A stretch of DNA of 64,000 nt from Microbacterium sp. SORGH_AS_0969. GTDB lineage: Bacteria > Actinomycetota > Actinomycetes > Actinomycetales > Microbacteriaceae. The stretch is taken from contig NZ_JAUTAG010000001.1 of assembly GCF_030818255.1 (NCBI RefSeq), forward strand, positions 124,001 through 188,000, read 5' to 3'. Below the pieces are notes generated by a model. That model was not told the DNA's origin. It saw only the letters and a program-made list of their open reading frames with translations, and ran no database searches. Shown piece by piece: positions 1-64,000 of the stretch (within the stretch, counting starts at the first letter, position 1; each line of letters starts with the position of its first letter). A program made the position numbers and the translations under genes.

Positions 1-68
1 CCTTGCGCAACCGCTTCGAGATCGAGGCGGGGCTGGCCGAGGGCAACTACCTGCCGCGCGGCAGCTGA
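1..68 (+). CDS. C-terminal end of an unidentified protein (5' truncated)
   Basis: Only the last 21 codons of an open frame are inside the window, ending at TGA 66-68. The visible tail contains NRFEIEAGL and NYLPRGS and is too short to assign to a family. It runs towards the minus-strand SIP gene, so the region that follows is a convergent intergenic space. The frame was chosen because it is open to the window edge and ends just before GC-rich, non-coding-looking sequence. A chance open frame cannot be excluded. Confidence 0.5.
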   Translation, partial: LRNRFEIEAGLAEGNYLPRGS

Positions 69-163
69 GCGGCGCGGTCTCGCGGCGGCGCGGTGTCGGT
101 GCCGCCTCGTTCCCCGCCGCCCCGGCGCTCCGCGCGCCGGCGCACGGCACCGCCGCCGAACGC

Positions 164-230
164 GCATAAACGCCATCCGCTCACAGAAACACGAGCACAG
201 CGCGTTTATGCGCGCGGATCGCGTTTATGC
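164..230. repeat. CATAAACGC nested palindromic repeat, copy 1
   Basis: This is a 67-bp element bounded by GCATAAACGC and GCGTTTATGC. The outer arms CATAAACGCCATCCGC and GCGGATCGCGTTTATG pair over 16 positions with one mismatch. Inside lie a degenerate forward arm (AGAAACACG) and another inverted GCGTTTATG, so two alternative or nested hairpins can form. Copy 2 at 317-383 is almost identical. Two 65-bp relatives lie at 53581-53645 and 53763-53827. Confidence 0.9.
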
Positions 231-316
231 CGTACCGAAAGCGCGCACGCGCCGGCGCTCCGGGGCCCAGCGCTCCGCGGGCCCGCGCACGCCGTGCGAC
301 GCGACGCCGTGCACGC

Positions 317-383
317 GCATAAACGCCATCCACTCACAGAAACACGAGCACAGCGCGTTTATGCGCGCGGATCGCGTTTATGC
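317..383. repeat. CATAAACGC nested palindromic repeat, copy 2
   Basis: This 67-bp element matches copy 1 at nearly every position; the clearest difference is CATCCAC against CATCCGC in the left arm. The start-to-start distance from copy 1 is 153 bp. Both copies lie in the same orientation between convergent genes. Confidence 0.9.
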
Positions 384-432
384 AGCCCCGAACGGGCGCA
401 CACGCACCAGTCGCGCGTTGGCGAGACGATCC

Positions 433-897
433 TCAGCGCGCGGTCGCGAGACCGAAGCGCTCGGGCGTGTGGATCGACTGCGCATCGACGCCGTGGCGGG
501 CGACGAGCTCGTCCACGATCTCGGCCGTGCCGAGGTATCCGCCCAGCAGGAAGATGCGGGTGTCGTCGTCGTCGCAGCACAGCATCTCGCCGGCCCAGCC
601 CGAGACCGCGCGGACGAGCGCCTCGCCCGCGGCGCAGCAGCGGCCGGTCCCCGGCGCGCCACCGCGGCGGGAACGATCGAGCCAGGTCAGGGTCATGCGC
701 GCGGGAGCCGCGATCCGGCCGATCCACGACGCGTCGGGGACCTCGACGAACACGCGCCCCGTCGAGCAGATCGGCAGCGTCGCCAGCAGGGCCTCGAGCT
801 CGGCGAGAGAGGTCTCGTCGGCGGTCACGAGGTGCTGCACACGGGTGTGCCGCGACGCACGGCAGGCGGCGTCGTTGTGCTCGGAAGAAAGGGACAT
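433..897 (-). CDS. SIP-domain protein (siderophore-interacting protein, Rossmann part only)
   Basis: The 154-residue product matches the C-terminal NAD(P)H-binding domain of siderophore-interacting proteins (SIP/ViuB family). These proteins help reduce ferric siderophores in the cytoplasm. Seen here are the domain's opening (HTRVQHLVTADETSL), the strand GRVFVEVPD, and the late GEMLCCDDDDTRIFLLGGYL. The FAD-binding half of full-length SIPs (about 270 residues) is absent, so it may be a stand-alone regulator or partner. The ATG is nine bases after a TATAGT -10 hexamer with no Shine-Dalgarno, which suggests an almost leaderless mRNA. An iron box sits directly upstream, consistent with an iron-starvation role. 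Confidence 0.8.
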   Translation of the reverse strand: MSLSSEHNDAACRASRHTRVQHLVTADETSLAELEALLATLPICSTGRVFVEVPDASWIGRIAAPARMTLTWLDRSRRGGAPGTGRCCAAGEALVRAVSGWAGEMLCCDDDDTRIFLLGGYLGTAEIVDELVARHGVDAQSIHTPERFGLATAR

Positions 898-906
898 GAT
901 GCCCCC

Positions 907-939
907 ACTATACCCGCGAAGAAGGGTTGCCTAACCTGA
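907..939 (-). promoter_or_regulatory. Promoter with DtxR/IdeR-type iron box for the SIP gene
   Basis: On the minus strand a TATAGT -10 lies at 907-912. An iron-box-like 19-mer lies at 921-939 and reads TCAGGTTAGGCAACCCTTC. It matches the DtxR/IdeR consensus TTAGGTTAGGCTAACCTAA at 14 of 19 positions, with an intact left half. The box covers the expected -35 area, so metal-loaded repressor would block transcription. Binding is inferred from the match only. Confidence 0.65.
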
Positions 940-973
940 GTTCCCGCTTTGTATCGCGACGTCGAGCAATCGC

Positions 974-1684
974 TCAGTCGATCAGCACGTCGTGCAGGCG
1001 GCGCACCTCGTCGTCGCTCATCCCGTGGGCCCGGAGGTATCCGGCGGGTGAGCCGTACGCGCGATCGAGACGGTCCAGCAGAGCACGCATCGCGGGGGCC
1101 GGTGACCGGGTCGCCAAGGCCTCGGCGTTGACGTTCTCGGGATGGAACGCCCGGATCGCCCGCAGCACGGCAGCGTTGCGCTCGGGCGGCAGGAGGGCCT
1201 CGGTACGCGCGTAATCGGCGACCACGGCCTCGCGGTCGACGCCCGCAGCCGCGAGCGCGATCGCGACCGTCACCCCGGTGCGATCCTTGCCCACCGTGCA
1301 GTGCACGAGTACGGGCTGGGCCTTCAGGATGCCGCGCACCGCCGACACGATCCGTTCGGCGGACTCCTCGACGAGCTCCGCGTAGAGCTCGTCGAGCGTC
1401 ACGTCACGGGCGAAGAACGAGTCGACGGAGCCGAGGAACAGCGGCTCGTGCTGCACTTCGACCGGAAGGTCGTCGAAGCGGCTCGGCGCGTGGGCGAGCT
1501 CGGTCTCATCGCGCAGGTCGATGACGCGGCGGATGCCCAGCGCGCGCAGCGTGTCGATGCCGTCGTCGTCGACCGCGACGAGATTGCCGGAGCGGAAGAG
1601 GACCCCGGCTCGCGTCCGGCGGTCACCCGCGGGCAGCCCGCCGACGTCGCGGAAGTTCGCCGCCCCCGAGACCAGCGACGTCAC
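974..1684 (-). CDS. Tyrosine/dual-specificity phosphatase, MptpB-like
   Basis: The 236-residue protein belongs to the Y_phosphatase3/MptpB family. The active-site loop HCTVGKDRTG is complete, with Cys129 and Arg135 in the CX5R arrangement. The N-terminal NFRDVGGLP and the FRSGNL segment are also typical of the family. Members dephosphorylate phosphotyrosine, phosphoserine/threonine or phosphoinositides; the substrate here is unknown. The GTG start (1682-1684) overlaps the stop of the upstream AhpD-like gene as GTGA, so the two are probably translationally coupled. A longer reading with an ATG at 1780 lies wholly within the upstream gene and was rejected. Confidence 0.85.
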   Translation of the reverse strand: MTSLVSGAANFRDVGGLPAGDRRTRAGVLFRSGNLVAVDDDGIDTLRALGIRRVIDLRDETELAHAPSRFDDLPVEVQHEPLFLGSVDSFFARDVTLDELYAELVEESAERIVSAVRGILKAQPVLVHCTVGKDRTGVTVAIALAAAGVDREAVVADYARTEALLPPERNAAVLRAIRAFHPENVNAEALATRSPAPAMRALLDRLDRAYGSPAGYLRAHGMSDDEVRRLHDVLID

Positions 1685-2169
1685 GCGTTCTCCCCGTGGT
1701 CGTGAGCAGCCCGTGGCGGGACGGGGTATCGTCCGGCGATCGCCACGCGGTTGAAGGCGTTGATCGCGATAAGGATCCAACTGAGCGCGACGTACTCTTC
1801 TTCACTCAGGATGCCGCCGGCCCGGTCGTAGACGTCGTCGGGGATGCCGTCCTCGTGGATGAAGGTGAACGACTCGGTGAGCTCGAGGGCCGCCCGCTCA
1901 CGCTCGTCGAACACGCCGGACTCCCGCCAGCTGGCGATCTGCGCGATCACATCGGCGTCGAGGCCGGCCTTCACCGCCGCGTCGACGTGCAGACGCACGC
2001 AGTAAGCGCAGCCGTTGAGCTGGGAGGCGTGGATCTGCACGATCTCGCGCACACGCGCGTCGACACCGGCTTCGGCGGCGAGCCGCCCGACGGTGCTCGA
2101 GAACGATCGCAGTGCGGCGTACGCCTCGGGGGCCTTCTTCGACAGATGAACGCGCTTCTCCTCACCCAT
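1681..2169 (-). CDS. Carboxymuconolactone decarboxylase family protein (AhpD-like)
   Basis: The 162-residue all-helical protein carries the AhpD-type redox site CAYCVRLH (Cys54, Cys57, His61), preceded by REIVQIHASQLNG. Members are thiol-based peroxidase partners or gamma-carboxymuconolactone decarboxylases. The CXXC favours the redox role, as in other stand-alone actinobacterial copies. Transcription probably starts at the ATG itself: a TAGGCT -10 (2176-2181) lies six bases before it and no Shine-Dalgarno is visible. The downstream phosphatase is coupled by a GTGA overlap. The physiological reductant and substrate cannot be told from sequence. Confidence 0.85.
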   Translation of the reverse strand: MGEEKRVHLSKKAPEAYAALRSFSSTVGRLAAEAGVDARVREIVQIHASQLNGCAYCVRLHVDAAVKAGLDADVIAQIASWRESGVFDERERAALELTESFTFIHEDGIPDDVYDRAGGILSEEEYVALSWILIAINAFNRVAIAGRYPVPPRAAHDHGENA

Positions 2170-2258
2170 GGCGACAGCCTACGGCGAGCGCGCGACGCGG
2201 GCGCGGAAAGGGACGGCGCAGTGGCGGCGCGCGGGCACGGAATGGGAGGGTGGATGCC

Positions 2259-3176
2259 ATGCCCGAGGTCGACGAGTTCTCGTTCCTTCCCGCCCAGGCC
2301 GCCGAGGCCGGCCGCCCGACACCGACCGTCGAGCGCGTGCAGCTGACGCTCGACGACGGGCGCGTCCTGAGCGGTCTGCGGTGGGGCGACGCTCCCCCCG
2401 CGGTGACGCTCCTCCACGGCGCGGGCCTGAACGCCCACACCTGGGACACGACGCTGCTGCACCTCGGGCTCCCCGCGCTCGCGCTCGACCTCCCGGGGCA
2501 CGGCGACTCGTCGTGGCGCGACGACGCCGCCTACGTCGCCCGCGTCCTCGCCCCCGACGTGGTGACAGCTATCGAGACATGGGCGGAGGGACCGCAGACG
2601 CTGATCGGCCACTCGCTCGGCGGTCTCACGGGTGCCGCGGTCGCGGCATCCCGTCCCGATCTCGTCTCACGACTCCTCGTCGTCGACATCACGCCGGGCA
2701 TCGACCCGAGCGGCGGTCCCGCGCAGTTGCGGGCGTTCTTCGCCGGCCCCACCGACTGGGCGTCGCGCGACGAGCTGGTGGAGCGCGCGCTGTCGTTCGG
2801 TCTCGGCGGATCGCGCGCCGCCGCGGAACGCGGGGTGTTCCACAACTCCCGCGTGCGCCCCGACGGTCGGGTGGAGTGGAAGCACCACTTCGCGCACCTC
2901 GCCGCCGCCGCGGTGAACGCCGGGGCGGATCCCTCGACCCCGGATGCCGTGCGCGCGGTGCTCGCGACGACGGGCTGGGACGATGTGGCCCAGGTCACCT
3001 CCCCGATCACCCTGATCCGCGGCGAGCGCGGCTTCGTGACCGCCGACGACGCCGACGACCTCGTGCGGCGGGTGCCGACGGCCGACGTCCGCGTCCTCTC
3101 GACCGGGCACAACGCCCAGGAGGAGGACCCCGCCGGTCTCGCCGCCCTGATCCGCGAGGTCGCGTCCGCGCACTGA
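2259..3176 (+). CDS. Alpha/beta hydrolase
   Basis: The 305-residue protein has the alpha/beta hydrolase fold. The oxyanion region is LLHGAGLNAHTW, the nucleophile elbow GHSLGG (Ser119), the strand ALDLPGHGDSSW, and a late STGHN supplies the probable catalytic His. It is cytoplasmic, with no signal peptide. The substrate is unknown; fold relatives include esterases, haloperoxidases and ring-cleavage hydrolases. The ATG at 2259 was chosen because GGGAGGG lies eight bases upstream and the preceding in-frame codons read as non-coding. GGATGCC directly precedes the ATG, as at the SDR gene ending at 15311 and metX. Confidence 0.8.
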   Translation: MPEVDEFSFLPAQAAEAGRPTPTVERVQLTLDDGRVLSGLRWGDAPPAVTLLHGAGLNAHTWDTTLLHLGLPALALDLPGHGDSSWRDDAAYVARVLAPDVVTAIETWAEGPQTLIGHSLGGLTGAAVAASRPDLVSRLLVVDITPGIDPSGGPAQLRAFFAGPTDWASRDELVERALSFGLGGSRAAAERGVFHNSRVRPDGRVEWKHHFAHLAAAAVNAGADPSTPDAVRAVLATTGWDDVAQVTSPITLIRGERGFVTADDADDLVRRVPTADVRVLSTGHNAQEEDPAGLAALIREVASAH

Positions 3177-3183
3177 CGCCCTG

Positions 3184-3251
3184 CGCGCGGCGTCATCCTG
3201 CGTCGCGCGGCGTCATCAACGGCGTGCGGGGAATACGGGTGAAAGTAGGCT
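3184..3251 (+). promoter_or_regulatory. Putative control region of the peptide ABC operon
   Basis: A 14-bp direct repeat CGCGCGGCGTCATC occurs at 3184-3197 and 3204-3217, exactly two helical turns apart, which fits a pair of operator half-sites. Downstream a TAGGCT hexamer (3246-3251) could be a -10. A GGAAT with GTT 17 bases later also resembles a SigH-type promoter but is one base short of the usual spacing. Both readings are tentative. Confidence 0.35.
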
Positions 3252-3316
3252 GTTTGCACCCCTGCACGGCATCCACAGCACTCGGATGCCTTCGGCCTGC
3301 GAAAGGACATCCCGCA

Positions 3317-4828
3317 ATGCTGCGCCGCACTGCCCTCGCCACGAGCGCGCTCCTGATCTCAGCCCTGCTGCTCACCTCGTGCACGGGCTCGAACACCGCG
3401 CCCGGCCCGACCGGCGAGGCCGACCCGAACGCCACTCTCACGGTGCGCCTGTCGCTCGAGCCGTCGAACCTCGACATCCGCCACACCAGCGGAGCCGCCC
3501 TCGAGCAAGCCCTCGTCGACAACGTCTACCAGGGCCTCGTGACCCGCAACGGCGACGAGAACAACGCGATCGTGCCCGCGCTGGCCACCGAGTGGAACGT
3601 CTCGCCCGACGGTCTGACGTACACGTTCACGCTCCGTCAGGGCGTCACGTTCCACGACGGCAGCGCGCTCACCGCCGACGACGTCGTCACCTCGCTGCAG
3701 ACCGCGAAAGACGACGCGACGGTGCAGAGCAGCGCCGACCTCGCGAATGTGGCATCCCTCTCCTCCCCCGACGCGTCCACCGTCGTCGTCACGCTCGCGA
3801 AGCCCAACATCGACTTCCTGTTCGCGCTGACGGGTCGCGCGGGCCTGATCTTCAAGAACGGCGACACGACGAGCCTCCAAACCGCCGAGAACGGCACGGG
3901 TCCCTTCCGCGTCGCGTCGTGGAACACGGGACAGAGCCTCACGCTCGCCCGGTACGACGGCTACTGGGGCGACAAGGCGGGAGTCGCCGAAGTCGTGCTC
4001 GACTACATCCCCGACCAGAGCGCGGCCACCAATGCGGCGGTCAGCGGCGACGTCGATGTCGCGCTCGAGATCGACCCCGACCTGCAGGGCCAGATCGAGG
4101 GGACCGGCAACTTCACGATCGAGTCCGGGCTCACCACCGACAAGGGCACCCTCGCGTTCAACAACCAGCGCGCCCCCCTGAACGACCAGCGCGTGCGCGA
4201 GGCCCTGCGTCTCGCGGTCGACCACAACGCGCTCGTCGAAACGCTGGTCACGGCGCAGCCGCTGAACGGTCCGATCCCCCCGCTCGACCCCGGCTACGAA
4301 GACCTCACGGGCAGCGTGTCGTACAACCCCGATCGTGCGCGCGAGCTGCTCGCCGAGGCGGGGGCCGACAACCTCACGCTCACGCTGAAGATCCCGAACG
4401 TCTACCCGAGCACGCTCGCCACCTTCCTCGTGTCGTCGTACGCCGATGTGGGAGTCACGCTCAAGGTCGACTCCGTCGACTTCTCCACGTGGCTGACCGA
4501 CGTGTACACCAACCACGACTACGACCTGAGCTTCGTGCGCCACGTCGAGGCCCGGGACTTCGGCAACTGGGCCGACCCGACCTACTACTTCGGCTTCGAC
4601 AACGCCGAGGTCCAGCGACTGTACGCGGAGGCCCTGGCGAGCACCGACGACCAGCAGTCGTCCGACCTCCTCGCCGAAGCCGCGCAGATCGTCGATGATC
4701 AGGATGCCGCCGACTGGCTGTTCCTCTCGGCCCCGCGCACCGCGGTCGCCACGAACGTGTCGAACTTCCCGAAGAACTCGCTGAACGTGCGCCTGCCGCT
4801 GGCGGGCGTGACCGTCTCGTCGGAGTGA
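3317..4828 (+). CDS. Oligopeptide/nickel-type ABC transporter substrate-binding lipoprotein
   Basis: The 503-residue lipoprotein of the SBP_bac_5 family captures its ligand outside the membrane for the transporter encoded next. It begins with a lipoprotein signal peptide ending LLTSC (lipidated Cys22). Family landmarks are LEPSNLDIRHTSGAAL, ATEWNVSPDGLTYTFTLRQG with VTFHDGSALTADDV, and FNNQRAPLNDQRVREALRLA. Ligands in this family are di- or oligopeptides, nickel or glycosides; sequence alone does not decide. GAAAGGA lies ten bases before the ATG. The stop overlaps the first permease start as GTGA. Confidence 0.88.
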   Translation: MLRRTALATSALLISALLLTSCTGSNTAPGPTGEADPNATLTVRLSLEPSNLDIRHTSGAALEQALVDNVYQGLVTRNGDENNAIVPALATEWNVSPDGLTYTFTLRQGVTFHDGSALTADDVVTSLQTAKDDATVQSSADLANVASLSSPDASTVVVTLAKPNIDFLFALTGRAGLIFKNGDTTSLQTAENGTGPFRVASWNTGQSLTLARYDGYWGDKAGVAEVVLDYIPDQSAATNAAVSGDVDVALEIDPDLQGQIEGTGNFTIESGLTTDKGTLAFNNQRAPLNDQRVREALRLAVDHNALVETLVTAQPLNGPIPPLDPGYEDLTGSVSYNPDRARELLAEAGADNLTLTLKIPNVYPSTLATFLVSSYADVGVTLKVDSVDFSTWLTDVYTNHDYDLSFVRHVEARDFGNWADPTYYFGFDNAEVQRLYAEALASTDDQQSSDLLAEAAQIVDDQDAADWLFLSAPRTAVATNVSNFPKNSLNVRLPLAGVTVSSE

Positions 4829-5776
4829 TCCGCTACGCGCTGACACGGCTGGGCCTGCTCGTGCTGGGCCTGGCCGTGGCCAGCGCGCTGATCTTCCTCT
4901 CGCTCCGGGTGCTCCCGGGCGACGTCGCCCAGCTGGTCGGGGGCACGCAGGCGAGCCCCGAGCAGGTCGCCGCGTTGCGCGAGAGGCTCGGGCTGAACGT
5001 CCCGCTGTGGCAGCAGTACCTCGACTGGATCGGCGGACTCTTCCGCGGCGACCTCGGCAGCTCGCTTCTCACGGGTACGCCGGTGATGAGCGAGCTGCTC
5101 AGCAAGGCGCAGGTGACCGTGCCCCTCGCGGCGATGTCGCTCACGGTGGCCCTCGTCGTCGGCATCCCCCTCGGAGTGATGTCGGCCCTGGGCCGTCGGA
5201 GCGCGGGCGGGACCGCGATCAGCGTCGGGGCGCAGGCTCTCGCAGCCGTCCCCGTCGTGTGGGCGGGGATGATGCTCGTCGTCGTGTTCGCCGTGTGGCT
5301 GGGGTGGCTCCCACCGCAGGGCTTCCCCCGTGCCGGCTGGAACGATCCGGCTGCGGCGTTCCGGGCGCTCGTGCTGCCGGCGGTGACGATCGGCGTGGTC
5401 GAGGGGGCGATGCTCCTCCGCTTCGTGCGGAGCGCGACCCTGCAGGCGCTCGGCCAGGACTACGTGCGCACGGCGGCCGCGAAGGGCCTCACCCGGACGG
5501 CGGGCACTGCTGCGCCACGGCCTGCCCAACGTGGGCCTGTCGATCATCACGGTGCTGGGGCTCCAGATCGCGGGGATCATCGTGGGCGCTGTCGTCATCG
5601 AGCAGCTGTTCACCCTCCCCGGCGTGGGGCGCATGCTGGTCGCCGACGTGGCGGCGCGCGACCTCCCCAAGGTGCAGGGAGAGCTGCTCGCCCTGACCGG
5701 TTTCGTGCTCATCGTCGGCTTCGTCGTCGATCTCGTCCACCGGCTGATCGACCCCCGGCAGAGGGAGGCCTCGTGA
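4825..5776 (+). pseudogene. ABC transporter permease (DppB/OppB type), frameshifted
   Basis: The N-terminal part reads normally from the GTG at 4825 (IRYALTRLGLLVLGLAVA, then FRGDLGSSLLTGTPV) up to YVRTAAAKGLTRT. The frame then becomes nonsense, while the expected continuation RALLRHGLPNVGLSIITVLG appears one frame over and runs to TGA 5774-5776. Removing one G near 5500 restores a full permease of about 316 residues with the EAA-like loop and the LFTLPGVGRMLV segment. The uncorrected frame runs on in phase into the second permease as a false 605-residue fusion. Either a sequencing/assembly error or a true inactivating mutation is possible. The other four operon genes look intact, which slightly favours an error. 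Confidence 0.85.
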
Positions 5777-6642
5777 GCACCCTCAGACGTCTCTGGGCCC
5801 TCGGCACCGGGCGGTTCGGCATCCTGATCGTCGTTCTGCTGGTCGTGGTCGCCCTCGTCTCGTTCGTGTGGACGCCGTTCGACCCCGCCGCGGTCGATGC
5901 CCGCGCGCGCTGGACCGACCCGTCCTGGCCGCACGTACTCGGCACCGACAACAACGGCCGCGACATCGCGAGCCTCCTCATGGCCGGCACGCGCACGACG
6001 ATCGCGGTCGCGGTGGGCGCCGGGGTCGTCGCCTCGGTGCTCGGCATCGCCCTCGCCGCTCTCGGCTCGCTCACCGCCCGGTGGATCCGCGAAAGCGTCG
6101 CGGTGCTCGTCGACATCCTCGTCGCCTTCCCCGTGCTGATCATCGCGATGATGATCTCGGCCGTGTGGGGCGGCTCGCTCGCCGTGGTGATCTGGGCCGT
6201 CGGGATCGGCTTCGGCGTGAACATCGCGCGCGTCACCCGACCGGAGCTGCGCCGGGTGCTGCAGAGCGACTTCGTCCTGGCGGGGCGCGCGAGCGGGCTC
6301 ACGACGTGGCAGAACCTCACGCGGCACCTGCTCCCGAACGTCGCGCCCGTCTTCATCGTGCAGTTGTCGTGGGGCATGGCCGTCGCCGTCCTCGCGGAGG
6401 CGGGCCTGTCGTACCTCGGCTTCGGCGCCCCGATCACCCAGCCGTCGTGGGGGGTGCTTCTCAACGACCTGCAGGCCTACATCGCCGTGCACCCGCTGAC
6501 GGTGGTGTGGCCGGGGCTCGCGATCACCCTCACCGTGCTCGGACTCAATCTGCTCGGAGACGCTCTCCGCGAGGCCGCCGATCCGACGCTCGCCGAGCGC
6601 ACGTCCGCCGCTCGCACCCATGTGCCGGGGGTGGTCGCGTGA
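5773..6642 (+). CDS. ABC transporter permease (DppC/OppC type)
   Basis: The 289-residue inner-membrane protein starts at a GTG that overlaps the preceding stop as GTGA. It has a short cytoplasmic N-terminus, a first membrane segment (FGILIVVLLVVVALVSFV), the DppC-typical HVLGTDNNGRDIASLLMAG, and the EAA loop LAGRASGLTTWQNLTRHLLP. The last part, GLSYLGFGAPITQPSWG, is also characteristic of the family. It pairs with the DppB-type permease to form the pore. About six membrane segments are expected. Confidence 0.9.
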   Translation: MSTLRRLWALGTGRFGILIVVLLVVVALVSFVWTPFDPAAVDARARWTDPSWPHVLGTDNNGRDIASLLMAGTRTTIAVAVGAGVVASVLGIALAALGSLTARWIRESVAVLVDILVAFPVLIIAMMISAVWGGSLAVVIWAVGIGFGVNIARVTRPELRRVLQSDFVLAGRASGLTTWQNLTRHLLPNVAPVFIVQLSWGMAVAVLAEAGLSYLGFGAPITQPSWGVLLNDLQAYIAVHPLTVVWPGLAITLTVLGLNLLGDALREAADPTLAERTSAARTHVPGVVA

Positions 6643-7499
6643 GTCTCCGGGTGACCGACCTGCGCGTCGAGATCGACGGTCGCGCCGTCGTCGACGGGAT
6701 CTCGTTCGAGGTGCCCGACGGTGCCCGCGTCGGCCTCATCGGAGAGTCCGGTTCGGGCAAGTCGCTGACGGCCCTCGCGATCCTCGGGCTGCTCCCCGAC
6801 GGCGCTCGCGCCACCGGTAGCGTCCGCTGGAACGACCTCGAGATCCTCGGCCTTCCGGATCGCGACCTCGCCACCCTGCGGGGCGACGACATCGGCATGG
6901 TCTTCCAGGAACCCCGCACCGCTCTCAACCCCCTCCACACGGTGGGCCGACAGATCGGCGAATCCGTGCGCATCCACGAGAGGGTCTCGCGTCGTGAAGC
7001 GCTCCGACGCGCCGTCATCGAGGCCGAGCGCGTGGCCCTGCCCGACCCCGAGCGCATCGTGTCGCGCTACCCGCACCAGCTCTCGGGCGGTCAGCGTCAG
7101 CGGGTCGCGATCGCGATGGCGCTCGCATGCCGTCCGCGTCTGCTCATCGCCGACGAGCCGACCACCGCTCTCGACGTGACCATCCAGGCCGGTGTCCTCT
7201 CGCTGTTGCGTGAACTGGTCCAGGATGCCGGGATGTCGCTCGTCTTCATCACCCACGACCTCGCGGTCCTCGCGCAGGTCGCGACCCACGCGGTCGTCCT
7301 CGAGCACGGACGCGTGGTCGAGCGGGGCGAGGTCTCGGAGCTGCTGCGCGCACCGTCGTCCCCGATCACGCAGGCCCTGCTGCGGGATGCGACGGCGACG
7401 CTGTGGCATCCGGAGCATCCTGGTCGGGATGCCGGGACCCCGGACGATCCGCCCACGTTCGCGCACGGCGAAGGTTTCGCGGACGAGGAGGCGCCGTGA
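6639..7499 (+). CDS. ABC transporter ATP-binding protein (DppD/OppD type)
   Basis: The 286-residue ATPase powers peptide-type import. Walker A is GESGSGKS (Lys41), the Q-loop region is [17 protein letters not shown], the signature is [15 protein letters not shown], Walker B is [12 protein letters not shown], and the switch histidine is in FITHDLAV. The GTG start overlaps the permease stop as GTGA. The C-terminus is shorter than in OppD proteins that carry the oligopeptide C-terminal extension (oligo_HPY). Confidence 0.9.
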
Positions 7500-8284
7500 G
7501 CGAGACGCTGATCCACGCGCGCGGCCTGTCGCGGAGCTACCCCGCACCCCGCCGCGGCTTCGGCCGGCCCGAACGCACGGTCGGTCTCGACGACGTCGAC
7601 CTGACGGTCCGCGCGGGCTCCGCCGTGGGTGTCATCGGCGAATCGGGATCGGGCAAATCGACGCTCGTCCGCCTGCTGCTGGGTCTCGACGTGCCGACGA
7701 CCGGCACCGTCGAGGTCGACGGTCGGGCCGTCGACGCGCGCGGGTCGGCCCGGTCGCTGCACTGGCTGCGGCGGGCGACGGGCATCGTCTTCCAGGACCC
7801 GTACGCCTCGCTCGACCCCCGCATGAGCGTCGGCCGGATCGTCGGCGAGCCGCTCTGGGCGCTCGGCATCGAGGGCGACCGGCGCGCGCGCGTGCGCGAG
7901 GTGCTCGAGCAGGTCGGGCTCGATGCCGACATCGCCGCGCGCTTCCCGCACGAGTTCTCGGGAGGCCAGCGCCAGAGGATCGCCCTCGCGCGCGCGATCG
8001 TGCACCGCCCGCGCATCCTCGTCGGCGATGAGCCGCTGTCGGCGCTCGACGTGACCGTGCGCGCGCAGATCCTGCGGCTGCTCGCCCGCCTGCGCGCGGA
8101 AGAAGACCTGACGCTCCTGCTCGTCTCGCACGACATCGGTGTGGTGCAGAACGTGTGCGACCAGGTCGTCGTCATGAAGGACGGCCGCGTCGTCGAGCAG
8201 GGACCGACCGAGAAGGTGCTGTTGCAGCCCCAGGCCGCGTACACGCGGCAACTGTTGGCATCCGTTCCGACGCTTCCGCGCTGA
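7496..8284 (+). CDS. ABC transporter ATP-binding protein (DppF/OppF type)
   Basis: The 262-residue second ATPase of the importer has Walker [11 protein letters not shown]-loop [17 protein letters not shown], signature [15 protein letters not shown], Walker [13 protein letters not shown] and H-loop LVSHDIGVV. Peptide-family importers use a DppD/DppF heterodimer, so the pair is complete. It is the last gene of the overlapping operon. The 204 bases after its stop show only a weak, imperfect hairpin, so no clear terminator is assigned. Confidence 0.9.
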
Positions 8285-8439
8285 GCGCACGGATCACTTT
8301 GGCGCCACGCGCGAGGTCGGGCACCTGGGCGTGCCGGCGACCGAGGCACGAGAACCGCGAGAGCCGACCCGTCCTCGTCTCGTCCCGTGCTCGGGGCGAC
8401 GGATGCCGCGCCCCGGCGCCCGCGGACTCTTCGCGCAAC

Positions 8440-8448
8440 TGTGGACAA
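8440..8448 (-). other. DnaA-box consensus upstream of the M4 protease
   Basis: The plus strand reads TGTGGACAA, the complement of TTGTCCACA, which is the preferred actinobacterial DnaA box. It lies about 30 bp before the protease -10 hexamer. It is isolated, so it is not an origin; it could be a regulatory or titration site, or chance. Confidence 0.4.
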
Positions 8449-8488
8449 GGGATGTCTCAACGTCGGAGGTCGGCGCTAGCCTCGGCGC

Positions 8489-9547
8489 ATGATCCCCGGA
8501 ATCGTTCCCCCCTTCCTGCTCGATCGGCTCGCCTCGACCGATGACCCCCGTCTCGCGCGAGCGGCCGCCGCCGCGCGGAAGACGCTCGCGATGCCGCGGC
8601 CGCAGCGTGCCACCCGTCGACGGCTGCGCCTGTCGATCGACGGCGATGCGCTCGTCGCCGAGGCCGTACCGGCACCCGACCGGGTCGTCTCCGACGCACG
8701 GAACACCGAGAACCTGCCCGGCCGCCGGGTGCGCAGTGAAGACGAGCCGCCGTCCGTCGACAGCGCCGTCGACGAGGCATACGACGGCCTCGGGGCCACG
8801 TACGACTTCTTCTGGGACGCCTTCGCTCGCGACGGCATCGACGCCGCCGGCGGCTCGCTGCTCGCGACCGTCCACTTCGGGGACGACTACGACAACGCGT
8901 TCTGGAACGGCGAGCGCATGGTCTTCGGCGACGGCGACGGCGAGGTGTTCGTGGGGTTCACGCGATCACTGAGCGTCATCGCGCACGAGCTGGGGCACGG
9001 GGTGACCGAGGCCGCCGGGGGCCTCGAGTACCAGGGGCAGTCGGGTGCGCTGAACGAGTCGCTGTCGGACGTGTTCGGGGCACTCGCCGAGCAGCACCAC
9101 CGCGGCGAGCGGGCCGACGAGGCGTCGTGGCTGATCGGGTCCGGCATCTTCGCCGAGGCCGTCCAGGGCGAGGCGCTGAGGTCGATGAAGGCGCCGGGTA
9201 CCGCGTACGACGACGACGTCCTCGGCAAGGACCCGCAGCCGGGGCACATGCGTGACTACGTCGAGACCGACGACGACAACGGCGGTGTACACATCAACTC
9301 CGGCATCCCCAACCGGGCCTTCTTCCTGGTCGCGACCCAGCTCGGCGGGTTCGCGTGGGAGCGTGCGGGCCTCATCTGGTACCGCACCCTGACCGCCGGA
9401 ACGCTCTCGCCCACGGCCGACTTCGCCGCGTTTGCCCGCGCCACCCTGGCCGCGGCGGCGACCGAGTACGGTGAGAAGTCGGAGGAGGTCGCCGCCGTCC
9501 GCGCCGCGTGGGCCGGCGTCGGCGTCGAGGAGGATGCCGCAGCCTGA
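8489..9547 (+). CDS. M4 family metalloprotease, protealysin-like
   Basis: The 352-residue zinc protease of the thermolysin family has HELGH (His166, Glu167, His170) with the third ligand Glu190 in GALNESLSDVFG and the catalytic His268 in GGVHINSGIPN. It has no signal peptide. A short N-terminal propeptide region of about 50 residues contains PPF at 7-9, as in protealysin-type rather than thermolysin-type precursors. Protealysins act inside the cell or are released without a Sec signal. The ATG is six bases after a TAGCCT -10 (8477-8482), so the mRNA is probably leaderless. The next gene overlaps by 14 bases and encodes the matching inhibitor. Confidence 0.9.
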   Translation: MIPGIVPPFLLDRLASTDDPRLARAAAAARKTLAMPRPQRATRRRLRLSIDGDALVAEAVPAPDRVVSDARNTENLPGRRVRSEDEPPSVDSAVDEAYDGLGATYDFFWDAFARDGIDAAGGSLLATVHFGDDYDNAFWNGERMVFGDGDGEVFVGFTRSLSVIAHELGHGVTEAAGGLEYQGQSGALNESLSDVFGALAEQHHRGERADEASWLIGSGIFAEAVQGEALRSMKAPGTAYDDDVLGKDPQPGHMRDYVETDDDNGGVHINSGIPNRAFFLVATQLGGFAWERAGLIWYRTLTAGTLSPTADFAAFARATLAAAATEYGEKSEEVAAVRAAWAGVGVEEDAAA

Positions 9548-9863
9548 CACCGACGAACGCTTCGCCATCGTGGTGGTGCGCTCCGGTGGGATCACCGGCC
9601 TGTCGAAGCAGTGGCGGGCGGAACCCGATCCCGAACGGACACCGCACTGGCGCGAGCTCGTCGAGAGCTGCCCGTGGGATGCGCCTCCGACCCCCGCCAC
9701 CGGGGCCGATCGGTTCCAGTGGCGCATCGAGGTGCGTCGTGGCGACACGGCGGTGCGCCAGGCGCGGCTCAGCGACCAGCAGGTCGAGGGGCCGTGGCGG
9801 TCGCTCGTCGACGAAGTGCGCCGGATCGCGGTTCAGGACCGACCGAGCGGGCAGAACTCCTGA
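9534..9863 (+). CDS. Emfourin-like inhibitor of M4 protease
   Basis: The 109-residue protein resembles emfourin, the proteinaceous inhibitor of protealysin that is usually encoded next to its protease. Visible family features are VVVRSGGITGLSKQW near the N-terminus, the FQWRIEVRRGD strand, and a C-terminal LVDEVRRIA helix. It overlaps the protease gene by 14 bases with GAGGAGGA just upstream of its ATG, so enzyme and inhibitor should be made together. Cytoplasmic location is expected because no signal peptide is present. The assignment rests on motif recognition and gene order. Confidence 0.75.
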   Translation: MPQPDTDERFAIVVVRSGGITGLSKQWRAEPDPERTPHWRELVESCPWDAPPTPATGADRFQWRIEVRRGDTAVRQARLSDQQVEGPWRSLVDEVRRIAVQDRPSGQNS

Positions 9864-9908
9864 GAAACCGGACGTCGATCCTCCCGCAAGCGCGGCACGC
9901 GGCATCCG

Positions 9909-9933
9909 GGGCGGAAACTCACGAGTTCCGCCC
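9909..9933. terminator. Hairpin between convergent emfourin and GNAT genes
   Basis: GGGCGGAAACTC and GAGTTCCGCCC pair with one bulged A and a loop of a few bases. There is no T-run, which is common for high-GC actinobacterial terminators. Its position between two convergent genes suggests it works for both. Confidence 0.45.
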
Positions 9934-9962
9934 GCCTCCCGGCCGCCGACACCGCGCGCGGC

Positions 9963-10574
9963 TCAGCCGAACAGCTTCCGCCGCTTCTTCTTCGACGGGA
10001 TGCTCTTCTGCAGGTAGACCACGCCGAGCCACCGCCCGAACTTGAAGCCGACGCGGCCCATACGGCCCACCTCGGTGAAGCCGAGCTTCTCGTGCAGGGC
10101 GATCGAGGCGTCGGCGCCCTTGTCGCTGATCGCGGCGACCATCTCTCGGATGCCGAGATCCTGGCACGCCGCGATCAGCGCCTCGAGCAGCGCGCGGCCG
10201 AGCCCCTTGCCCGCGGCCGCCTGGCCCAGGTAGATCGAGTTCTCGACCGTGTACCGGTAGGCGGACTTCGACTGCCACGGCTGCACGAGCGCGTACCCGA
10301 GCAGTTGGCCGCTCGGCGACTCCGCCACGAGGAACGGAAGTCCGAGCCGCTTCAGCGTCGCGAACTTGTCGCGCCACTTGGCGATCGACCACGCCTTCTC
10401 GTCGAAGGTGACCACGGAGTTGCGGACGTAGTAGTTGTAGATCTCGCGGATGTCGGGGATGTCCGCTTCCGTCGCGGGGCGGATCTCGTACGAGAAGGGG
10501 CGTTCCGGCTCGGGTGCGCGACGCAGGTGCGCCGGCAGCCGCCGACGGCTCTTCTCGTACTCTTCTTCCAGCAC
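9963..10574 (-). CDS. GNAT family N-acetyltransferase (phosphinothricin acetyltransferase-like)
   Basis: The acetyl-CoA-dependent acetyltransferase is about 203 residues long. The N-terminal strand-helix motif is YEIRPATEADIPDI followed by REIYNYYVRNSVVTF. The acetyl-CoA loop is GQAAAGKGLGRALL, and the C-terminal GFTEVGRMGRVGFKFGRW is typical of the PAT/MddA-like subgroup that acetylates amino-acid-like amines. The C-terminus ends in a basic KKKRRK tail. A TAGAGT -10 at 10582-10587 lies seven bases before the GTG at 10572-10574. An upstream in-frame GTG at 10583 overlaps that hexamer, so the shorter start is preferred. The substrate is unknown. Confidence 0.83.
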   Translation of the reverse strand: MLEEEYEKSRRRLPAHLRRAPEPERPFSYEIRPATEADIPDIREIYNYYVRNSVVTFDEKAWSIAKWRDKFATLKRLGLPFLVAESPSGQLLGYALVQPWQSKSAYRYTVENSIYLGQAAAGKGLGRALLEALIAACQDLGIREMVAAISDKGADASIALHEKLGFTEVGRMGRVGFKFGRWLGVVYLQKSIPSKKKRRKLFG

Positions 10575-10650
10575 GCACGCCACTCTACGCAGACAGGCGT
10601 TTCGGGCGTATGACCCGAGCCGCGTCGACCCCAGCCGCGCGAGGACGTCC

Positions 10651-11337
10651 TCAGGCCGGAAGGCGCCAGTCCACGGGCTCCGCGCCCTGTTCCTCGAGCA
10701 GCGCGTTGACCCGCGAGAACGGCTTCGACCCGAAGAACCCGCGACTCGCCGACAGGGGTGACGGATGCGGCGACGAGACGATCGCCGTGTCGCCGAGCAG
10801 GGGCGTGAGGTTCATGGCGTCCCGGCCCCACAGCACCGCCACCAGCGGGGCGTCGCGCGCGACGAGGCAGCGGATCGCGTGCTCGGTGACACGCTCCCAG
10901 CCCCAGCCGCGGTGGGAAGCCGGGGCTCCCGGCGCCACCGTCAGCACCCTGTTCAGGAGCATGACGCCCTGCGCCGCCCATGCCGAGAGGTCGCCGTGGG
11001 GAGCGGGCGAGATGCCGAGATCGTCGGACAGCTCGCGGTAGATGTTCCCGAGGCTGCGGGGCAGCGGCCGGACGTGCGGGTCGACCGCGAAGGACAGGCC
11101 AATCGGATGCCCGGGCGTCGGGTACGGATCCTGGCCGACGATCAGCACGCGCACCGCGTCGATCGGCGTGCGGAATGCCCGCAGCACGAGGTCCCCCGCC
11201 GGCAGATAGGGCTTAGCCTCGCTGCGCAGACGCTCACCGATCGCGGCGATGTCGGCGGCCACCGGGGCCAGCGGCTCGACCCACGACGCGTTGATCAGCC
11301 CGGCATCCGCGAGCTCGACGAGAGACTTCGCCGTCAC
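10651..11337 (-). CDS. ung: Uracil-DNA glycosylase
   Basis: The 228-residue family 1 UDG removes uracil from DNA. The water-activating loop GQDPYP (Asp70), the [11 protein letters not shown] segment and the minor-groove loop [11 protein letters not shown] are all intact, and the length is normal. The GTG start overlaps the stop of the upstream phosphoribosyltransferase gene as GTGA, so the two form an operon. A longer reading with an upstream ATG lies within that gene and was rejected. Confidence 0.95.
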
Positions 11338-11819
11338 GCCGCGTCTTCTTCGTGCACCGACCCCTGGAACGACCAGGGGAAGTCGATCCACAGGTCGGTG
11401 TCTTTCCACGAGTAATCGGGCGTGATGATCGTCGACGGCTTGGTGTAGATCACCGCGGATCGCGTCTCGGCACCGTGCCGGGTGAGGAGCTTCACGGCGA
11501 GGTCCAGCGTGCGGCCGCTGTCGGCGACGTCGTCGACGAGGAGCACGCGGCGCCCGCTCAGGTACGACAGGTCGAGGGCGGGAGGGAGGACCTCGGGGTC
11601 GTCGAGCACCGTGCCGACCCCGGTGTAGAACTCGACGTTCAGCGCCCCGCAGTTCTTGGCTCCCAGGCCGTAGGCGATCGCGCCACCGGGGAGCAGTCCG
11701 CCGCGTGCGATCGCGACGACGACCTCGGGCTCGAAGCCATCCGCCACGATCGCTCGCGAGATGTCGCGGGTCGCCGCTCCGAAATCGTCCCAGCTCAACC
11801 GCTCACGCTCGTCCGTCAC
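11334..11819 (-). CDS. Phosphoribosyltransferase (xanthine/hypoxanthine PRTase-like)
   Basis: The 161-residue type I phosphoribosyltransferase has the PRPP-binding signature [17 protein letters not shown] and the early loop [13 protein letters not shown]-terminal aromatic residues ([12 protein letters not shown]) resemble the purine-binding hood of GPT/XPRT-like enzymes that salvage guanine, hypoxanthine or xanthine. GAGAGGAG lies just upstream of the GTG start. A TAGGGT -10 at 11847-11852 implies a short leader of about 25 bases. Exact base specificity is not certain. Confidence 0.8.
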
Positions 11820-11934
11820 GCCGGACTCCTCTCATCGACTGCTTTCACCCTAGGGCGCGGGCCGCCGCTCTCGCGCCGCGCGCTCGCGAAAGCGACTACC
11901 GGATGCCACGCCCCCGCGGTGCTATCGTCGCGCC

Positions 11935-13434
11935 ATGTCGCGCGTCTCCGGCGCGGTCGGCCGGGTGCGCGGGTCCGCGCTCGGGGTGACCGCGGGTCTC
12001 ATCGGCTGGTTCGTCGTGGTCGAGCTCGCCAGCGGCATCCTGCAGGGGTACTACGTGCCGCTGCTGCCGAACATCGTCGCGCATCTCGGCATCCGCGATG
12101 CCGACGTCAACTGGTTCGAGGCCGCCCAGCTCCTGCTGTCGGCGCTCGTCCTCCCGATCCTCGCCAAGCTCGGCGACATGTTCGGGCACAAGCGCATCCT
12201 GCTCGCGTCCGCGATCGCGACCGCCGCGGCCAGCTGGTGGCTCGTCTTCGCCGACTCGTTCACGTCGTTCCTGCTCGCGTGGGCGCTGCAGGGGTTCTAC
12301 GTCGTATGGCTGCCGCTCGAGATCGCCCTCATCTTCGACCGCGGCCGACGCCTCCAGCGCGGCGTCTCGCGCACCCGCAGCGCCGCGGGCCTGCTCGTCG
12401 TCGGCCTGCAAGCGGGCGCCATCATCGGCGCTCTCGCTGCCGGCCGCCTGTTCGCCGCGACGGGCGGAGACCTGCGACTCGCCCTCGCCGTCCCCGCGGT
12501 GGTGGTGACCCTCGTCTGCCTCGTCATCTGGCTGGGCGTTCCCGAGTCGGAGCGTACTTCCGACCCGCGGCGACTCGATGTCGGCGGCTTCGCGATCCTC
12601 GCGGGTGCACTCCTGTGCGTCACGGGCGCCCTCTCGTTCGTCCGGCTGCCGGAGGGGCCCGGACCCGTCGCGATCGGTGCGCTCCTCGTCGCGGGCGTCG
12701 CACTCGGCGCGATCTTCGTCTTGTTCGAGCTGCGTCAGCCCGATCCGGCGGTCGACATCCGCGTCCTCCGTCGCCCCGAGATGTGGCCGGTGCAGACGAC
12801 CGCCTTCCTCGTCGGCATCAGCCTGCTCGGCGCGCAGGGCCCCCTCGCCACGTACGCCGGAACCGACCGGGCGCTCGGGTACGGACTGGGATTGGATGCC
12901 ACCGACCGCTCGAACGTGATCGGTGTCTACCTCGTCTCGCTCATCGTGGGGGCCGTGCTGTTCGCCGTGACCTCGCGCCGCGCGAGTCCGCGGGCGGTGC
13001 TGATCGGCGCGGCGGTCCTCGTCGGTGCGGGATACGCGTTGCTCCTCCCCCTGCACGTCGAGCTGTGGCAGGTGCTGATGTGCCTCGCGATCGCCGGGCT
13101 CGGCTCGGGAGCGCTCGTCGCGGCGATGCCCGCGGCAGCCGCCGCCGCCGCACCGCGCGGGCAGACGGGTGTGGCATCCGCTCTCACGAACACGACGAAG
13201 ACCGTGGGCGGAACGATGTCGTCCGCGGTGTTCGGGGTGGTGCTGGCGGCCGGGGCGGGCTCGGCGGTGGCGGCGACGGCCGCTCCCCTCGCGGGTTACC
13301 TGACCGTGTGGTCGATCTGCGCCGCCGGCGGGTTCGCCGCGGCGGTGCTGCTGCTCTTCGTCCCCCGCGTCGCGTTCGCCGACCGCCCCGAGGCCGAGGT
13401 GGATGCGCGCGCCGCGCAGGGCGACGTGAGCTGA
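11935..13434 (+). CDS. MFS transporter, DHA2/14-TM type
   Basis: The 499-residue integral membrane protein has about 14 hydrophobic segments. The loop LAKLGDMFGHKRILL matches MFS motif A. A central loop follows (PESERTSDPRR), and NTTKTVGGTMSSAVFG lies in a late helix. These match drug:H+ antiporters of the DHA2 group. The export substrate is unknown. A TATCGT -10 (11923-11928) six bases before the ATG and the absence of a Shine-Dalgarno suggest a leaderless mRNA. It is divergent from the phosphoribosyltransferase operon. Confidence 0.85.
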   Translation: MSRVSGAVGRVRGSALGVTAGLIGWFVVVELASGILQGYYVPLLPNIVAHLGIRDADVNWFEAAQLLLSALVLPILAKLGDMFGHKRILLASAIATAAASWWLVFADSFTSFLLAWALQGFYVVWLPLEIALIFDRGRRLQRGVSRTRSAAGLLVVGLQAGAIIGALAAGRLFAATGGDLRLALAVPAVVVTLVCLVIWLGVPESERTSDPRRLDVGGFAILAGALLCVTGALSFVRLPEGPGPVAIGALLVAGVALGAIFVLFELRQPDPAVDIRVLRRPEMWPVQTTAFLVGISLLGAQGPLATYAGTDRALGYGLGLDATDRSNVIGVYLVSLIVGAVLFAVTSRRASPRAVLIGAAVLVGAGYALLLPLHVELWQVLMCLAIAGLGSGALVAAMPAAAAAAAPRGQTGVASALTNTTKTVGGTMSSAVFGVVLAAGAGSAVAATAAPLAGYLTVWSICAAGGFAAAVLLLFVPRVAFADRPEAEVDARAAQGDVS

Positions 13435-13444
13435 TCCTCGCCGT

Positions 13445-14524
13445 TCAGGGGCGCCCGAGGAGGAAGAACCCGACGACCAGCGCCACGACGATGCCGAACG
13501 ACACCCAGGCCGCGAGGCCCCACGACGTCCTCAGACGGCGACCGGCCGGCGCCACCTCACCGGTGTCGCGCCGGAGCCCCGTCACCGCGGGGTCGTCTCG
13601 GAGCTGGCCCTCGCGCCAGCGCTCCCACTGCTCGAGCTTCGCGGCGAAGGCGTCCGCGGTGCGCATGACCTCGACCCACCGCTCCGGGTCGGTCGTGACG
13701 ACATCGCGCGGGTGCACGAGAAGGAGCAGATCGTCGACGATCTCGATGTCCCATCCGCCCGCGTCATCGATCGCCTGGGCCATGACATCGGGCGTGAACA
13801 GGTAGAGCGCATCCGCCTCGTACCCCTCGGGGCAGTACAGGTCGAAATGCTCGTCGAAGTCGCCCTCGAGCGAGAGCCTCTGGGCCGAGTCGGGGACGGC
13901 CGCCACCGCGAACGCGCGGGTTCCGCGCCGGGCCGCGCGCACGATGATGTGCGGCAGCGGGCGCCGGAGGCCGATCCTGATCCACCCGCCCACGGGCGGG
14001 TAGGTGAACCGGCGGGTGGCGTTGCGGATCTCGTAGTCCGCCCACTCGACGGTCCGCCCGTCCGCGTTCTCGCGCGTCATCGCCCGCGAGACGGTGTGGC
14101 CCGTGATGCTCCACCACGCGCGCATCGTGCCCGAGCGCGGACCCGGGGTGTAGATGAGGCCGTTGTCTTCCGCGAAGTGCGCGAGGGCCCAGTGTTCGCG
14201 GGGGCGCGTGCGCCCTTTGGCCGTGCGGATGACGCCCCACACGCTGAAGACGAACACCCCGAGGAACATGAACGCGAACAGGGCCATCGGCCGGACCTCG
14301 TCGGACCCGCCGTGGCGGATCTCCGACGTGATGGTGGCCCACGACCCCAGCGCGCCGATCGTCGACACGATCAGGAGGAAGGTGAAGACGGCCCGCCGCC
14401 CCCTCCTCTCGGGGTCGCGGACGCGCGGGTACTCCCGCCGGAACCTCGCCCAGAACCGCCGAAGCTCCGATCGGCTCGGACGGGCTCGAAGCGCATCGAC
14501 ATCGAGCGTCGTCGGTTCGGTCAT
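13445..14524 (-). CDS. Membrane protein of unknown function
   Basis: The 359-residue protein is not firmly recognised. It has two N-terminal membrane segments (around 47-65 and 80-100), a central soluble domain with several Trp residues (GTMRAWWSITGHTVSRAM, VEWADYEIRN), and a C-terminal membrane segment ending in GFFLLGRP. The soluble part, including FDEHFDLYCPEGYEADALYL, resembles DUF3137-like domains of unknown role. It starts 16 bases after the SDR stop with GGAG in the spacer, so it is probably the second gene of that transcript. It ends convergent with the MFS gene. Confidence 0.65.
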   Translation of the reverse strand: MTEPTTLDVDALRARPSRSELRRFWARFRREYPRVRDPERRGRRAVFTFLLIVSTIGALGSWATITSEIRHGGSDEVRPMALFAFMFLGVFVFSVWGVIRTAKGRTRPREHWALAHFAEDNGLIYTPGPRSGTMRAWWSITGHTVSRAMTRENADGRTVEWADYEIRNATRRFTYPPVGGWIRIGLRRPLPHIIVRAARRGTRAFAVAAVPDSAQRLSLEGDFDEHFDLYCPEGYEADALYLFTPDVMAQAIDDAGGWDIEIVDDLLLLVHPRDVVTTDPERWVEVMRTADAFAAKLEQWERWREGQLRDDPAVTGLRRDTGEVAPAGRRLRTSWGLAAWVSFGIVVALVVGFFLLGRP

Positions 14525-14540
14525 GACAGCGGGCTCCGCG

Positions 14541-15311
14541 TCACCGCGTACGCAATGGCCCGCGCGCGAGGAGGTGCTGCGCCGACTGCGCCACCGGCCG
14601 CACGGTCACGAGGTCGAGGTTCACGTGACCCGGCGCGTCGAGGGCGTACGCGATCACGTCGGCGACGTCGTCGGCCACGAGCGGCGCCTCGACGCCCTCG
14701 TAGAGCTTTTCGGCGGCATCCCTGTCGCCGCCCAGCCGGTTGAGCGTGAACTCCTCGGTGCGGACCATGCCCGGCGCGATCTCGATGACGCGGAGCGGCT
14801 CGCCGTTCAGCTCCTGCCGGAGCGCGTGCACGAGCATGGATTCGCCGGCCTTCGCGGCGTTGTACCCGCCGCCACCGGGGTACGCGGTCTGGGCGGCGGT
14901 CGAGGTGACGAAGAGCAGGTCGGCGTGCCCGGCGGCGTCGGCGGCGCGGCGCAGCGAAGGCAGGAGGGATGCCACGAGCCGCTGCGACGAGAGCACGTTG
15001 GCCTCGAACATCCAGCGCCAGTCGTCCGGGTCGCCGTCTTCGACCCGGTCACTGCCGCGCGCTCCGCCCGCGACGTGCACGAGGGCGTCGACCCCGCCGG
15101 TCTCGTCGAGCCAGGCGCTCAAGGCGGCGACGTCGTCGGCGTCGGTCAGGTCGGCCGCGCGAGCGACGACCCCCGTCTCCGCTTCGAGAGCCGCGAGCCG
15201 GTCGGCGCGGCGGGCGACACCCACGACGTCCCACCCCCGCGCGCGCAGGAGGCGTGCGGTCGCCTCTCCGATACCCGAACTGGCCCCGGTCACCACTGCG
15301 CGTCGCGTCAT
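14541..15311 (-). CDS. Short-chain dehydrogenase/reductase
   Basis: The 256-residue classical SDR has the nucleotide-binding glycine motif TGASSGIG. The catalytic Ser lies in FVTSTAAQ, with YNAAK as the Tyr-Lys pair, and the structural VHVAGG replaces NNAG. The substrate is unknown. The downstream neighbour is a membrane protein of unknown function. The ATG at 15309-15311 is preferred because a TAGCGT -10 (15319-15324) lies exactly seven bases upstream, the spacer being GGATGCC, which gives a leaderless mRNA. An in-frame alternative at 15320 would overlap the promoter. Confidence 0.85.
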   Translation of the reverse strand: MTRRAVVTGASSGIGEATARLLRARGWDVVGVARRADRLAALEAETGVVARAADLTDADDVAALSAWLDETGGVDALVHVAGGARGSDRVEDGDPDDWRWMFEANVLSSQRLVASLLPSLRRAADAAGHADLLFVTSTAAQTAYPGGGGYNAAKAGESMLVHALRQELNGEPLRVIEIAPGMVRTEEFTLNRLGGDRDAAEKLYEGVEAPLVADDVADVIAYALDAPGHVNLDLVTVRPVAQSAQHLLARGPLRTR

Positions 15312-15399
15312 GGCATCCACGCTACTCGTCCCCTCCGACGTCCAGCGGTCCGGGCGCGACCACGCGTGACGGTGGTATTACGGCCCGTGACCCCGGCGG

Positions 15400-15428
15400 T
15401 TGTCGGTGTCGGAGGGGGTCCGTACGCT
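15400..15428 (+). promoter_or_regulatory. Promoter of metY
   Basis: A -35 TTGTCG (15400-15405) and a -10 TACGCT (15423-15428) are separated by 17 bp. This predicts a leader of about 40 bases with AGAGGA before the ATG. No SAM-riboswitch fold was recognised in the leader. Confidence 0.55.
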
Positions 15429-15477
15429 CGCAGGAGGCCACGGCGACCGCCTCGGCCCCCAGACCAGAGGAGCAGCC

Positions 15478-16800
15478 ATGTCGGCACCCGAGAACTGGCG
15501 TTTCGAGACCAAGCAGATCCACACGGGCGCCCAGCCCGACCCGGTGACGAAGGCCCGCGCCACCCCGATCTACCAGACCACGTCGTACGTGTTCGACAAC
15601 GCCGACCACGCGGCGAACCTGTTCGCGCTGGCCGAGTTCGGCAACATCTACACGCGCATCCAGAACCCCACGCAAGACGTCGTCGAGCAGCGCGTCGCGG
15701 GCCTCGAGGGCGGCACCGGCGCCCTCCTCGTCGCCAGCGGCCAGGCAGCCGAGACGTTCGCCGTGCTCAACATCGCGCAGGCCGGCGACCACATCGTGTC
15801 GTCGAGCTCGATCTACGGCGGCACGTACAACCTCTTCAAGTACACCCTCGCCAAGCTCGGCATCGAGACGACCTTCGTCGAGAACCAGGACGACGCCGAA
15901 GAGTGGCGCGCCGCTGTCCGTCCGAACACGAAGCTGTTCTTCGCCGAGACGATCGGCAACCCGAAGATCAACGTGCTCGACATCCGCACGGTCGCCGACG
16001 TCGCGCACGAGGCCGGCGTCCCCCTCATCGTCGACAACACGATCGCGACGCCGTACCTCATCCGTCCCTTCGAGCACGGGGCCGACATCATCGTGCACTC
16101 GGCGACGAAGTTCCTCGGCGGGCACGGCACCACCATCGGCGGCGTCATCGTCGACGGCGGCCGCTTCCCGTGGTCGGAGCACTCCGAGCGCTTCCCGGGC
16201 CTGACCACGCCCGACCCCTCGTACCACGGAGCGGTCTACACGCAGGCGGTCGGCGACGGCCTGGCCTACATCATCAAGGCGCGCGTGCAGCTGCTGCGCG
16301 ACCTCGGTGCCTCGATCTCGCCGCAGAGCGCGTGGCAGCTCATCCAGGGCATCGAGACCCTGTCGCTGCGCGTCGAGCGTCATGTGCAGAACGCGCAAGA
16401 GATCGCGGAGTGGCTCGAGAGCCACGACGATGTCGCGAGCGTCAACTACTCGGGTCTGCCCACCTCGCCCTGGTACGCCGCCGCGAACAACTACGCCCCC
16501 AAGGGCGTCGGCGCCGTGCTGTCGTTCGAGCTCAAGGGCGGCGTCGAGGCGGGTCGCGAGTTCGTCAACTCGCTGAACCTCTTCAGCCACCTCGCGAACA
16601 TCGGCGACGTGCGCTCGCTCGTCATCCACCCCGCGTCGACCACGCACTCGCAGCTCACCCCCGAGCAGCAGCTGACCGCGGGCGTGACCCCCGGTCTCGT
16701 GCGCCTGTCGGTGGGTCTCGAGAACATCGACGACCTCAAGGCCGACCTCGACCAGGCCCTCGCCGCCGCGCGCCGCCTGTCGGAGGCCGCTCGCGCCTGA
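15478..16800 (+). CDS. metY: O-acetylhomoserine sulfhydrylase
   Basis: The 440-residue PLP enzyme of the Cys/Met metabolism family makes homocysteine from O-acetylhomoserine and sulfide. The PLP lysine is Lys211 in HSATKFLGGHG. The N-terminal WRFETKQIHTGAQPDP, YTRIQNPT and SGQAAETFAVLN segments, and a length longer than the roughly 390 residues of MetB, mark the MetY group. AGAGGA lies before the ATG. Its substrate is made by MetX, encoded 1.4 kb downstream on the same strand with two minus-strand genes between. A strong hairpin follows the stop. Confidence 0.93.
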   Translation: MSAPENWRFETKQIHTGAQPDPVTKARATPIYQTTSYVFDNADHAANLFALAEFGNIYTRIQNPTQDVVEQRVAGLEGGTGALLVASGQAAETFAVLNIAQAGDHIVSSSSIYGGTYNLFKYTLAKLGIETTFVENQDDAEEWRAAVRPNTKLFFAETIGNPKINVLDIRTVADVAHEAGVPLIVDNTIATPYLIRPFEHGADIIVHSATKFLGGHGTTIGGVIVDGGRFPWSEHSERFPGLTTPDPSYHGAVYTQAVGDGLAYIIKARVQLLRDLGASISPQSAWQLIQGIETLSLRVERHVQNAQEIAEWLESHDDVASVNYSGLPTSPWYAAANNYAPKGVGAVLSFELKGGVEAGREFVNSLNLFSHLANIGDVRSLVIHPASTTHSQLTPEQQLTAGVTPGLVRLSVGLENIDDLKADLDQALAAARRLSEAARA

Positions 16801-16813
16801 CCCTCGCGCAGAC

Positions 16814-16847
16814 ACGCCCCGATCCGGCTTCGGCCGGGTCGGGGCGT
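16814..16847 (+). terminator. Terminator of metY
   Basis: ACGCCCCGATCCGG pairs with CCGGGTCGGGGCGT over 14 positions with one G-T pair, around a short CTTCGG loop, 13 bases after the metY stop. The tail CGTCGTGTG is only weakly T-rich. Confidence 0.8.
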
Positions 16848-16965
16848 CGTCGTGTGCGCCACCCCGTGCCGGTGCCGGGCATTCCGGTGACGAGCGGAGG
16901 GCGTGGGATGCCGGGAGGAACCGCGCCGCGAGATCCTCCTCCCTCCGTCCCTGCCCCTCCCTCCG

Positions 16966-17664
16966 TCACACCTTCTGCCGCGGCCGGAGGCTCCCGAGAC
17001 CCCCGTCGACGCCGAGCACCTGGCCGGTCATCCAGGCGTTCTCGGGCGACAGCAAGAATTCCACCGCACGGGCGACGTCATCCGGCTCGCCGAGGCGGCC
17101 CAGCGGGTGCATCACCTCCGACACCTTCCGCGACAGGTCGCTCGAGGTGAGCTTCTCGGTCAAGCGCGTCTGGACGAGGCCGGGGGCGACCGCGTTCACC
17201 CGCAGACCGTGGGCCGCGTAGCTCGCCGCGGCCGACAGCGTCAGCCCGATCACCCCGGCCTTGGCCGCCGCGATCCCGTCGTGGTTCGGAAGCCCCGCGA
17301 GCGCCGCCGCCGACGAGACCAGCACGACCGCCCCGCCGCCGCGCAGGTGGGCCCCCGCGGCTCGGACCGCGGCGAACGCGGTCGTCAGCGACGCGGCGAT
17401 CAGGCCGTCGTACTGTTCGCGCGAGATCAGGTGCGCGGGCTTGAGCAGCATCGATCCCGCGAACACCGCGATGCCGTCGAGCTCGCCCGCCTCGCGCACC
17501 ACCCGGTCGACGGCGTCGAAGTCGGTGGCATCCAGGACGAAGTCGGGCTCGATGACCGAAGAGTCCCGTGCCGTGGTCAGGACGCGGTGGCCCGCGTCGC
17601 GCAGTCGCGTCGTGGTCGCGCGGCCGATGTCGCTCGACGCCGCGATGAGGAGGAAGGTCGCCAT
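16966..17664 (-). CDS. SDR-fold protein lacking the catalytic tyrosine
   Basis: The 232-residue protein has the SDR fold: LLIAASSDIGRAT at the nucleotide site, VLVSSAAALAGL, and RVNAVAPGLVQTRL with GQVLGVDGG at the end. The usual TGxxxGIG is altered to AASSDIG. In the active site the Tyr of YxxxK is replaced by Ile (GIAAAKAG). It may be a non-catalytic or mechanistically unusual member, perhaps binding NAD(P)H or acting as a regulator. It sits between metY and metX on the opposite strand; no functional link is shown. The start context has GATGAT six bases before the ATG, a poor -10. Confidence 0.75.
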   Translation of the reverse strand: MATFLLIAASSDIGRATTTRLRDAGHRVLTTARDSSVIEPDFVLDATDFDAVDRVVREAGELDGIAVFAGSMLLKPAHLISREQYDGLIAASLTTAFAAVRAAGAHLRGGGAVVLVSSAAALAGLPNHDGIAAAKAGVIGLTLSAAASYAAHGLRVNAVAPGLVQTRLTEKLTSSDLSRKVSEVMHPLGRLGEPDDVARAVEFLLSPENAWMTGQVLGVDGGLGSLRPRQKV

Positions 17665-17716
17665 GCGGCGATCATCCCCACCCCCGCTTGCGGAGAGCGG
17701 GGGCTGGACAAGGCGC

Positions 17717-18109
17717 TCAGTCGGTGGTGAGCGCCGCGCGCAGCCTCTCGTTCTCGGCGAGCCACTCGGGATCGCCCTCCCACAGATCAGCGAGCTCGCC
17801 CTCGCCGGACGTCGCGACGGCGAGCGCCGAGGCGGCGAGGTCCACCAGCTCGGCAGACGGCGGCGACACCCGCGCCACGAACGCCTCGACGCTCTCGGCG
17901 GAGTCCGTCACCCGCCCCCGGCCCCGCGCCACGACCTCTGCCGCGGCGATCGCCGTCACCGCGTCGTCGGAGTCGAGGTCTGCCGGCGCCGACTCCGTCG
18001 CGACGCGCAGGGCGTCGCTCACGACGCTCCAGTCGCTCGCGTCGTCGAGCTCGTACGCCCAGTCGGCGGCACTGTCGTTTCCGAACGGTTTCGCGCTCCA
18101 TGTCCCCAT
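17717..18109 (-). CDS. DUF4259 family protein
   Basis: The 130-residue protein begins MGTWSAKPFGNDSAADW, the hallmark opening of DUF4259 proteins, which are small, acidic and mostly helical with no known function. No membrane segment or signal peptide is present. The ATG at 18107-18109 is supported by a TACGAT -10 (18117-18122) seven bases upstream, which implies a leaderless mRNA. Longer upstream readings are antisense to metX. It is divergent from metX with only about 80 bases between the two starts. Confidence 0.8.
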   Translation of the reverse strand: MGTWSAKPFGNDSAADWAYELDDASDWSVVSDALRVATESAPADLDSDDAVTAIAAAEVVARGRGRVTDSAESVEAFVARVSPPSAELVDLAASALAVATSGEGELADLWEGDPEWLAENERLRAALTTD

Positions 18110-18188
18110 GCGTGGCATCGTAGACCGCGGTTCCGACATCGCCGTAACAGTCCGGTGAGGCTCCACCGGACCGGAGAGAATGGATGCC

Positions 18189-19394
18189 ATGGACTGGCAG
18201 ATCTCCGAAGACACGGTGCCCTCGGCACCGATCACGGAGGCCGACGCCCGCTCCCTGCTCGGCCGTCCTCCCGCGACGGGCGCCTGGCGCGACGGCGACC
18301 CGGTGGGCGAGCGCCGTTTCGCCGCTTTCGGAGCGTTCGCGACCGAGAACGGCGAGTCCCTTCCGGCGTTCCGTCTCGCGTACGAATCGTGGGGTGAGCT
18401 CTCCACCGCACGCGACAACGCCGTGATCGTGCTGCACGCCCTGACCGGCGACAGCCACGTGCGCGGAGCGGCAGGTCCGGGCCACCCGACCGCCGGCTGG
18501 TGGAGCGATCTCGTCGGCCCGGGAGCCGCGATCGACACCGACCGGTGGTTCGTCGTCGCTCCCAACATGCTCGGCGGATGCCAGGGCTCGACGGGACCGG
18601 CGAGCATCGCGCCCGACGGTTACGAGTGGGCGTCGCGCTTCCCTTACCTGACCATCCGCGACCAGGTCCGCGCTCAGGCGCAGTTGGCCGACGCGCTCGG
18701 CATCGACCGCTGGGCCGCGGTGATCGGTGGATCGATGGGCGGAATGCACGCCCTCGAATGGGCGGTCGGGCACCCCGACCGGGTGGAGCGCGCCGCGATC
18801 CTGTCGGCCCCGCCCATCACCACCGCCGACCAGATCGCGCTCAACTCGGTGCAGCTCGACACGATCCGGATGGACCCGCGCTTCGCGGGAGGTGAGTACT
18901 ACGACTCCGGCGACGGCGACGGCCCGCACCGCGGACTCGCCCTGGCCCGCCGCATGGCGCTGCTGAACTACCGCAGCCCCACCGAGCTCAACCAGCGTTT
19001 CCAGCGGTCGTGGCAGTCGGGCGTGAGCCCGCTCGGGCGGGGCGGCCGTTTCGCGGTCGAGTCGTACCTCGACTTCCACGGCAACAAGTTCACCCGGCGC
19101 TTCGACGCGAACAGCTACCTCACCCTCGTCGAGGCGATGAACTCGCACGACGTCGGGCGCGACCGCGACGGGGTCGAAGACGCCCTGCGTCGTGTCACCG
19201 CCACGACGCTGGTGCTCGGCATCGACAGCGACCGCCTGTTCCCCATCGACGGTCAGCACCGCATCGCGCGCGGCATCCCGAACACGCTCGACGGCGACGA
19301 GGCGGTGGTCCTCGCGAGCGACTTCGGCCACGACGGCTTCCTGATCGAGACCGCGGCCGTCGCCACGCACCTCCGCCGCCTGCTCGCGACCTGA
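18189..19394 (+). CDS. metX: Homoserine O-acetyltransferase
   Basis: The roughly 401-residue alpha/beta hydrolase-fold acyltransferase provides the activated homoserine used by MetY. The nucleophile elbow is GGSMGGMHALEW (Ser182). LHALTGDSHV, PNMLGGCQGSTGP, and a C-terminal DFGHDGF carrying the catalytic His are diagnostic of MetX. GAGAAT then GGATGCC directly precede the ATG at 18189, mirroring the SDR gene ending at 15311. An in-frame ATG at 18180 (three residues longer) with GGAG three bases before it is the alternative. Confidence 0.93.
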   Translation: MDWQISEDTVPSAPITEADARSLLGRPPATGAWRDGDPVGERRFAAFGAFATENGESLPAFRLAYESWGELSTARDNAVIVLHALTGDSHVRGAAGPGHPTAGWWSDLVGPGAAIDTDRWFVVAPNMLGGCQGSTGPASIAPDGYEWASRFPYLTIRDQVRAQAQLADALGIDRWAAVIGGSMGGMHALEWAVGHPDRVERAAILSAPPITTADQIALNSVQLDTIRMDPRFAGGEYYDSGDGDGPHRGLALARRMALLNYRSPTELNQRFQRSWQSGVSPLGRGGRFAVESYLDFHGNKFTRRFDANSYLTLVEAMNSHDVGRDRDGVEDALRRVTATTLVLGIDSDRLFPIDGQHRIARGIPNTLDGDEAVVLASDFGHDGFLIETAAVATHLRRLLAT

Positions 19395-19400
19395 CGATTC

Positions 19401-19424
19401 CGGATGCCGGGCCCCCGGCATCCG
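19401..19424. terminator. Terminator hairpin after metX
   Basis: CGGATGCCGGG and CCCGGCATCCG form a perfect 11-bp inverted repeat with almost no loop, six bases after the metX stop. The arms contain the window's common heptamer GGATGCC. Confidence 0.7.
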
Positions 19425-19471
19425 TCCCGCTCGCGCCACTTCCGGTCGGGGTGTGCCGCGCTCGCGTTGGC

Positions 19472-19521
19472 TGTCCAAGACACGCCGTAACCGCCGGGCG
19501 CTCTACGGCGTGTCTTGGACA
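19472..19521. repeat. Perfect 18-bp inverted repeat between convergent genes
   Basis: TGTCCAAGACACGCCGTA (19472-19489) is matched exactly by its complement TACGGCGTGTCTTGGACA (19504-19521) across a 14-base loop. It lies between the metX end and the MFS gene end, so it probably terminates the MFS transcript. The arms are less GC-rich than ordinary terminators here and differ from the GGATGCC type. Confidence 0.85.
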
Positions 19522-19558
19522 CTCAACGGGCTAGGGCGCGGCGCGGGCGCCGCCGGGC

Positions 19559-20839
19559 TCAGCCCTGCGTCGGGATCGAGCCGGTGATCGCGGTGGTCGC
19601 GGCCTCGGCGGCCGGCATCCGGTGCTCGGGGTGACGACCCGAACGGTCCTCGACGCGGTACGACACGACGGCGACGATGAGCCCGCCGAGGGCCAGCACC
19701 GCGCCCACCCAGGCGGGGGCCACGAGCCCCAGGCCCGCGGCGATCGCGAGGCCGCCGAGGAACGCACCGAGGCTGTTGCCGATGTTCAACGCCGAGTGGT
19801 TCAGCGCGGCGGCGATGGACTGGTTGTCTTCGGCGACGTCCATCAGCCGGGTCTGGATGCCAGGGCTCAGGGCGGCGCCGCAGAACGCGACGAGGAAGGC
19901 GAAGACCACGAGCGTGACGATCCATCCGGCGGTGAGCGCGAGCCCGACGGACGCCGCGCCGAGCGCGAGCAGGCCGACGAAGAGCCAGAACCGCAGGTCT
20001 TTGTCGGCGAGCGCCCCGCCGACCACGTTGCCCACCGTCATGCCGACGCCGACGAGCACCAGGACGAGCGACACGGCCCATTCCGGCTGCCCCGCGACCT
20101 CGGTGATCATGGGCGCGATGTAGCTGTACATCGCGAAGAAGCCGCCGAAGCCGACCGCGCCGATCCCGAGGGCGAACCAGACCTGGCCGATACGGAACAC
20201 GCGCAGTTCGTCGCGCAGCCGTCGTCCCGGCGCGCCGGGATGCTTCGGGACGAACAGGGCGATGCAGATCGTCGCGAGCACGAAGATGCCGGTGACGACC
20301 GCGAACGCGGCGCGCCAGCCGACCTGCTGTCCCAGGAGCGTTCCGAGGGGGACGCCCACCACGTTGGCGATCGTGAGTCCGGTGAGGACGAAGGCGACGC
20401 CCTTCGCGCGGTTGCCGGGTCCGAGGGCATCGGCGGCGACGAGAGCCCCGATGCCGAAGTACGCGCCGTGCGGGAGTCCCGCGAGGAATCGCGACGCGGC
20501 GACGAGCTCGAACGTCGGGGCGATGACGGTCAGAAGTGTGAAGAACGCCAGGGCGGCCGCGAGCACGATCATCACCCGGTGCCGCGGGAAACGCGCGACG
20601 GATCCCGCGATCGTGGGGGCGCCGACGACGACGCCGAGGGCGTAGAGCGACACGAGCCAGCCGGCTCGGGCGATCGCGTCGTCGGGCGACGCGGCCCACG
20701 CGGTGGGCACCAGTTCTCGGGCGATGTTGGGCAGGAGGCCCATCACCACGAACTCGGTCATGCCGATGCCGAAACTGCCGATGGCGAGAGAAAGGAGCGC
20801 CCGCATCGCCGCACCTCTCGAGGTCGTCGAAGAGGTCAC
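19559..20839 (-). CDS. MFS transporter, DHA1/AraJ type
   Basis: The 426-residue integral membrane protein has about 12 hydrophobic segments. SFGIGMTEFVVMGLLPNIA at the start, PHGAYFGIGALVAADAL, and RAKGVAFVLTGLTIANVVG match the AraJ/Cmx-type branch of drug-proton antiporters. The substrate is unknown. TACCAT (20846-20851) lies six bases before the GTG at 20839, supporting a leaderless start there. An internal ATG at 20806 with GAGAGG seven bases upstream is an alternative that would drop 11 residues. It is divergent from the lipoprotein operon. Confidence 0.85.
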   Translation of the reverse strand: MTSSTTSRGAAMRALLSLAIGSFGIGMTEFVVMGLLPNIARELVPTAWAASPDDAIARAGWLVSLYALGVVVGAPTIAGSVARFPRHRVMIVLAAALAFFTLLTVIAPTFELVAASRFLAGLPHGAYFGIGALVAADALGPGNRAKGVAFVLTGLTIANVVGVPLGTLLGQQVGWRAAFAVVTGIFVLATICIALFVPKHPGAPGRRLRDELRVFRIGQVWFALGIGAVGFGGFFAMYSYIAPMITEVAGQPEWAVSLVLVLVGVGMTVGNVVGGALADKDLRFWLFVGLLALGAASVGLALTAGWIVTLVVFAFLVAFCGAALSPGIQTRLMDVAEDNQSIAAALNHSALNIGNSLGAFLGGLAIAAGLGLVAPAWVGAVLALGGLIVAVVSYRVEDRSGRHPEHRMPAAEAATTAITGSIPTQG

Positions 20840-20986
20840 CCGACGATGGTAGTCGGCGGGAGAACGCCTGTCGAATCGTTTCGAGGCGAGGGGCCGCCGC
20901 CCGCGTGAACGCCGGATGCCGACGAACGGCAGTGGGGTCGGATGTCAAGCTCGGCCCCCGAAACCGGCGATGTCAGCGGGACCGAC

Positions 20987-20992
20987 TACGAT
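20987..20992 (+). promoter_or_regulatory. -10 element of the lipoprotein/ATPase operon
   Basis: TACGAT lies 36 bases before the ATG of the lipoprotein gene, which predicts a leader of about 29 bases containing a G-rich Shine-Dalgarno. No good -35 hexamer is seen at the expected distance, so activation or an alternative sigma factor is possible. Confidence 0.45.
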
Positions 20993-21028
20993 CGACGGCG
21001 GCTGCCGGACGGTGTTCAAGGGGGACGG

Positions 21029-23872
21029 ATGTCAGTGGGGAAATCTGTAGAGGGTCGGCGTGCGCTGCCGCGCGTCATCGCGGCGATGGTCGCTGTCGGC
21101 GCGCTCGTCACGGTGACCGCGTGCACGAACGGCGAGGCGCAGATCACGCCCACCCGACTGCTGCAGTCCGTCGCCGTCGGGGTCACCACCGACGCCGCCA
21201 TCCAGAGCGTGCAGTCCACGACGATCGCCATCGGCAACTCCCCCTCGGAGACGACCAGCGAGACGGCCTCGTTCACCCCGGCCGACGTCGCGAACGACAT
21301 CCCCGTGCGTATCCGCACCTCGTACCGCACCGCGGACTCGAGCGGCACCGACCTGGGCGACCTCAAGGGCTACTCGGGCCGCGTCGAGATCGACGTCACG
21401 ATCGAGAACCTCACCGTGAAGCCCCAGGAGCTGACCTACGACGCCGCGGGTCAGTCGCGCACACGCGAAGCGCTCGTGGGCGCGCCCCTGACGATCGCCG
21501 CGTCGACCGTCCTCGGAGGCGTGGCCCCCAGCCGCGTGGTCATCGACTCCGACACCGACTCCGCCGTGACCAACGGCGTGCTGAGCCGCTCCGACGACGG
21601 CGACGCCGTGGTGCAGTGGGCGTCGCTGCTCGCCCCGCCCTCCGGTCGCGCCAGCAGCACCCTCACCCTTGTCGCCGACGTCGACGACTTCTCGGTGCCC
21701 GCGTTCGACATCGCGGTGCAGCCGGGGATCTCGACCGATCCGTCGATCGGCGGTGTCCTCGACGCGGCGTTCAACGACGACCCCACGTCGCAGCTCGCCC
21801 TCCAGCGCCGCACCATCGAGGTCGTCGCGGCGGTCAACGAGGTGCTCGGCCGCGCGGGCACCACGATCACCGAGGTACGCACGAACCTCGAGAGCACGGC
21901 CGACACCCTGGGTGTGCGCACGGCGCGAGAGCTCGCCGACAGCACCACCTCGCTCGGAACGTCGATGCGGGGTCTCACCGCGCAGCTCACGGGTCTGCAG
22001 TCCGACCTCTCGACGACGGTGAACAGCACCAACTCGGCGGTCCTCCAGCAGCTCGGCAGCGCCCTGTCGGCCGTCGACGGCATGCTCGGTGACACCAGCG
22101 CACCGCCGCCCCCGTCGATCCCGAGCGGCAGCGGATGCTCGGCGACGTCGACGATCCCGGGCGAAGCGAACACGATCTACGGCAACATCCAGCGCCTCGC
22201 GGTCGAGCTCGACAACTACGCCTCCGCCGCCGACGAGTGCAAGGGCGAGGTGCAGAACGCGCTGCGCTCGACCATCGGCCCCGACGCTCCCAGCGCCGAC
22301 ACCTGCCAGACCCCGTCGACGACGTGCGCCCTGTTCAGCGCCCAGGGCGAGGTGAACGCCACCCTCGCCCAGCTGGTGGTCGACGGTCGCGAGCTCGTCG
22401 ACTCTCTCAAGCCCGAGCTCATGTCGTCGGTCGTGACGCAGTTCGACCAGACCTCGCAAGCCGTCGAAGCCGTTCAGGACGCGACGAAGAAGGTCACCGA
22501 CGGCCTCCCCGACGGCTCCGTCCCGCAGTCGCTGGGCGAGGTCAGCGCGGCGCTCGACACGCTGTCGGGTTCGCTCGGATCGCTCAACTCCGCGCTGTCG
22601 CAGGTCAACCAGATCGCTCGCGACGCCCAGACGGAGTTGGGCAACCCGGATGTGCGCGGCTCGATCCGCGAGCAGGCGAACCGACTGGCGGACGAGATCT
22701 GCACTCTCGCCCCGGACGACGACTGGACTCCCCCCGGCGGCGGCAACGAGCCCACGCCCAAGCCCACCTCGACGTCCGGAACGGACGGCGACGGCAACGG
22801 CGACGACTCCGACGCGAAGAGCTCCTCCTCCCCGGTCGTCATCGGCGGCCCGACGCTCGCCGAGGTCGACCGTCTGCGCTCGTTCCTCACGTCCGAGGGA
22901 TGCGAGGGAGACCAGCTCTCGACCCCGTGGGGTTATTCGGCACCGCTCCTCGACCGCCTGAAGGCCGACACCGCCGCGTGGATCAGCGTCGATGAGAAGA
23001 CGCAGCCCTCCGGCGACCTCGGCACCGCCATCGCGGGCCTGCTCGACCAGACCTCGAAGGTCCGCGACGCGGTCAACCGCATCAGCTCCTCCGCGTGGAA
23101 CGGCAACGAGAACCTCACCGCCCTGGTGACCTCGCTGACCGACTCGACGAAGGCCCTCGCCGACCAGCGCACCGAGCTCGACCAGCGCATCAACGCCCTC
23201 AAGAAGCAGCAGGACGGCCTCGGCCCGAGCATCGAGCGGGCATTCGCCGACGCCGACGCCGAGGCGGCCAAGAAGGTCTCGGCCCTCATCGAGGAGCAGG
23301 TGCGCGTCATCTCGGCCCGCGGGAAGACGGATGCCGCCACCATCGGCGCCATGTTCGACCGTTCCGTGTCGGGTCTGACCTCGACCTCGACCGACATCGC
23401 GCAGAGCGGCAAAGAGACCGTCGAGTCGCAGCGCGACGATCTCAACGCCGCCGGCGAGGCGATCTCGCAGAGCGTCTCCGCGCAGACCCTGTCGTCGCTG
23501 TCGTCGATCTCGTCGAGCATCGGCGCCGCCACCCGTGACACGGACGGCGCGTCCTCGCTCCTGCAGGCCGACCTGAACAAGGTCCTCCTCGACCTGGGCG
23601 ACCGTCAGGTCAACGGCTCGGGACTGCTGGGTTCGATGGTCACCAGTGCCGCGAAGGTCGACACCGCCGACGTCCAGCTCGCCCTGGCCTCGCAGCAGGC
23701 GCAGGGATACGCCAACGTGCGCTCCGAAGACGTCGCGGGCATCCTGCTCCAGCAGGCGCAGACGCAGGCCTCGCTGGAGGCCGGAGCGAAGCTGCCGCCG
23801 TTCCACATCGAGGCTCCCGCGGGCGCCGCGACGCAGACGGTGTACACCTTCCGGATCGGAGACGGCAAGTGA
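21029..23872 (+). CDS. Large coiled-coil surface lipoprotein of unknown function
   Basis: The 947-residue protein is not recognised by family. A lipoprotein signal ends VTVTAC (Cys32). Residues of about 50-260 are beta-rich. Long heptad-like helices follow, with many Leu/Val spaced by three and four, and a Gly/Asp/Pro/Ser-rich linker with PTPKPTSTSGTDGDG lies near 575-610. A second helical region (about 680-860, with ALIEEQVRVISARGK) precedes a C-terminal segment ending VYTFRIGDGK. Paired Cys (DTCQTPSTTC and others) suggest disulfides outside the cell. Its end overlaps the next gene as GTGA. The size and coiled coils recall EsaA/YueB of type VII systems, but it is lipid-anchored rather than polytopic; that comparison is inference. 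Confidence 0.8.
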   Translation: MSVGKSVEGRRALPRVIAAMVAVGALVTVTACTNGEAQITPTRLLQSVAVGVTTDAAIQSVQSTTIAIGNSPSETTSETASFTPADVANDIPVRIRTSYRTADSSGTDLGDLKGYSGRVEIDVTIENLTVKPQELTYDAAGQSRTREALVGAPLTIAASTVLGGVAPSRVVIDSDTDSAVTNGVLSRSDDGDAVVQWASLLAPPSGRASSTLTLVADVDDFSVPAFDIAVQPGISTDPSIGGVLDAAFNDDPTSQLALQRRTIEVVAAVNEVLGRAGTTITEVRTNLESTADTLGVRTARELADSTTSLGTSMRGLTAQLTGLQSDLSTTVNSTNSAVLQQLGSALSAVDGMLGDTSAPPPPSIPSGSGCSATSTIPGEANTIYGNIQRLAVELDNYASAADECKGEVQNALRSTIGPDAPSADTCQTPSTTCALFSAQGEVNATLAQLVVDGRELVDSLKPELMSSVVTQFDQTSQAVEAVQDATKKVTDGLPDGSVPQSLGEVSAALDTLSGSLGSLNSALSQVNQIARDAQTELGNPDVRGSIREQANRLADEICTLAPDDDWTPPGGGNEPTPKPTSTSGTDGDGNGDDSDAKSSSSPVVIGGPTLAEVDRLRSFLTSEGCEGDQLSTPWGYSAPLLDRLKADTAAWISVDEKTQPSGDLGTAIAGLLDQTSKVRDAVNRISSSAWNGNENLTALVTSLTDSTKALADQRTELDQRINALKKQQDGLGPSIERAFADADAEAAKKVSALIEEQVRVISARGKTDAATIGAMFDRSVSGLTSTSTDIAQSGKETVESQRDDLNAAGEAISQSVSAQTLSSLSSISSSIGAATRDTDGASSLLQADLNKVLLDLGDRQVNGSGLLGSMVTSAAKVDTADVQLALASQQAQGYANVRSEDVAGILLQQAQTQASLEAGAKLPPFHIEAPAGAATQTVYTFRIGDGK

Positions 23873-25134
23873 AGCGTCGCACCGTCGCCCTGATCGCCGG
23901 GGCCGCCGCCGTGGTCCTCGTCGCCGCCGGGGTCACCACCTGGTCGCTCACGCGCCCCACCGAGGCCCAGGCGGTCGGCTCGATCCCCGTCGCGATCTCG
24001 GCACCGGTCCCCGATGACCTGACGATCGGCGTGATCGTCTCGCTCTCCTCCGCTCCGGGCGAAGGCGCGGAGTGGAAGGATGCCGCGAACGGCGCGGTCG
24101 TGGCCGCCCGCCGCCTGGCGCTCGGCGGTCACGACATCACGGTCCGCGCCGTGGACGACAAAGGCACCGCCGACGGCGCTCGCGCCGCCGCGCAGGAGCT
24201 CGTCGACGACGGAGCCGCCGGCATCGTCGTCGCCACGAGCGGGTCGCACGTCACCGGCGCGGTCGAGGTCGCCCGCTCGGCAGGCGTCCCCGCCGTCCTC
24301 CCGTACGTGAGCGACGGCTCGCTCGCGGGCGACGGCGTCTGGTTGACGGGCCCCACGAGCGACGCGATCAGCGCGGCTCTTCCCGCAGCACTGAAGGGCG
24401 CCTCGTCCGTCCTCCTCGTGGACGCCGGGTACGGTACGCCCGCGGGTCTCTCCCCCGCCGCCATCGTGCCGTTCGCCGCCGGCGGTGACGCCGCGGCCTT
24501 CCGTGCCGCCGTCGCCGCGGCCCGTGGATCGCGTCCCCTCGACGCGGTTCTCATCAACGGGCCCGCCTCGACGCAGGCGAGCGTGGTGCAGCTGCTCCAG
24601 AGCGACGACGCCGATCTCCCGATCGTCGTCACCCCCGAGGCCACGTCGCCGGCGTTCTCCGAGGCGCTCGTGTCCGCGGGCGGCACCCTCTCGACCGACC
24701 TGACCACGGTCGGCGCGGGCTGGAGCGACACCGTCGCCCTCTCGTCCGACGCCGATGGCCGAGCCATGTCCGCCTTCCTCGCGGGCGTGCGCGTCGTCGC
24801 CGACGACTCCTCGGCCACGACGCTCTTCGAGGACCGCTCGTTCGCCTCCGTCGCCGGCCTCGCCGACTCGCGCAGTCACGACGCCACCGTCCTGCTCGCG
24901 CTCGCCGCGGCATCCGCCGGTAGCACCGAACCCTCCGCGGTCGCCTCGGCGCTCGGCACATTGTCGGCCGGCGCGGCCGACGGCATCGCCGGTCCGCAGC
25001 TCGACGGCACGAAGCCCACCGCCCTGGTCCCCGGAATCGTTCCCCTGTATTCGGCGGATCAGAACCTGGGTCTGCGCCCCCTGTCGACCGACACCACCGC
25101 ACCGCTGGTGTGGTTCGCCGGACAGCCCGACTGA
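23869..25134 (+). CDS. Membrane-anchored LivJ-like periplasmic-binding protein
   Basis: The 421-residue protein has one N-terminal membrane segment (TVALIAGAAAVVLVAAGVTT) without a lipobox, then a type 1 periplasmic-binding fold. Typical features are TIGVIVSLSSAPGEGAEWKD, NGAVVAARR, DDKGTADGARAAAQELV and VATSGSHVTGAVEVA, then SAGVPAVLPYVS. Such domains bind amino acids or other small ligands. No permease or ATPase of an ABC importer is nearby. In this operon it is more likely a sensor or structural partner of the FtsK-type ATPase encoded 18 bases downstream. The GTG start overlaps the lipoprotein stop. Confidence 0.75.
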   Translation: MKRRTVALIAGAAAVVLVAAGVTTWSLTRPTEAQAVGSIPVAISAPVPDDLTIGVIVSLSSAPGEGAEWKDAANGAVVAARRLALGGHDITVRAVDDKGTADGARAAAQELVDDGAAGIVVATSGSHVTGAVEVARSAGVPAVLPYVSDGSLAGDGVWLTGPTSDAISAALPAALKGASSVLLVDAGYGTPAGLSPAAIVPFAAGGDAAAFRAAVAAARGSRPLDAVLINGPASTQASVVQLLQSDDADLPIVVTPEATSPAFSEALVSAGGTLSTDLTTVGAGWSDTVALSSDADGRAMSAFLAGVRVVADDSSATTLFEDRSFASVAGLADSRSHDATVLLALAAASAGSTEPSAVASALGTLSAGAADGIAGPQLDGTKPTALVPGIVPLYSADQNLGLRPLSTDTTAPLVWFAGQPD

Positions 25135-25152
25135 CATCTCCCGGAGGCTCCG

Positions 25153-28100
25153 ATGCGTCTGCTGATCGCGATCGACGAAGACGAGCAGGTGGTCGACCTC
25201 GCCCGTCACCGCAGCCAGGCGACGCTGGGCGAACTGATCGCGGCGGCGACGGGACACGATCTCGCCCCCGACACCCTCGTCGCGGTCGACGCCGAGCGTC
25301 ACCCCGCCTCGACGGCGCTGAGCGAGGTGCTGATCCTCGAGGGCACCCGCATCGCCCTCTCGGCGTCGCCCCGACCGAAGCCCGCGACAGACTGGACGGC
25401 GACCCTGTCCGGCGGGTTGGAGGCCGGACCGGTCGTCGACGTGCCGCGCGGGCGGGCGCTGATCGCGGGACGCTCCCCCCAGGCCGACCTCAGGCTCCCC
25501 ACCACGAGCGCCTCGTGGGAGCACTTCTCGGCCGCGCGCGACGAAGACGGGCTCCGCGTCGACGACCGCGGATCGACGAACGGCACCCTCGTCGACGGCA
25601 CAGCCGCCGCCGAGGACGGCACGGTCGTCGAGGGTCCCGCCGTCATCACCGCGGGAGGCACGACCGTGCTCCTGCGCCCCTCGATCGATGAGACCGGTGC
25701 CCCCGAGCCCGGCTCCCTGCACAACATCACCCCCGCCGCGACCGCGCCCTTCAACCGTCCGCCGCGGCCCGGCCGGCCGCCGGAGCCCGAGCCGATCACG
25801 CCGCCGACCCACAAAGACGTCCCGCCGGCGTCGAAGTTCAGCATCATCACGGTTGCGGCGCCCCTCGTGCTCGCGTTCGCGATGGTCCTCATGCTCGGCG
25901 ACGCGCGGTACGCCCTGTTCGCCGCGCTCAGCCCCATCCTGGGCGTCGGCGTGTGGTTCGAGCAGAAACGCCGCTACACCCGGAACGTCAAAGAAGAAGA
26001 CGAACGGTTCGCCCAAGCCCTGCAGACCCTTCGCGACGACATCGCGTCGGCCGGTCAGGCCGAGAAGGCCCGGAGAATGGATGCCATTCCCGACCCGGCC
26101 ACGACGCTCCGCCGCGCCGCGATCCCCGCGACCACGCTGTGGCAGCGCCGTGCGGGCTCGCCCGACCTTCTCGCCCTGCACGCCGGCATCGGCGATGTGC
26201 CGTGGCGCCCCGCGACCGACGAACGCTCGGGCACCCGCCTCGAGGACGACGTCCGCCAGATCCTCGACACCGCCGCCATCCCCGCCGCACCGGTCGAGAT
26301 CGACCTCACCGCCGGCGGAGTCGTGGGAATCGTCGGCGACCGCGACGGGGCTCTCGCGCTGGCCCGGAGCCTCGTCATCCAGGCGGGCATCCATGTCGGC
26401 CCGGCCGATCTGACCGTCGGCGTTTTCTGCGATGCCGGCCGCTCTCCCGAATGGGCGTGGGCGGGTTGGCTCCCGCACACGCGCCGACAGGGCACGGGCA
26501 CCCAGGAACGCTGGATGTCCGACAACCGCGAACGCAGCACCGACCTTCTGCGGGGCCTTCGCGACGGCATCCACGACATCCCGACGGCGGCCGTTCTCCT
26601 CGTGCTGGACTCCGACGTGCTCACCGAGGGTCGCAACGCCCCCGCGCGCGAGCTCCTCGGCCATGGCCGACCGGACGGTGCGACCACTCTGTCGCGCGAC
26701 CGTCAGGGCGTGCAGGTCTCGGGGATCGTCCTCGCGTCGTCCGAAGAGCAGCTCCCCGCCGCGTGCACCGTCGTGGTGCGAGTGGCGCCGGATGCCGCGG
26801 CCACCGTCACGCGTCCCGGTGACCTCGTGACGGTCGACGACGTCATCCTCGCGGGCATCGACGTCGACACCGCCGCAGCGGGAGCCCGCGATGTCGCCCG
26901 CTTCGACGATCCCGAGCTGGTCGTCCCGGGCGCGGCGCTGCCCGGCCTCGTGCGTCTCCCCCCGCTCCTCGGCCTGGACGAGGTGACGGCGGCGGCGGTC
27001 CGCGAGCTGTGGGCCAACGCCCGCGGCATCACCGCGCCCATCGGGACGGGCGAGGGCGGCACGATGGAGCTCGACCTCGTGCACGACGGCCCGCACGGTC
27101 TCGTCGGCGGCACGACCGGCTCGGGCAAGAGCGAGTTCCTCCGCTCGCTCGTCGCGGGGCTCGCCCTGCGCAACGACCCCACCCGCCTGAGCTTCATCCT
27201 CATCGACTTCAAGGGCGGCGCGGCCTTTGCGGCGTGCGAGCGGCTCCCGCACACGATCGGCACCATCAGCAACCTCGACGAACAGCTGGCCGACCGCGCC
27301 CTCCGCTCCCTCGAGGCCGAGATGCGGCGGCGCCAGCGCATCTTCGCCGCGGCGGGCGAGGGCGTCGACAACCTCGACGCCTACCTCGCGACGAAGCCCG
27401 CCGAGCCCATGCCGCGGCTGCTGCTCGTCGTCGACGAGTTCGCGATGCTCGCCAAGGACTTCCCCGACGTGCTGTCGTCGCTCGTGAGCGTCGCCGCCGT
27501 CGGCCGTACGCTCGGCGTCCACATGATCCTCGCCACCCAGCGCCCCGCGGGTGTCGTCAACGACGACATCCTCGCGAACACGAACCTCCGGGTCGCTCTG
27601 CGCGTGCAGAGCCGCGACGACTCGAACAACGTGATCGGTGTCCCGGCGGCATCCGCGATCGGTCGCGCCCAACGCGGTCGCGCGTACATCAAGCGCGGAC
27701 AGGACGACATCGCGCCCGTGCAGACCGCGCTGGTCACCGGCGCCTCGGAGCGCGCCGTCGTCGAGGCCGTCGAGCTGCAACCGGTGACGTTCTCGGGGAT
27801 CGCTCCCGCGTCCAAGACGACCGTTGTCGACGACTCGACGACCGACCTCGACGTCGTGATCGATGCCATCCGCGCGGCGGCCGACGAGGCGGGGATCGCC
27901 GCTCCGCGACCGGTGTGGCCCGAGGCGTTGGGCGCCCGTGTGCCGCTGGCCGGGTTCGGCGACGACGCCACGGCGTCGGGGGTCCTCGCGGTGGGCGGCG
28001 TGCAGGGTGCGGAGGTGTTCTTCGCCCTCGCCGATGAGCCGGACAGTCAGCGGCAGGTCGCCGCCGGGTGGAACCTGTCGCGGGGCAACCTGCTCGCGGT

Positions 28101-29436
28101 CGGCATCCCCGGCAGCGGCACCAGCACGGCCCTGTCATCGATCGCTCTGGCCCTCGCGGCCGAGTCGCACCCCGACGACCTCGACATCCTCGTGCTCGAT
28201 GCCGGTGCCCGCGACCTCGCGCCCCTCGCCGACCTGCCCCACACCGTGGCCTACGTGGGGGCCGGGGGCGGTGCGCGCGAGCAGCAGGCGCGATTCCTGC
28301 GCCACCTCCGCACCGACCTCGAGCGGCGCCGCGCCGACGAGGGACAGCGGCGCCGCGCGATCGTGCTGATCGACGGGCTGGCGGCCCTGCGCGACGAGTT
28401 CCAGGACCACGAGGGACAGCAGCTCCTTGACGGCCTCTACCGCGCGTACGCCGACGGCCCCGAGCTCGGCCTGCATTTCGCCGTGTCGACGACCCGCGCC
28501 AAGGCGGTCCCCTCTGCGATCGACGAGGTCACCACCCAGAAGTGGATGTTCCGCCTCGCCGACCCCTACGACTACACCTCCGCGGGCCTGCGCCCCAAGG
28601 ACGCCCCGGCATCGGTACCGGGTCGCTGCGTCCTCGCCGAATCAGCCCGGCAGGCGCACGTCGCCACCCCCGCCGGCGGCTTGGCCAGCGCCGTCACCCG
28701 CGTGAAAGAGACGTACGCGGGCGCCGCGCCGAAGGCTCCCGTGGTGGGCCGCCTGCCCGAGCAGGTCGGGATCGCCGACCTCGGCGTCGCGGCCGACCTC
28801 CGGCAGGAGCCGTGGCGCATCCCCATCGGCGTCGCCGAGTCCGACCTCGCCCCCGCTTTCCTCGAGGTCTACGAGGGCGAGCACGTCCTCGTCGCCGGAC
28901 CCGCCCGCTCCGGCAAGTCGACGCTGCTCCTCGCGATCGCGCAGGCCCTGCGGACGACTCCGGATGCCACGGCCCCGGTGACCGTGTGGGGTGTCTGCGG
29001 CCGCCGCTCACCGCTGGCCACGGCCGACCTCGACCGCGTCGTCGTCGGATCCGACGACATCCCCGCGCTCGTGGCATCCGTGCGTCTCGAGAAGGGGCCG
29101 GTCGTCATCCTGGTCGACGACGCCGAGTCGTTCGAGGATTCCGACCAGTCGCTCGCCGGCCTCCTCACGATGTCGCAGCCGCACGTGCTGGTCATCGCGG
29201 CGGGACGCTCCGCCGACCTCCGCGCGCAGTACTCCGGCTGGACGAAGACCCTGCGCAAGTCGCGCTGCGGGGTCCTGCTGCAGCCCGACGTCGACTACGA
29301 CGGCGATCTGCTGGGCGTCACGCTCCCCCGCCGCGCCCCCGTCGCCGTCACCACCGGCCGCGGGTACGCGTGCGTCGCGGGTGCGGCCCGCTTCGTCCAG
29401 GCGGCGGGGCCGTCGGTCGCCGTCCCCGCGGGCTGA
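25153..29436 (+). CDS. FHA-domain FtsK/SpoIIIE ATPase, EssC/EccC-like
   Basis: The 1427-residue motor has the layout of type VII secretion ATPases. Residues 1-90 look like a ubiquitin-type beta-grasp fold (DLARHRSQATLGELI). An FHA domain covers about 97-165 (LIAGRS at 103-108, GSTNGT at 140-145). A membrane hairpin lies at about 230-272. Three FtsK-type ATPase modules follow. D1 has a full Walker A GGTTGSGKS (Lys659) and Walker B LLVVDE (Asp761, Glu762). D2 has the degenerate GIPGSGTS, with Thr990 in place of Lys. D3 has GPARSGKST (Lys1255) and ILVDDAE. GGAGG precedes the ATG. FHA domains bind phosphothreonine, and a Ser/Thr kinase gene follows on the other strand. No WXG100 gene is visible nearby. 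Confidence 0.9.
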   Translation: MRLLIAIDEDEQVVDLARHRSQATLGELIAAATGHDLAPDTLVAVDAERHPASTALSEVLILEGTRIALSASPRPKPATDWTATLSGGLEAGPVVDVPRGRALIAGRSPQADLRLPTTSASWEHFSAARDEDGLRVDDRGSTNGTLVDGTAAAEDGTVVEGPAVITAGGTTVLLRPSIDETGAPEPGSLHNITPAATAPFNRPPRPGRPPEPEPITPPTHKDVPPASKFSIITVAAPLVLAFAMVLMLGDARYALFAALSPILGVGVWFEQKRRYTRNVKEEDERFAQALQTLRDDIASAGQAEKARRMDAIPDPATTLRRAAIPATTLWQRRAGSPDLLALHAGIGDVPWRPATDERSGTRLEDDVRQILDTAAIPAAPVEIDLTAGGVVGIVGDRDGALALARSLVIQAGIHVGPADLTVGVFCDAGRSPEWAWAGWLPHTRRQGTGTQERWMSDNRERSTDLLRGLRDGIHDIPTAAVLLVLDSDVLTEGRNAPARELLGHGRPDGATTLSRDRQGVQVSGIVLASSEEQLPAACTVVVRVAPDAAATVTRPGDLVTVDDVILAGIDVDTAAAGARDVARFDDPELVVPGAALPGLVRLPPLLGLDEVTAAAVRELWANARGITAPIGTGEGGTMELDLVHDGPHGLVGGTTGSGKSEFLRSLVAGLALRNDPTRLSFILIDFKGGAAFAACERLPHTIGTISNLDEQLADRALRSLEAEMRRRQRIFAAAGEGVDNLDAYLATKPAEPMPRLLLVVDEFAMLAKDFPDVLSSLVSVAAVGRTLGVHMILATQRPAGVVNDDILANTNLRVALRVQSRDDSNNVIGVPAASAIGRAQRGRAYIKRGQDDIAPVQTALVTGASERAVVEAVELQPVTFSGIAPASKTTVVDDSTTDLDVVIDAIRAAADEAGIAAPRPVWPEALGARVPLAGFGDDATASGVLAVGGVQGAEVFFALADEPDSQRQVAAGWNLSRGNLLAVGIPGSGTSTALSSIALALAAESHPDDLDILVLDAGARDLAPLADLPHTVAYVGAGGGAREQQARFLRHLRTDLERRRADEGQRRRAIVLIDGLAALRDEFQDHEGQQLLDGLYRAYADGPELGLHFAVSTTRAKAVPSAIDEVTTQKWMFRLADPYDYTSAGLRPKDAPASVPGRCVLAESARQAHVATPAGGLASAVTRVKETYAGAAPKAPVVGRLPEQVGIADLGVAADLRQEPWRIPIGVAESDLAPAFLEVYEGEHVLVAGPARSGKSTLLLAIAQALRTTPDATAPVTVWGVCGRRSPLATADLDRVVVGSDDIPALVASVRLEKGPVVILVDDAESFEDSDQSLAGLLTMSQPHVLVIAAGRSADLRAQYSGWTKTLRKSRCGVLLQPDVDYDGDLLGVTLPRRAPVAVTTGRGYACVAGAARFVQAAGPSVAVPAG

Positions 29437-29491
29437 GCGGAACGCCTGCTCCGCACGCGACTCGGCGCGCCCCAGCGCGACTCCGCGCGCC

Positions 29492-31450
29492 TCAGCGCGT
29501 CGTGATGCCGAACGGCGGGCTCACGAGGTCGGTGAAGTTGCCGACCCGCGCACGTACCGTGCAGTCGGGGGCGACCGACAGCGCCGTCACCACGAGACCG
29601 TCCGATGAGACCGTCAGCGCTCCGGCGCACCCGTCGCTGAAGCGCACCCCGCTGGTCCCCCCGGCGACGGCGTCGAGCATGGCGCTCGGCTCCCCGACCG
29701 ACGGGCTCGTGAACAGGGGGTTCACCGGATCCGGACCGCTGGGCCAGACGGGGAGCAGCGTGACGGGCAGCGCCGTCCCGCCGACGGTGCGAGAGGGCGT
29801 CGTGACCTGAACGCTGCGCAGCCGCTGCACGGGATACGCCGCCCCCGACACCTCGGAGTCCGAGATCGCCTTCGTCGTGGCCGTCGCGGCCGCCTTCAGC
29901 CAGGCATCGACGGCTTCCTGGCCGTTCAGCGCGATCGAGACCTGAGCGGTGACGGTGACCGAGTCCTGCGTCGGGACGGTCAGGCCGTCGACGCTCCAGC
30001 CGCAGGGCACCGAGATGCCGGTGACGCTCGCTTGGTTGCGATCGACCGTGGCATCCGACCACGTGACGGCGGGACACGCGTCCGATTCCGCGGCCCCGGG
30101 CAGCACCTCGAGGAACGGCCCGCCGAGGGGAGCATTCTGCGCGCCGTATTCGATCGTGACGGTCGCCAGCTTCTTCTCCGGGTCGTAGCTGACCGAGCGG
30201 CTCACGCTCAGCCCGGTCGGCAGGGCCCGGTCCTGCTGGCTGGAGGTCACGACGGGTCCGGCCGCCGCCGGTGCGGCCTCCCCCGCGGGAGGACGGAACA
30301 CGAAGAACGCCGCGACCGCGGCCACGGCGACCACCGCGGCGCCCGCGATCCAGAGGGCGCGGCCGCGCGGCATCCGCGTCCACAGCGAGGTCTTCGCCTC
30401 GGGCTCTGCCTCGACCGGCTGGGGCGCCTCGCGACGCGGCATCGGTCGGAGCACCGTCGTCTGGGTCGCCGCACCGAGGTCGGGCGCCGGCTCGTCCGAC
30501 GACGCCGCGACCGGTTCGGGAGCCGTCGGGGCGACGCCCCGGAGCACGGTCGCGGGTCTCTCGGCCTCGGCGAAGCCCTCGGGAGCCGCGACCGGCGTGA
30601 GAGCCGCGAGCTCCGCGACCGACCCTCGTAGGCGCCGCAGGGTCGTCGCGGCCTCCGTGGCCGACGGGCGCTCCGCCGGCGCTTTCGCGAGCAGGCGGGC
30701 GAGAACACGCCAGAGGTCGTCGGGCACGTCAAGGCGGGGCACTTCGGCGCTGACGTGCCGATACGCGACGGTGAAGTCGGTACCCGGACCGGCGAACGGC
30801 GTCCGACCCGAGAGGAGTTCGTAGAGCAGGATGCCGGTGGCATAGACGTCGCTCGGAGGCCCGGCCTCGCCGAGGGTGACGAGTTCGGGCGACATGTACT
30901 CGGGCGTGCCGATGACGGCGGTCGTCGAGCGGCGACGCTCGTCGAGCACGCGCGCGATGCCGAAGTCGACGACACGGACGGCAGCCCCGGGGTCGTCGCC
31001 GTCTCGCGCGTCACGATCGAGGAGGACGTTGTCGGGCTTGATGTCGCGGTGGACCGTGCCCACCGCGTGCGCGGCGGCCAGCGCGTCGAGCACGGCCGCG
31101 GTGAGGGCGACGGCTTCGGCGGGCCGCAGGGTGCCGCGCTCGTCGAGGGCCTGACGCAGGCTCCCGCCCTCGACCAGGTCCATGACGATCGCGAGGCGCT
31201 CGCCCTCGACCACGAGGTCGCGCACCGCGACGACGTGCGGGTCGCGCAGTCGGGTGAGCACGGTGCGCTCGCGGATGAACCGCTCGACGAGGTCGGCATC
31301 CTGCGCGTGTTCCCGGCGGAGCACCTTCGCGGCGCGCAGTGACTCGTCGCGCACGTCGCGCACACGCCACACCTCGCCCGCGGCGCCGGATCCGATCCGA
31401 TCGACGAAACGGTACGAGGCGCCCAGCGCCTCACCGATCTCCGGTTCCAC
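29492..31450 (-). CDS. Transmembrane Ser/Thr protein kinase
   Basis: The 652-residue Hanks-type kinase has P-loop GSGAAGEV (20-27), Lys42, the catalytic loop HRDIKPDN (134-141), DFG (162-164) and activation segment GTPEYMSPE, all intact. A Pro/Ala/Glu-rich linker with two TVLR motifs leads to one membrane segment (about 366-385). An extracellular domain of about 265 residues follows, with Cys residues and no PASTA repeats. It ends convergent with the FHA-ATPase gene, 55 bases away, and probably phosphorylates members of that system. The GTG at 31448-31450 is preferred: a G-rich Shine-Dalgarno and a TAAATT -10 (31476-31481) lie upstream, and the longer reading is Arg-rich non-coding sequence. 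Confidence 0.9.
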   Translation of the reverse strand: MEPEIGEALGASYRFVDRIGSGAAGEVWRVRDVRDESLRAAKVLRREHAQDADLVERFIRERTVLTRLRDPHVVAVRDLVVEGERLAIVMDLVEGGSLRQALDERGTLRPAEAVALTAAVLDALAAAHAVGTVHRDIKPDNVLLDRDARDGDDPGAAVRVVDFGIARVLDERRRSTTAVIGTPEYMSPELVTLGEAGPPSDVYATGILLYELLSGRTPFAGPGTDFTVAYRHVSAEVPRLDVPDDLWRVLARLLAKAPAERPSATEAATTLRRLRGSVAELAALTPVAAPEGFAEAERPATVLRGVAPTAPEPVAASSDEPAPDLGAATQTTVLRPMPRREAPQPVEAEPEAKTSLWTRMPRGRALWIAGAAVVAVAAVAAFFVFRPPAGEAAPAAAGPVVTSSQQDRALPTGLSVSRSVSYDPEKKLATVTIEYGAQNAPLGGPFLEVLPGAAESDACPAVTWSDATVDRNQASVTGISVPCGWSVDGLTVPTQDSVTVTAQVSIALNGQEAVDAWLKAAATATTKAISDSEVSGAAYPVQRLRSVQVTTPSRTVGGTALPVTLLPVWPSGPDPVNPLFTSPSVGEPSAMLDAVAGGTSGVRFSDGCAGALTVSSDGLVVTALSVAPDCTVRARVGNFTDLVSPPFGITTR

Positions 31451-31475
31451 CCGTTCCCCCCGCTCTCCCTCTCTC

Positions 31476-31481
31476 AATTTA
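31476..31481 (-). promoter_or_regulatory. -10 element of the Ser/Thr kinase gene
   Basis: The minus strand reads TAAATT, unusually A/T-rich for this genome, about 26 bases before the GTG start with a purine-rich Shine-Dalgarno tract between. No convincing -35 was found. Confidence 0.5.
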
Positions 31482-31608
31482 TCCGGCCGCGCGCTTCGAT
31501 CCTGACGCTTGCGCGACGCGTGGTCCCGCCGCTTGCGCGACGCGCGACGGCGCGGCAAGGGGCCGCCGAGCGGACGGCCGCGCGACGCCCGCCCGGGTCA
31601 GCGCGGAC

Positions 31609-31938
31609 TCACTCCGACGCGGCGTCGTCGATCGCGCGCTCGAGGCGCTCGATCTTGCCGTCGATCTCACCCGTGCGGCCGGGCCGGATGTCGGCCTTCA
31701 GCACGAGCGACACGCGCGAGCCGTACGGCAGGACCGCCTCGGTGGCGCGCTTGACGACGTCGAACACCTCGTCCCACTCGCCCTCGATCTCGGTGAACAT
31801 CGAGGTGGTGCGGTGCGCGAGGCCCGAGGAGCGCACGATGGAGACCGCGGCGGCCACGGCATCGTGCACCGACCCGTCGGTGTTCTCGGCAGACAGGCTG
31901 CCCGTTCCGGACGGGGCGACGGAGAAGGCGACGAGCAT
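31609..31938 (-). CDS. MTH1187/YkoF-like thiamine-binding domain protein
   Basis: The 109-residue protein belongs to the thiamine-binding-like family (old DUF77), which has a ferredoxin-like fold and forms oligomers. Its opening MLVAFSVAPSGTGSLS, then AAAVSIVRSSGLAHRTTSMFTEIEG and VSLVLKADIRPGR, are characteristic. Members bind thiamine or related pyrimidines in the cytoplasm; the exact role is unclear. A TAACCT -10 (31946-31951) seven bases before the ATG implies a leaderless transcript. It lies ten bases after the stop of the upstream gene. Confidence 0.85.
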   Translation of the reverse strand: MLVAFSVAPSGTGSLSAENTDGSVHDAVAAAVSIVRSSGLAHRTTSMFTEIEGEWDEVFDVVKRATEAVLPYGSRVSLVLKADIRPGRTGEIDGKIERLERAIDDAASE

Positions 31939-31948
31939 GCTGTCGAGG

Positions 31949-33253
31949 TTAGTCGGCCGTCGTCGCGACCGTCGTCGTGCGGCGGCCCGTCACCAACTCG
32001 CGCAGGTCGCCGGGGCGCGCGACGCGCCCGACGGGCACCCGCACCACGCGCGCGATCGCCCACACCATGAGCACGAGCGCGAGGATGTTGCGCGCCTCGA
32101 GCAGGAAGACCGGGAACGGGGCGGGGTGCGTGGCCATCAGGCCGTCGTAGACCATCGGGTACATCCACTGCGTGAGCCCGGCGATCACGAGGGTGAGCGC
32201 CGCGAGACCGTACCACCGGCGGCGATCGATCATCAGCCCGAGGATCACGGGGGCGAACACCCACACGTAGTACTGCGGCGAGCCGACCTTGTTGAGCGCG
32301 ATGAACGCCGTGACGAGGGCCAACGAGAGCGGCGGGAACAGGGTCACGAAGGTGGCTCCCGCCCAGAGCTTGCGTGCACCCACGACCGCCACCCCGGCCA
32401 TGACGAGCAGCATGAGCGGGGTCATGATCGCGATGACCGGGTCGACGCCGGGACCGGTCACCTGGAACGTGAGCACGCCGCCGTCGTAGTAGACCTCCGA
32501 GCCGGGTACGTAGAACGAGGCGAGGATCATGTAGAGGCCCCCGACGGGCGCCTCCATCTGGATCCCACGCGAGGTCTGATCCCCCACGAAGCCGAGCACG
32601 AACGGCGCACCGCCCAGCGCCACGACCGGGATGACCGTGGCGAGCGACACCGCGACCGCGCCCCAGATGAGCGAGAGCCGGCGGCGCACGACGATGAGCC
32701 CCGCCGCCAGGATCGCCGCGGGCCACACCTTCATCCACACCGCGATCGACAGCAGGACGGATGCCACGAACGGCCGCCGCACGAGCCAGATGCTGCCGAG
32801 GATCGCGAACGGCACCGTGATCCCGTCGATGCGGTAGAGCCCCACCGGTCCGATCAGCAGGATCGCGGCGAGCCAGAACCACGCGGCCACGACCCGGCCG
32901 GTCGAGCGACCCTTGCCGACGAGGATGACGAAGGCGACGAGGTTCGCCAGCGACACGGTGAGCGCCCACGCCGGGGTGTAGCCGATCGCCCACGCGAACA
33001 CCCACGCGAAGGTCATGGGCACGAAGGCGAGCTGCGGGTAGATCCACTTCTCGGTGATGCCGGGCCATTCCCACGTCGCGGACCGCGTGCAGGAAGTCAC
33101 GTCGATGCCCCCGAACAGCGCGCAGCGCGACCAGGGTTCGTAGACCAGGTACACGTCGCCCATGGGTTCGTTCGGCTGCTGGTAGCCGAGGACCGCCACG
33201 GTGACGTGCACGGCGACGAACGCGATCAACAGGGGAACGACACGCCTCAGCAC
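31949..33253 (-). CDS. GT87-like integral membrane glycosyltransferase
   Basis: The 434-residue protein has about 10-12 membrane segments. It resembles GT87/DUF2029 polyprenyl-phosphate-mannose-dependent transferases: an early extracytoplasmic acidic site (EPMGDVYLVYEPW), then WPGITEKWIYPQLAF, SIAVWMKVWPAAIL, and NKVGSPQYYVWVF, which recalls the family's PQY motif. Members add mannose or arabinose to envelope glycans on the outer side of the membrane. The acceptor is unknown. A TAGGAT -10 (33260-33265) six bases before the GTG suggests a leaderless mRNA. Confidence 0.7.
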   Translation of the reverse strand: MLRRVVPLLIAFVAVHVTVAVLGYQQPNEPMGDVYLVYEPWSRCALFGGIDVTSCTRSATWEWPGITEKWIYPQLAFVPMTFAWVFAWAIGYTPAWALTVSLANLVAFVILVGKGRSTGRVVAAWFWLAAILLIGPVGLYRIDGITVPFAILGSIWLVRRPFVASVLLSIAVWMKVWPAAILAAGLIVVRRRLSLIWGAVAVSLATVIPVVALGGAPFVLGFVGDQTSRGIQMEAPVGGLYMILASFYVPGSEVYYDGGVLTFQVTGPGVDPVIAIMTPLMLLVMAGVAVVGARKLWAGATFVTLFPPLSLALVTAFIALNKVGSPQYYVWVFAPVILGLMIDRRRWYGLAALTLVIAGLTQWMYPMVYDGLMATHPAPFPVFLLEARNILALVLMVWAIARVVRVPVGRVARPGDLRELVTGRRTTTVATTAD

Positions 33254-33328
33254 CGCCTCATCCTAAGCGGGAGACCCTCGACGGCCCGGACGGGCAGCCG
33301 CCCTCGGCCGGTGCGGACGCGGCAACCG

Positions 33329-34186
33329 TTACGCGATCGAGTCCGACAGCACCTCGGCGATCACCCGCGGCAACGCCTCCGCCACGTCGAGCGCGGTGAT
33401 CGGTCCGCCCGCTCCCCCGTGGATTCCGGATGCCGCCCGCCCGGCCGTCCCGTGCAGCCACGCCGCCGTCGCGGCGCACGCGGCGAGGTCGTCGAGACCG
33501 ACGCGATCCTCGGCGACCGCGCCCGCCGTCACGGCGCCGAGGACTCCCGCGAGCACGTCACCGGTTCCCGCGGTCGCGAGCCAGGGTGTGCCCGCCCGCA
33601 CCCGACGGGTCCACCCGTCCGCGGTCGCGACGATCGTCGTCGCCCCCTTCAGCAGGACCACGCCGCCGAACGCCGCAGCGGTCTCGCGCGCCGCCTCCTC
33701 GCGAGCGTCGTCGTCCGTGGCATCCATCGACGGCAGCCCCAGGTCGGAGCGGAGACGATCGAGTTCCCGCGCGTGCGGCGTCACGATGACGGGGGCGCTG
33801 GCCCCGACGACGAGATCGAGCGCGCCCGCGTCGACGACGACGGGAAGGTCGCCGTTCAGAAGGCCGCGCAGCGCCGCCGTCTCGGCCGCGTCGCGCTCGG
33901 CGGCATCCGTTCCCGACCCGATCACCCACGCCTGCACGCGCCCGTCGGCGGTCACCGTCTCGGGTCGGCGCTGCAGCACGAGGTCCTGCGCGCGCTCGGG
34001 TCCGAGGTAGCGCACCATGCCCGTGCCGGTGCGCCACGCGGCCTCGACGCCGAGCATCGCCGCGCCGGGGTACCGGGTCGATCCCGTGCGAAGCCCCAGC
34101 ACCCCGCGGGAATACTTGTCGTCGTGGGCCGTTGGCCTCCGAAGGACACGGGATGCATCCTCCCCGGTCCATTCCTTCGCCGTCAT
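33329..34186 (-). CDS. nnrD: ADP-dependent NAD(P)H-hydrate dehydratase
   Basis: The 285-residue ribokinase-like enzyme repairs hydrated NAD(P)H. DKYSRGVLGLRTGSTRYPGA, TPHARELDRL, LLKGATTIVA and the catalytic/anion-hole ATAGTGDVLAG are diagnostic of the YjeF C-terminal domain. The N-terminal epimerase domain present in fused NnrE-NnrD proteins is missing, and no separate epimerase gene is seen in the window. TATGGT (34193-34198) lies six bases before the ATG, so the mRNA is probably leaderless. Longer upstream readings are antisense to the old yellow enzyme gene. Confidence 0.9.
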   Translation of the reverse strand: MTAKEWTGEDASRVLRRPTAHDDKYSRGVLGLRTGSTRYPGAAMLGVEAAWRTGTGMVRYLGPERAQDLVLQRRPETVTADGRVQAWVIGSGTDAAERDAAETAALRGLLNGDLPVVVDAGALDLVVGASAPVIVTPHARELDRLRSDLGLPSMDATDDDAREEAARETAAAFGGVVLLKGATTIVATADGWTRRVRAGTPWLATAGTGDVLAGVLGAVTAGAVAEDRVGLDDLAACAATAAWLHGTAGRAASGIHGGAGGPITALDVAEALPRVIAEVLSDSIA

Positions 34187-34214
34187 GGCGTCACCATAGA
34201 ACGCAAAGGTCCCC

Positions 34215-35273
34215 GTGAGCACCCTCTTCACACCTCTGTCCGTCCGCGGTATCGAGACGCGCAACCGCCTGTGGGTCTCGCCCATGTGCCAGTACAGCGC
34301 GACCGAGGGGATGCCCAACGACTGGCACCACGTCCACCTCGCCCAGTTCGCGGCCGGGGGTGCGGGTCTGGTCATCGCCGAAGCGACCGCCGTCTCACCG
34401 GAGGGGCGCATCTCGCCCGACGACGTCGGCCTGTGGAACGCCGCCCAGGTCGAGGCCTGGGCACCGATCGTCGCGGCGATCCGCGCGCGCGGATCCGTCG
34501 CCGGCGTGCAGCTCGGCCACGCGGGGCGCAAAGCGTCGACCACGTCGCCGCTCACCGGTGGCCGCGGCAACGTCGCGCCCGCCGACGGCGGCTGGACGAC
34601 CGTCGCCCCCTCGGCCCTCGCATACGACTCCTTCGCCGAACCGGTCGCGTTGGATGCGGCGGGCATCGAGAAGGTCGTCGCCGATTTCGCGGATGCCGCC
34701 CGCCGGGCGGTCGCGGCCGGATTCGAGGTCGTCGAGATCCACGCCGCCCACGGCTACCTCCTGCACCAGTTCCTCTCCCCGCTCACGAACCACCGCGACG
34801 ACGTCTACGGCGGCTCCTTCGAGAACCGCGTGCGCCTCGTCGTGCGCGTGACCGAGGCCGTGCGCGCCGCCGCTCCCGATGCCGCCGTGTTCGTCCGGTT
34901 CTCGGCGACCGACGCCGCCGAGGGCGGATGGGACGTGGCCGACACCGTCGCCGCGTCCCGGCTGGTCGCCGAGGCGGGCGCCGATCTCATCGACGTCTCG
35001 AGCGGCGGGCTCGTGCCGCATCAGCACATCGTCCCCGGACCGGGATATCAGGTCGACTACGCGGCGACCGTCCGCCGCGAGAGCGGGCTGCTCGTCGCCG
35101 CCGTCGGAATGATCGACGACCCGACCTTCGGCGAGCAGATCCTGGCCGATGGCCGCGCCGACGCGATCCTGTCCGCCCGCGAATGGCTCCGCGACCCGCA
35201 CTACGCGCTTCGCGCCGCGGCCACCCTCGGCGACCCCGTTCCCGCACCCGCGCAGTACCTCCGCGCCTACTGA
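34215..35273 (+). CDS. NADH:flavin oxidoreductase, old yellow enzyme (YqjM-like)
   Basis: The 352-residue FMN enzyme of the OYE family reduces activated alkenes with NAD(P)H. SPMCQYSA near the N-terminus carries the Cys typical of YqjM-type enzymes. VQLGHAGRKAS and FEVVEIHAAHGYLLHQF carry FMN and substrate-binding His residues. SPLTNHRDDVYGGSFENR and the late GMIDDPTFGEQIL are also typical. AAAGG precedes the GTG. It is divergent from nnrD, with 28 bases between the starts, and ends at a perfect 18-bp terminator. Confidence 0.92.
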   Translation: MSTLFTPLSVRGIETRNRLWVSPMCQYSATEGMPNDWHHVHLAQFAAGGAGLVIAEATAVSPEGRISPDDVGLWNAAQVEAWAPIVAAIRARGSVAGVQLGHAGRKASTTSPLTGGRGNVAPADGGWTTVAPSALAYDSFAEPVALDAAGIEKVVADFADAARRAVAAGFEVVEIHAAHGYLLHQFLSPLTNHRDDVYGGSFENRVRLVVRVTEAVRAAAPDAAVFVRFSATDAAEGGWDVADTVAASRLVAEAGADLIDVSSGGLVPHQHIVPGPGYQVDYAATVRRESGLLVAAVGMIDDPTFGEQILADGRADAILSAREWLRDPHYALRAAATLGDPVPAPAQYLRAY

Positions 35274-35337
35274 GCCACGCGGGCGGGCGCACGGCGAACC
35301 CCGGCGAACGGGCGGCCCACGCTGCCGCCCGGCGGTG

Positions 35338-35385
35338 AGAACACCGGATGCCACGAGGCCAGGGCCCCGTGGCATCCGGTGTTCT
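35338..35385. terminator. Bidirectional terminator with perfect 18-bp stem
   Basis: AGAACACCGGATGCCACG (35338-35355) and CGTGGCATCCGGTGTTCT (35368-35385) are perfectly complementary with a 12-base loop. It lies between the convergent OYE and CNNM-type genes, so it can serve both. The arms include GGATGCC/GGCATCC. Confidence 0.85.
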
Positions 35386-35389
35386 GCGT

Positions 35390-36445
35390 TCAGGCGAAGC
35401 GGCGACGCGCGGTCGCGTCCTGCACCTCGCCGACCAGCTCTTCGATGACGTCCTCGAGGAAGAGCACCGCGCGCACGTCGCCGGCCTCATCGCGCACCTG
35501 CGCGAGGTGACGACCGGAGCGGCGCATGAGAGCGAGGGCGTCCTCCAGGTCGGTCGTCTCGAGCACCGACACCATGTGGTGGATGCGCTTGCTCGGGATG
35601 GGGCGCGCCATGTCGGCATCCGACCCGTCCGCGGCGCGGAGCACGTCCTTGAGGTGCACGTAGCCCGTGGGATGGCCGGCTTCGTCGACGATCACGTATC
35701 GCGAGTAACCGTGCTGCGCGACCGCGCGCTCGATCTCGCCCGGCGTGGTCCGCTCCGGCAGCGTGACGAGCTCGGCCATCGGCACGGCGATGTCGGCGGC
35801 CTTCTTCTCGGTGAACTCCACGACCGCCGTGACCGTACCCGCGGCGTCGTCGAGCACGCCCTCGCGCCGCGACTGGTTCACGATGGTGGCGACCTCATCG
35901 AGGGTGAAGGTGGATGCCGCCTCATCCTTGGGCTCGACCCGGAACAGCCGCAGCACGTGATTCGCGGTCCAGTTCAGCGCGACGATGATCGGGTGGAACG
36001 CCTTCGACACCGCGACGAGCGGCGGGGCGAGCATGAGCACCGCCCGGTCGGGCAGCGAGAACGCCAGGTTCTTCGGAACCATCTCGCCGAACACGACGTG
36101 CAGGTACGACACCAGCAGCAGGGCGACGACGAAGCCGACCACGCCGACGGCCGCCTCGGGCAGCCCGGTGAGCCCCAGCGGCCCCTCGAGCAGGTGGTGG
36201 ATCGCCGGCTCCGAGACGTTCAGGATCAGCAGCGAGCAGATCGTGATGCCGAGCTGGCACGTGGCCAGCATGAGCGTCGCGTGCTCCATCGCGTAGAGGG
36301 CCGTCTTGGCCGCGCGAGAACCGCGCTCCGCGAGCGGCTCCACCTGCGAGCGACGCGCCGAGATGACGGCGAACTCCGCGCCGACGAAGAAGGCGTTGGC
36401 GACGAGGAGCACGACCAACCAGGCGATTCCTGCCCAATCGCTCAT
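35390..36445 (-). CDS. CNNM/CorC-type membrane protein (DUF21-CBS)
   Basis: The 351-residue protein has a DUF21 transmembrane domain (about 3-4 segments, residues 5-135, with LATCQLGITICSL and HVVFGEMVPKNLAF) followed by a CBS pair starting near DIAVPMAELVTL. It resembles CNNM/CorB magnesium transporters or their relatives called hemolysin C-like. The CorC_HlyC C-terminal domain seen in its upstream partner is absent. Its ATG overlaps the partner's stop as ATGA, so the two proteins are probably made together and may form a heteromer. Confidence 0.88.
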   Translation of the reverse strand: MSDWAGIAWLVVLLVANAFFVGAEFAVISARRSQVEPLAERGSRAAKTALYAMEHATLMLATCQLGITICSLLILNVSEPAIHHLLEGPLGLTGLPEAAVGVVGFVVALLLVSYLHVVFGEMVPKNLAFSLPDRAVLMLAPPLVAVSKAFHPIIVALNWTANHVLRLFRVEPKDEAASTFTLDEVATIVNQSRREGVLDDAAGTVTAVVEFTEKKAADIAVPMAELVTLPERTTPGEIERAVAQHGYSRYVIVDEAGHPTGYVHLKDVLRAADGSDADMARPIPSKRIHHMVSVLETTDLEDALALMRRSGRHLAQVRDEAGDVRAVLFLEDVIEELVGEVQDATARRRFA

Positions 36446-37785
36446 CGCTGATCACCGCCCTTCGCGGCGCGCACGAGGTCGTCGATGTTCTCCTCCACCG
36501 GGTTGGCCGTGTACTGCACGCGATCGACACGACGGCCGTCCATGCGGTTCACGGTCAGGACGCCGTCCTCGATGTCGACGGTGTCCCCCACCGCGGGGAT
36601 CCGTTCGAGGGTCGCCATGATGAAGCCGCCCACGGTGTCGTAGGCGTCGCCCTCGGGCACGCGGACGCCCGCACGGTCGAGCGCCTCGTCGGGACGCAGG
36701 TCGCCGGGGAAGGTCAGCGACACGGCCGTGCGCACCACGCCCGCGCGCGAGCGGTCGTGCTCGTCGAGCACCTCGCCGACGATCTCCTCGACGAGATCCT
36801 CGAGCGTCACGATGCCCGCTGTCCCGCCGTACTCATCGACGACGATCGCCATCTGGTAGCCGCGCGAGCGCAGCTCCGACACGAGGGCGTCGAGGTGCAC
36901 CGTCTCGGGAACGCGGAGCGGTTCGGTGGCAAGGGCCGCCACCGGCACCTCGCCGCGCTTCTCGCGGGGCACGCCGATCGCGGCCTTGAGGTGCACGACG
37001 CCGACGATGTCGTCCATCGACTCGCCGTACACGGGGAAGCGGCTGTGCCCGGTCCGTCGGGCGAGCTGCACGACGTCGTCGGTGGGGTCGCCGGCGGCGA
37101 GCGCGTGAACGCTCGGGCGGGGCGTCATGACATCGGCCGCGCTGAGGCGTGCGAACGTGAGGCTGCGATCCAGCAGCGAGGCGGTGTCCTTCTCGAGCAT
37201 GCCGGCGCTCGCCGACCGCTTGACGAGGCTCGACAGCTCCTCGGCCGACCGGGCTCCCGACAGCTCCTCCTTGGGCTCCACGCCCATCGCGCGCAGCACG
37301 CCGTTAGCGCTGCCGTTGAGCACGACGATCGCGGGCTTGAAGACGGCGGTGAAGGCGACCTGGAACGGGATGACGAGCTTCGCCGTCTGCCGCGGGATGG
37401 CGAGCGCGAAGTTCTTCGGGACCAGTTCGCCGAGGATCATCGACAGCACGGTCGCGAAACCGACGCCGATCACGGCCGCGACCGAGACGGTCACCGCCTC
37501 GGGAAGCCCCCACGACGCGAACACGGGGCGCAGCAGGTTCGAGATCGCCGGTTCCATCGTGTAACCGGTGAGAAGCGTCGTCAGCGTGATGCCCAGCTGC
37601 GCGCTCGACAGGTGCGTCGAGGTGATGCGCAGCGCATCGATCGTGAGCGACAGTCGGGACTCACCGGCTTCGCGGCGGGCTTCGAGGTCGGCGCGGTCGA
37701 GGTTGACCAGCGCGAACTCGCTCGCGACGAAGAGTCCGGTTCCCACGGTGAGGAGCAGCCCCACGCCCAGCATGACGTAATCCAT
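36442..37785 (-). CDS. CNNM/CorC-type membrane protein (DUF21-CBS-CorC_HlyC)
   Basis: The 447-residue protein has a DUF21 domain with about four membrane segments ([32 protein letters not shown]), a CBS pair ([39 protein letters not shown] in two adjoining parts) and a C-terminal CorC_HlyC domain ([20 protein letters not shown]). The family includes magnesium/cobalt transport proteins. GGGGGTGAT precedes the ATG. A TAGAAT -10 at 37873-37878 would give a leader of about 80 bases. Confidence 0.9.
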
Positions 37786-37940
37786 CAGGCATCACCCCCG
37801 CTCGAGCGTTCGGCGGAAGAGGGTCGTTGGGGCCAGGGTCTACAACTGGGAGGGTCGTCCATCGTGCCGACGATTCTAGGGCAGCACCACGACCCTCGCG
37901 GCCGGTCGGATCGGATCCGTGCCGCGGGCAGGATGGAGGA

Positions 37941-38969
37941 ATGGATGCCACCTCCCCGGCGCAGGCGCGCGCAATGTCGGCCGAGGCCGCCGTCGTCCGC
38001 CGTTTCGTCCACCGTTTCGGCCCGGTGGCGTGGGCGCACGCCGCGGCGCCCGAGGTCGCGGGGGCACGCACGTGGCACTACTGGTGGCACGCGCATCTCC
38101 TGCACGTGTTCAGCGAGGCGCAGGAGCACCGCCCCGATCCCCGGCGCGCGCGGCTGCAGCGCGAGCTGCACCGCGGCGTCACCCTCCGCACGATCGGTCG
38201 CTGGACGACGCCGTTCTACGACGACGTCGCGTGGATGACCCTCGCGCTGCAGCGCTACGACCTCGGGGATCGGCGGATCGAGCGGCTCGTCCGCCGACTC
38301 GCCGACGCGATCGACCCCGCCGTGGGGGCTCTGCCGTGGGCGGTGGATAGCAGCCTCTACAACGCGCCCGCCAACTCCCCCGCCGCGATCGCCCTGGCGT
38401 GGACGGCGCGACGCGGGGCGGCTGTCGACCTCGACGCGTGGGTCGCGGCGACCCTCGACGACGCCGGGACGGGACTCGTCCGCGACGGCGTCGAGCAGGG
38501 CGTCGTCCGGCCCGAGCTGTGGACGTACAACCAGGGGGTGGCGATCGGCTCGGCTCTCGCCCTCGCGGAGACGGCGCCCGACGCCGATTCGCGCGATGCG
38601 CACCTTGCTCGCGCGGCGGGCCTCGTCGCGGCTGTCGAGCGCTGGTGCGCCCCGGACGGCGGCCTGTTCCCCGCGGCCGGGGGTGGCGACGGCGGGCTCT
38701 TCGCCGGTATCCTCGCCCGCTACCTCGCCGAGGCGGCCGCGTCGTTCGCCGGCGGTCCCGCCGACGATGAACAGCGCGCGGTGGCCGAGAGCGCGCGACG
38801 CCTGGTTCGCGTCAACGCCGAGGCGCTGTGGGAGGGCCGTCGCGGCGACCTGTTCCCCGCCGACCCGCGTCGGGCGGCACGCGCCGACGGCGACGACCTC
38901 GACCTCTCGGTCCAGCTCGGGGCGTGGATCACGCTCGAGGCCGACGTCGCGGCATCCCTCACCAGCTGA
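37941..38969 (+). CDS. Glycoside hydrolase family 76 protein
   Basis: The 342-residue protein matches GH76 alpha-1,6-mannanase-like enzymes. The paired aspartates lie in PFYDDVAWMTLALQRYD, and WTYNQGVAIGSALALAE is a second family hallmark; both lie in an alpha-toroid fold. No signal peptide is visible, so it would act in the cytoplasm on imported or internal glycans, as in other actinobacterial cytoplasmic GH76-like proteins. The ATG at 37941 follows GGAGGA closely. Its last codons fall in a 16-bp direct duplication shared with the convergent guaB1 end. Confidence 0.82.
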   Translation: MDATSPAQARAMSAEAAVVRRFVHRFGPVAWAHAAAPEVAGARTWHYWWHAHLLHVFSEAQEHRPDPRRARLQRELHRGVTLRTIGRWTTPFYDDVAWMTLALQRYDLGDRRIERLVRRLADAIDPAVGALPWAVDSSLYNAPANSPAAIALAWTARRGAAVDLDAWVAATLDDAGTGLVRDGVEQGVVRPELWTYNQGVAIGSALALAETAPDADSRDAHLARAAGLVAAVERWCAPDGGLFPAAGGGDGGLFAGILARYLAEAAASFAGGPADDEQRAVAESARRLVRVNAEALWEGRRGDLFPADPRRAARADGDDLDLSVQLGAWITLEADVAASLTS

Positions 38970-38989
38970 CGGTCCTCACCAGCTGACGG
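38957..38989. repeat. 16-bp tandem duplication across two convergent gene ends
   Basis: CCTCACCAGCTGACGG occurs at 38957-38972 and again at 38974-38989. The first copy supplies the GH76 C-terminus and stop; the second, read in reverse, supplies the guaB1 C-terminus and stop. The shared core includes the palindrome CAGCTG. Confidence 0.9.
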
Positions 38990-40430
38990 GGAGCGCCTTA
39001 CCCTCTTCGTACCCGGCGGCCGACTGGAGTCCGACGCGCGCACGCTCGTGGAAGTCCGCCACCGTGGCCGCACCCGCGTACGTGAACGACGAGCGCACGC
39101 CCGAGGTGATCATGTCGAGCAGGTCTTCCAGCCCCGGACGCTGCGGGTCGAGGTAGATGCGCGACGACGAGATCCCCTCGGCGAAGAGCTCTTTGCGGGC
39201 GCGTTCGAACGGATCGAGCCGGCCGAAGCGCCCCTGCACGGCCTTCGTCGAGGCCATGCCCCACGACTCCTTGTAGACGCGTCCGTCCTCGTCGGTGCGC
39301 AGGCGCCCGGGAGATTCGATCGTGCCCGCGAACCACGAGCCGATCATCACGGATGCCGCGCCCGCCGCGAGCGCGAGGGCCACGTCGCGGGGGTAGCGCA
39401 CCCCGCCGTCCGCCCACACGTGCGCCCCGACGCCGCGCGCCGCCTCCGCCGTCTCGAGGACGGCCGAGAACTGCGGGCGACCGACGGCGGTCATCATGCG
39501 GGTCGTGCACATCGCGCCCGGACCGACACCGACCTTGAGGATCGACGCGCCGGCGTCGGTGAGGTCGCGCACGCCCTCGGCGGTGACGACGTTGCCCGCG
39601 GCGATCGGGATGCCGAGGTCCAGCGCCGCGACCTCGCGGAGCGCGCGCAGCATCTGCGCCTGGTGCCCGTGCGCCGTGTCGACGACGAGCACGTCGACCC
39701 CGGCCGCGGCGAGCGCGCGGGCCTTCCCCGCGACATCGCCGTTGACGCCGACGGCCGCGGCGACGATCAGGCGCCCCTCAGCGTCGACGGCCGGACGGTA
39801 CACCGAGTCGCGCAGCGCGCTGCGCGCGGACAGCGTGCCGACGATCCGGTCGCCGTCGACCACCGCGACGATGTCGGCCTCGCCCACGAGCGCGAACACC
39901 TCACGGGGATCGCCGACCTGCGTCACCTCGACCAGCGGCGCATCGGTGCGGGCGATGTCGCCGAGGGTGGCATCCGGGAGCGCCGTGGCCAGGCGCGGAG
40001 CGGGAACGATGCCGCGGAAGTCGGTCAGGGCGATCACGCCGTCGTCGCGGGGATCGGCGACGACGATCCCGCGGCCCGGCACGGGAGGGAGGATGAGACG
40101 TGCGTCGGCGACGGTCGCCGACGGGGGAAGGACGAGCGGAGCATCCCACGCCACGGGCTGCGCCTTGACCCAGCCGACCGCGTCCACGAGCTCGGGCAGC
40201 GGCAGATCCTGCGGCAGGACGCCGAGACCGCCACGGCGCGCCAGCGTCGCCGCCAACCGCGTCCCGGTGACCGAGTTCATGTTGGCCGAAACCAGCGGCA
40301 GGGTCGCCCCGCTCCCGTCCCCCGGGGCGAGGTCCACATCGAGACGGCTGCGCACCTCCGAATGCCGCGGGACGAGAAAGACGTCCGAGTAGGTCAGATC
40401 GACGTCAGGCTGAGCACCGGAGAACTCCAT
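38976..40430 (-). CDS. guaB1: GuaB1-type GMP reductase (IMPDH-related)
   Basis: The 484-residue protein of the IMPDH/GMPR family has the catalytic Cys in GVGPGAMCTTRMM, the NMNSVTGTRLA start region, VDTAHGHQAQML, and a CBS module at about 95-205. The actinobacterial GuaB1 group has been reported to be a CBS-containing GMP reductase rather than an IMP dehydrogenase; that function is taken from the family. The ATG at 40428-40430 directly follows GGATGCC. An in-frame GTG at 40439 is the alternative. It is divergent from kgd. Confidence 0.88.
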   Translation of the reverse strand: MEFSGAQPDVDLTYSDVFLVPRHSEVRSRLDVDLAPGDGSGATLPLVSANMNSVTGTRLAATLARRGGLGVLPQDLPLPELVDAVGWVKAQPVAWDAPLVLPPSATVADARLILPPVPGRGIVVADPRDDGVIALTDFRGIVPAPRLATALPDATLGDIARTDAPLVEVTQVGDPREVFALVGEADIVAVVDGDRIVGTLSARSALRDSVYRPAVDAEGRLIVAAAVGVNGDVAGKARALAAAGVDVLVVDTAHGHQAQMLRALREVAALDLGIPIAAGNVVTAEGVRDLTDAGASILKVGVGPGAMCTTRMMTAVGRPQFSAVLETAEAARGVGAHVWADGGVRYPRDVALALAAGAASVMIGSWFAGTIESPGRLRTDEDGRVYKESWGMASTKAVQGRFGRLDPFERARKELFAEGISSSRIYLDPQRPGLEDLLDMITSGVRSSFTYAGAATVADFHERARVGLQSAAGYEEGKALPVSW

Positions 40431-40491
40431 GGCATCCACCTCACCACATCAGGGGAATGTAAAGACCCGGAAGCCGTACAGATTCCTCGGC

Positions 40492-40497
40492 TAGGGT
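40492..40497 (+). promoter_or_regulatory. -10 element of kgd
   Basis: TAGGGT lies 78 bases before the GTG start, in the 139-bp space between divergent guaB1 and kgd. The -35 region is not recognisable. It gives a leader of about 65 bases ending with a GAGGAAAGC Shine-Dalgarno region. Confidence 0.45.
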
Positions 40498-40569
40498 TGA
40501 GAGAGTGCGTGACGGTGACGTCGTGCGCATTCCACAGGAATCTTCATCGAGGAAAGCAGGCGATCGACT

Positions 40570-43500
40570 GTGTCGAGCCAGGTGACGGGCGTCGGTACTT
40601 CGAGCGAGGGCGAGTTCGGCGCGAACGAGTGGCTCGTAGACGAACTCTACGAACAGTTCAAAGTCGACAAGCACTCCGTGGACAAGGCCTGGTGGCCGAT
40701 TCTGGAGGCGTACCACCCGGTCGTCGACGGATCCGCCGCGGCCGGCAGTCCGCCCTCGGCCCCCGCGGCCGAGCCGAAGCCCGTGACGGCCCCCATTCCC
40801 GTGGTCGGTCAGGCTCCGGTGGCCCGCACCACGACGAAGCCCGCGGCTCCTCAGCCCATCCCCGCGCAGGCGCCCGCCGCGGCGCCCTCGTCGGGGACCG
40901 AGAGCACCGAAGAAGACCGCGTGACGGTCCTGAAGGGGATGCCGAAGGCACTGGCATCCAACATGGACGACTCGCTGACGGTCCCGACGGCGACGAGCGT
41001 CCGCACGATCCCGGCGAAGCTGATGATCGACAACCGCATCGTCATCAACAACCACATGTCGCGCACGCGCGGCGGCAAGGTGAGCTTCACGCACCTCATC
41101 GGGTGGGCGCTGATCCAGGCGCTCAAGGAGTTCCCGAGCCAGAACGTCTACTACGCCGAGATCGACGGCAAGCCCTCGGTCGTGGCGCCCGCGCACATCA
41201 ACCTGGGCATCGCGATCGACATGCCCAAGCCCGACGGGTCGCGCGCCCTCCTCGTGCCGAGCATCAAGCGCGCCGACACCCTCACGTTCGGCGAGTTCCT
41301 CGCCTCGTACGAAGACCTCGTGCGCCGTGCGCGCAACAACAAGCTGACCCCGGCCGACTTCCAGGGCACCACGATCTCGCTGACGAACCCCGGCGGCATC
41401 GGCACGGTGCACTCGGTCCCCCGCCTCATGCGCGGCCAGGGCGCGATCATCGGCGCCGGTGCGCTCGACTACCCGGCCGAGTTCCAGGGCGCGAGCGAGA
41501 AGACGCTCAACGAGTTCGCGATCGGCAAGACGATCACCCTCACCAGCACCTACGACCACCGCGTCATCCAGGGGGCGGGCTCGGGCGAGTTCCTCAAGAA
41601 GGTGCACGAGCTGCTCATCGGGCAGCGCGGCTTCTACGACGACATCTTCGCGGCGCTGCGCATTCCGTACGCACCGATCCACTGGGCCGCCGACATCAAC
41701 GTCGACATTTCGGAGCGCATCGACAAGAGCGCACGCGTGCAGGAGCTCATCAACTCCTACCGCGTCCGCGGCCACCTCATGGCCGACATCGACCCGCTCG
41801 AGTACGTCCAGCGCACGCACCCCGACCTCGAGATCGAGTCGCACGGACTCACGTTCTGGGACCTCGACCGCGAGTTCGTGACCGGGGGTCTCGGCAACCG
41901 GCGGGTGGCGAAGCTCCGCGACATCCTCGGCGTTCTGCGCGACTCGTACTGCCGCACCATCGGCGTCGAGTACATGCACATCCAAGACCCCGTGCAGCGC
42001 ACCTGGTTCCAGAACAACGTCGAGGTCAAGTACACCAAGCCCGGCCACGACGAGCAGCTGCGCATCCTGTCGAAGCTGAACCAGGCCGAGGCGTTCGAGA
42101 CCTTCCTGCAGACGAAGTACGTCGGCCAGAAGCGCTTCAGCCTCGAGGGCGGCGAGTCGCTCATCCCGCTGCTCGACCAGATCCTTCAGGGCGCCGCATC
42201 CAAGGGCCTCGACGGCGCCGCGATCGGCATGGCCCACCGCGGTCGTCTCAACGTGCTGACCAACATCGGCGGCAAGACGTACGGCCAGGTCTTCCGCGAG
42301 TTCGAGGGCGCCGTCGCCGTGGGCAGCAAGCGCGGCTCGGGCGACGTGAAGTACCACCTCGGAACCGAGGGCACCTTCGTCGGCGACAACGGCGAAGAGC
42401 TCCCCGTGTACCTCGCTGCGAACCCGTCGCACCTCGAGACCGTCGACGGCGTGCTCGAGGGCATCGTCCGCGCCAAGCAGGACCGCAAGCCCATCGGGAC
42501 CTTCTCGTGGCTGCCCATCCTCGTGCACGGCGACGCCGCGTTCGCGGGTCAGGGCGTCGTCGTCGAGACGCTGCAGATGTCGCAGCTGCGCGGCTACCGC
42601 ACCGGCGGCACGATCCACGTCGTGGTGAACAACCAGGTCGGCTTCACCACCACGCCGACCGACGCCCGCACCTCGGTGTACGCCACCGACGTCGCCAAGA
42701 CGATCCAGGCTCCCGTCCTGCACGTGAACGGCGACGACCCCGAGGCCGTCGTCCGCGCCGCGGAGCTCGCGTTCATGTACCGCGAGGAGTTCCACCGCGA
42801 CGTCGTGATCGACCTCGTCTGCTACCGCCGCCGCGGTCACAACGAGGGCGACGACCCCTCGATGACGCAGCCGCTGATGACGAACCTCATCGAGGCGAAG
42901 CGCTCGGTCCGTCGCCTGTACACCGAGTCGCTCGTCGGCCGCGGTGACATCACCGAAGACGAGTACGAGCAGGCCAAGCAGGACTTCCAGAACCGTCTCG
43001 AAGTCGCTTTCGCCGACACGCACGAGGCCGAGACCGGGACGAACCCCGTCATCTCGACCGAGGCCGCCGACGACGTGCCGACCGGCGCGCCCGAGACGAC
43101 CGGCGTGTCGCGAGAGGTCGTCCACCACATCGGCGACGCCTTCGTGAACAAGCCCGACGGCTTCACGGTGCACAACAAGCTCCAGCAGCTGCTCGAGAAG
43201 CGATTCGACATGAGCCGCAACGGCGGCATCGACTGGGCCTTCGGCGAGCTCCTCGCCTTCGGCTCGGTGCTCATGGAAGGAACGCCCGTCCGCCTCGCCG
43301 GTCAGGACTCGCGCCGCGGCACGTTCGTGCAGCGTCACGCGGTGCTTCACGACCGCAAGAACGGCCAGGAGTGGCTGCCGCTCGCGAACCTCAGCGAGAA
43401 CCAGGGTCGATTCTGGGTCTACGACTCGCTGCTGAGCGAGTACGCCGCGATGGCGTTCGAGTACGGCTACTCGGTCGAGCGCTCCGACGCGCTCGTGCTG

Positions 43501-44247
43501 TGGGAGGCGCAGTTCGGCGACTTCGCGAACGGCGCCCAGTCGGTCATCGACGAGTTCATCTCGTCGGCCGACCAGAAGTGGGCGCAGCAGTCGAGCGTCG
43601 TCCTGCTGCTCCCCCACGGCTACGAGGGTCAGGGTCCCGACCACTCGTCGGCACGCATCGAGCGCTACCTGCAGATGTGCGCGCAGGACAACATGATCGT
43701 CGCGCGTCCCTCGACGCCCGCGTCGTACTTCCACCTGCTGCGTCGCCAGGCGTACCAGCGCCCCCGCCGTCCGCTCATCGTCTTCACCCCGAAGGCCATG
43801 CTGCGCCTGCGCGGGGCGACGAGCCCGGTCGAGGACTTCCTCGAGGGGCGCTTCGAGCCGGTGCTCGACGATGACCGCGGTCTCGACGGCGGCGCCGTGA
43901 AGCGCGTGCTGCTGCACGCCGGAAAGATCCACTGGGATCTGCGGGCCGAGCTCGACAAGAACCCGAACCCCGAGATCGCCCTCGTCCGGCTCGAACAGTA
44001 CTACCCGGCGCCGATCGAAGAGCTCACCCGCGCGCTCGACCAGTACCCGAACGCCGAACTGGTGTGGGTGCAGGACGAGCCCGAGAACCAGGGCGCGTGG
44101 CCCTTCATCGCGCTCGAGGTCGACGACAAGCTGGGTCGCCCGATCCGCGTCATCTCGCGCGCTGCCGCAGCCTCCACGGCGACCGGCTCACCCAAGGTGC
44201 ACGCGAACGAGCACGCCGCGATCATGAAGGCTGCTCTCGAGCGCTGA
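40570..44247 (+). CDS. kgd: Multifunctional 2-oxoglutarate dehydrogenase/decarboxylase (E2-E1 fusion)
   Basis: The 1225-residue actinobacterial Kgd/OdhA-type enzyme works at the 2-oxoglutarate step of the TCA cycle. A short N-terminal E1 segment (EWLVDELYEQFKVD) and a Pro/Ala linker (about 55-110) precede an E2-type acyltransferase domain whose catalytic His is His330 in TYDHRVIQG. The ThDP-dependent E1 domain follows (IGMAHRGRLNVL, LVHGDAAFAGQGVV, VVNNQVGFTT, CYRRRGHNEGDDP). It has no lipoyl domain, as usual for this group, which relies on a separate lipoyl E2. In relatives an FHA protein (GarA/OdhI) inhibits it; no such gene is in the window. Confidence 0.95.
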   Translation: MSSQVTGVGTSSEGEFGANEWLVDELYEQFKVDKHSVDKAWWPILEAYHPVVDGSAAAGSPPSAPAAEPKPVTAPIPVVGQAPVARTTTKPAAPQPIPAQAPAAAPSSGTESTEEDRVTVLKGMPKALASNMDDSLTVPTATSVRTIPAKLMIDNRIVINNHMSRTRGGKVSFTHLIGWALIQALKEFPSQNVYYAEIDGKPSVVAPAHINLGIAIDMPKPDGSRALLVPSIKRADTLTFGEFLASYEDLVRRARNNKLTPADFQGTTISLTNPGGIGTVHSVPRLMRGQGAIIGAGALDYPAEFQGASEKTLNEFAIGKTITLTSTYDHRVIQGAGSGEFLKKVHELLIGQRGFYDDIFAALRIPYAPIHWAADINVDISERIDKSARVQELINSYRVRGHLMADIDPLEYVQRTHPDLEIESHGLTFWDLDREFVTGGLGNRRVAKLRDILGVLRDSYCRTIGVEYMHIQDPVQRTWFQNNVEVKYTKPGHDEQLRILSKLNQAEAFETFLQTKYVGQKRFSLEGGESLIPLLDQILQGAASKGLDGAAIGMAHRGRLNVLTNIGGKTYGQVFREFEGAVAVGSKRGSGDVKYHLGTEGTFVGDNGEELPVYLAANPSHLETVDGVLEGIVRAKQDRKPIGTFSWLPILVHGDAAFAGQGVVVETLQMSQLRGYRTGGTIHVVVNNQVGFTTTPTDARTSVYATDVAKTIQAPVLHVNGDDPEAVVRAAELAFMYREEFHRDVVIDLVCYRRRGHNEGDDPSMTQPLMTNLIEAKRSVRRLYTESLVGRGDITEDEYEQAKQDFQNRLEVAFADTHEAETGTNPVISTEAADDVPTGAPETTGVSREVVHHIGDAFVNKPDGFTVHNKLQQLLEKRFDMSRNGGIDWAFGELLAFGSVLMEGTPVRLAGQDSRRGTFVQRHAVLHDRKNGQEWLPLANLSENQGRFWVYDSLLSEYAAMAFEYGYSVERSDALVLWEAQFGDFANGAQSVIDEFISSADQKWAQQSSVVLLLPHGYEGQGPDHSSARIERYLQMCAQDNMIVARPSTPASYFHLLRRQAYQRPRRPLIVFTPKAMLRLRGATSPVEDFLEGRFEPVLDDDRGLDGGAVKRVLLHAGKIHWDLRAELDKNPNPEIALVRLEQYYPAPIEELTRALDQYPNAELVWVQDEPENQGAWPFIALEVDDKLGRPIRVISRAAAASTATGSPKVHANEHAAIMKAALER

Positions 44248-44254
44248 TCCTCCC

Positions 44255-44295
44255 CACGAGAAGGGCCCGGTCGGAAGACCGGGCCTTTTCTCGTG
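44255..44295 (+). terminator. Intrinsic terminator of kgd
   Basis: The core stem GGCCCGGTC/GACCGGGCC closes on a GGAA tetraloop and is extended by CACGAGAA/TTTTCTCGTG with one bulge. It starts eight bases after the kgd stop and contains the T-run expected of a factor-independent terminator. Confidence 0.9.
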
Positions 44296-44386
44296 CGCGC
44301 CCTCACGCCGTCTGGGCCCGTGCGCTCCCGACCCGCGCGGGTCCATGGCCCCGCAGGACGCCGGGACCCGTCAGGGCACAGGCGCG

Positions 44387-45688
44387 TCAGGACGCGGGCG
44401 GAGCCAGACCGAGCACCCGGGCCAGCACGGGGAGGGAGTACGCGAGGCTGGCATCCAGTGCTTCACCCGTGTGTCCCGCTCCCGGCACGACGTAGGTCAC
44501 GACGGTGAATCCCGCGGCCTGGGAGGCCTCGGAGTTCGCCTTCTGCCCGGGGCCGTAGGTGGTGTCCTCGCTCCCCCACGTGAAGATCGCGAGGTGGCCG
44601 GTGTAGGTGCCGGGCAGCGCGGCGGCCATGATGACCGACGGCTTCGTCGCCTGGAACGCGTTCGCGTCGCCGTTGAACACCTCCGCGACGGTCTTGTCGA
44701 CGTGCTCGGAGCCCGGGAACTCGTTGCCCATGATGTCGAGCATCTGGCCCCACACCTCGGGATACTTCGCGCCGTACACCGCGGCGCACGACCCCCCGTT
44801 CGAGAAACCGCCGATGGTCCAGTACCGGTGGTCCTTGACGATGTTGAGCTTCGCCTCCGCCCACTGCGGCACGAGCTGGTTGATGTAGGTCGACACGGCG
44901 CCGTACTTGGCGGAGTCGACGCAGGCGGGGTCTCTGTCGGGGGCGCCCAGCTGGTCGACGACCACGGCGATGGGAGCGAGACCGTTGTGTTGAGCGGCGA
45001 ACGCGTCGAGCGCCTTGGCGAGGTTGGTCGGGTCGGGAGAACCCGGCTGCCCCATCATGAACACCAGGAGCGGAAGGGCCGGCGGGTTCGCGACCTGCGC
45101 CGCCGGCGGGAGGTAGAGCGAGGCGTCGCGCGCGGCGTACTGCCCCGTCGGGATCTTGGCATCCCCCGTCAGGGCGCTCACCGAGCCCTTCGACGGCATC
45201 CCCGCGGGGGGCTGCCAGTTCTGGTACAGCGTCGCCGGATCGCCCGCTGTCGCGGTGGGTGCGGGCAGCGACGCGGGGTCGAGGGCCTGCACGCCCAGAA
45301 TGGCCGCGAGGTTGTGCGTGACGCCGTACGACGTGTTGACGCCGAGCGCGGCCGCGAAGAGGCCGGCGAGCACCGTCACCACACCCACCACCCGACGCCC
45401 CCACGGGCGGCGGCAGATCCCCACGACGCCGATGGCGACGGCGACGATCCCGCCCGTGGCCCAGGTGGCCGCGTGGGCCGGCAGCGGCCCCTGGAAGAGT
45501 CCCCTGGCCTCCAGGATGTGCGCGACGATGTACATGAGGATGCCCGCGCTGACGCCGATGAGCAGCGTCGGGACGATCCGCCGCGGCGACCACGCGATCA
45601 CGGCGATCACGCCCAGACCCGCGATCACCGCGCAGATCGTGAGCAGCGGACTGTCGATGAGTTCGAAGGACAGCACGAAACGGTTCAC
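44387..45688 (-). CDS. Membrane-anchored alpha/beta hydrolase (esterase)
   Basis: The 433-residue protein has four N-terminal membrane segments (to about residue 115) and then an extracytoplasmic esterase domain. The nucleophile elbow is GGFSNGGSCAA, and the late VPGAGHTGEAL gives the probable His. LYLPPAAQVANPPALPLLVFM resembles the esterase-D/mycolyltransferase-like fold. It overlaps the MprF-type gene by GTGA. In several actinobacteria and enterococci an esterase next to an aminoacyl-phosphatidylglycerol synthase removes the amino acid again, so that role is likely here. The GTG at 45688 follows GGGAGGGG. Confidence 0.75.
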   Translation of the reverse strand: MNRFVLSFELIDSPLLTICAVIAGLGVIAVIAWSPRRIVPTLLIGVSAGILMYIVAHILEARGLFQGPLPAHAATWATGGIVAVAIGVVGICRRPWGRRVVGVVTVLAGLFAAALGVNTSYGVTHNLAAILGVQALDPASLPAPTATAGDPATLYQNWQPPAGMPSKGSVSALTGDAKIPTGQYAARDASLYLPPAAQVANPPALPLLVFMMGQPGSPDPTNLAKALDAFAAQHNGLAPIAVVVDQLGAPDRDPACVDSAKYGAVSTYINQLVPQWAEAKLNIVKDHRYWTIGGFSNGGSCAAVYGAKYPEVWGQMLDIMGNEFPGSEHVDKTVAEVFNGDANAFQATKPSVIMAAALPGTYTGHLAIFTWGSEDTTYGPGQKANSEASQAAGFTVVTYVVPGAGHTGEALDASLAYSLPVLARVLGLAPPAS

Positions 45689-48198
45689 CGGCGCCCCTCC
45701 CATGCGGTTCTCGCCAAAGCGACGATCTCACGGCGCGACGCGTCGGGGAGGTAGGCGCGGCCGACGGCCGCCCCGATCGCCGGAAGCTGGAGCGGGTCAC
45801 GGTAGGCGAGCGAGAGCGGGCGGTACCGCGGGCGGAACTTGCCCTTGAATCGGAACAGCGACGCGAAGCCGTACGCGGGTTCGAGCACCTCGGCGAGCCA
45901 CCGCAGCAGAGCCCGCAGCGGACCGGGGTCGCCGTCCGCCGGCTCGTCGGGATCGTCCGCGAGAGGCGCTCCCGACAGGCTGAGGACCGTCGCCCCCTCC
46001 GACTGCAGCTGCAGGGCCGCCTTCGCGATGAGGAACTCCATCATCCCGTTGGGCCCGTCGGTGCGTCGACGCATGAAGTCGAGCGTCCACCCCGTGAGCT
46101 CGCCGTCGGTCCAGCTCGGCATCCAGCTCGTCACCGCTTCGATGCGGTCGTCGGGCCCGACCGCCAGGAGCAGACGGACGTCGCGGTCGCGCAGCTCATC
46201 GAGGGAGCCGAGCGTGAAGCCCATCTCGGGCAGGGCGCGATCGGCCACCCATTCCTCGTCGATGGCGGTCACCTGCGACACCTGCGACACCGTCAGCTCG
46301 TGCCATCGGGTCCAGACGGCGGTGTAGCCCTCGCGCTCCGCGCGCGTCATCGGCTGCCGGACCTTCTGCCACGCTTTGCCCGCGAACGTCAGCCCGGGAA
46401 GATCCATGACCGTCTCGACGCCGACGGGGATCTGCCTCCACCCGAGATCGCGCAGATCGTCCGCGGTATCGGAATGGATGCTGTAGAACGCAGGTGTCCA
46501 CCCGTGCTCGACGCAGAAATCGGTGAAGGCCCGTAGAGCCTCGGGGCGCCCACCGGGCGGCGTCAGGGGGTCGCCGACGGCGAGCGCCACGTCGCCGACC
46601 AGTCGATACGCGATCGCGCTCTGCCGATCGGCCGACGACCAGTGCCGGTTTCCCTCCCACGTGCCGAGGAAACCGAGGGTGTCGCTCCCCCGCCGCAGCA
46701 GTTCCCGGTAAAGCGAGTCGTCGTCGGCATCCGGGCGCTGCACCCGGCGGTACAGCCACAGGATCGCCGCGATCACGATCGCCCAGAAGAGAACGCCGAC
46801 CCACTGGTAGGCGAAGAGGGCCACGCCGTGGTGCGGGAATCCCGAGGCTCCGGGCGTGGTGTACGACGGCGGGAAGAACCGGCGCAGCGTGAGCCCCAGC
46901 ATGTCGAGCACCGAGATCTCGCGGTCGAAGGCACGCCGCCCCAGCTCCTCGGTGACGAAGAAGCCCGAGCCGATGGCGACGAAGGCGAGCCCGACGATGA
47001 CGGCGAAGGTGCGCGCCGCGCGCCGCGTCGCGCGCACGGGGAAACGGCGCCTCGCCACCACCAGGGCGGCGGCAAGAACCAGGGGGATGACGACGGATGC
47101 CAGGGCCCACAACACATACTCGGCACCACTGCCGTCGACCCACGGATCGATGCGCAGCCGGCCGTTCGCCAGGGCGACGAGGGGCGAGACGGCGGACATC
47201 ACGAGGGTGAGGACCGCGAGGACGAGAGCCGCGCGGCGACCCTGGCGCAGCCCCCACGCGGCGACAAGCATGAGGGCGAGGGGAACGATCGCCAGCAACG
47301 CCGGTCCCAGCCCCCGGGTCATCAACAGCGCGACCTGCTCGTTGCAGACCGACTCCGAGAGCTGTTCGCACCGCGCGAGGAGGGCGTCGTCGTACTGGGT
47401 GTACGCGTCGACCACGAGAGACAGGGGTCCGCGGCCGCCGCCGCTGATGAGCGCGACGAGTGGCCCGCTCCCCACGACGGCGACCATCAGTGCCAGGAGC
47501 GTCCGCGTCTCGCGCGCGGAGCTGCGATGCCAGGACCGTCGCTCGATCCCCCGGGCGAGCACCGCGCCCACGACGAGTCCGATGGTCGCCGCGATGATGC
47601 GGTACCAGGAGTCCGCGTCACCGGCGTAGAGCGCGAAGAGCGAGAGCAGGGCGAACCCGACCAGGCGGAGTCGACGACGCCACAGGGTGAGGGCGAAAGC
47701 GCTGGCCACCATCACGACACCCGCGAGCGGTGTCGTGGGGTCGAGGACCGGCACCTCGGCGGCCACGACCGGCCGCAGATCGGTCACCGACCAGACGGCC
47801 GCGTGCATCCCCACACCGGCGAGAAGCCCGACGATCCCGATGACGAGATACAGGATGCCGGTCCGCCGAGAGCCGAGGAGTCGTTCGGCCGCGGCGAGCG
47901 CCGTCAGGGCGAGAACCACCGACGTGATCGCGTCGATCGGCGAGTCCGGGATGAACAGCGCGGTCGCGATCGTCCACCACCGTCCGGAGGCGAACGTGGT
48001 GAGGGGGCCCGCGCCCCAGATGAGAGCGTCCTCGCCCCAGAGCGTGCCCGTCGCCGCCGCCGACGCGGTGACCAGCACCGCGATGCACACCGCGACCGGG
48101 TTGGCCCGTACGTATCGCCCGAGGGCCGCCGCGAGGGCGCGCGGATCGACCCGGAACCGCGAGCGCCGCGGCGGGGAGGGGGGTGGGGCGTCGGACAT
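45685..48198 (-). CDS. mprF: MprF-like phosphatidylglycerol aminoacyltransferase
   Basis: The 837-residue protein has about 13 membrane segments over the first 480 residues, and the early part recalls a rhomboid-like arrangement. The cytoplasmic C-terminal DUF2156/LPG-synthase domain follows (FLGTWEGNRHWSSADRQSAI, DPLTPPGGRPEALRAF, VWTRWHELTVSQVSQ, LYLPD-type end). Such enzymes move an amino acid, usually lysine or alanine, from tRNA to phosphatidylglycerol, lowering surface negative charge and giving resistance to cationic peptides. TAACCT (48206-48211) lies seven bases before the ATG. The amino acid used cannot be told. Confidence 0.82.
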   Translation of the reverse strand: MSDAPPPSPPRRSRFRVDPRALAAALGRYVRANPVAVCIAVLVTASAAATGTLWGEDALIWGAGPLTTFASGRWWTIATALFIPDSPIDAITSVVLALTALAAAERLLGSRRTGILYLVIGIVGLLAGVGMHAAVWSVTDLRPVVAAEVPVLDPTTPLAGVVMVASAFALTLWRRRLRLVGFALLSLFALYAGDADSWYRIIAATIGLVVGAVLARGIERRSWHRSSARETRTLLALMVAVVGSGPLVALISGGGRGPLSLVVDAYTQYDDALLARCEQLSESVCNEQVALLMTRGLGPALLAIVPLALMLVAAWGLRQGRRAALVLAVLTLVMSAVSPLVALANGRLRIDPWVDGSGAEYVLWALASVVIPLVLAAALVVARRRFPVRATRRAARTFAVIVGLAFVAIGSGFFVTEELGRRAFDREISVLDMLGLTLRRFFPPSYTTPGASGFPHHGVALFAYQWVGVLFWAIVIAAILWLYRRVQRPDADDDSLYRELLRRGSDTLGFLGTWEGNRHWSSADRQSAIAYRLVGDVALAVGDPLTPPGGRPEALRAFTDFCVEHGWTPAFYSIHSDTADDLRDLGWRQIPVGVETVMDLPGLTFAGKAWQKVRQPMTRAEREGYTAVWTRWHELTVSQVSQVTAIDEEWVADRALPEMGFTLGSLDELRDRDVRLLLAVGPDDRIEAVTSWMPSWTDGELTGWTLDFMRRRTDGPNGMMEFLIAKAALQLQSEGATVLSLSGAPLADDPDEPADGDPGPLRALLRWLAEVLEPAYGFASLFRFKGKFRPRYRPLSLAYRDPLQLPAIGAAVGRAYLPDASRREIVALARTAWEGRR

Positions 48199-48234
48199 CG
48201 GCAGGAGGTTACGGGGCGACCCTATGAGAGACGC

Positions 48235-49545
48235 TCAGTACCAGATGTCCAGGAGAGGGGCGACGTCCGGAACGAAGGCGGCGTCGACCGCGGCCAGTGC
48301 CGCCGCCGAACCGCGCACGAGGCCCGCGGCAGCGAGCTCACGGGCTCGGACGCCGCCGAGCAGCAGCGAGCTGAGCGCGGCGACAGACAGCTCGACGTCG
48401 ACGTCGCGGGACTCGGGGGCCGCGTCGACCTCCGCCACCCCGTCGGCGTCGATGCGCAGGCTCCACGCGCCATCGGCGAAGCCGAGGGGATCCTCGACCC
48501 GCAGGACGACGTCGAGAGCACGCGCGTAGCGGCGCGCGCTCAGGGCCGTGGGCACGTCGAGGATGCGCAGCCAGTGGTGGTCGGTGAGCGTCGCCGTCAC
48601 GGCCCGACGGTCGGCGACCATCCACTGAACCGGCGGGACGGCGGGCTGCAGCGACGCCTTGACCTCGCCGACGAGATCGTGTTCGATCGCGAAGCGCCAC
48701 AGCGCGGCTGCGGCCTCGTCGCCGTCGGCGAAGAGCGCCCGCACGCTCAGGACGTGCGCCGAGTAGTCGTCGTTCGGTCCGGGGTCGAGCGTGTACACGA
48801 GGATGCCGCGTTCCTCGCCCGCCGCGTCGCGGTACGACACGGCGCGCACCTTGTTGCCGTCCTTGGCGTCGGGGGTGAGACCGGCCATGCCGCGCCAACG
48901 CCCCTCCCAGCCGGGCACGGACCCGGGACGTTCGAGGCGAACCCTCTCGTGGACGCGGCTCAGTCGCTCGGGGAGGCTCTCGCGCGAGACGAAGTCCAGG
49001 CGCCCCGGTGCGACGGGACCGGTCCACCGCGCGCGCCGCGTGTCGACGACGACGTCGGAGGCCCAGGCGGCGGGAGAGAACCCCCACCGCCCGTAGATCG
49101 TCGCCTCGGTGACCGTCAGTCCGGCGAGCGGAAAGCCCGCGGCGGCCGCGGTGCGCAGTTCGCCCGTGAGCATCGCGCGGGCGATCCCCCGGCGTCGGTG
49201 GGTCGGAGCCACCGTGACGGCGCTGATCGACCAGAGGGGGATCGTCCGCCCGGGCGACACGGTGAGCTCGGTGGCCCACGAATCGACGGTCGCGACGGGT
49301 GACTCGGGGGCGACGCCCGCACGGTCGAACACGCCGGTCAGACGACGCGGCGTCAGCGCCCGGCGAGCACTCTCGACCTCGTCCGCGGAGGGATCCTCAC
49401 CGAGGAATCCTCGTGACACCGCACGCAGGAAAGGCTCGAAGCCCTCGTGGTCGGCCTGTACAAGGGCGTACTGGAGGCCGCTGGCCTCCAGGTCGGCGGC
49501 GGAGGTGGCGTCGAGAGCGAGAGCGCGCGTGTCGGTCGTGGCCAT
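48235..49545 (-). CDS. Eis-like GNAT acetyltransferase
   Basis: The 436-residue protein has the Eis layout. An N-terminal GNAT domain carries the acetyl-CoA loop VAPTHRRRGIARAML and the FPLAGLTVTEATIYGRWGF segment. A second degenerate GNAT region follows, and a C-terminal SCP2-like domain ends LLDIWY. Eis enzymes acetylate aminoglycosides at several positions and also protein lysines; they form hexamers. The C-terminal carboxylate acts as a catalytic base in the family, and the chain here ends as expected. A TAGGCT -10 (49552-49557) six bases before the ATG implies a leaderless mRNA. Confidence 0.87.
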   Translation of the reverse strand: MATTDTRALALDATSAADLEASGLQYALVQADHEGFEPFLRAVSRGFLGEDPSADEVESARRALTPRRLTGVFDRAGVAPESPVATVDSWATELTVSPGRTIPLWSISAVTVAPTHRRRGIARAMLTGELRTAAAAGFPLAGLTVTEATIYGRWGFSPAAWASDVVVDTRRARWTGPVAPGRLDFVSRESLPERLSRVHERVRLERPGSVPGWEGRWRGMAGLTPDAKDGNKVRAVSYRDAAGEERGILVYTLDPGPNDDYSAHVLSVRALFADGDEAAAALWRFAIEHDLVGEVKASLQPAVPPVQWMVADRRAVTATLTDHHWLRILDVPTALSARRYARALDVVLRVEDPLGFADGAWSLRIDADGVAEVDAAPESRDVDVELSVAALSSLLLGGVRARELAAAGLVRGSAAALAAVDAAFVPDVAPLLDIWY

Positions 49546-49588
49546 ACCCCCAGCCTACGGACCCGCGTGCGGCCGCCGCCCGTCCGCG

Positions 49589-49831
49589 TCAGTGAGCGGC
49601 CTGAACCGAGCGGAGTCTGGCGAGCACCTGGTCGCGGAGTTCCTCCGGCGCCGTCTCTTTGCAGGCCCGCGCGACCACTTCGGTCAGCGTGCGGGCGACG
49701 AGCGCCTCGTCCTGGCATCCGGGGCAGTTCTCGAGATGGTCCCGGATGTCCTTCGCCTCGGTCTTGCAGACCTCGTTGCGGAGGTACTCCTCCAGGTCGC
49801 GCCGTGCCTGGTCGCAGCCGCAGTCGCTCAT
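49589..49831 (-). CDS. rshA: Zinc-binding anti-sigma factor (RshA/RsrA type)
   Basis: The 80-residue ZAS-family protein has the HX3CX2C core His32, Cys36, Cys39 in DHLENCPGC, plus Cys4, Cys6 and Cys22. In relatives oxidation of these thiols releases zinc and frees the sigma factor. The ATG overlaps the sigma gene stop as ATGA, the usual coupling for sigma/anti-sigma pairs. The short length and [14 protein letters not shown] start fit the mycothiol-system anti-sigma-R group. Confidence 0.9.
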
Positions 49832-50514
49832 TTCTTCTCTCCTGTCGCGGCCTGGAAGCCGCGTTCTTTCGCGTAGTCCGACAGCAGGTCACGCAGCAGC
49901 CGTCGGCCGCGGTGCAGACGACTCATGACCGTGCCGATCGGGGTTTTCATGATGTCGGCGATCTCTTGGTAGGCGAAGCCCTCCACGTCGGCGAGGTACA
50001 CCGCCAGGCGGAAGTCTTCGGGGATCGACTGCAGCGCGTCCTTGACGACCGACGCGGGCATGTGATCGATGGCCTCGGCCTCGGCCGAGCGCGCGCTGGT
50101 CGCGGTCGTCGACTCGGCGCCGCCGAGCTGCCAGTCCTCGAGGTCGTCGATCGCGCTCTGGTACGGCTCGCGCTGCTTCTTGCGGTACGTGTTGATGTAC
50201 GTGTTCGTGAGAATCCGGTACAGCCACGCCTTGAGATTGGTGCCCTGGGTGAACGTCGCCCACGACCCGTAGGCCTTGACGAACGTCTCTTGCACGAGGT
50301 CGGCCGCGTCGGCGGGGTTGCGCGTCATGCGCATCGCCGCCGCGTACAGCTGGTCCATAAAGGGCAGCGCCTGCTCTTCGAACTGCGCGCGGGGTTCCGC
50401 CACCGGCGGGAGGGTGTCTGCCGTGTCGTCCATTGGGCGCCAGTCTACGTCGGGCGTGTCGACGACCACCGGGATGGTCGTGCGCACGCCGGAGCGCTCG
50501 AGAAGTGCGGTCAC
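49828..50514 (-). CDS. sigH: ECF sigma factor SigH/SigR
   Basis: The 228-residue group IV sigma factor controls the thiol-oxidative and heat stress response. Region 2 includes [22 protein letters not shown] and continues with [16 protein letters not shown]. Region 4 includes [24 protein letters not shown]. An N-terminal extension of about 45 residues before region 2 is present. Start at GTG 50514 follows AAAGGGGA; an in-frame ATG 27 codons later is the alternative. A consensus SigH-type promoter upstream indicates autoregulation, and the anti-sigma gene is coupled downstream. Confidence 0.92.
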
Positions 50515-50540
50515 GTGTCGTCCCCTTTCAGTAGGCTAGA

Positions 50541-50566
50541 AACCGATGACACGTCTCGGGTATTCC
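50541..50566 (-). promoter_or_regulatory. SigH/SigR-type promoter of sigH
   Basis: On the minus strand GGAAT (50562-50566) and GTT (50541-50543) are separated by exactly 18 bases, the known SigR/SigH consensus. The -35 box lies inside the first codons of divergent aroA. It predicts positive autoregulation of the sigma/anti-sigma operon. Confidence 0.8.
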
Positions 50567-51895
50567 CCTTCCGCCGCCACTCCTCGTGGGGCGTGGAACG
50601 CGCCCGTCGCCGACGCAGCGGTGGATGCCACCGTCACGGTGCCCGGCTCCAAGTCGCTCACCAACCGCGAACTCGTGCTCGCCGCGATCGCCGACGGCCC
50701 CGGCATGCTGCACGCTCCGCTGCACTCCGACGACTCGGCGCGCATGGTCGAGTCGCTGCGCGAACTGGGGGTCGGCATCGAAGAGGTGGCCACCGACTCA
50801 CCCTTCGGACCCGATCTCCTCGTCACCCCGCCTGCCGCGTTCTCGGGCGACGTCACGATCGACTGCGGGCAGGCCGGTACCGTGATGCGCTTCGTCGCAC
50901 CGGTCGCGGGGCTCGCGCGCGGCGACGTCCACGTCACGGCGCACGAGAGCGCGCTGCACCGTCCGATGGGCGCGATGATCTCCGCGCTGCGCGAGGTCGG
51001 CGTCGACATCGACGACGGCGGCCACTGGGCGCTCCCGTTCACCGTCCGCGGCCACGGTCACGTGCGCGGCGGCGAGGTCGAGATCGACGCGAGCCAGTCG
51101 AGCCAGTTCGTCTCGGGCCTGCTGCTGGCCGCTCCGCGTTTCGACGTCGGTCTGCACCTGCGCCACGTGGGCTCTCGCCTGCCGAGCATCCCGCACATCG
51201 ACATGACCGTCGAGGCCCTCGCGCACCGCGGCATCCATGTCGAACGACCGGCCGTCGGCGAGTGGATCGTCCCCGCGGGCCCGATCCGCGCGAAAGACGT
51301 CGCGATCGAACCCGACCTCTCCAACGCCGCTCCGTTCCTCGCCGCGGCGATGGTCACCGGCGGATCCGTCACGGTCACCGGATGGCCCCTCCACAGCACG
51401 CAGCCCGGCGCGCTCCTGGCCGACATCCTCAGCGAGATGGGGGCCAGAGTGAGCCGCCGGGGCGGTGCCCTCACCGTGTCGGCGGGCGAGCGCATCGCGG
51501 GACTCGAGCTCGATCTCTCCGCCGCCGGCGAACTCGCCCCGACCCTCTTCGGTCTCGCGGCGTTCGCCGACGGCCCGACGACGCTGCACGGCATCGGCCA
51601 CATCCGGGGTCACGAGACCGACCGCATCGCGGCGCTCGTCGGCAACCTGCGCTCGCTCGGCGGCGAGGCGCACGAACTCGAAGACGGCATCCGCATCGTG
51701 CCGCAACCCCTGCGCGGCGGCGAGTGGAAGGCGCACCACGACCACCGCCTGGCGACGACGGGCGCGCTGATCGGCCTGCGGGTCCCCGGCGTCGAGATCG
51801 ACGACATCGGCACGACCGCGAAGACGCTCCCCCAGTTCGCCGGACTGTGGCACGCCATGCTGGGTCTGGACGAGGGCACGGATGCCGCGCGCTGA
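50546..51895 (+). CDS. aroA: 3-phosphoshikimate 1-carboxyvinyltransferase (EPSP synthase)
   Basis: The 449-residue shikimate-pathway enzyme transfers enolpyruvyl from PEP to shikimate-3-phosphate. VPGSKSLTNRELVLAA and DCGQAGTVMRFVAPVAGLA are the family signatures. The latter has Ala after Gly-Gln, as in many native enzymes, and no glyphosate-tolerance substitution can be claimed. HESALHRPM and the HDHRLATTGALIG segment are also present. A TAGGCT (50532-50537) lies eight bases before the ATG, so the mRNA is probably leaderless. The start region also contains the sigH promoter on the other strand. Confidence 0.95.
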   Translation: MTRLGYSPSAATPRGAWNAPVADAAVDATVTVPGSKSLTNRELVLAAIADGPGMLHAPLHSDDSARMVESLRELGVGIEEVATDSPFGPDLLVTPPAAFSGDVTIDCGQAGTVMRFVAPVAGLARGDVHVTAHESALHRPMGAMISALREVGVDIDDGGHWALPFTVRGHGHVRGGEVEIDASQSSQFVSGLLLAAPRFDVGLHLRHVGSRLPSIPHIDMTVEALAHRGIHVERPAVGEWIVPAGPIRAKDVAIEPDLSNAAPFLAAAMVTGGSVTVTGWPLHSTQPGALLADILSEMGARVSRRGGALTVSAGERIAGLELDLSAAGELAPTLFGLAAFADGPTTLHGIGHIRGHETDRIAALVGNLRSLGGEAHELEDGIRIVPQPLRGGEWKAHHDHRLATTGALIGLRVPGVEIDDIGTTAKTLPQFAGLWHAMLGLDEGTDAAR

Positions 51896-51910
51896 CGCCC
51901 GGAGCACCGG

Positions 51911-52969
51911 GTGAGCTGGCTCGACGACGGCGACGACGACGACCTCGAGTACGACGAGTCGTCGATTCGGGTCCGCCCCAACCCCAAGGCGAACCGGCCG
52001 CGCACGAAGCGTCGGCCCGCGCACGCGGACGCCCGGATCGCCCGTGTCCTCGGCGTCGACCGCGGTCGCTACACCGTGCTGCTCGACGAGGACGAGCCGA
52101 CCGAGCGCAGGGTCCTCGCGACCCGCGCGCGAGAGCTGCGCAAGCAGCCGATCGTCAACGGCGATCGCGCCCGCGTCGTCGGAGACCTCTCCGGCGACGA
52201 AGGCACGCTCGCGCGCATCGTCGGGATCGAGGAGCGCACGTCCCTGCTCCGCCGCAGCGCCGACGACACCGACCAGGTCGAACGGGTGATCGTGGCGAAC
52301 GCCGACCAGATGCTCATCGTCGTCGCGGCGGCCGATCCCGAGCCCCGGGAGCGGCTCGTCGACCGGTACCTGGTCGCGGCGCTGGACGCCGGCATCCGTC
52401 CCCTGCTCGTCGTCACGAAGACCGACCTGGCCGATCCGACGGAGTTCCTCTCGCACTTCGACGGCATCGACCTGCGCGTCTTCACCAGCGCGCAGGGAGC
52501 CATGCCGCTCGATGAGATCGGCGAGGCCATCGCGGGGCACTCGACGGTGTTCGTCGGGCACTCCGGCGTCGGCAAGTCGACGCTCGTGAACGCGCTCACC
52601 GGATCGGAGCGCGCGATCGGGCACGTCAACACCGTCACGGGCCGCGGGCGCCACACCTCGTCATCCGCCGTGTCGCTGCGCTACCGCGGTCCCGCGGGTT
52701 CCGGCTGGGTCATCGACACCCCGGGCGTGCGCTCCTTCGGCCTCGGCCACGTCGATCCCGCCCACGTGCTCGGGGCCTTCACCGACCTCGCCGAGGCCGC
52801 GGAGGACTGCCCTCGTGGCTGCACGCACCTGCCCGACGCCCCGGACTGCGCGATCGCCGAAGCCGTGGCATCCGGTCGCCTGGGCCCGGGGGCCGAGGCC
52901 CGACTCGACTCGCTTCACCGATTGCTGACCACTTTCCAGGCCATCGAGCGTTCTAGGCTGGAGGGGTGA
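51911..52969 (+). CDS. rsgA: Ribosome small-subunit-dependent GTPase A
   Basis: The 352-residue circularly permuted GTPase assists late 30S assembly. An acidic N-terminus (DDGDDDDLEYDE) and OB-like domain precede G4 (TKTDLAD), G1 (GHSGVGKST) and G3 (DTPGVRSFG) in the permuted order. The C-terminal zinc site CPRGCTHLPDAPDC closes the protein. Start is the GTG at 51911, 15 bases after aroA with GGAG upstream. It probably shares the aroA transcript and overlaps bcp as GTGA. Confidence 0.93.
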   Translation: MSWLDDGDDDDLEYDESSIRVRPNPKANRPRTKRRPAHADARIARVLGVDRGRYTVLLDEDEPTERRVLATRARELRKQPIVNGDRARVVGDLSGDEGTLARIVGIEERTSLLRRSADDTDQVERVIVANADQMLIVVAAADPEPRERLVDRYLVAALDAGIRPLLVVTKTDLADPTEFLSHFDGIDLRVFTSAQGAMPLDEIGEAIAGHSTVFVGHSGVGKSTLVNALTGSERAIGHVNTVTGRGRHTSSSAVSLRYRGPAGSGWVIDTPGVRSFGLGHVDPAHVLGAFTDLAEAAEDCPRGCTHLPDAPDCAIAEAVASGRLGPGAEARLDSLHRLLTTFQAIERSRLEG

Positions 52970-53436
52970 CGAACCTCTCAAAGGGCGACACCGCCCCCGA
53001 CTTCACCCTGCTCGACCAGGACGAGCACCCCGTCTCGCTGAGCGACTTCCGCGGGCGCCGCGTGATCGTGTACTTCTACCCGGCGGCGCAGACCCCCGGC
53101 TGCACGACGCAGGCATGCGACTTCCGCGACAGCCTCGCGTCGCTGCAGGGCGCCGGTTACACGGTGCTCGGCGTCTCCCGCGACACCACCGAGAAGCTGC
53201 GCGCGTTCCGCGACAGCGACGGCCTGACCTTCCCGCTGCTCAGCGACCCCGACCACGCCGTGCACGAGGCGTACAGCGCGTGGGGCGAGAAGCAGAACTA
53301 CGGCAAGACGGTCACGGGCGTTCTGCGCTCGACCTTCGTCATCGACGAGGACGGCACGATCGTCGAGGCGCAGTACAACGTCAAGGCCACCGGCCACGTC
53401 GCGCGCCTGCGCAAGGCGCTCGGCCTCGCCGCCTGA
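52966..53436 (+). CDS. bcp: Thioredoxin-dependent peroxiredoxin, BCP/PrxQ type
   Basis: The 156-residue peroxiredoxin reduces hydroperoxides. The peroxidatic Cys46 and resolving Cys51 lie in TPGCTTQACDF, the atypical two-Cys PrxQ arrangement. LGVSRDTTEKLRAF and the late GVLRSTFVIDEDG are typical. Its GTG overlaps the rsgA stop. A TAGGCT (52954-52959) six bases before the GTG, within the rsgA tail, may add a leaderless promoter independent of aroA-rsgA. Confidence 0.93.
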   Translation: MTNLSKGDTAPDFTLLDQDEHPVSLSDFRGRRVIVYFYPAAQTPGCTTQACDFRDSLASLQGAGYTVLGVSRDTTEKLRAFRDSDGLTFPLLSDPDHAVHEAYSAWGEKQNYGKTVTGVLRSTFVIDEDGTIVEAQYNVKATGHVARLRKALGLAA

Positions 53437-53448
53437 CACGGACGCCAC

Positions 53449-53479
53449 GGCCCCGCCCCGCGCTCGCGGCGGCGGGGCC
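53449..53479. terminator. Hairpin after the aroA-rsgA-bcp unit
   Basis: GGCCCCGCC and GGCGGGGCC form a perfect 9-bp stem 13 bases after the bcp stop, followed by a mildly T-rich CGCTTCGTTCCCC. Confidence 0.6.
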
Positions 53480-53580
53480 GCTTCGTTCCCCGCGCGGCGC
53501 GCCGCCCGCGCGGTGGCGGGGCCGCTTCGTTCCCGGCGTCGCAGCGCTGCGCGGCGCCGCGCACCTCGGCCCACACGCCC

Positions 53581-53645
53581 CATAAACGCTCTCCGCTCAC
53601 ATAAACGCGAGCAGCACGTGTTTCTCAGCGCGGATAGCGTTTATG
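53581..53645. repeat. CATAAACGC nested palindromic repeat, copy 3
   Basis: This 65-bp element has outer arms CATAAACGCTCTCCGC and GCGGATAGCGTTTATG that pair at 15 of 16 positions. An inner ATAAACGCGAGCA faces a degraded TGTTTCTCAGCG arm. It is the same family as copies 1 and 2, two bases shorter. Confidence 0.9.
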
Positions 53646-53762
53646 GCGAGGGCGGGCGGGCTCACCGCTGACCCTGCCCGCTCGGCGGGACCGGCTCACG
53701 GCCCCGGCCCCCGGCCACACCGAGCACGGTCGGATCCGCGACGGCGCGCGGTCGACACGACC

Positions 53763-53827
53763 CATAAACGCTCTCCACTCGCATAAACGCGAGCAGCGCG
53801 TGTTTATGAGCGCGGATTGCGTTTATG
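53763..53827. repeat. CATAAACGC nested palindromic repeat, copy 4
   Basis: This 65-bp element lies 182 bp after copy 3 in the same orientation. The inner pair GCATAAACGCG and CGTGTTTATGAG is best preserved here, while the outer arms pair at about 13 of 16 positions. This suggests both nested hairpins matter across the family. Confidence 0.9.
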
Positions 53828-53907
53828 GCGACGAAACGCGACCCACACCGTCGGCGCTCACGCCACGACCGATGCCCTGCGACGTCGTCGCCGCGGATGG
53901 GCGAACG

Positions 53908-54303
53908 TCAGGCGCCGTCGCCGTCGGCAGCGTCACGGCGACGCGGCGCGGCGGCCCGAACGGCGAGCACGAGAAGGACGAGACCGATCACCGCGGGAAC
54001 CGCGATGAGCAGCGCGACCGCGGGCGCGGCCCACTCCCCCGTGATCGCACCGAGGGCGACGGAGAGGATCAGCAGCTGGGTCACGATGCCGCCGGAGCGT
54101 CCGGCCGATACGCCGCGCGCGGTGGCCACGCCGAACGCCGCGACGATGACCGCACCGATGACGGTGAGCACGATCAGGGCGATCGAGCTGACGACGGAGT
54201 CGGTATCGCCGCCGATGAGGGCGACCACCTGCCAGCCGGCGAGGGCCAGGATGCCGAGGGCTTCGAGGCCCAGAACGAGCGCGGCCCAGAGGCGAACAGG
54301 CAT
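53908..54303 (-). CDS. Small four-helix membrane protein of unknown function
   Basis: The 131-residue protein has about four hydrophobic segments (ALVLGLEALGILALAGWQVV, then two in the middle, and LLILSVALGAITGEWAAPAV in the last third) and a basic, Asp-rich tail. The family is not recognised. GGGAGGG lies eight bases before the ATG at 54301-54303. An in-frame ATG at about 54330 is possible but lacks such a site. It is divergent from whiB1. Confidence 0.65.
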   Translation of the reverse strand: MPVRLWAALVLGLEALGILALAGWQVVALIGGDTDSVVSSIALIVLTVIGAVIVAAFGVATARGVSAGRSGGIVTQLLILSVALGAITGEWAAPAVALLIAVPAVIGLVLLVLAVRAAAPRRRDAADGDGA

Positions 54304-54386
54304 CGGAAAAGCCCTCCCGGCGGAGATCATCACGCCGTTACGATCTGGAAACCTACCGGTTACCTCTTGATCGTGCGGAATCGCTA

Positions 54387-54444
54387 TGGGAGCATGGAAC
54401 AAGCCGTGTGCTCCCACAGCGAAGTGGGGCGAGCAATCGCTCGC
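54387..54444 (+). other. Two hairpins upstream of whiB1
   Basis: TGGGAGCA (54387-54394) pairs exactly with TGCTCCCA (54409-54416). GCGAGC and GCTCGC (54429-54444) pair around AATC. Both lie 75-130 bases before the whiB1 ATG, in a region that also holds a run of six T at 54491-54496. They may shape the leader RNA or be protein-binding palindromes; nothing distinguishes these yet. Confidence 0.45.
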
Positions 54445-54517
54445 GTTCCCACCAGGGTACCGGACCCGAATGCCGGTGCCGAATCGACCATTTTTTCTGT
54501 TACAAGGAGCACCCCCT

Positions 54518-54766
54518 ATGGATTGGCGCGACAAAGCAGCCTGCCTGACCGTCGACCCCGAGCTGTTCTTCCCCGTGGGCAACACCGGCCCCGCGGTCGA
54601 CCAGATCGAGAAGGCCAAGTCGGTCTGCGCTCGCTGCACCGTCACCGAGGTCTGCCTGCAGTACGCCCTCGAGTCCGGTCAGGACTCGGGCGTGTGGGGC
54701 GGTCTGAGCGAAGACGAGCGTCGCGCTCTCAAGCGCCGCGCCGCTCGCGCTCGCCGCGCGTCCTGA
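54518..54766 (+). CDS. whiB1: WhiB family iron-sulfur transcription factor, WhiB1-like
   Basis: The 82-residue [4Fe-4S] protein has the four cluster ligands Cys9, Cys37, Cys40 and Cys46 (KAACLT, VCARCTVTEVC), the GVWGGLSEDER turn and a basic C-terminus KRRAARARR that contacts DNA. The opening MDWRDKAACLTVDPELFF closely matches WhiB1, an essential nitric-oxide-sensitive regulator in mycobacteria that binds the primary sigma factor. AAGGAG lies nine bases before the ATG. The PdtaS-like kinase gene follows on the other strand, as in Mycobacterium. Confidence 0.93.
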   Translation: MDWRDKAACLTVDPELFFPVGNTGPAVDQIEKAKSVCARCTVTEVCLQYALESGQDSGVWGGLSEDERRALKRRAARARRAS

Positions 54767-54785
54767 CCTCGCGGCATCCGCCGTT

Positions 54786-54822
54786 CGACGAAGCCCGTCC
54801 CTCCGGGGGGCGGGCTTCGTCG
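54786..54822. terminator. Terminator of whiB1
   Basis: CGACGAAGCCCG and CGGGCTTCGTCG form a perfect 12-bp stem around a 13-base loop, 20 bases after the whiB1 stop. Confidence 0.85.
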
Positions 54823-54913
54823 TGTGTCCGCGCGGCCCCGCGAGAGCAGGTCGGACCGACGGAGAACGGGCCACCCCGGGACGATGTGTCATCCCGGCGG
54901 ACTTGCGGGACGA

Positions 54914-55016
54914 CCCGGGAAGTACGGCGCGTACCGTCACGCGGAGTCGGTCGGCGACACGCCGCGTGGACGTGACGACCCCCGGCGCGTCGCGCACGGA
55001 CTCCGCCGGACGGCAC
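54914..55016. repeat. Long direct repeat, copy A
   Basis: About 103 bp begin CCCGGGAAGTACGGCGCGTAC and repeat at 55042-55144 with only a few differences (GTCACGC against GTCGCGC, GCGTGGAC against GCATGGGC). The period is 128 bp. Inside are the near-palindrome GTACGGCGCGTAC and the inverted pair GCGGAGTC/GACTCCGC, so each unit could fold into a large hairpin. Confidence 0.88.
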
Positions 55017-55041
55017 AACCCGGCGGCCCGACACTGGACGG

Positions 55042-55144
55042 CCCGGGAAGTACGGCGCGTACCGTCGCGCGGAGTCGGTCGGCGACACGCCGCATGGGCG
55101 TGACGACCCCCGGCGCGTCGCGCACGGACTCCGCCGGACGGCAC
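55042..55144. repeat. Long direct repeat, copy B
   Basis: This is the second unit of the 128-bp-period repeat, with the same internal near-palindrome and inverted pair as copy A. The 25-bp separators before the two units share only partial similarity (GACGACCCGGGA against GACGGCCCGGGA at the junction). Confidence 0.88.
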
Positions 55145-55245
55145 GACCGGGCGAGCCGACAGGCCCGCGCGCGACGGATGGGTGTTCTCCCCGAACAGGA
55201 ATCCGCCGTCCCCGCCGTTCTCGGCGGCGCCCGCCGAAGCGCGCG

Positions 55246-56742
55246 TCAGACGGACGTACCGCCGATGTAGCGCAGCGGGATCTCGATCGTGACTTCGGTG
55301 CCGCTGCCCATGAGCGTGTGCCAGTCGATCGTTCCGCCGAGTTCGCCCTGAATCAGCGTGCGCACGATCTGCGTGCCGAGACCGCGGCCGACCTGTCCCT
55401 CGGGCAGGCCCACCCCGGTGTCGCGCACACTCACCGCGAGCACCTCGTCGGTGCGCTCGGCGGCGATCTCGACGTCGCCCTCTTGGCCGGCGAGGCCGTG
55501 CTCGACGGCGTTCGTGACGAGCTCGGTCAGGGCGAGCGCGAGCGGCGTCGCGAACTGACTCGGCAGGGTGCCGAACTGCCCCGTCGTGCGGGTGCGCGCG
55601 CGGGTGTTGGGTGCCGCCGCGACCTCGGCGACGAGCTTGAGCACGCGGGCGAACACGTCGTCGAAGTCGACGTTCTGCGCGAGGCCCTCCGAGAGCGTGT
55701 CGTGTACGACGGCGATGGCCGAGACACGCCGCATGGCCTGAGTGAGCGCGTCGCGCGCCTCGTCGGAGTGGGTGCGACGGGCCTGGATGCGAAGGAGTGA
55801 GGCGACCGTCTGAAGGTTGTTCTTGACGCGGTGGTGGATCTCGCGGATCGTCGCGTCCTTGGTGATGAGTTCCTGTTCCTGGTGGCGGATCTCGGTCACG
55901 TCGCGGCTGAGGACGATCGCCCCGATGCGGGTCCCCCGGTCGCGCAGCGGGATCGTGCGCAGCGACACCTGCACCCCGCGCGCTTCCATGTCCGCGCGCC
56001 ACGGCGCGCGGCCGCTCACGACCACGGGGAGCGACTCATCGACGTCGAGCCGTTTGGCGGGCAGGATGCGGGCGGTCACCTCGGCGAGCGACTCCCCCTC
56101 GAGCTCGTCGTCGAACCCCATGCGGTTGAAGGCCGAGAGCGCGTTGGGGCTCGCGAACGTGGTGATGCCGTCGACGTCGAGGCGGATGAGACCGTCCGAG
56201 GCGCGCGGAGCGCCGCGCCGCGGTGCGGTGGGGGCGGCGAGATCGGGGAACTCGGCCGAGGCGATCATGCCGAAGAGATCGTCGGCGCAGTCGTTGAACG
56301 TGATCTGCTGGCGCGAGGGGGTGCGCGTCTCGCCGAGGTTGGTGTGCCGCGTGAGCACGCCGACCGTCGTCACCGCGTCGCCCTCGCGCGAGAGCTCACG
56401 CACGATCGGTACCGCGCGGACGCGGGTGGGCGTCTCTTCGAACCAGTCGGGGGATGCCGAATCCACGATGCGTCCGCTCTGGAACGCGTCGCGCACCTGC
56501 GTACGCCACTGCGGGCGGACCCGGTCGCCCACGATGTCGCGGTAGAACAGGGTGGCCGCTCCCCCGGGCCGCGTGTGCGCGACCGCGACGAACGAGTCGT
56601 CGGGCGTCGGCACCCAGATCACGATGTCGGCGAACGCGAGGTCGGCGAGGAGCTGTCCATCGCCGGCCAGGCGGTGCAGCCACTCGACATCGGCCTCGCT
56701 GGCGCGGCCCTGGGCGTAGACGAGTTCACTGAGTGTCGACAC
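55246..56742 (-). CDS. pdtaS: PdtaS-like sensor histidine kinase (HisKA_2/HWE type)
   Basis: The cytosolic kinase of about 498 residues has an N-terminal GAF-like H_kinase_N domain (about 1-150), a PAS domain (about 185-290, LDVDGITTFASPNAL), the HisKA_2 phosphoacceptor EIHHRVKNNLQTVASLL and a HATPase domain (TELVTNAVEHGLAG, DTGVGLPEG). The organisation matches mycobacterial PdtaS, whose partner PdtaR is an RNA-binding ANTAR response regulator. No pdtaR is visible in the window. A TAGTGT (56749-56754) lies six bases before the GTG at 56740-56742, favouring that leaderless start over the adjacent GTG at 56745. Confidence 0.9.
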   Translation of the reverse strand: MSTLSELVYAQGRASEADVEWLHRLAGDGQLLADLAFADIVIWVPTPDDSFVAVAHTRPGGAATLFYRDIVGDRVRPQWRTQVRDAFQSGRIVDSASPDWFEETPTRVRAVPIVRELSREGDAVTTVGVLTRHTNLGETRTPSRQQITFNDCADDLFGMIASAEFPDLAAPTAPRRGAPRASDGLIRLDVDGITTFASPNALSAFNRMGFDDELEGESLAEVTARILPAKRLDVDESLPVVVSGRAPWRADMEARGVQVSLRTIPLRDRGTRIGAIVLSRDVTEIRHQEQELITKDATIREIHHRVKNNLQTVASLLRIQARRTHSDEARDALTQAMRRVSAIAVVHDTLSEGLAQNVDFDDVFARVLKLVAEVAAAPNTRARTRTTGQFGTLPSQFATPLALALTELVTNAVEHGLAGQEGDVEIAAERTDEVLAVSVRDTGVGLPEGQVGRGLGTQIVRTLIQGELGGTIDWHTLMGSGTEVTIEIPLRYIGGTSV

Positions 56743-56883
56743 CACTCCACACTAGAGGCCGCGCCCCTTCCCGGCAGTGCGCGGAACGCCTACCCTCTCC
56801 CCACAGGACACATTCTTCTGAATGCGCCACGCATCCCGTGGGTGAGGCCGTTCTCCCGACCATACGGCGGACATAATGAGGGC

Positions 56884-57165
56884 GTGACCGACATGAGTTC
56901 ACCTCCGAGCCGATACGTGGACCCGGATGCCGTCGCCTCGCGCCTCGGGATGACGCGCGACGAGGTGCTCGGGCTCGTCGGTCGCGGCGAGATCCGCGGC
57001 ATGGAGGTCGGCACTCCCCCGCACTGGGTCATCGACGAGGAGAGCGTCACGTCGTACGTCGACGACCGTATCGAGATCGCCCGGCGGGCTGCCCTGTGGA
57101 ATCAGTCCCAGGAGGCGAGCTTTCCCGAGCTGTGGGGAGAGGGCGACATCCGGCATCCGGACTGA
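56884..57165 (+). CDS. Small helix-turn-helix (excisionase/MerR-like) DNA-binding protein
   Basis: The 93-residue protein has a winged-helix-like DNA-binding fold: YVDPDAVASRLGMTRDEVLGL is broken here as helix-turn YVDPDAVASRLG then MTRDEVLGLV, with a wing at GRGEIRGMEV and a C-terminal helix rich in Trp/Glu. The target is unknown. A CATAAT -10 (56872-56877) lies six bases before the GTG, so translation is probably leaderless from that codon rather than from the ATG three codons later. It lies divergent from the kinase gene and upstream of the Rv3235-like gene. Confidence 0.72.
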   Translation: MTDMSSPPSRYVDPDAVASRLGMTRDEVLGLVGRGEIRGMEVGTPPHWVIDEESVTSYVDDRIEIARRAALWNQSQEASFPELWGEGDIRHPD

Positions 57166-57197
57166 CCGCTCTTCCCCATGCATTCACCCTGCGTTTC

Positions 57198-57252
57198 TTA
57201 TCCACAACCTGAGTTCCTCACCCCGTCGACGGGGGTGGCGGTGTCCTACTGT
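57198..57252 (+). promoter_or_regulatory. Upstream region of the Rv3235-like gene: DnaA box, palindrome and -10
   Basis: TTATCCACA (57198-57206) is an exact DnaA-box consensus. CCCCGTCGACGGGG (57221-57234) is a perfect 14-bp palindrome at about the -35 position. TACTGT (57247-57252) is a plausible -10. The palindrome could be an operator; none of these functions is shown. Confidence 0.45.
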
Positions 57253-57298
57253 CGAGCGACGAAGACCGCTTCCACCGCCGCCACACAAGGAGGAACGT

Positions 57299-57730
57299 AT
57301 GACCGTTCCGCTCACGATCGTCGACTCCGCTCGCCTCGCGCCGGCCTCGCAGGTCGATGATTTCGCCCCGCAGAAGACCCCCGCCGCGCGACTGCCGCGC
57401 GCAGACGTCTTCACGCGGAACATCGTCCGCGGCGTCTTCGAGGTCTTGGCAGGTGTTCGCGAGGTCGAACAGTTGGCGCGCTGGACGTCGGAGGAGGTCT
57501 ACCGCTCGCTCGTCGTGCGCGCCAGTCTCGCGAAACGTGCACGCAGCGCCCGCGGTGTTCCCGTGCCGCGCGACGTCCACGAGATCCGGAACGTGCATCT
57601 CTTCGCCCCGACGGACGGGGTCTTCGAAGCGACCGTGACGGCCGCAGCCCGAGCGCGGACCCGCGCCGTCGCCCTGCGTCTCGAGGGCATCGACGGACGC
57701 TGGCGCGTCACCGCCCTCGCGCTGCTCTGA
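57299..57730 (+). CDS. Rv3235-like protein
   Basis: The 143-residue protein matches the actinobacterial Rv3235 family of unknown function. The first 35 residues look disordered (PLTIVDSARLAPASQ). A compact alpha/beta domain follows, with VEQLARWTSEEVYRSLV, then VHLFAPTDGVFEATVTA and the terminal WRVTALALL. AAGGAGGA lies before the ATG. Its place next to secA is conserved in actinobacteria, and a link to envelope or secretion functions is only suggested by that. Confidence 0.8.
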   Translation: MTVPLTIVDSARLAPASQVDDFAPQKTPAARLPRADVFTRNIVRGVFEVLAGVREVEQLARWTSEEVYRSLVVRASLAKRARSARGVPVPRDVHEIRNVHLFAPTDGVFEATVTAAARARTRAVALRLEGIDGRWRVTALALL

Positions 57731-57762
57731 GGGTTGGCGGCCGAGGGCTCAGGGCCGCGGGT

Positions 57763-58989
57763 TCAGGGCCGCCACGACGCGAGGAAGTTGCCCAGGCGTT
57801 CGATCGCGTCACTGATCACGCGAGCCTCGGGCAGCGTCACGATGCGCACGTGGTCGGTCGCGGGCCAGTTGAAGCCCGAACCCTGTACGAGCAGGACGTG
57901 CTCGGCGACGAGGAAGTCACGGACGAACTTCGCGTCATCGGGGATCTCGTACACCTCGGGATCGAATCGCGGGAAGGCGTACAGGGCGCCCCTGGGCATG
58001 ACGCACGAGACACCCGGGATCGCCTCGAGGCCCTGCCACGCGGCATCCCTCTGCTCGTGCAGACGACCGGTGGGGGCGATCAGCGCGTCGATCGACTGCA
58101 CCCCCGACAGCGCCGCCTGCACCGCGAACTGCGCCGGCACGTTGGGACACAGACGGGTGGATGCCAAGAGGTTGATGCCCTGCAAGAAGCCGGCGGCGTG
58201 CGTCTTGGGGCCCGTGATCGCGAGCCATCCGGAGCGGTAACCCGCCACACGATAGGTCTTGGACAGGCCGTTGAAGGTCAGCACCAGCAGGTCGGGTGCG
58301 ACCGTCGCCATCGGGATGTGCACGGCATCGTCGAACAGGATGCGGTCGTAGATCTCATCGGCGAGCACGAGCAGCGAGTGCTCACGAGCGATGTCGGCGA
58401 TGCCCTCGAGCACCTCACGCGAGTAGACCGCACCCGTCGGGTTGTTCGGGTTGATCACCACGATCGCCTTGGTCCGCGCAGTCACCTTCGACCGGATGTC
58501 TTCCAGGTCGGGCTGCCACTCGCGCGACTCGTCGCACAGGTAGTGCACGGGCGTTCCGCCGCCGAGGCTCGTCATCGCGGTCCACAGCGGGTAGTCGGGG
58601 GCCGGGATCAGCACCTCGTCCCCCTCGTCGAGGAGCGCCTGCATGGTCATCGTGATCAGCTCGGACACGCCGTTGCCGAGGTACACGTCGTCCGGGTCGA
58701 GGTGCGGGAAACCGGGCTCCTGCTCGTACCGCGAGACCACCGCGCGCCGCGCGGAGAGCACTCCCCGGCTGTCGCTGTAGCCGTGGGCGTTCGGCACGGC
58801 CGCGATCATGTCGCGCACGATCTGGTGCGGCGCCTCGAACCCGAAGATCGCGGGGTTGCCCGTGTTGAGCTTGAGGATCGCGTGCCCCTCGGCCTCGAGC
58901 CGGTCTGCCTCGACGAGGGCCTCTCCACGGATCTCGTAGAGGACATCCTTCAACTTCGACGACTGATCGAGGGGGCGCAACGGGCTCAT
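57763..58989 (-). CDS. PLP-dependent aminotransferase, alanine transaminase-like
   Basis: The 408-residue fold-type I class I/II aminotransferase has the PLP lysine in FNGLSKTYRVAGYRSGW, substrate Arg in DHVRIVTLPE, NPNNPTGAVYS and ADEIYDRILFDD. LKLNTGNPAIFGFEAP at the start matches AlaA-type pyruvate:glutamate aminotransferases. The ATG at 58987-58989 is six bases after a TATCCT -10 (58996-59001), so the mRNA is probably leaderless. An upstream in-frame start at 59022 would overlap that promoter. Confidence 0.9.
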   Translation of the reverse strand: MSPLRPLDQSSKLKDVLYEIRGEALVEADRLEAEGHAILKLNTGNPAIFGFEAPHQIVRDMIAAVPNAHGYSDSRGVLSARRAVVSRYEQEPGFPHLDPDDVYLGNGVSELITMTMQALLDEGDEVLIPAPDYPLWTAMTSLGGGTPVHYLCDESREWQPDLEDIRSKVTARTKAIVVINPNNPTGAVYSREVLEGIADIAREHSLLVLADEIYDRILFDDAVHIPMATVAPDLLVLTFNGLSKTYRVAGYRSGWLAITGPKTHAAGFLQGINLLASTRLCPNVPAQFAVQAALSGVQSIDALIAPTGRLHEQRDAAWQGLEAIPGVSCVMPRGALYAFPRFDPEVYEIPDDAKFVRDFLVAEHVLLVQGSGFNWPATDHVRIVTLPEARVISDAIERLGNFLASWRP

Positions 58990-59047
58990 CGGTTCAGGAT
59001 ATCCCCGCCCCCTCCGAGCCAATCGACACCGGGTGGACTGTCCTTGG

Positions 59048-59099
59048 ACACACGGATGCCGCGCCCCCGGCGAGCGTCAGGGGCGCGGCATCCGTGTGT
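59048..59099. terminator. Terminator of secA, perfect 20-bp stem
   Basis: ACACACGGATGCCGCGCCCC (59048-59067) pairs exactly with GGGGCGCGGCATCCGTGTGT (59080-59099) around a 12-base loop. It lies four bases after the secA stop and 47 bases before the aminotransferase promoter. The arms contain GGATGCC/GGCATCC. Confidence 0.88.
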
Positions 59100-59102
59100 T
59101 CG

Positions 59103-61907
<2,805 letters not shown>

Positions 61908-61950
61908 GAAGCATCTCCATCTGTCGGGTGCGACGCCCGTGCGGACGCCG

Positions 61951-61981
61951 GCCTGCGAACAGGCATACATCGCCCATGCTA
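61951..61981 (-). promoter_or_regulatory. secA promoter -10 and UUCG leader hairpin
   Basis: On the minus strand TAGCAT (61976-61981) is the probable -10. About ten bases after it, GCCTG-TTCG-CAGGC (61951-61964) forms a stable UUCG tetraloop hairpin in the leader RNA, roughly 45 bases before the GTG start. Confidence 0.45.
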
Positions 61982-62080
61982 TCCGTGTTACCCGTTCGTG
62001 ACCTGCGAGCCGGCCCGATGCGCTCGCGCCCGTAGCGAACACACGGCTCCCTCCTCGATGACGCGGCCTAGGATCATGCC

Positions 62081-63391
62081 ATGGCCGGTTTCTGGGGCAG
62101 AAGGAAGCGCGAAGAACAGGATGCCGCGGACGCCGATCTGGCGCGACGGGCGGAGCTTGCGATCGTCGCGGCGGACGAACGCGTGCGGCTGACGTCGGAC
62201 GAACTCGACTTCGCCCGCGCCGAGCTCGGCGACAAGGCCACGGAGGACCTCGCCGCCGCGCTGGACTCGGTGAAGACGCACCTCGCGGAAGCGTTCCAGC
62301 TGCACCAGCTCAACCACGACGAGATCCCCGACACCGCCGAGGAGCTGCGCACGCGCAACGCGCGCATCATCCAGCTGTCGAAGTGGGCGGAGGACCTCCT
62401 CGAAGAGCGCACGCTCGTTCTGCAGCCCAAGATCGACGCGGTGCGCCGCGCCCCCGAGATCCTCGCCCGGGTACGCGCCGACCGCGAGCGTCTCGCGGAA
62501 CGCGTGCCGCACGCCCGCGACGTCGTCGAGCGTCTCTCGCACCGGTACAACGATGCGGCCCTGCAGCAGATCGGCGGGAACCCCGACGAGATCGACCAAC
62601 TGCTGGACTTCGCCGTGCACACCGCCGGCGTCTCCGAGCGCCGACGCGAAGCGGGTCAGCGCGAACAGGCGTCCGTCGCCCTCGAGGCGGCCACCGAAGC
62701 GGTGCGCCGAGCCGAGTCGTTGCTCGACGCCGTCGACACTTTCGAGATCGAAGCCCTCCGCGCCGAATCGACGCTCGCGGCCGTCATCGACGACTCCCGC
62801 AGCGACCTGGCCGAGGCCCGCCGCGGGCCGATGACGCCCATCGTGACCCGGGCGATGGCGAACCTCGAAAAGGCCCTCGCTTCCCTTCCTCCGGCCGGGT
62901 CGCGGACCGACCCGTTCAGCTCGCTCTCGGCACTTCGCCAGGCCAACGCCGAACTCGACGCGGCGCGTGAGCGTGCGGCGCGTCCCGTGCCCTCTCAAGA
63001 ACAGGTCGACCACGCGATCGACGACGCCGACCGCCAGCTCGCCGTCGCACGCGGACTCATCACCGGACACCGCGGGTGGATCGGTGCCGACGCCCGTACG
63101 CGCTTCGTCGAAGCCGAGCGCCTGCGCTCGGGACTCCCGCTCGGCCCCGTCGCCGAGGACGACCGCGAGACGGTGCTCGCCACCGCCCGACGCACGGGAG
63201 CGTTGGCAGCCGAGGCCCTGCAGATCGCGCAACGCGATATCGAGCAGTCCCGACCCTCGGACTGGGGTGACGGCGGCGGCTGGGGCGGCGGCGGTCGCGG
63301 ACAGGGGGGCATGAGCGGCGGCAACATGGTCGGCGGGATGCTCGGCGGCCTCGTCATCGGCTCGCTCCTCGGCGACATCTTCGACGGCTGA
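62081..63391 (+). CDS. Coiled-coil protein with glycine-rich C-terminus (TPM-associated type)
   Basis: The 436-residue, mostly helical protein is charged and rich in Ala/Glu/Arg heptads ([34 protein letters not shown]). It ends in a Gly/Ser/Trp-rich linker and a hydrophobic [19 protein letters not shown]. The pattern resembles the C-terminal half of actinobacterial TPM-domain proteins, but the N-terminal TPM domain itself is missing. Function is unknown. A TAGGAT (62069-62074) six bases before the ATG implies a leaderless mRNA. It is divergent from secA. Confidence 0.72.
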
Positions 63392-63411
63392 CCCGCCGTC
63401 GCATACATTCA

Positions 63412-63442
63412 AGAAGCCCCCGGCCGATGGCCGGGGGCTTCT
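63412..63442. terminator. Bidirectional terminator between convergent genes
   Basis: AGAAGCCCCCGGCC and GGCCGGGGGCTTCT pair perfectly over 14 bp around a GAT loop, 20 bases after the coiled-coil gene stop and 19 bases beyond the hpf stop. Confidence 0.88.
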
Positions 63443-63461
63443 GTACGTACGTGGGCGGGCT

Positions 63462-64000
63462 TCAGGACGCGACGGCCTGCGGCGGAGCCTGTGTCGACAG
63501 GGCGATCACGCCGTAGTCCCAGCCCTTGCGGCGGTACACCACGCTCGGGTGGTCGGTGCGCGCGTCGATGAAGAGGAAGAAGTCGTGGCCGACCAGTTCC
63601 ATGCGGTCGACGGCCTCTTCGGCCGTCATCCACTCGGCGCCGAACTCCTTCTCGCGGATCACGACGGGCGAGTAGTCCGCTTCGTCGGCGGAGTCGTTCT
63701 GCACGGGAACCTCGCCCGTGGCGACCGCCCGCAGGACGTCGACCGAGGCCGGCTGCACGTCGATTCCGGAGAGCTCGCCCGTGCCCTTCTCGAACTTGGC
63801 TCCGCGGGGGTGGTTGCGCGCGTCGATGCGCTTGTCCTTGGCTCGGCGGATCTGCTCCGAGATCTTGTCGACCGCGAGGTCGAGGGCGGCGAACTTGTCT
63901 GCGTCGGTCGCTTCGGCACGGACGACGGGGCCCTTGCCGTCGAGTGTCAGTTCGACGGTGTCGTCCTCCATCCGCCCGTTGCGATAAGAGCGGTGAGTGA
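63462..64000 (-). CDS. hpf: Ribosome hibernation promoting factor, long form (5' truncated)
   Basis: The visible part is about 179 residues and stays open to the window edge, so the N-terminus is outside. VELTLDGKGPVVRAEATDAD and KFAALDLAVDKISEQIRR belong to the ribosome-binding HPF/RaiA domain. The C-terminal dimerisation domain (VIREKEFGAEWMTAEEAVD, then GHDFFLFIDARTDHPSVVYR) marks the long form, which pairs 70S ribosomes into inactive 100S dimers. The ATG at 63971 is internal: residues before it continue in frame and the family needs about 60 more. The neighbour secA is conserved in actinobacteria. Confidence 0.92.
   Translation of the reverse strand, partial: THRSYRNGRMEDDTVELTLDGKGPVVRAEATDADKFAALDLAVDKISEQIRRAKDKRIDARNHPRGAKFEKGTGELSGIDVQPASVDVLRAVATGEVPVQNDSADEADYSPVVIREKEFGAEWMTAEEAVDRMELVGHDFFLFIDARTDHPSVVYRRKGWDYGVIALSTQAPPQAVAS

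What the first reader, a model, noticed from the sequence alone, without database searches (positions are those of the whole stretch)
20987..31481. Possible uncharacterised envelope system: coiled-coil lipoprotein, LivJ-like anchor, FHA-EssC-type ATPase and convergent transmembrane kinase
Three tightly packed plus-strand genes (GTGA overlap, then 18 bases) encode a 947-residue coiled-coil lipoprotein, a membrane-anchored type 1 binding protein and a 1427-residue FHA/triple-FtsK ATPase. A Ser/Thr kinase with one membrane segment and an extracellular domain ends 55 bases away. The ATPase has EssC/EccC architecture. The kinase has the kinase-fold/TM/outside layout of EssB, but with intact catalytic residues. 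The lipoprotein could replace EsaA. No WXG100, EccB/D/E, EsaA, mycosin or ABC permease gene is seen within 20 kb. A phospho-switch (kinase to FHA) controlling a secretion or envelope-surveillance motor is a reasonable inference.
Basis: partly seen in the sequence, partly recalled or inferred. Interest (0 to 1): 0.85.

Follow-up and report, generated by a model that had tools for sequence, protein, structure and literature searches.

The report
Actinobacterial type VII-like secretion cassette
Four genes in this bacterium look like the core of a so far undescribed version of a protein-export machine that probably sends out toxins against rival bacteria, with a built-in protein kinase and two outward-facing anchored proteins whose role is open.

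Summary
The four genes are as described: lipoprotein, anchored binding protein, FHA/triple-FtsK ATPase, convergent membrane kinase. In 80 named relatives the first three keep their order in 73. In 41 of 80 loci a WXG100-like gene lies within the fetched flanks; 33 of these 42 genes are directly followed by an Rhs polymorphic-toxin gene. Ordinary WXG100 models match it only below cut-off. The window's own genome has it, with an Rhs gene, far from the cassette, plus a second Rhs gene. In 120 Microbacteriaceae the WXG100 occurs in exactly the four genomes with the ATPase orthologue; lipoprotein and kinase ectodomain in three of these. A separate EccC/EccD locus has its own ATPase, so this is not its detached motor. 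Best reading: a type VII-like secretion system. Closest published: T7SSd, which shares WXG100, FHA-ATPase and kinase; its TsdH and TsdI were not recognised here, and its ATPase could not be compared. A phospho-switch (two near-invariant kinase linker threonines to an intact FHA site) is inferred, not shown.

The parts
21029..23872 (+). Lipoprotein (P0001, 947 aa): signal peptide with lipobox VTAC, confidently modelled N-terminal beta domain (about 43-235), long helical region, conserved C-terminal end with a last strand (934-943)
   Evidence: 3 strong hits in 120 family genomes, the same 3 as the kinase ectodomain
23869..25134 (+). N-terminally anchored type 1 binding-protein-like protein (P0002, 421 aa); ligand unknown
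   Evidence: Peripla_BP_6 3e-13; alignment profile hits amino-acid binding proteins in PDB, best 1.2e-7
25153..29436 (+). Secretion ATPase (P0003, 1427 aa): FHA, membrane segment about 226-257, three FtsK domains
   Evidence: in a clade of 41 of 53 rows apart from own EccC and from type-2 FHA-FtsK
25153..25362 (+). ATPase residues 1-70: possible ubiquitin-like (beta-grasp) domain
   Evidence: weak but consistent: PDB profile hits mostly ubiquitin-like, E from 0.009; Pfam SLBB, SAMP2, ThiS weak in 1-2 of 20 members, none for the window's own; hhalign against own EccD N-terminus only 18.6% probability
25465..25602 (+). FHA domain of the ATPase with intact phosphothreonine-site residues (R107, S121, H124, N143; roles recalled)
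   Evidence: R 84, S 83, H 82, N 81 of 85 ATPases
29492..31450 (-). Ser/Thr kinase (P0004; 652 aa from GTG 31450): kinase domain, variable linker, one membrane segment, beta-rich ectodomain
30455..30550 (-). Juxtamembrane linker with two T-hydrophobic-x-R sites (T312 and T343 in P0004 numbering; T301 and T332 from the GTG start)
   Evidence: T in 64 of 65 and 65 of 65 kinases, R at +3 in 60 of 65 each
29495..30223 (-). Kinase ectodomain with four invariant cysteines, mostly beta, high model confidence
   Evidence: 3 of 120 family genomes; no PDB sequence hit up to E 10

Best explanation
The four genes are the machine part of a type VII-like protein secretion system. SHOWN (comparative genomics): the FHA/FtsK ATPase is tied to a WXG100-like protein and to Rhs polymorphic toxins that begin with a conserved domain; in this genome these lie at other places of the chromosome; lipoprotein, binding protein and kinase are mostly inherited together and are absent from deep-branching WXG100+ATPase loci. 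INFERRED: the ATPase moves the WXG100 protein and Rhs toxins through the membrane, driven by its first FtsK domain (Walker A invariant); the lipoprotein, binding protein and kinase ectodomain form the outer part that assembles the channel or senses an outside cue (ligand or contact); the kinase phosphorylates its two linker threonines, the ATPase FHA domain docks there, and export is switched on. The use is most likely antagonism between bacteria. Sub-confidences: T7-like secretion of WXG100 and Rhs 0.8; lipoprotein/binding protein/kinase as one outer unit 0.6; phospho-docking switch 0.45; binding protein senses a small ligand 0.25.
For: Gene order in 73 of 80 relatives. WXG100-like gene in 41 of 80 loci (42 genes), a gene of the Rhs cluster directly downstream of 33 of 42; of 38 further genomes searched 31 have it elsewhere. 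All six genes in one block on Rothia terrae plasmid p2. In 120 Microbacteriaceae the ATPase orthologue (best bits 3101 to 918, next 444) and the WXG100 are in the same 4 genomes, lipoprotein and kinase ectodomain in the same 3 of these. Own genome: WXG100-like E 5.5e-52 with a divergent intact 1803-aa Rhs gene; a second Rhs protein, 78% identical over 1611 columns with a tip that does not align. Loci of other classes keep WXG100 and ATPase without the other three. Kinase Lys, HRD, Asn, DFG in 64-65 of 65; the exception is a pseudokinase in Propioniciclava that lacks the ectodomain, in a genome without detected lipoprotein. FHA site and linker threonines.
Against: No secretion, phosphorylation or binding was measured. 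In the window genome machine and substrates are not linked. 7 of 38 genomes searched showed no WXG100 (incomplete drafts and MAGs among them). The usual second export feature of WXG100 dimers, a C-terminal acidic residue (PMC13355648), is not conserved (D in 25, N in 16, unmatched in 1 of 42; N here). The FHA site is degenerate in two of four loci of other classes (L146, L147). 9 of 42 WXG100 genes are not directly followed by Rhs (one is at a contig end). The pseudokinase is a single genome. Four reduced loci are nested in the tree, so the outer parts can be lost.
Confidence: 0.72

Rival explanations
1. It is the published subtype T7SSd, and lipoprotein plus binding protein are lineage-specific replacements of TsdI and TsdH.
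For: Same trio WXG100, FHA-ATPase with intact phosphothreonine site, membrane kinase; Rhs gene beside it; Bifidobacterium named for T7SSd (PMC11217815); a Bifidobacterium apri locus has the orthologous ATPase (50% identity) with WXG100 and Rhs; no ubiquitin-like gene recognised among the widely recurring neighbours.
Against: Nothing like TsdI's description (1654 aa, signal peptide, C-terminal membrane helix, Ig-like) recurs; the lipoprotein has no C-terminal hydrophobic segment; TsdD's outer region is called extensively helical, ours is mostly beta. TsdC itself was not in hand.
Confidence: 0.3
2. An envelope-surveillance or signalling complex in which the ATPase does not export proteins.
For: Kinase ectodomain, binding protein and lipoprotein face outward by prediction; in this genome no substrate gene is nearby.
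Against: WXG100 and Rhs co-occurrence, also when unlinked; WXG100+ATPase is kept where the outer parts are absent.
Confidence: 0.1
3. The lipoprotein, binding protein and kinase only regulate or hitch-hike with the locus and are no part of the machine.
For: Loci without them exist.
Against: 4-base overlap of lipoprotein and binding-protein genes in 54 of 73 and tight ATPase linkage; strict co-occurrence.
Confidence: 0.15
4. Detached ATPase of the EccC/EccD type VII locus of the same genome.
For: Such a locus exists at C1 about 1.62-1.63 Mb.
Against: It has its own EccC over both curated cut-offs and an ESAT6-family gene over its cut-off; the window ATPase is below all three T7 ATPase cut-offs and in another clade.
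Confidence: 0.03

Closest known systems
T7SSd (Garrett et al. 2024, PMC11217815; Olsenella, Bifidobacterium)
   Same: WXG100, FHA-ATPase with conserved phosphothreonine site, kinase with membrane segment and outer region, Rhs gene beside it
   Different: Lipoprotein and binding protein where T7SSd has TsdH and TsdI; beta-rich kinase ectodomain; loci seen here are mainly Micrococcales and Propionibacteriales; orthology of the ATPases not tested
T7SSb (EssC, EssB, EsaA, EsxA; features partly recalled)
   Same: FHA-FtsK ATPase, single WXG100, kinase fold with membrane segment, long helical outer protein, polymorphic toxins
   Different: Catalytically intact kinase, lipoprotein instead of membrane-spanning EsaA, extra binding protein, phosphothreonine site intact; ATPase below the EssC cut-off
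T7SSa / ESX (EccB, C, D, E, mycosin; recalled)
   Same: Triple-FtsK ATPase and WXG100-like protein
   Different: FHA on the ATPase, no EccD found beside the cassette; the genome has a separate EccC/EccD locus

Membership tests
Type VII secretion system (general) | EccC/EssC-type membrane ATPase with repeated FtsK domains | tested here: met
   Three FtsK stretches and a membrane segment; TIGR03928 3e-142 though under cut-off
Type VII secretion system (general) | Cognate WXG100 protein | tested here: met
   W-x-G in 42 of 42 members, but by motif and weak matches only: own copy PF06013 0.0025 and TIGR03930 7e-4, both under cut-off; PDB profile hits include ESAT-6-like/EsxB chains, E 0.12-0.44
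Type VII secretion system (general) | C-terminal acidic export residue of the WXG100 dimer | tested here: not met
   D in 25, N in 16, unmatched in 1 of 42; tested at one aligned position only
Type VII secretion system (general) | ATPase-dependent secretion of WXG100 and toxins | not testable with these tools
   needs bench work
T7SSd | WXG100 + FHA-ATPase with conserved phosphothreonine site + membrane kinase | tested here: met
   definition from PMC11217815
T7SSd | TsdI: about 1654 aa, signal peptide, C-terminal membrane helix, Ig-like domains | tested here: not met
   No such protein among widely recurring neighbours; the lipoprotein lacks a C-terminal hydrophobic segment. TsdI's sequence itself was not compared, nor the rest of the genome searched for it
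T7SSd | TsdH: single membrane helix, short cytoplasmic part | tested here: inconclusive
   No widely recurring small gene besides the WXG100 near the cassette; a very short gene could be missed
T7SSd | ATPase in the TsdC clade | not testable with these tools
   no named TsdC sequence in hand; phylum-wide ATPase searches failed
T7SSb | EssC equivalog | tested here: not met
   475.7 bits against cut-off 778.4
T7SSb | EssB pseudokinase | tested here: not met
   catalytic residues intact in 64 of 65, window included
T7SSa | EccC equivalog | tested here: not met
   372.9 against 509.15 and 246.9 against 346.55
T7SSa | EccB, EccD, EccE, mycosin with the cassette | tested here: not met
   none among 20 neighbouring window genes scanned with Pfam; neighbours in relatives judged by cluster and appearance only

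The most novel reading that the evidence does not exclude
A distinct type VII subtype of Micrococcales and Propionibacteriales in which a ligand- or contact-sensing outer complex (coiled-coil lipoprotein, LivJ-like protein, kinase ectodomain) drives an active kinase whose phosphorylated linker is docked by the FHA domain of the secretion motor, so that Rhs-toxin export is fired by an outside signal; the ubiquitin-like component thought missing from such systems is fused to the motor's N-terminus.
Probability: 0.4. Interest if true: 0.85.

Novelty: new variant of a known kind. Interest (0 to 1): 0.72.

Why it matters
Type VII systems of Gram-positive bacteria export toxins against rivals and hosts, yet what turns them on is largely unknown. 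Here kinase, FHA motor, WXG100 and toxin form a small set (six genes in one block on a plasmid), with natural versions lacking the outer parts and one natural pseudokinase version, so the role of phosphorylation in type VII secretion becomes directly testable. In the one annotated record seen, the parts are named hypothetical protein (lipoprotein, binding protein), serine/threonine-protein kinase, FtsK/SpoIIIE domain-containing protein and, for the WXG100, pyrophosphorylase, so the system may well be overlooked elsewhere.

Tried and rejected
Detached T7SSa motor: rejected. 'No WXG100 in the genome': the Pfam search found none, the family's own profile found one. Solved relatives of the lipoprotein: sequence hits are coiled-coil noise; Foldseek gave nothing at 0.001 or below, best AP2 mu2 at 1.7e-3 with low TM, not used. 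Solved relatives of the kinase ectodomain: none by sequence; the 50 listed Foldseek rows for the whole kinase are kinase domains. Defence-system library: strong kinase hits (PD-T4-6, mad6) and FtsK hits (mad8, SspH), taken as shared domains and not followed further. An ABC binding protein near locus L145 as source of the cassette's binding protein: it did not match the binding-protein profile, dropped. EccB, EccE and mycosin of the other type VII locus were not searched genome-wide. The lipoprotein search of nine reduced genomes held no positive genome of its own; the same profile hit strongly. The binding protein was not searched genome-wide. Of the Rhs cluster (54 members) two were scanned with Pfam, the rest go by cluster membership.
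Full report
WHAT IS THERE. The ATPase has FHA, a membrane segment and three FtsK domains; the first Walker A is kept in 85 of 85 orthologues examined (80 loci, window, four loci of other classes), the second lacks its lysine (T in 84 of 85), the third keeps it in 82 of 85. It falls below the curated cut-offs of EssC, EccCa and EccCb. Kinase Lys, HRD, Asn and DFG stand in 64-65 of 65. Twenty neighbouring window genes gave metabolic, MFS, CNNM, IMPDH, ABC-transporter and like families or nothing, and no type VII part.

RELATIVES. With a home-made gene caller lipoprotein, binding protein and ATPase follow each other on one strand in 73 of 80. Of the seven others, three are cut by contig ends (L048, L064, L089) and four lack both genes at the locus (L056, L079, L084, L093). 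A kinase-family gene is in 64 of 80, next after the ATPase in 46; several of the other 16 loci end soon after the ATPase.

THE MISSING PARTNER. Clustering of neighbours showed a 93-aa family in 41 of 80 loci (42 genes) with an invariant W-x-G and 77% mean column identity in a 22-row alignment, and a 1500-1900-aa family whose two tested members are Rhs proteins (DUF6531, about 20 RHS repeats) and which begins with a conserved domain (10 sequences). A gene of that cluster follows the small gene directly in 33 of 42. Pfam WXG100 matches the small protein only below cut-off, which is why the plain WXG100 search of the window's genome was empty. With the family profile the genome has one copy, E 5.5e-52, at C1 3.29 Mb, divergent from an intact 1803-aa Rhs gene at C1 3293141-3298552, with an Imm26-family gene some genes further on. 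A second Rhs gene lies at about C1 1.43 Mb; the two are 78% identical over 1611 columns and then do not align, the mark of polymorphic toxins. The cassette is at C1 145-155 kb, so machine and substrates are unlinked here.

CO-OCCURRENCE. Among 120 Microbacteriaceae genomes, ATPase orthologues (bits 3101, 1832, 1124 plus a second piece, 918; next best 444) are in G000, G019, G035, G051. The bit threshold was set after seeing this gap. WXG100 is in exactly these 4 of 120; lipoprotein in G000, G019, G035 (a fourth hit, G069, E 2.8e-4, partial and in the helical region, is taken as chance); kinase ectodomain in the same 3 of 120. By simple counting the chance of identical sets is 1.2e-7 and 3.6e-6 (relatedness ignored, but the genomes are of four genera). 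Of the 39 loci without a WXG100 in the locus, 38 genomes could be searched and 31 have it elsewhere. In 396 genomes drawn across the phylum four have it, the window's included.

HISTORY OF THE SYSTEM. In G491, G499 (two loci) and G354, of other classes, WXG100 and FHA-ATPase stand without lipoprotein, binding protein or kinase-family gene in the 18-19 kb fetched; two of the four loci also have a small protein resembling the Rhs N-terminus (L147, L148). On the Streptantibioticus cattleyicolor megaplasmid there are ATPase, WXG100-like and a kinase gene. No lipoprotein was found in nine such reduced genomes. In the tree (53 rows, quick method, long branches flagged) the reduced loci built into it and the window form one clade of 41 rows (SH-aLRT 100), apart from the own EccC and from a second FHA-FtsK type of Microbacteriaceae; of ten reduced forms six branch deep and four (L056, L064, L079, L093) are nested and look like losses (the Streptantibioticus locus was not in this tree). 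In Propioniciclava (L056) the gene beside the ATPase is a pseudokinase without ectodomain; lipoprotein and binding protein are absent from the locus, the lipoprotein from the genome: kinase activity, ectodomain and outer proteins went together, in one case. Rothia terrae plasmid p2 carries all six genes in one block.

SIGNALLING SITES. The FHA phosphothreonine residues are kept in 81-84 of 85 ATPases. In the otherwise variable kinase linker only two threonine columns reach 85% identity: T312 (64 of 65) and T343 (65 of 65) in P0004 numbering, each with R at +3 in 60 of 65. Docking of the FHA domain on these sites is an inference from this and from known FHA behaviour (recalled).

STRUCTURES. 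Kinase model: mean pLDDT 81.9; ectodomain about 400-650 mostly above 85, beta-rich. Lipoprotein model: mean pLDDT 67, confident beta domain 43-235, helical region of partly low confidence, last strand 934-943. The outline recalls EsaA (from memory), but no fold match supports kinship. ATPase residues 1-70 give weak hits mostly to ubiquitin-like proteins, suggesting a fused ubiquitin-like part; hhalign against the own EccD N-terminus is weak.

LITERATURE. Seen: abstract, passages and sections 5, 7, 9, 15, 16 of PMC11217815, abstract with the start of the text and section 6 of PMC13355648, passages of PMC3482391; all other papers only in listings. PMC11217815 defines T7SSd (WXG100, FHA-ATPase, kinase, TsdH, TsdI; Rhs beside it in Olsenella uli). 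Within these nine searches no listed paper names the lipoprotein/binding-protein version; the supplements of PMC11217815 could not be read, so its accession lists may include some of these ATPases.

VERDICT. A real, conserved, type VII-like secretion machine, new variant of a known kind; secretion very likely, the phospho-switch plausible, the ligand or cue unknown.

Noticed in passing
L117-L124, L131, L133, L134: A second FHA-FtsK type (about 1450-1500 aa, roughly 30-36% identical to P0003) in many Microbacteriaceae, with WXG100 genes beside it (PF06013 over cut-off in the two tested, L121 and L122): perhaps another undescribed type VII-like system.
   Followed up: partly
L153 7780-8061: The plasmid record's annotation names the WXG100-like protein of Rothia terrae plasmid p2 'pyrophosphorylase'.
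   Followed up: no
   Followed up: partly
L145, L147: In G491 and G499 the WXG100+ATPase loci lie beside groEL-like genes (Cpn60 family confirmed for L145 only).
   Followed up: partly
L152 3204-5758: Three similar small proteins with a hydrophobic segment downstream of the second own Rhs gene, perhaps an immunity array; no Pfam match for the one tested.
   Followed up: partly
L114 6423-14781: EccC/EccD type VII locus of the window's genome with an ESAT6-family gene and an FHA protein.
   Followed up: partly
L056 8825-9877: Pseudokinase (K to R, DFG to DAV, ectodomain lost) beside the ATPase in Propioniciclava, a parallel to EssB.
   Followed up: yes
window 3317-7499: Peptide-type ABC transporter (SBP_bac_5, BPD_transp_1 twice, ABC_tran); the first permease frame called is only 81 aa, so it may be broken or miscalled.
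   Followed up: partly
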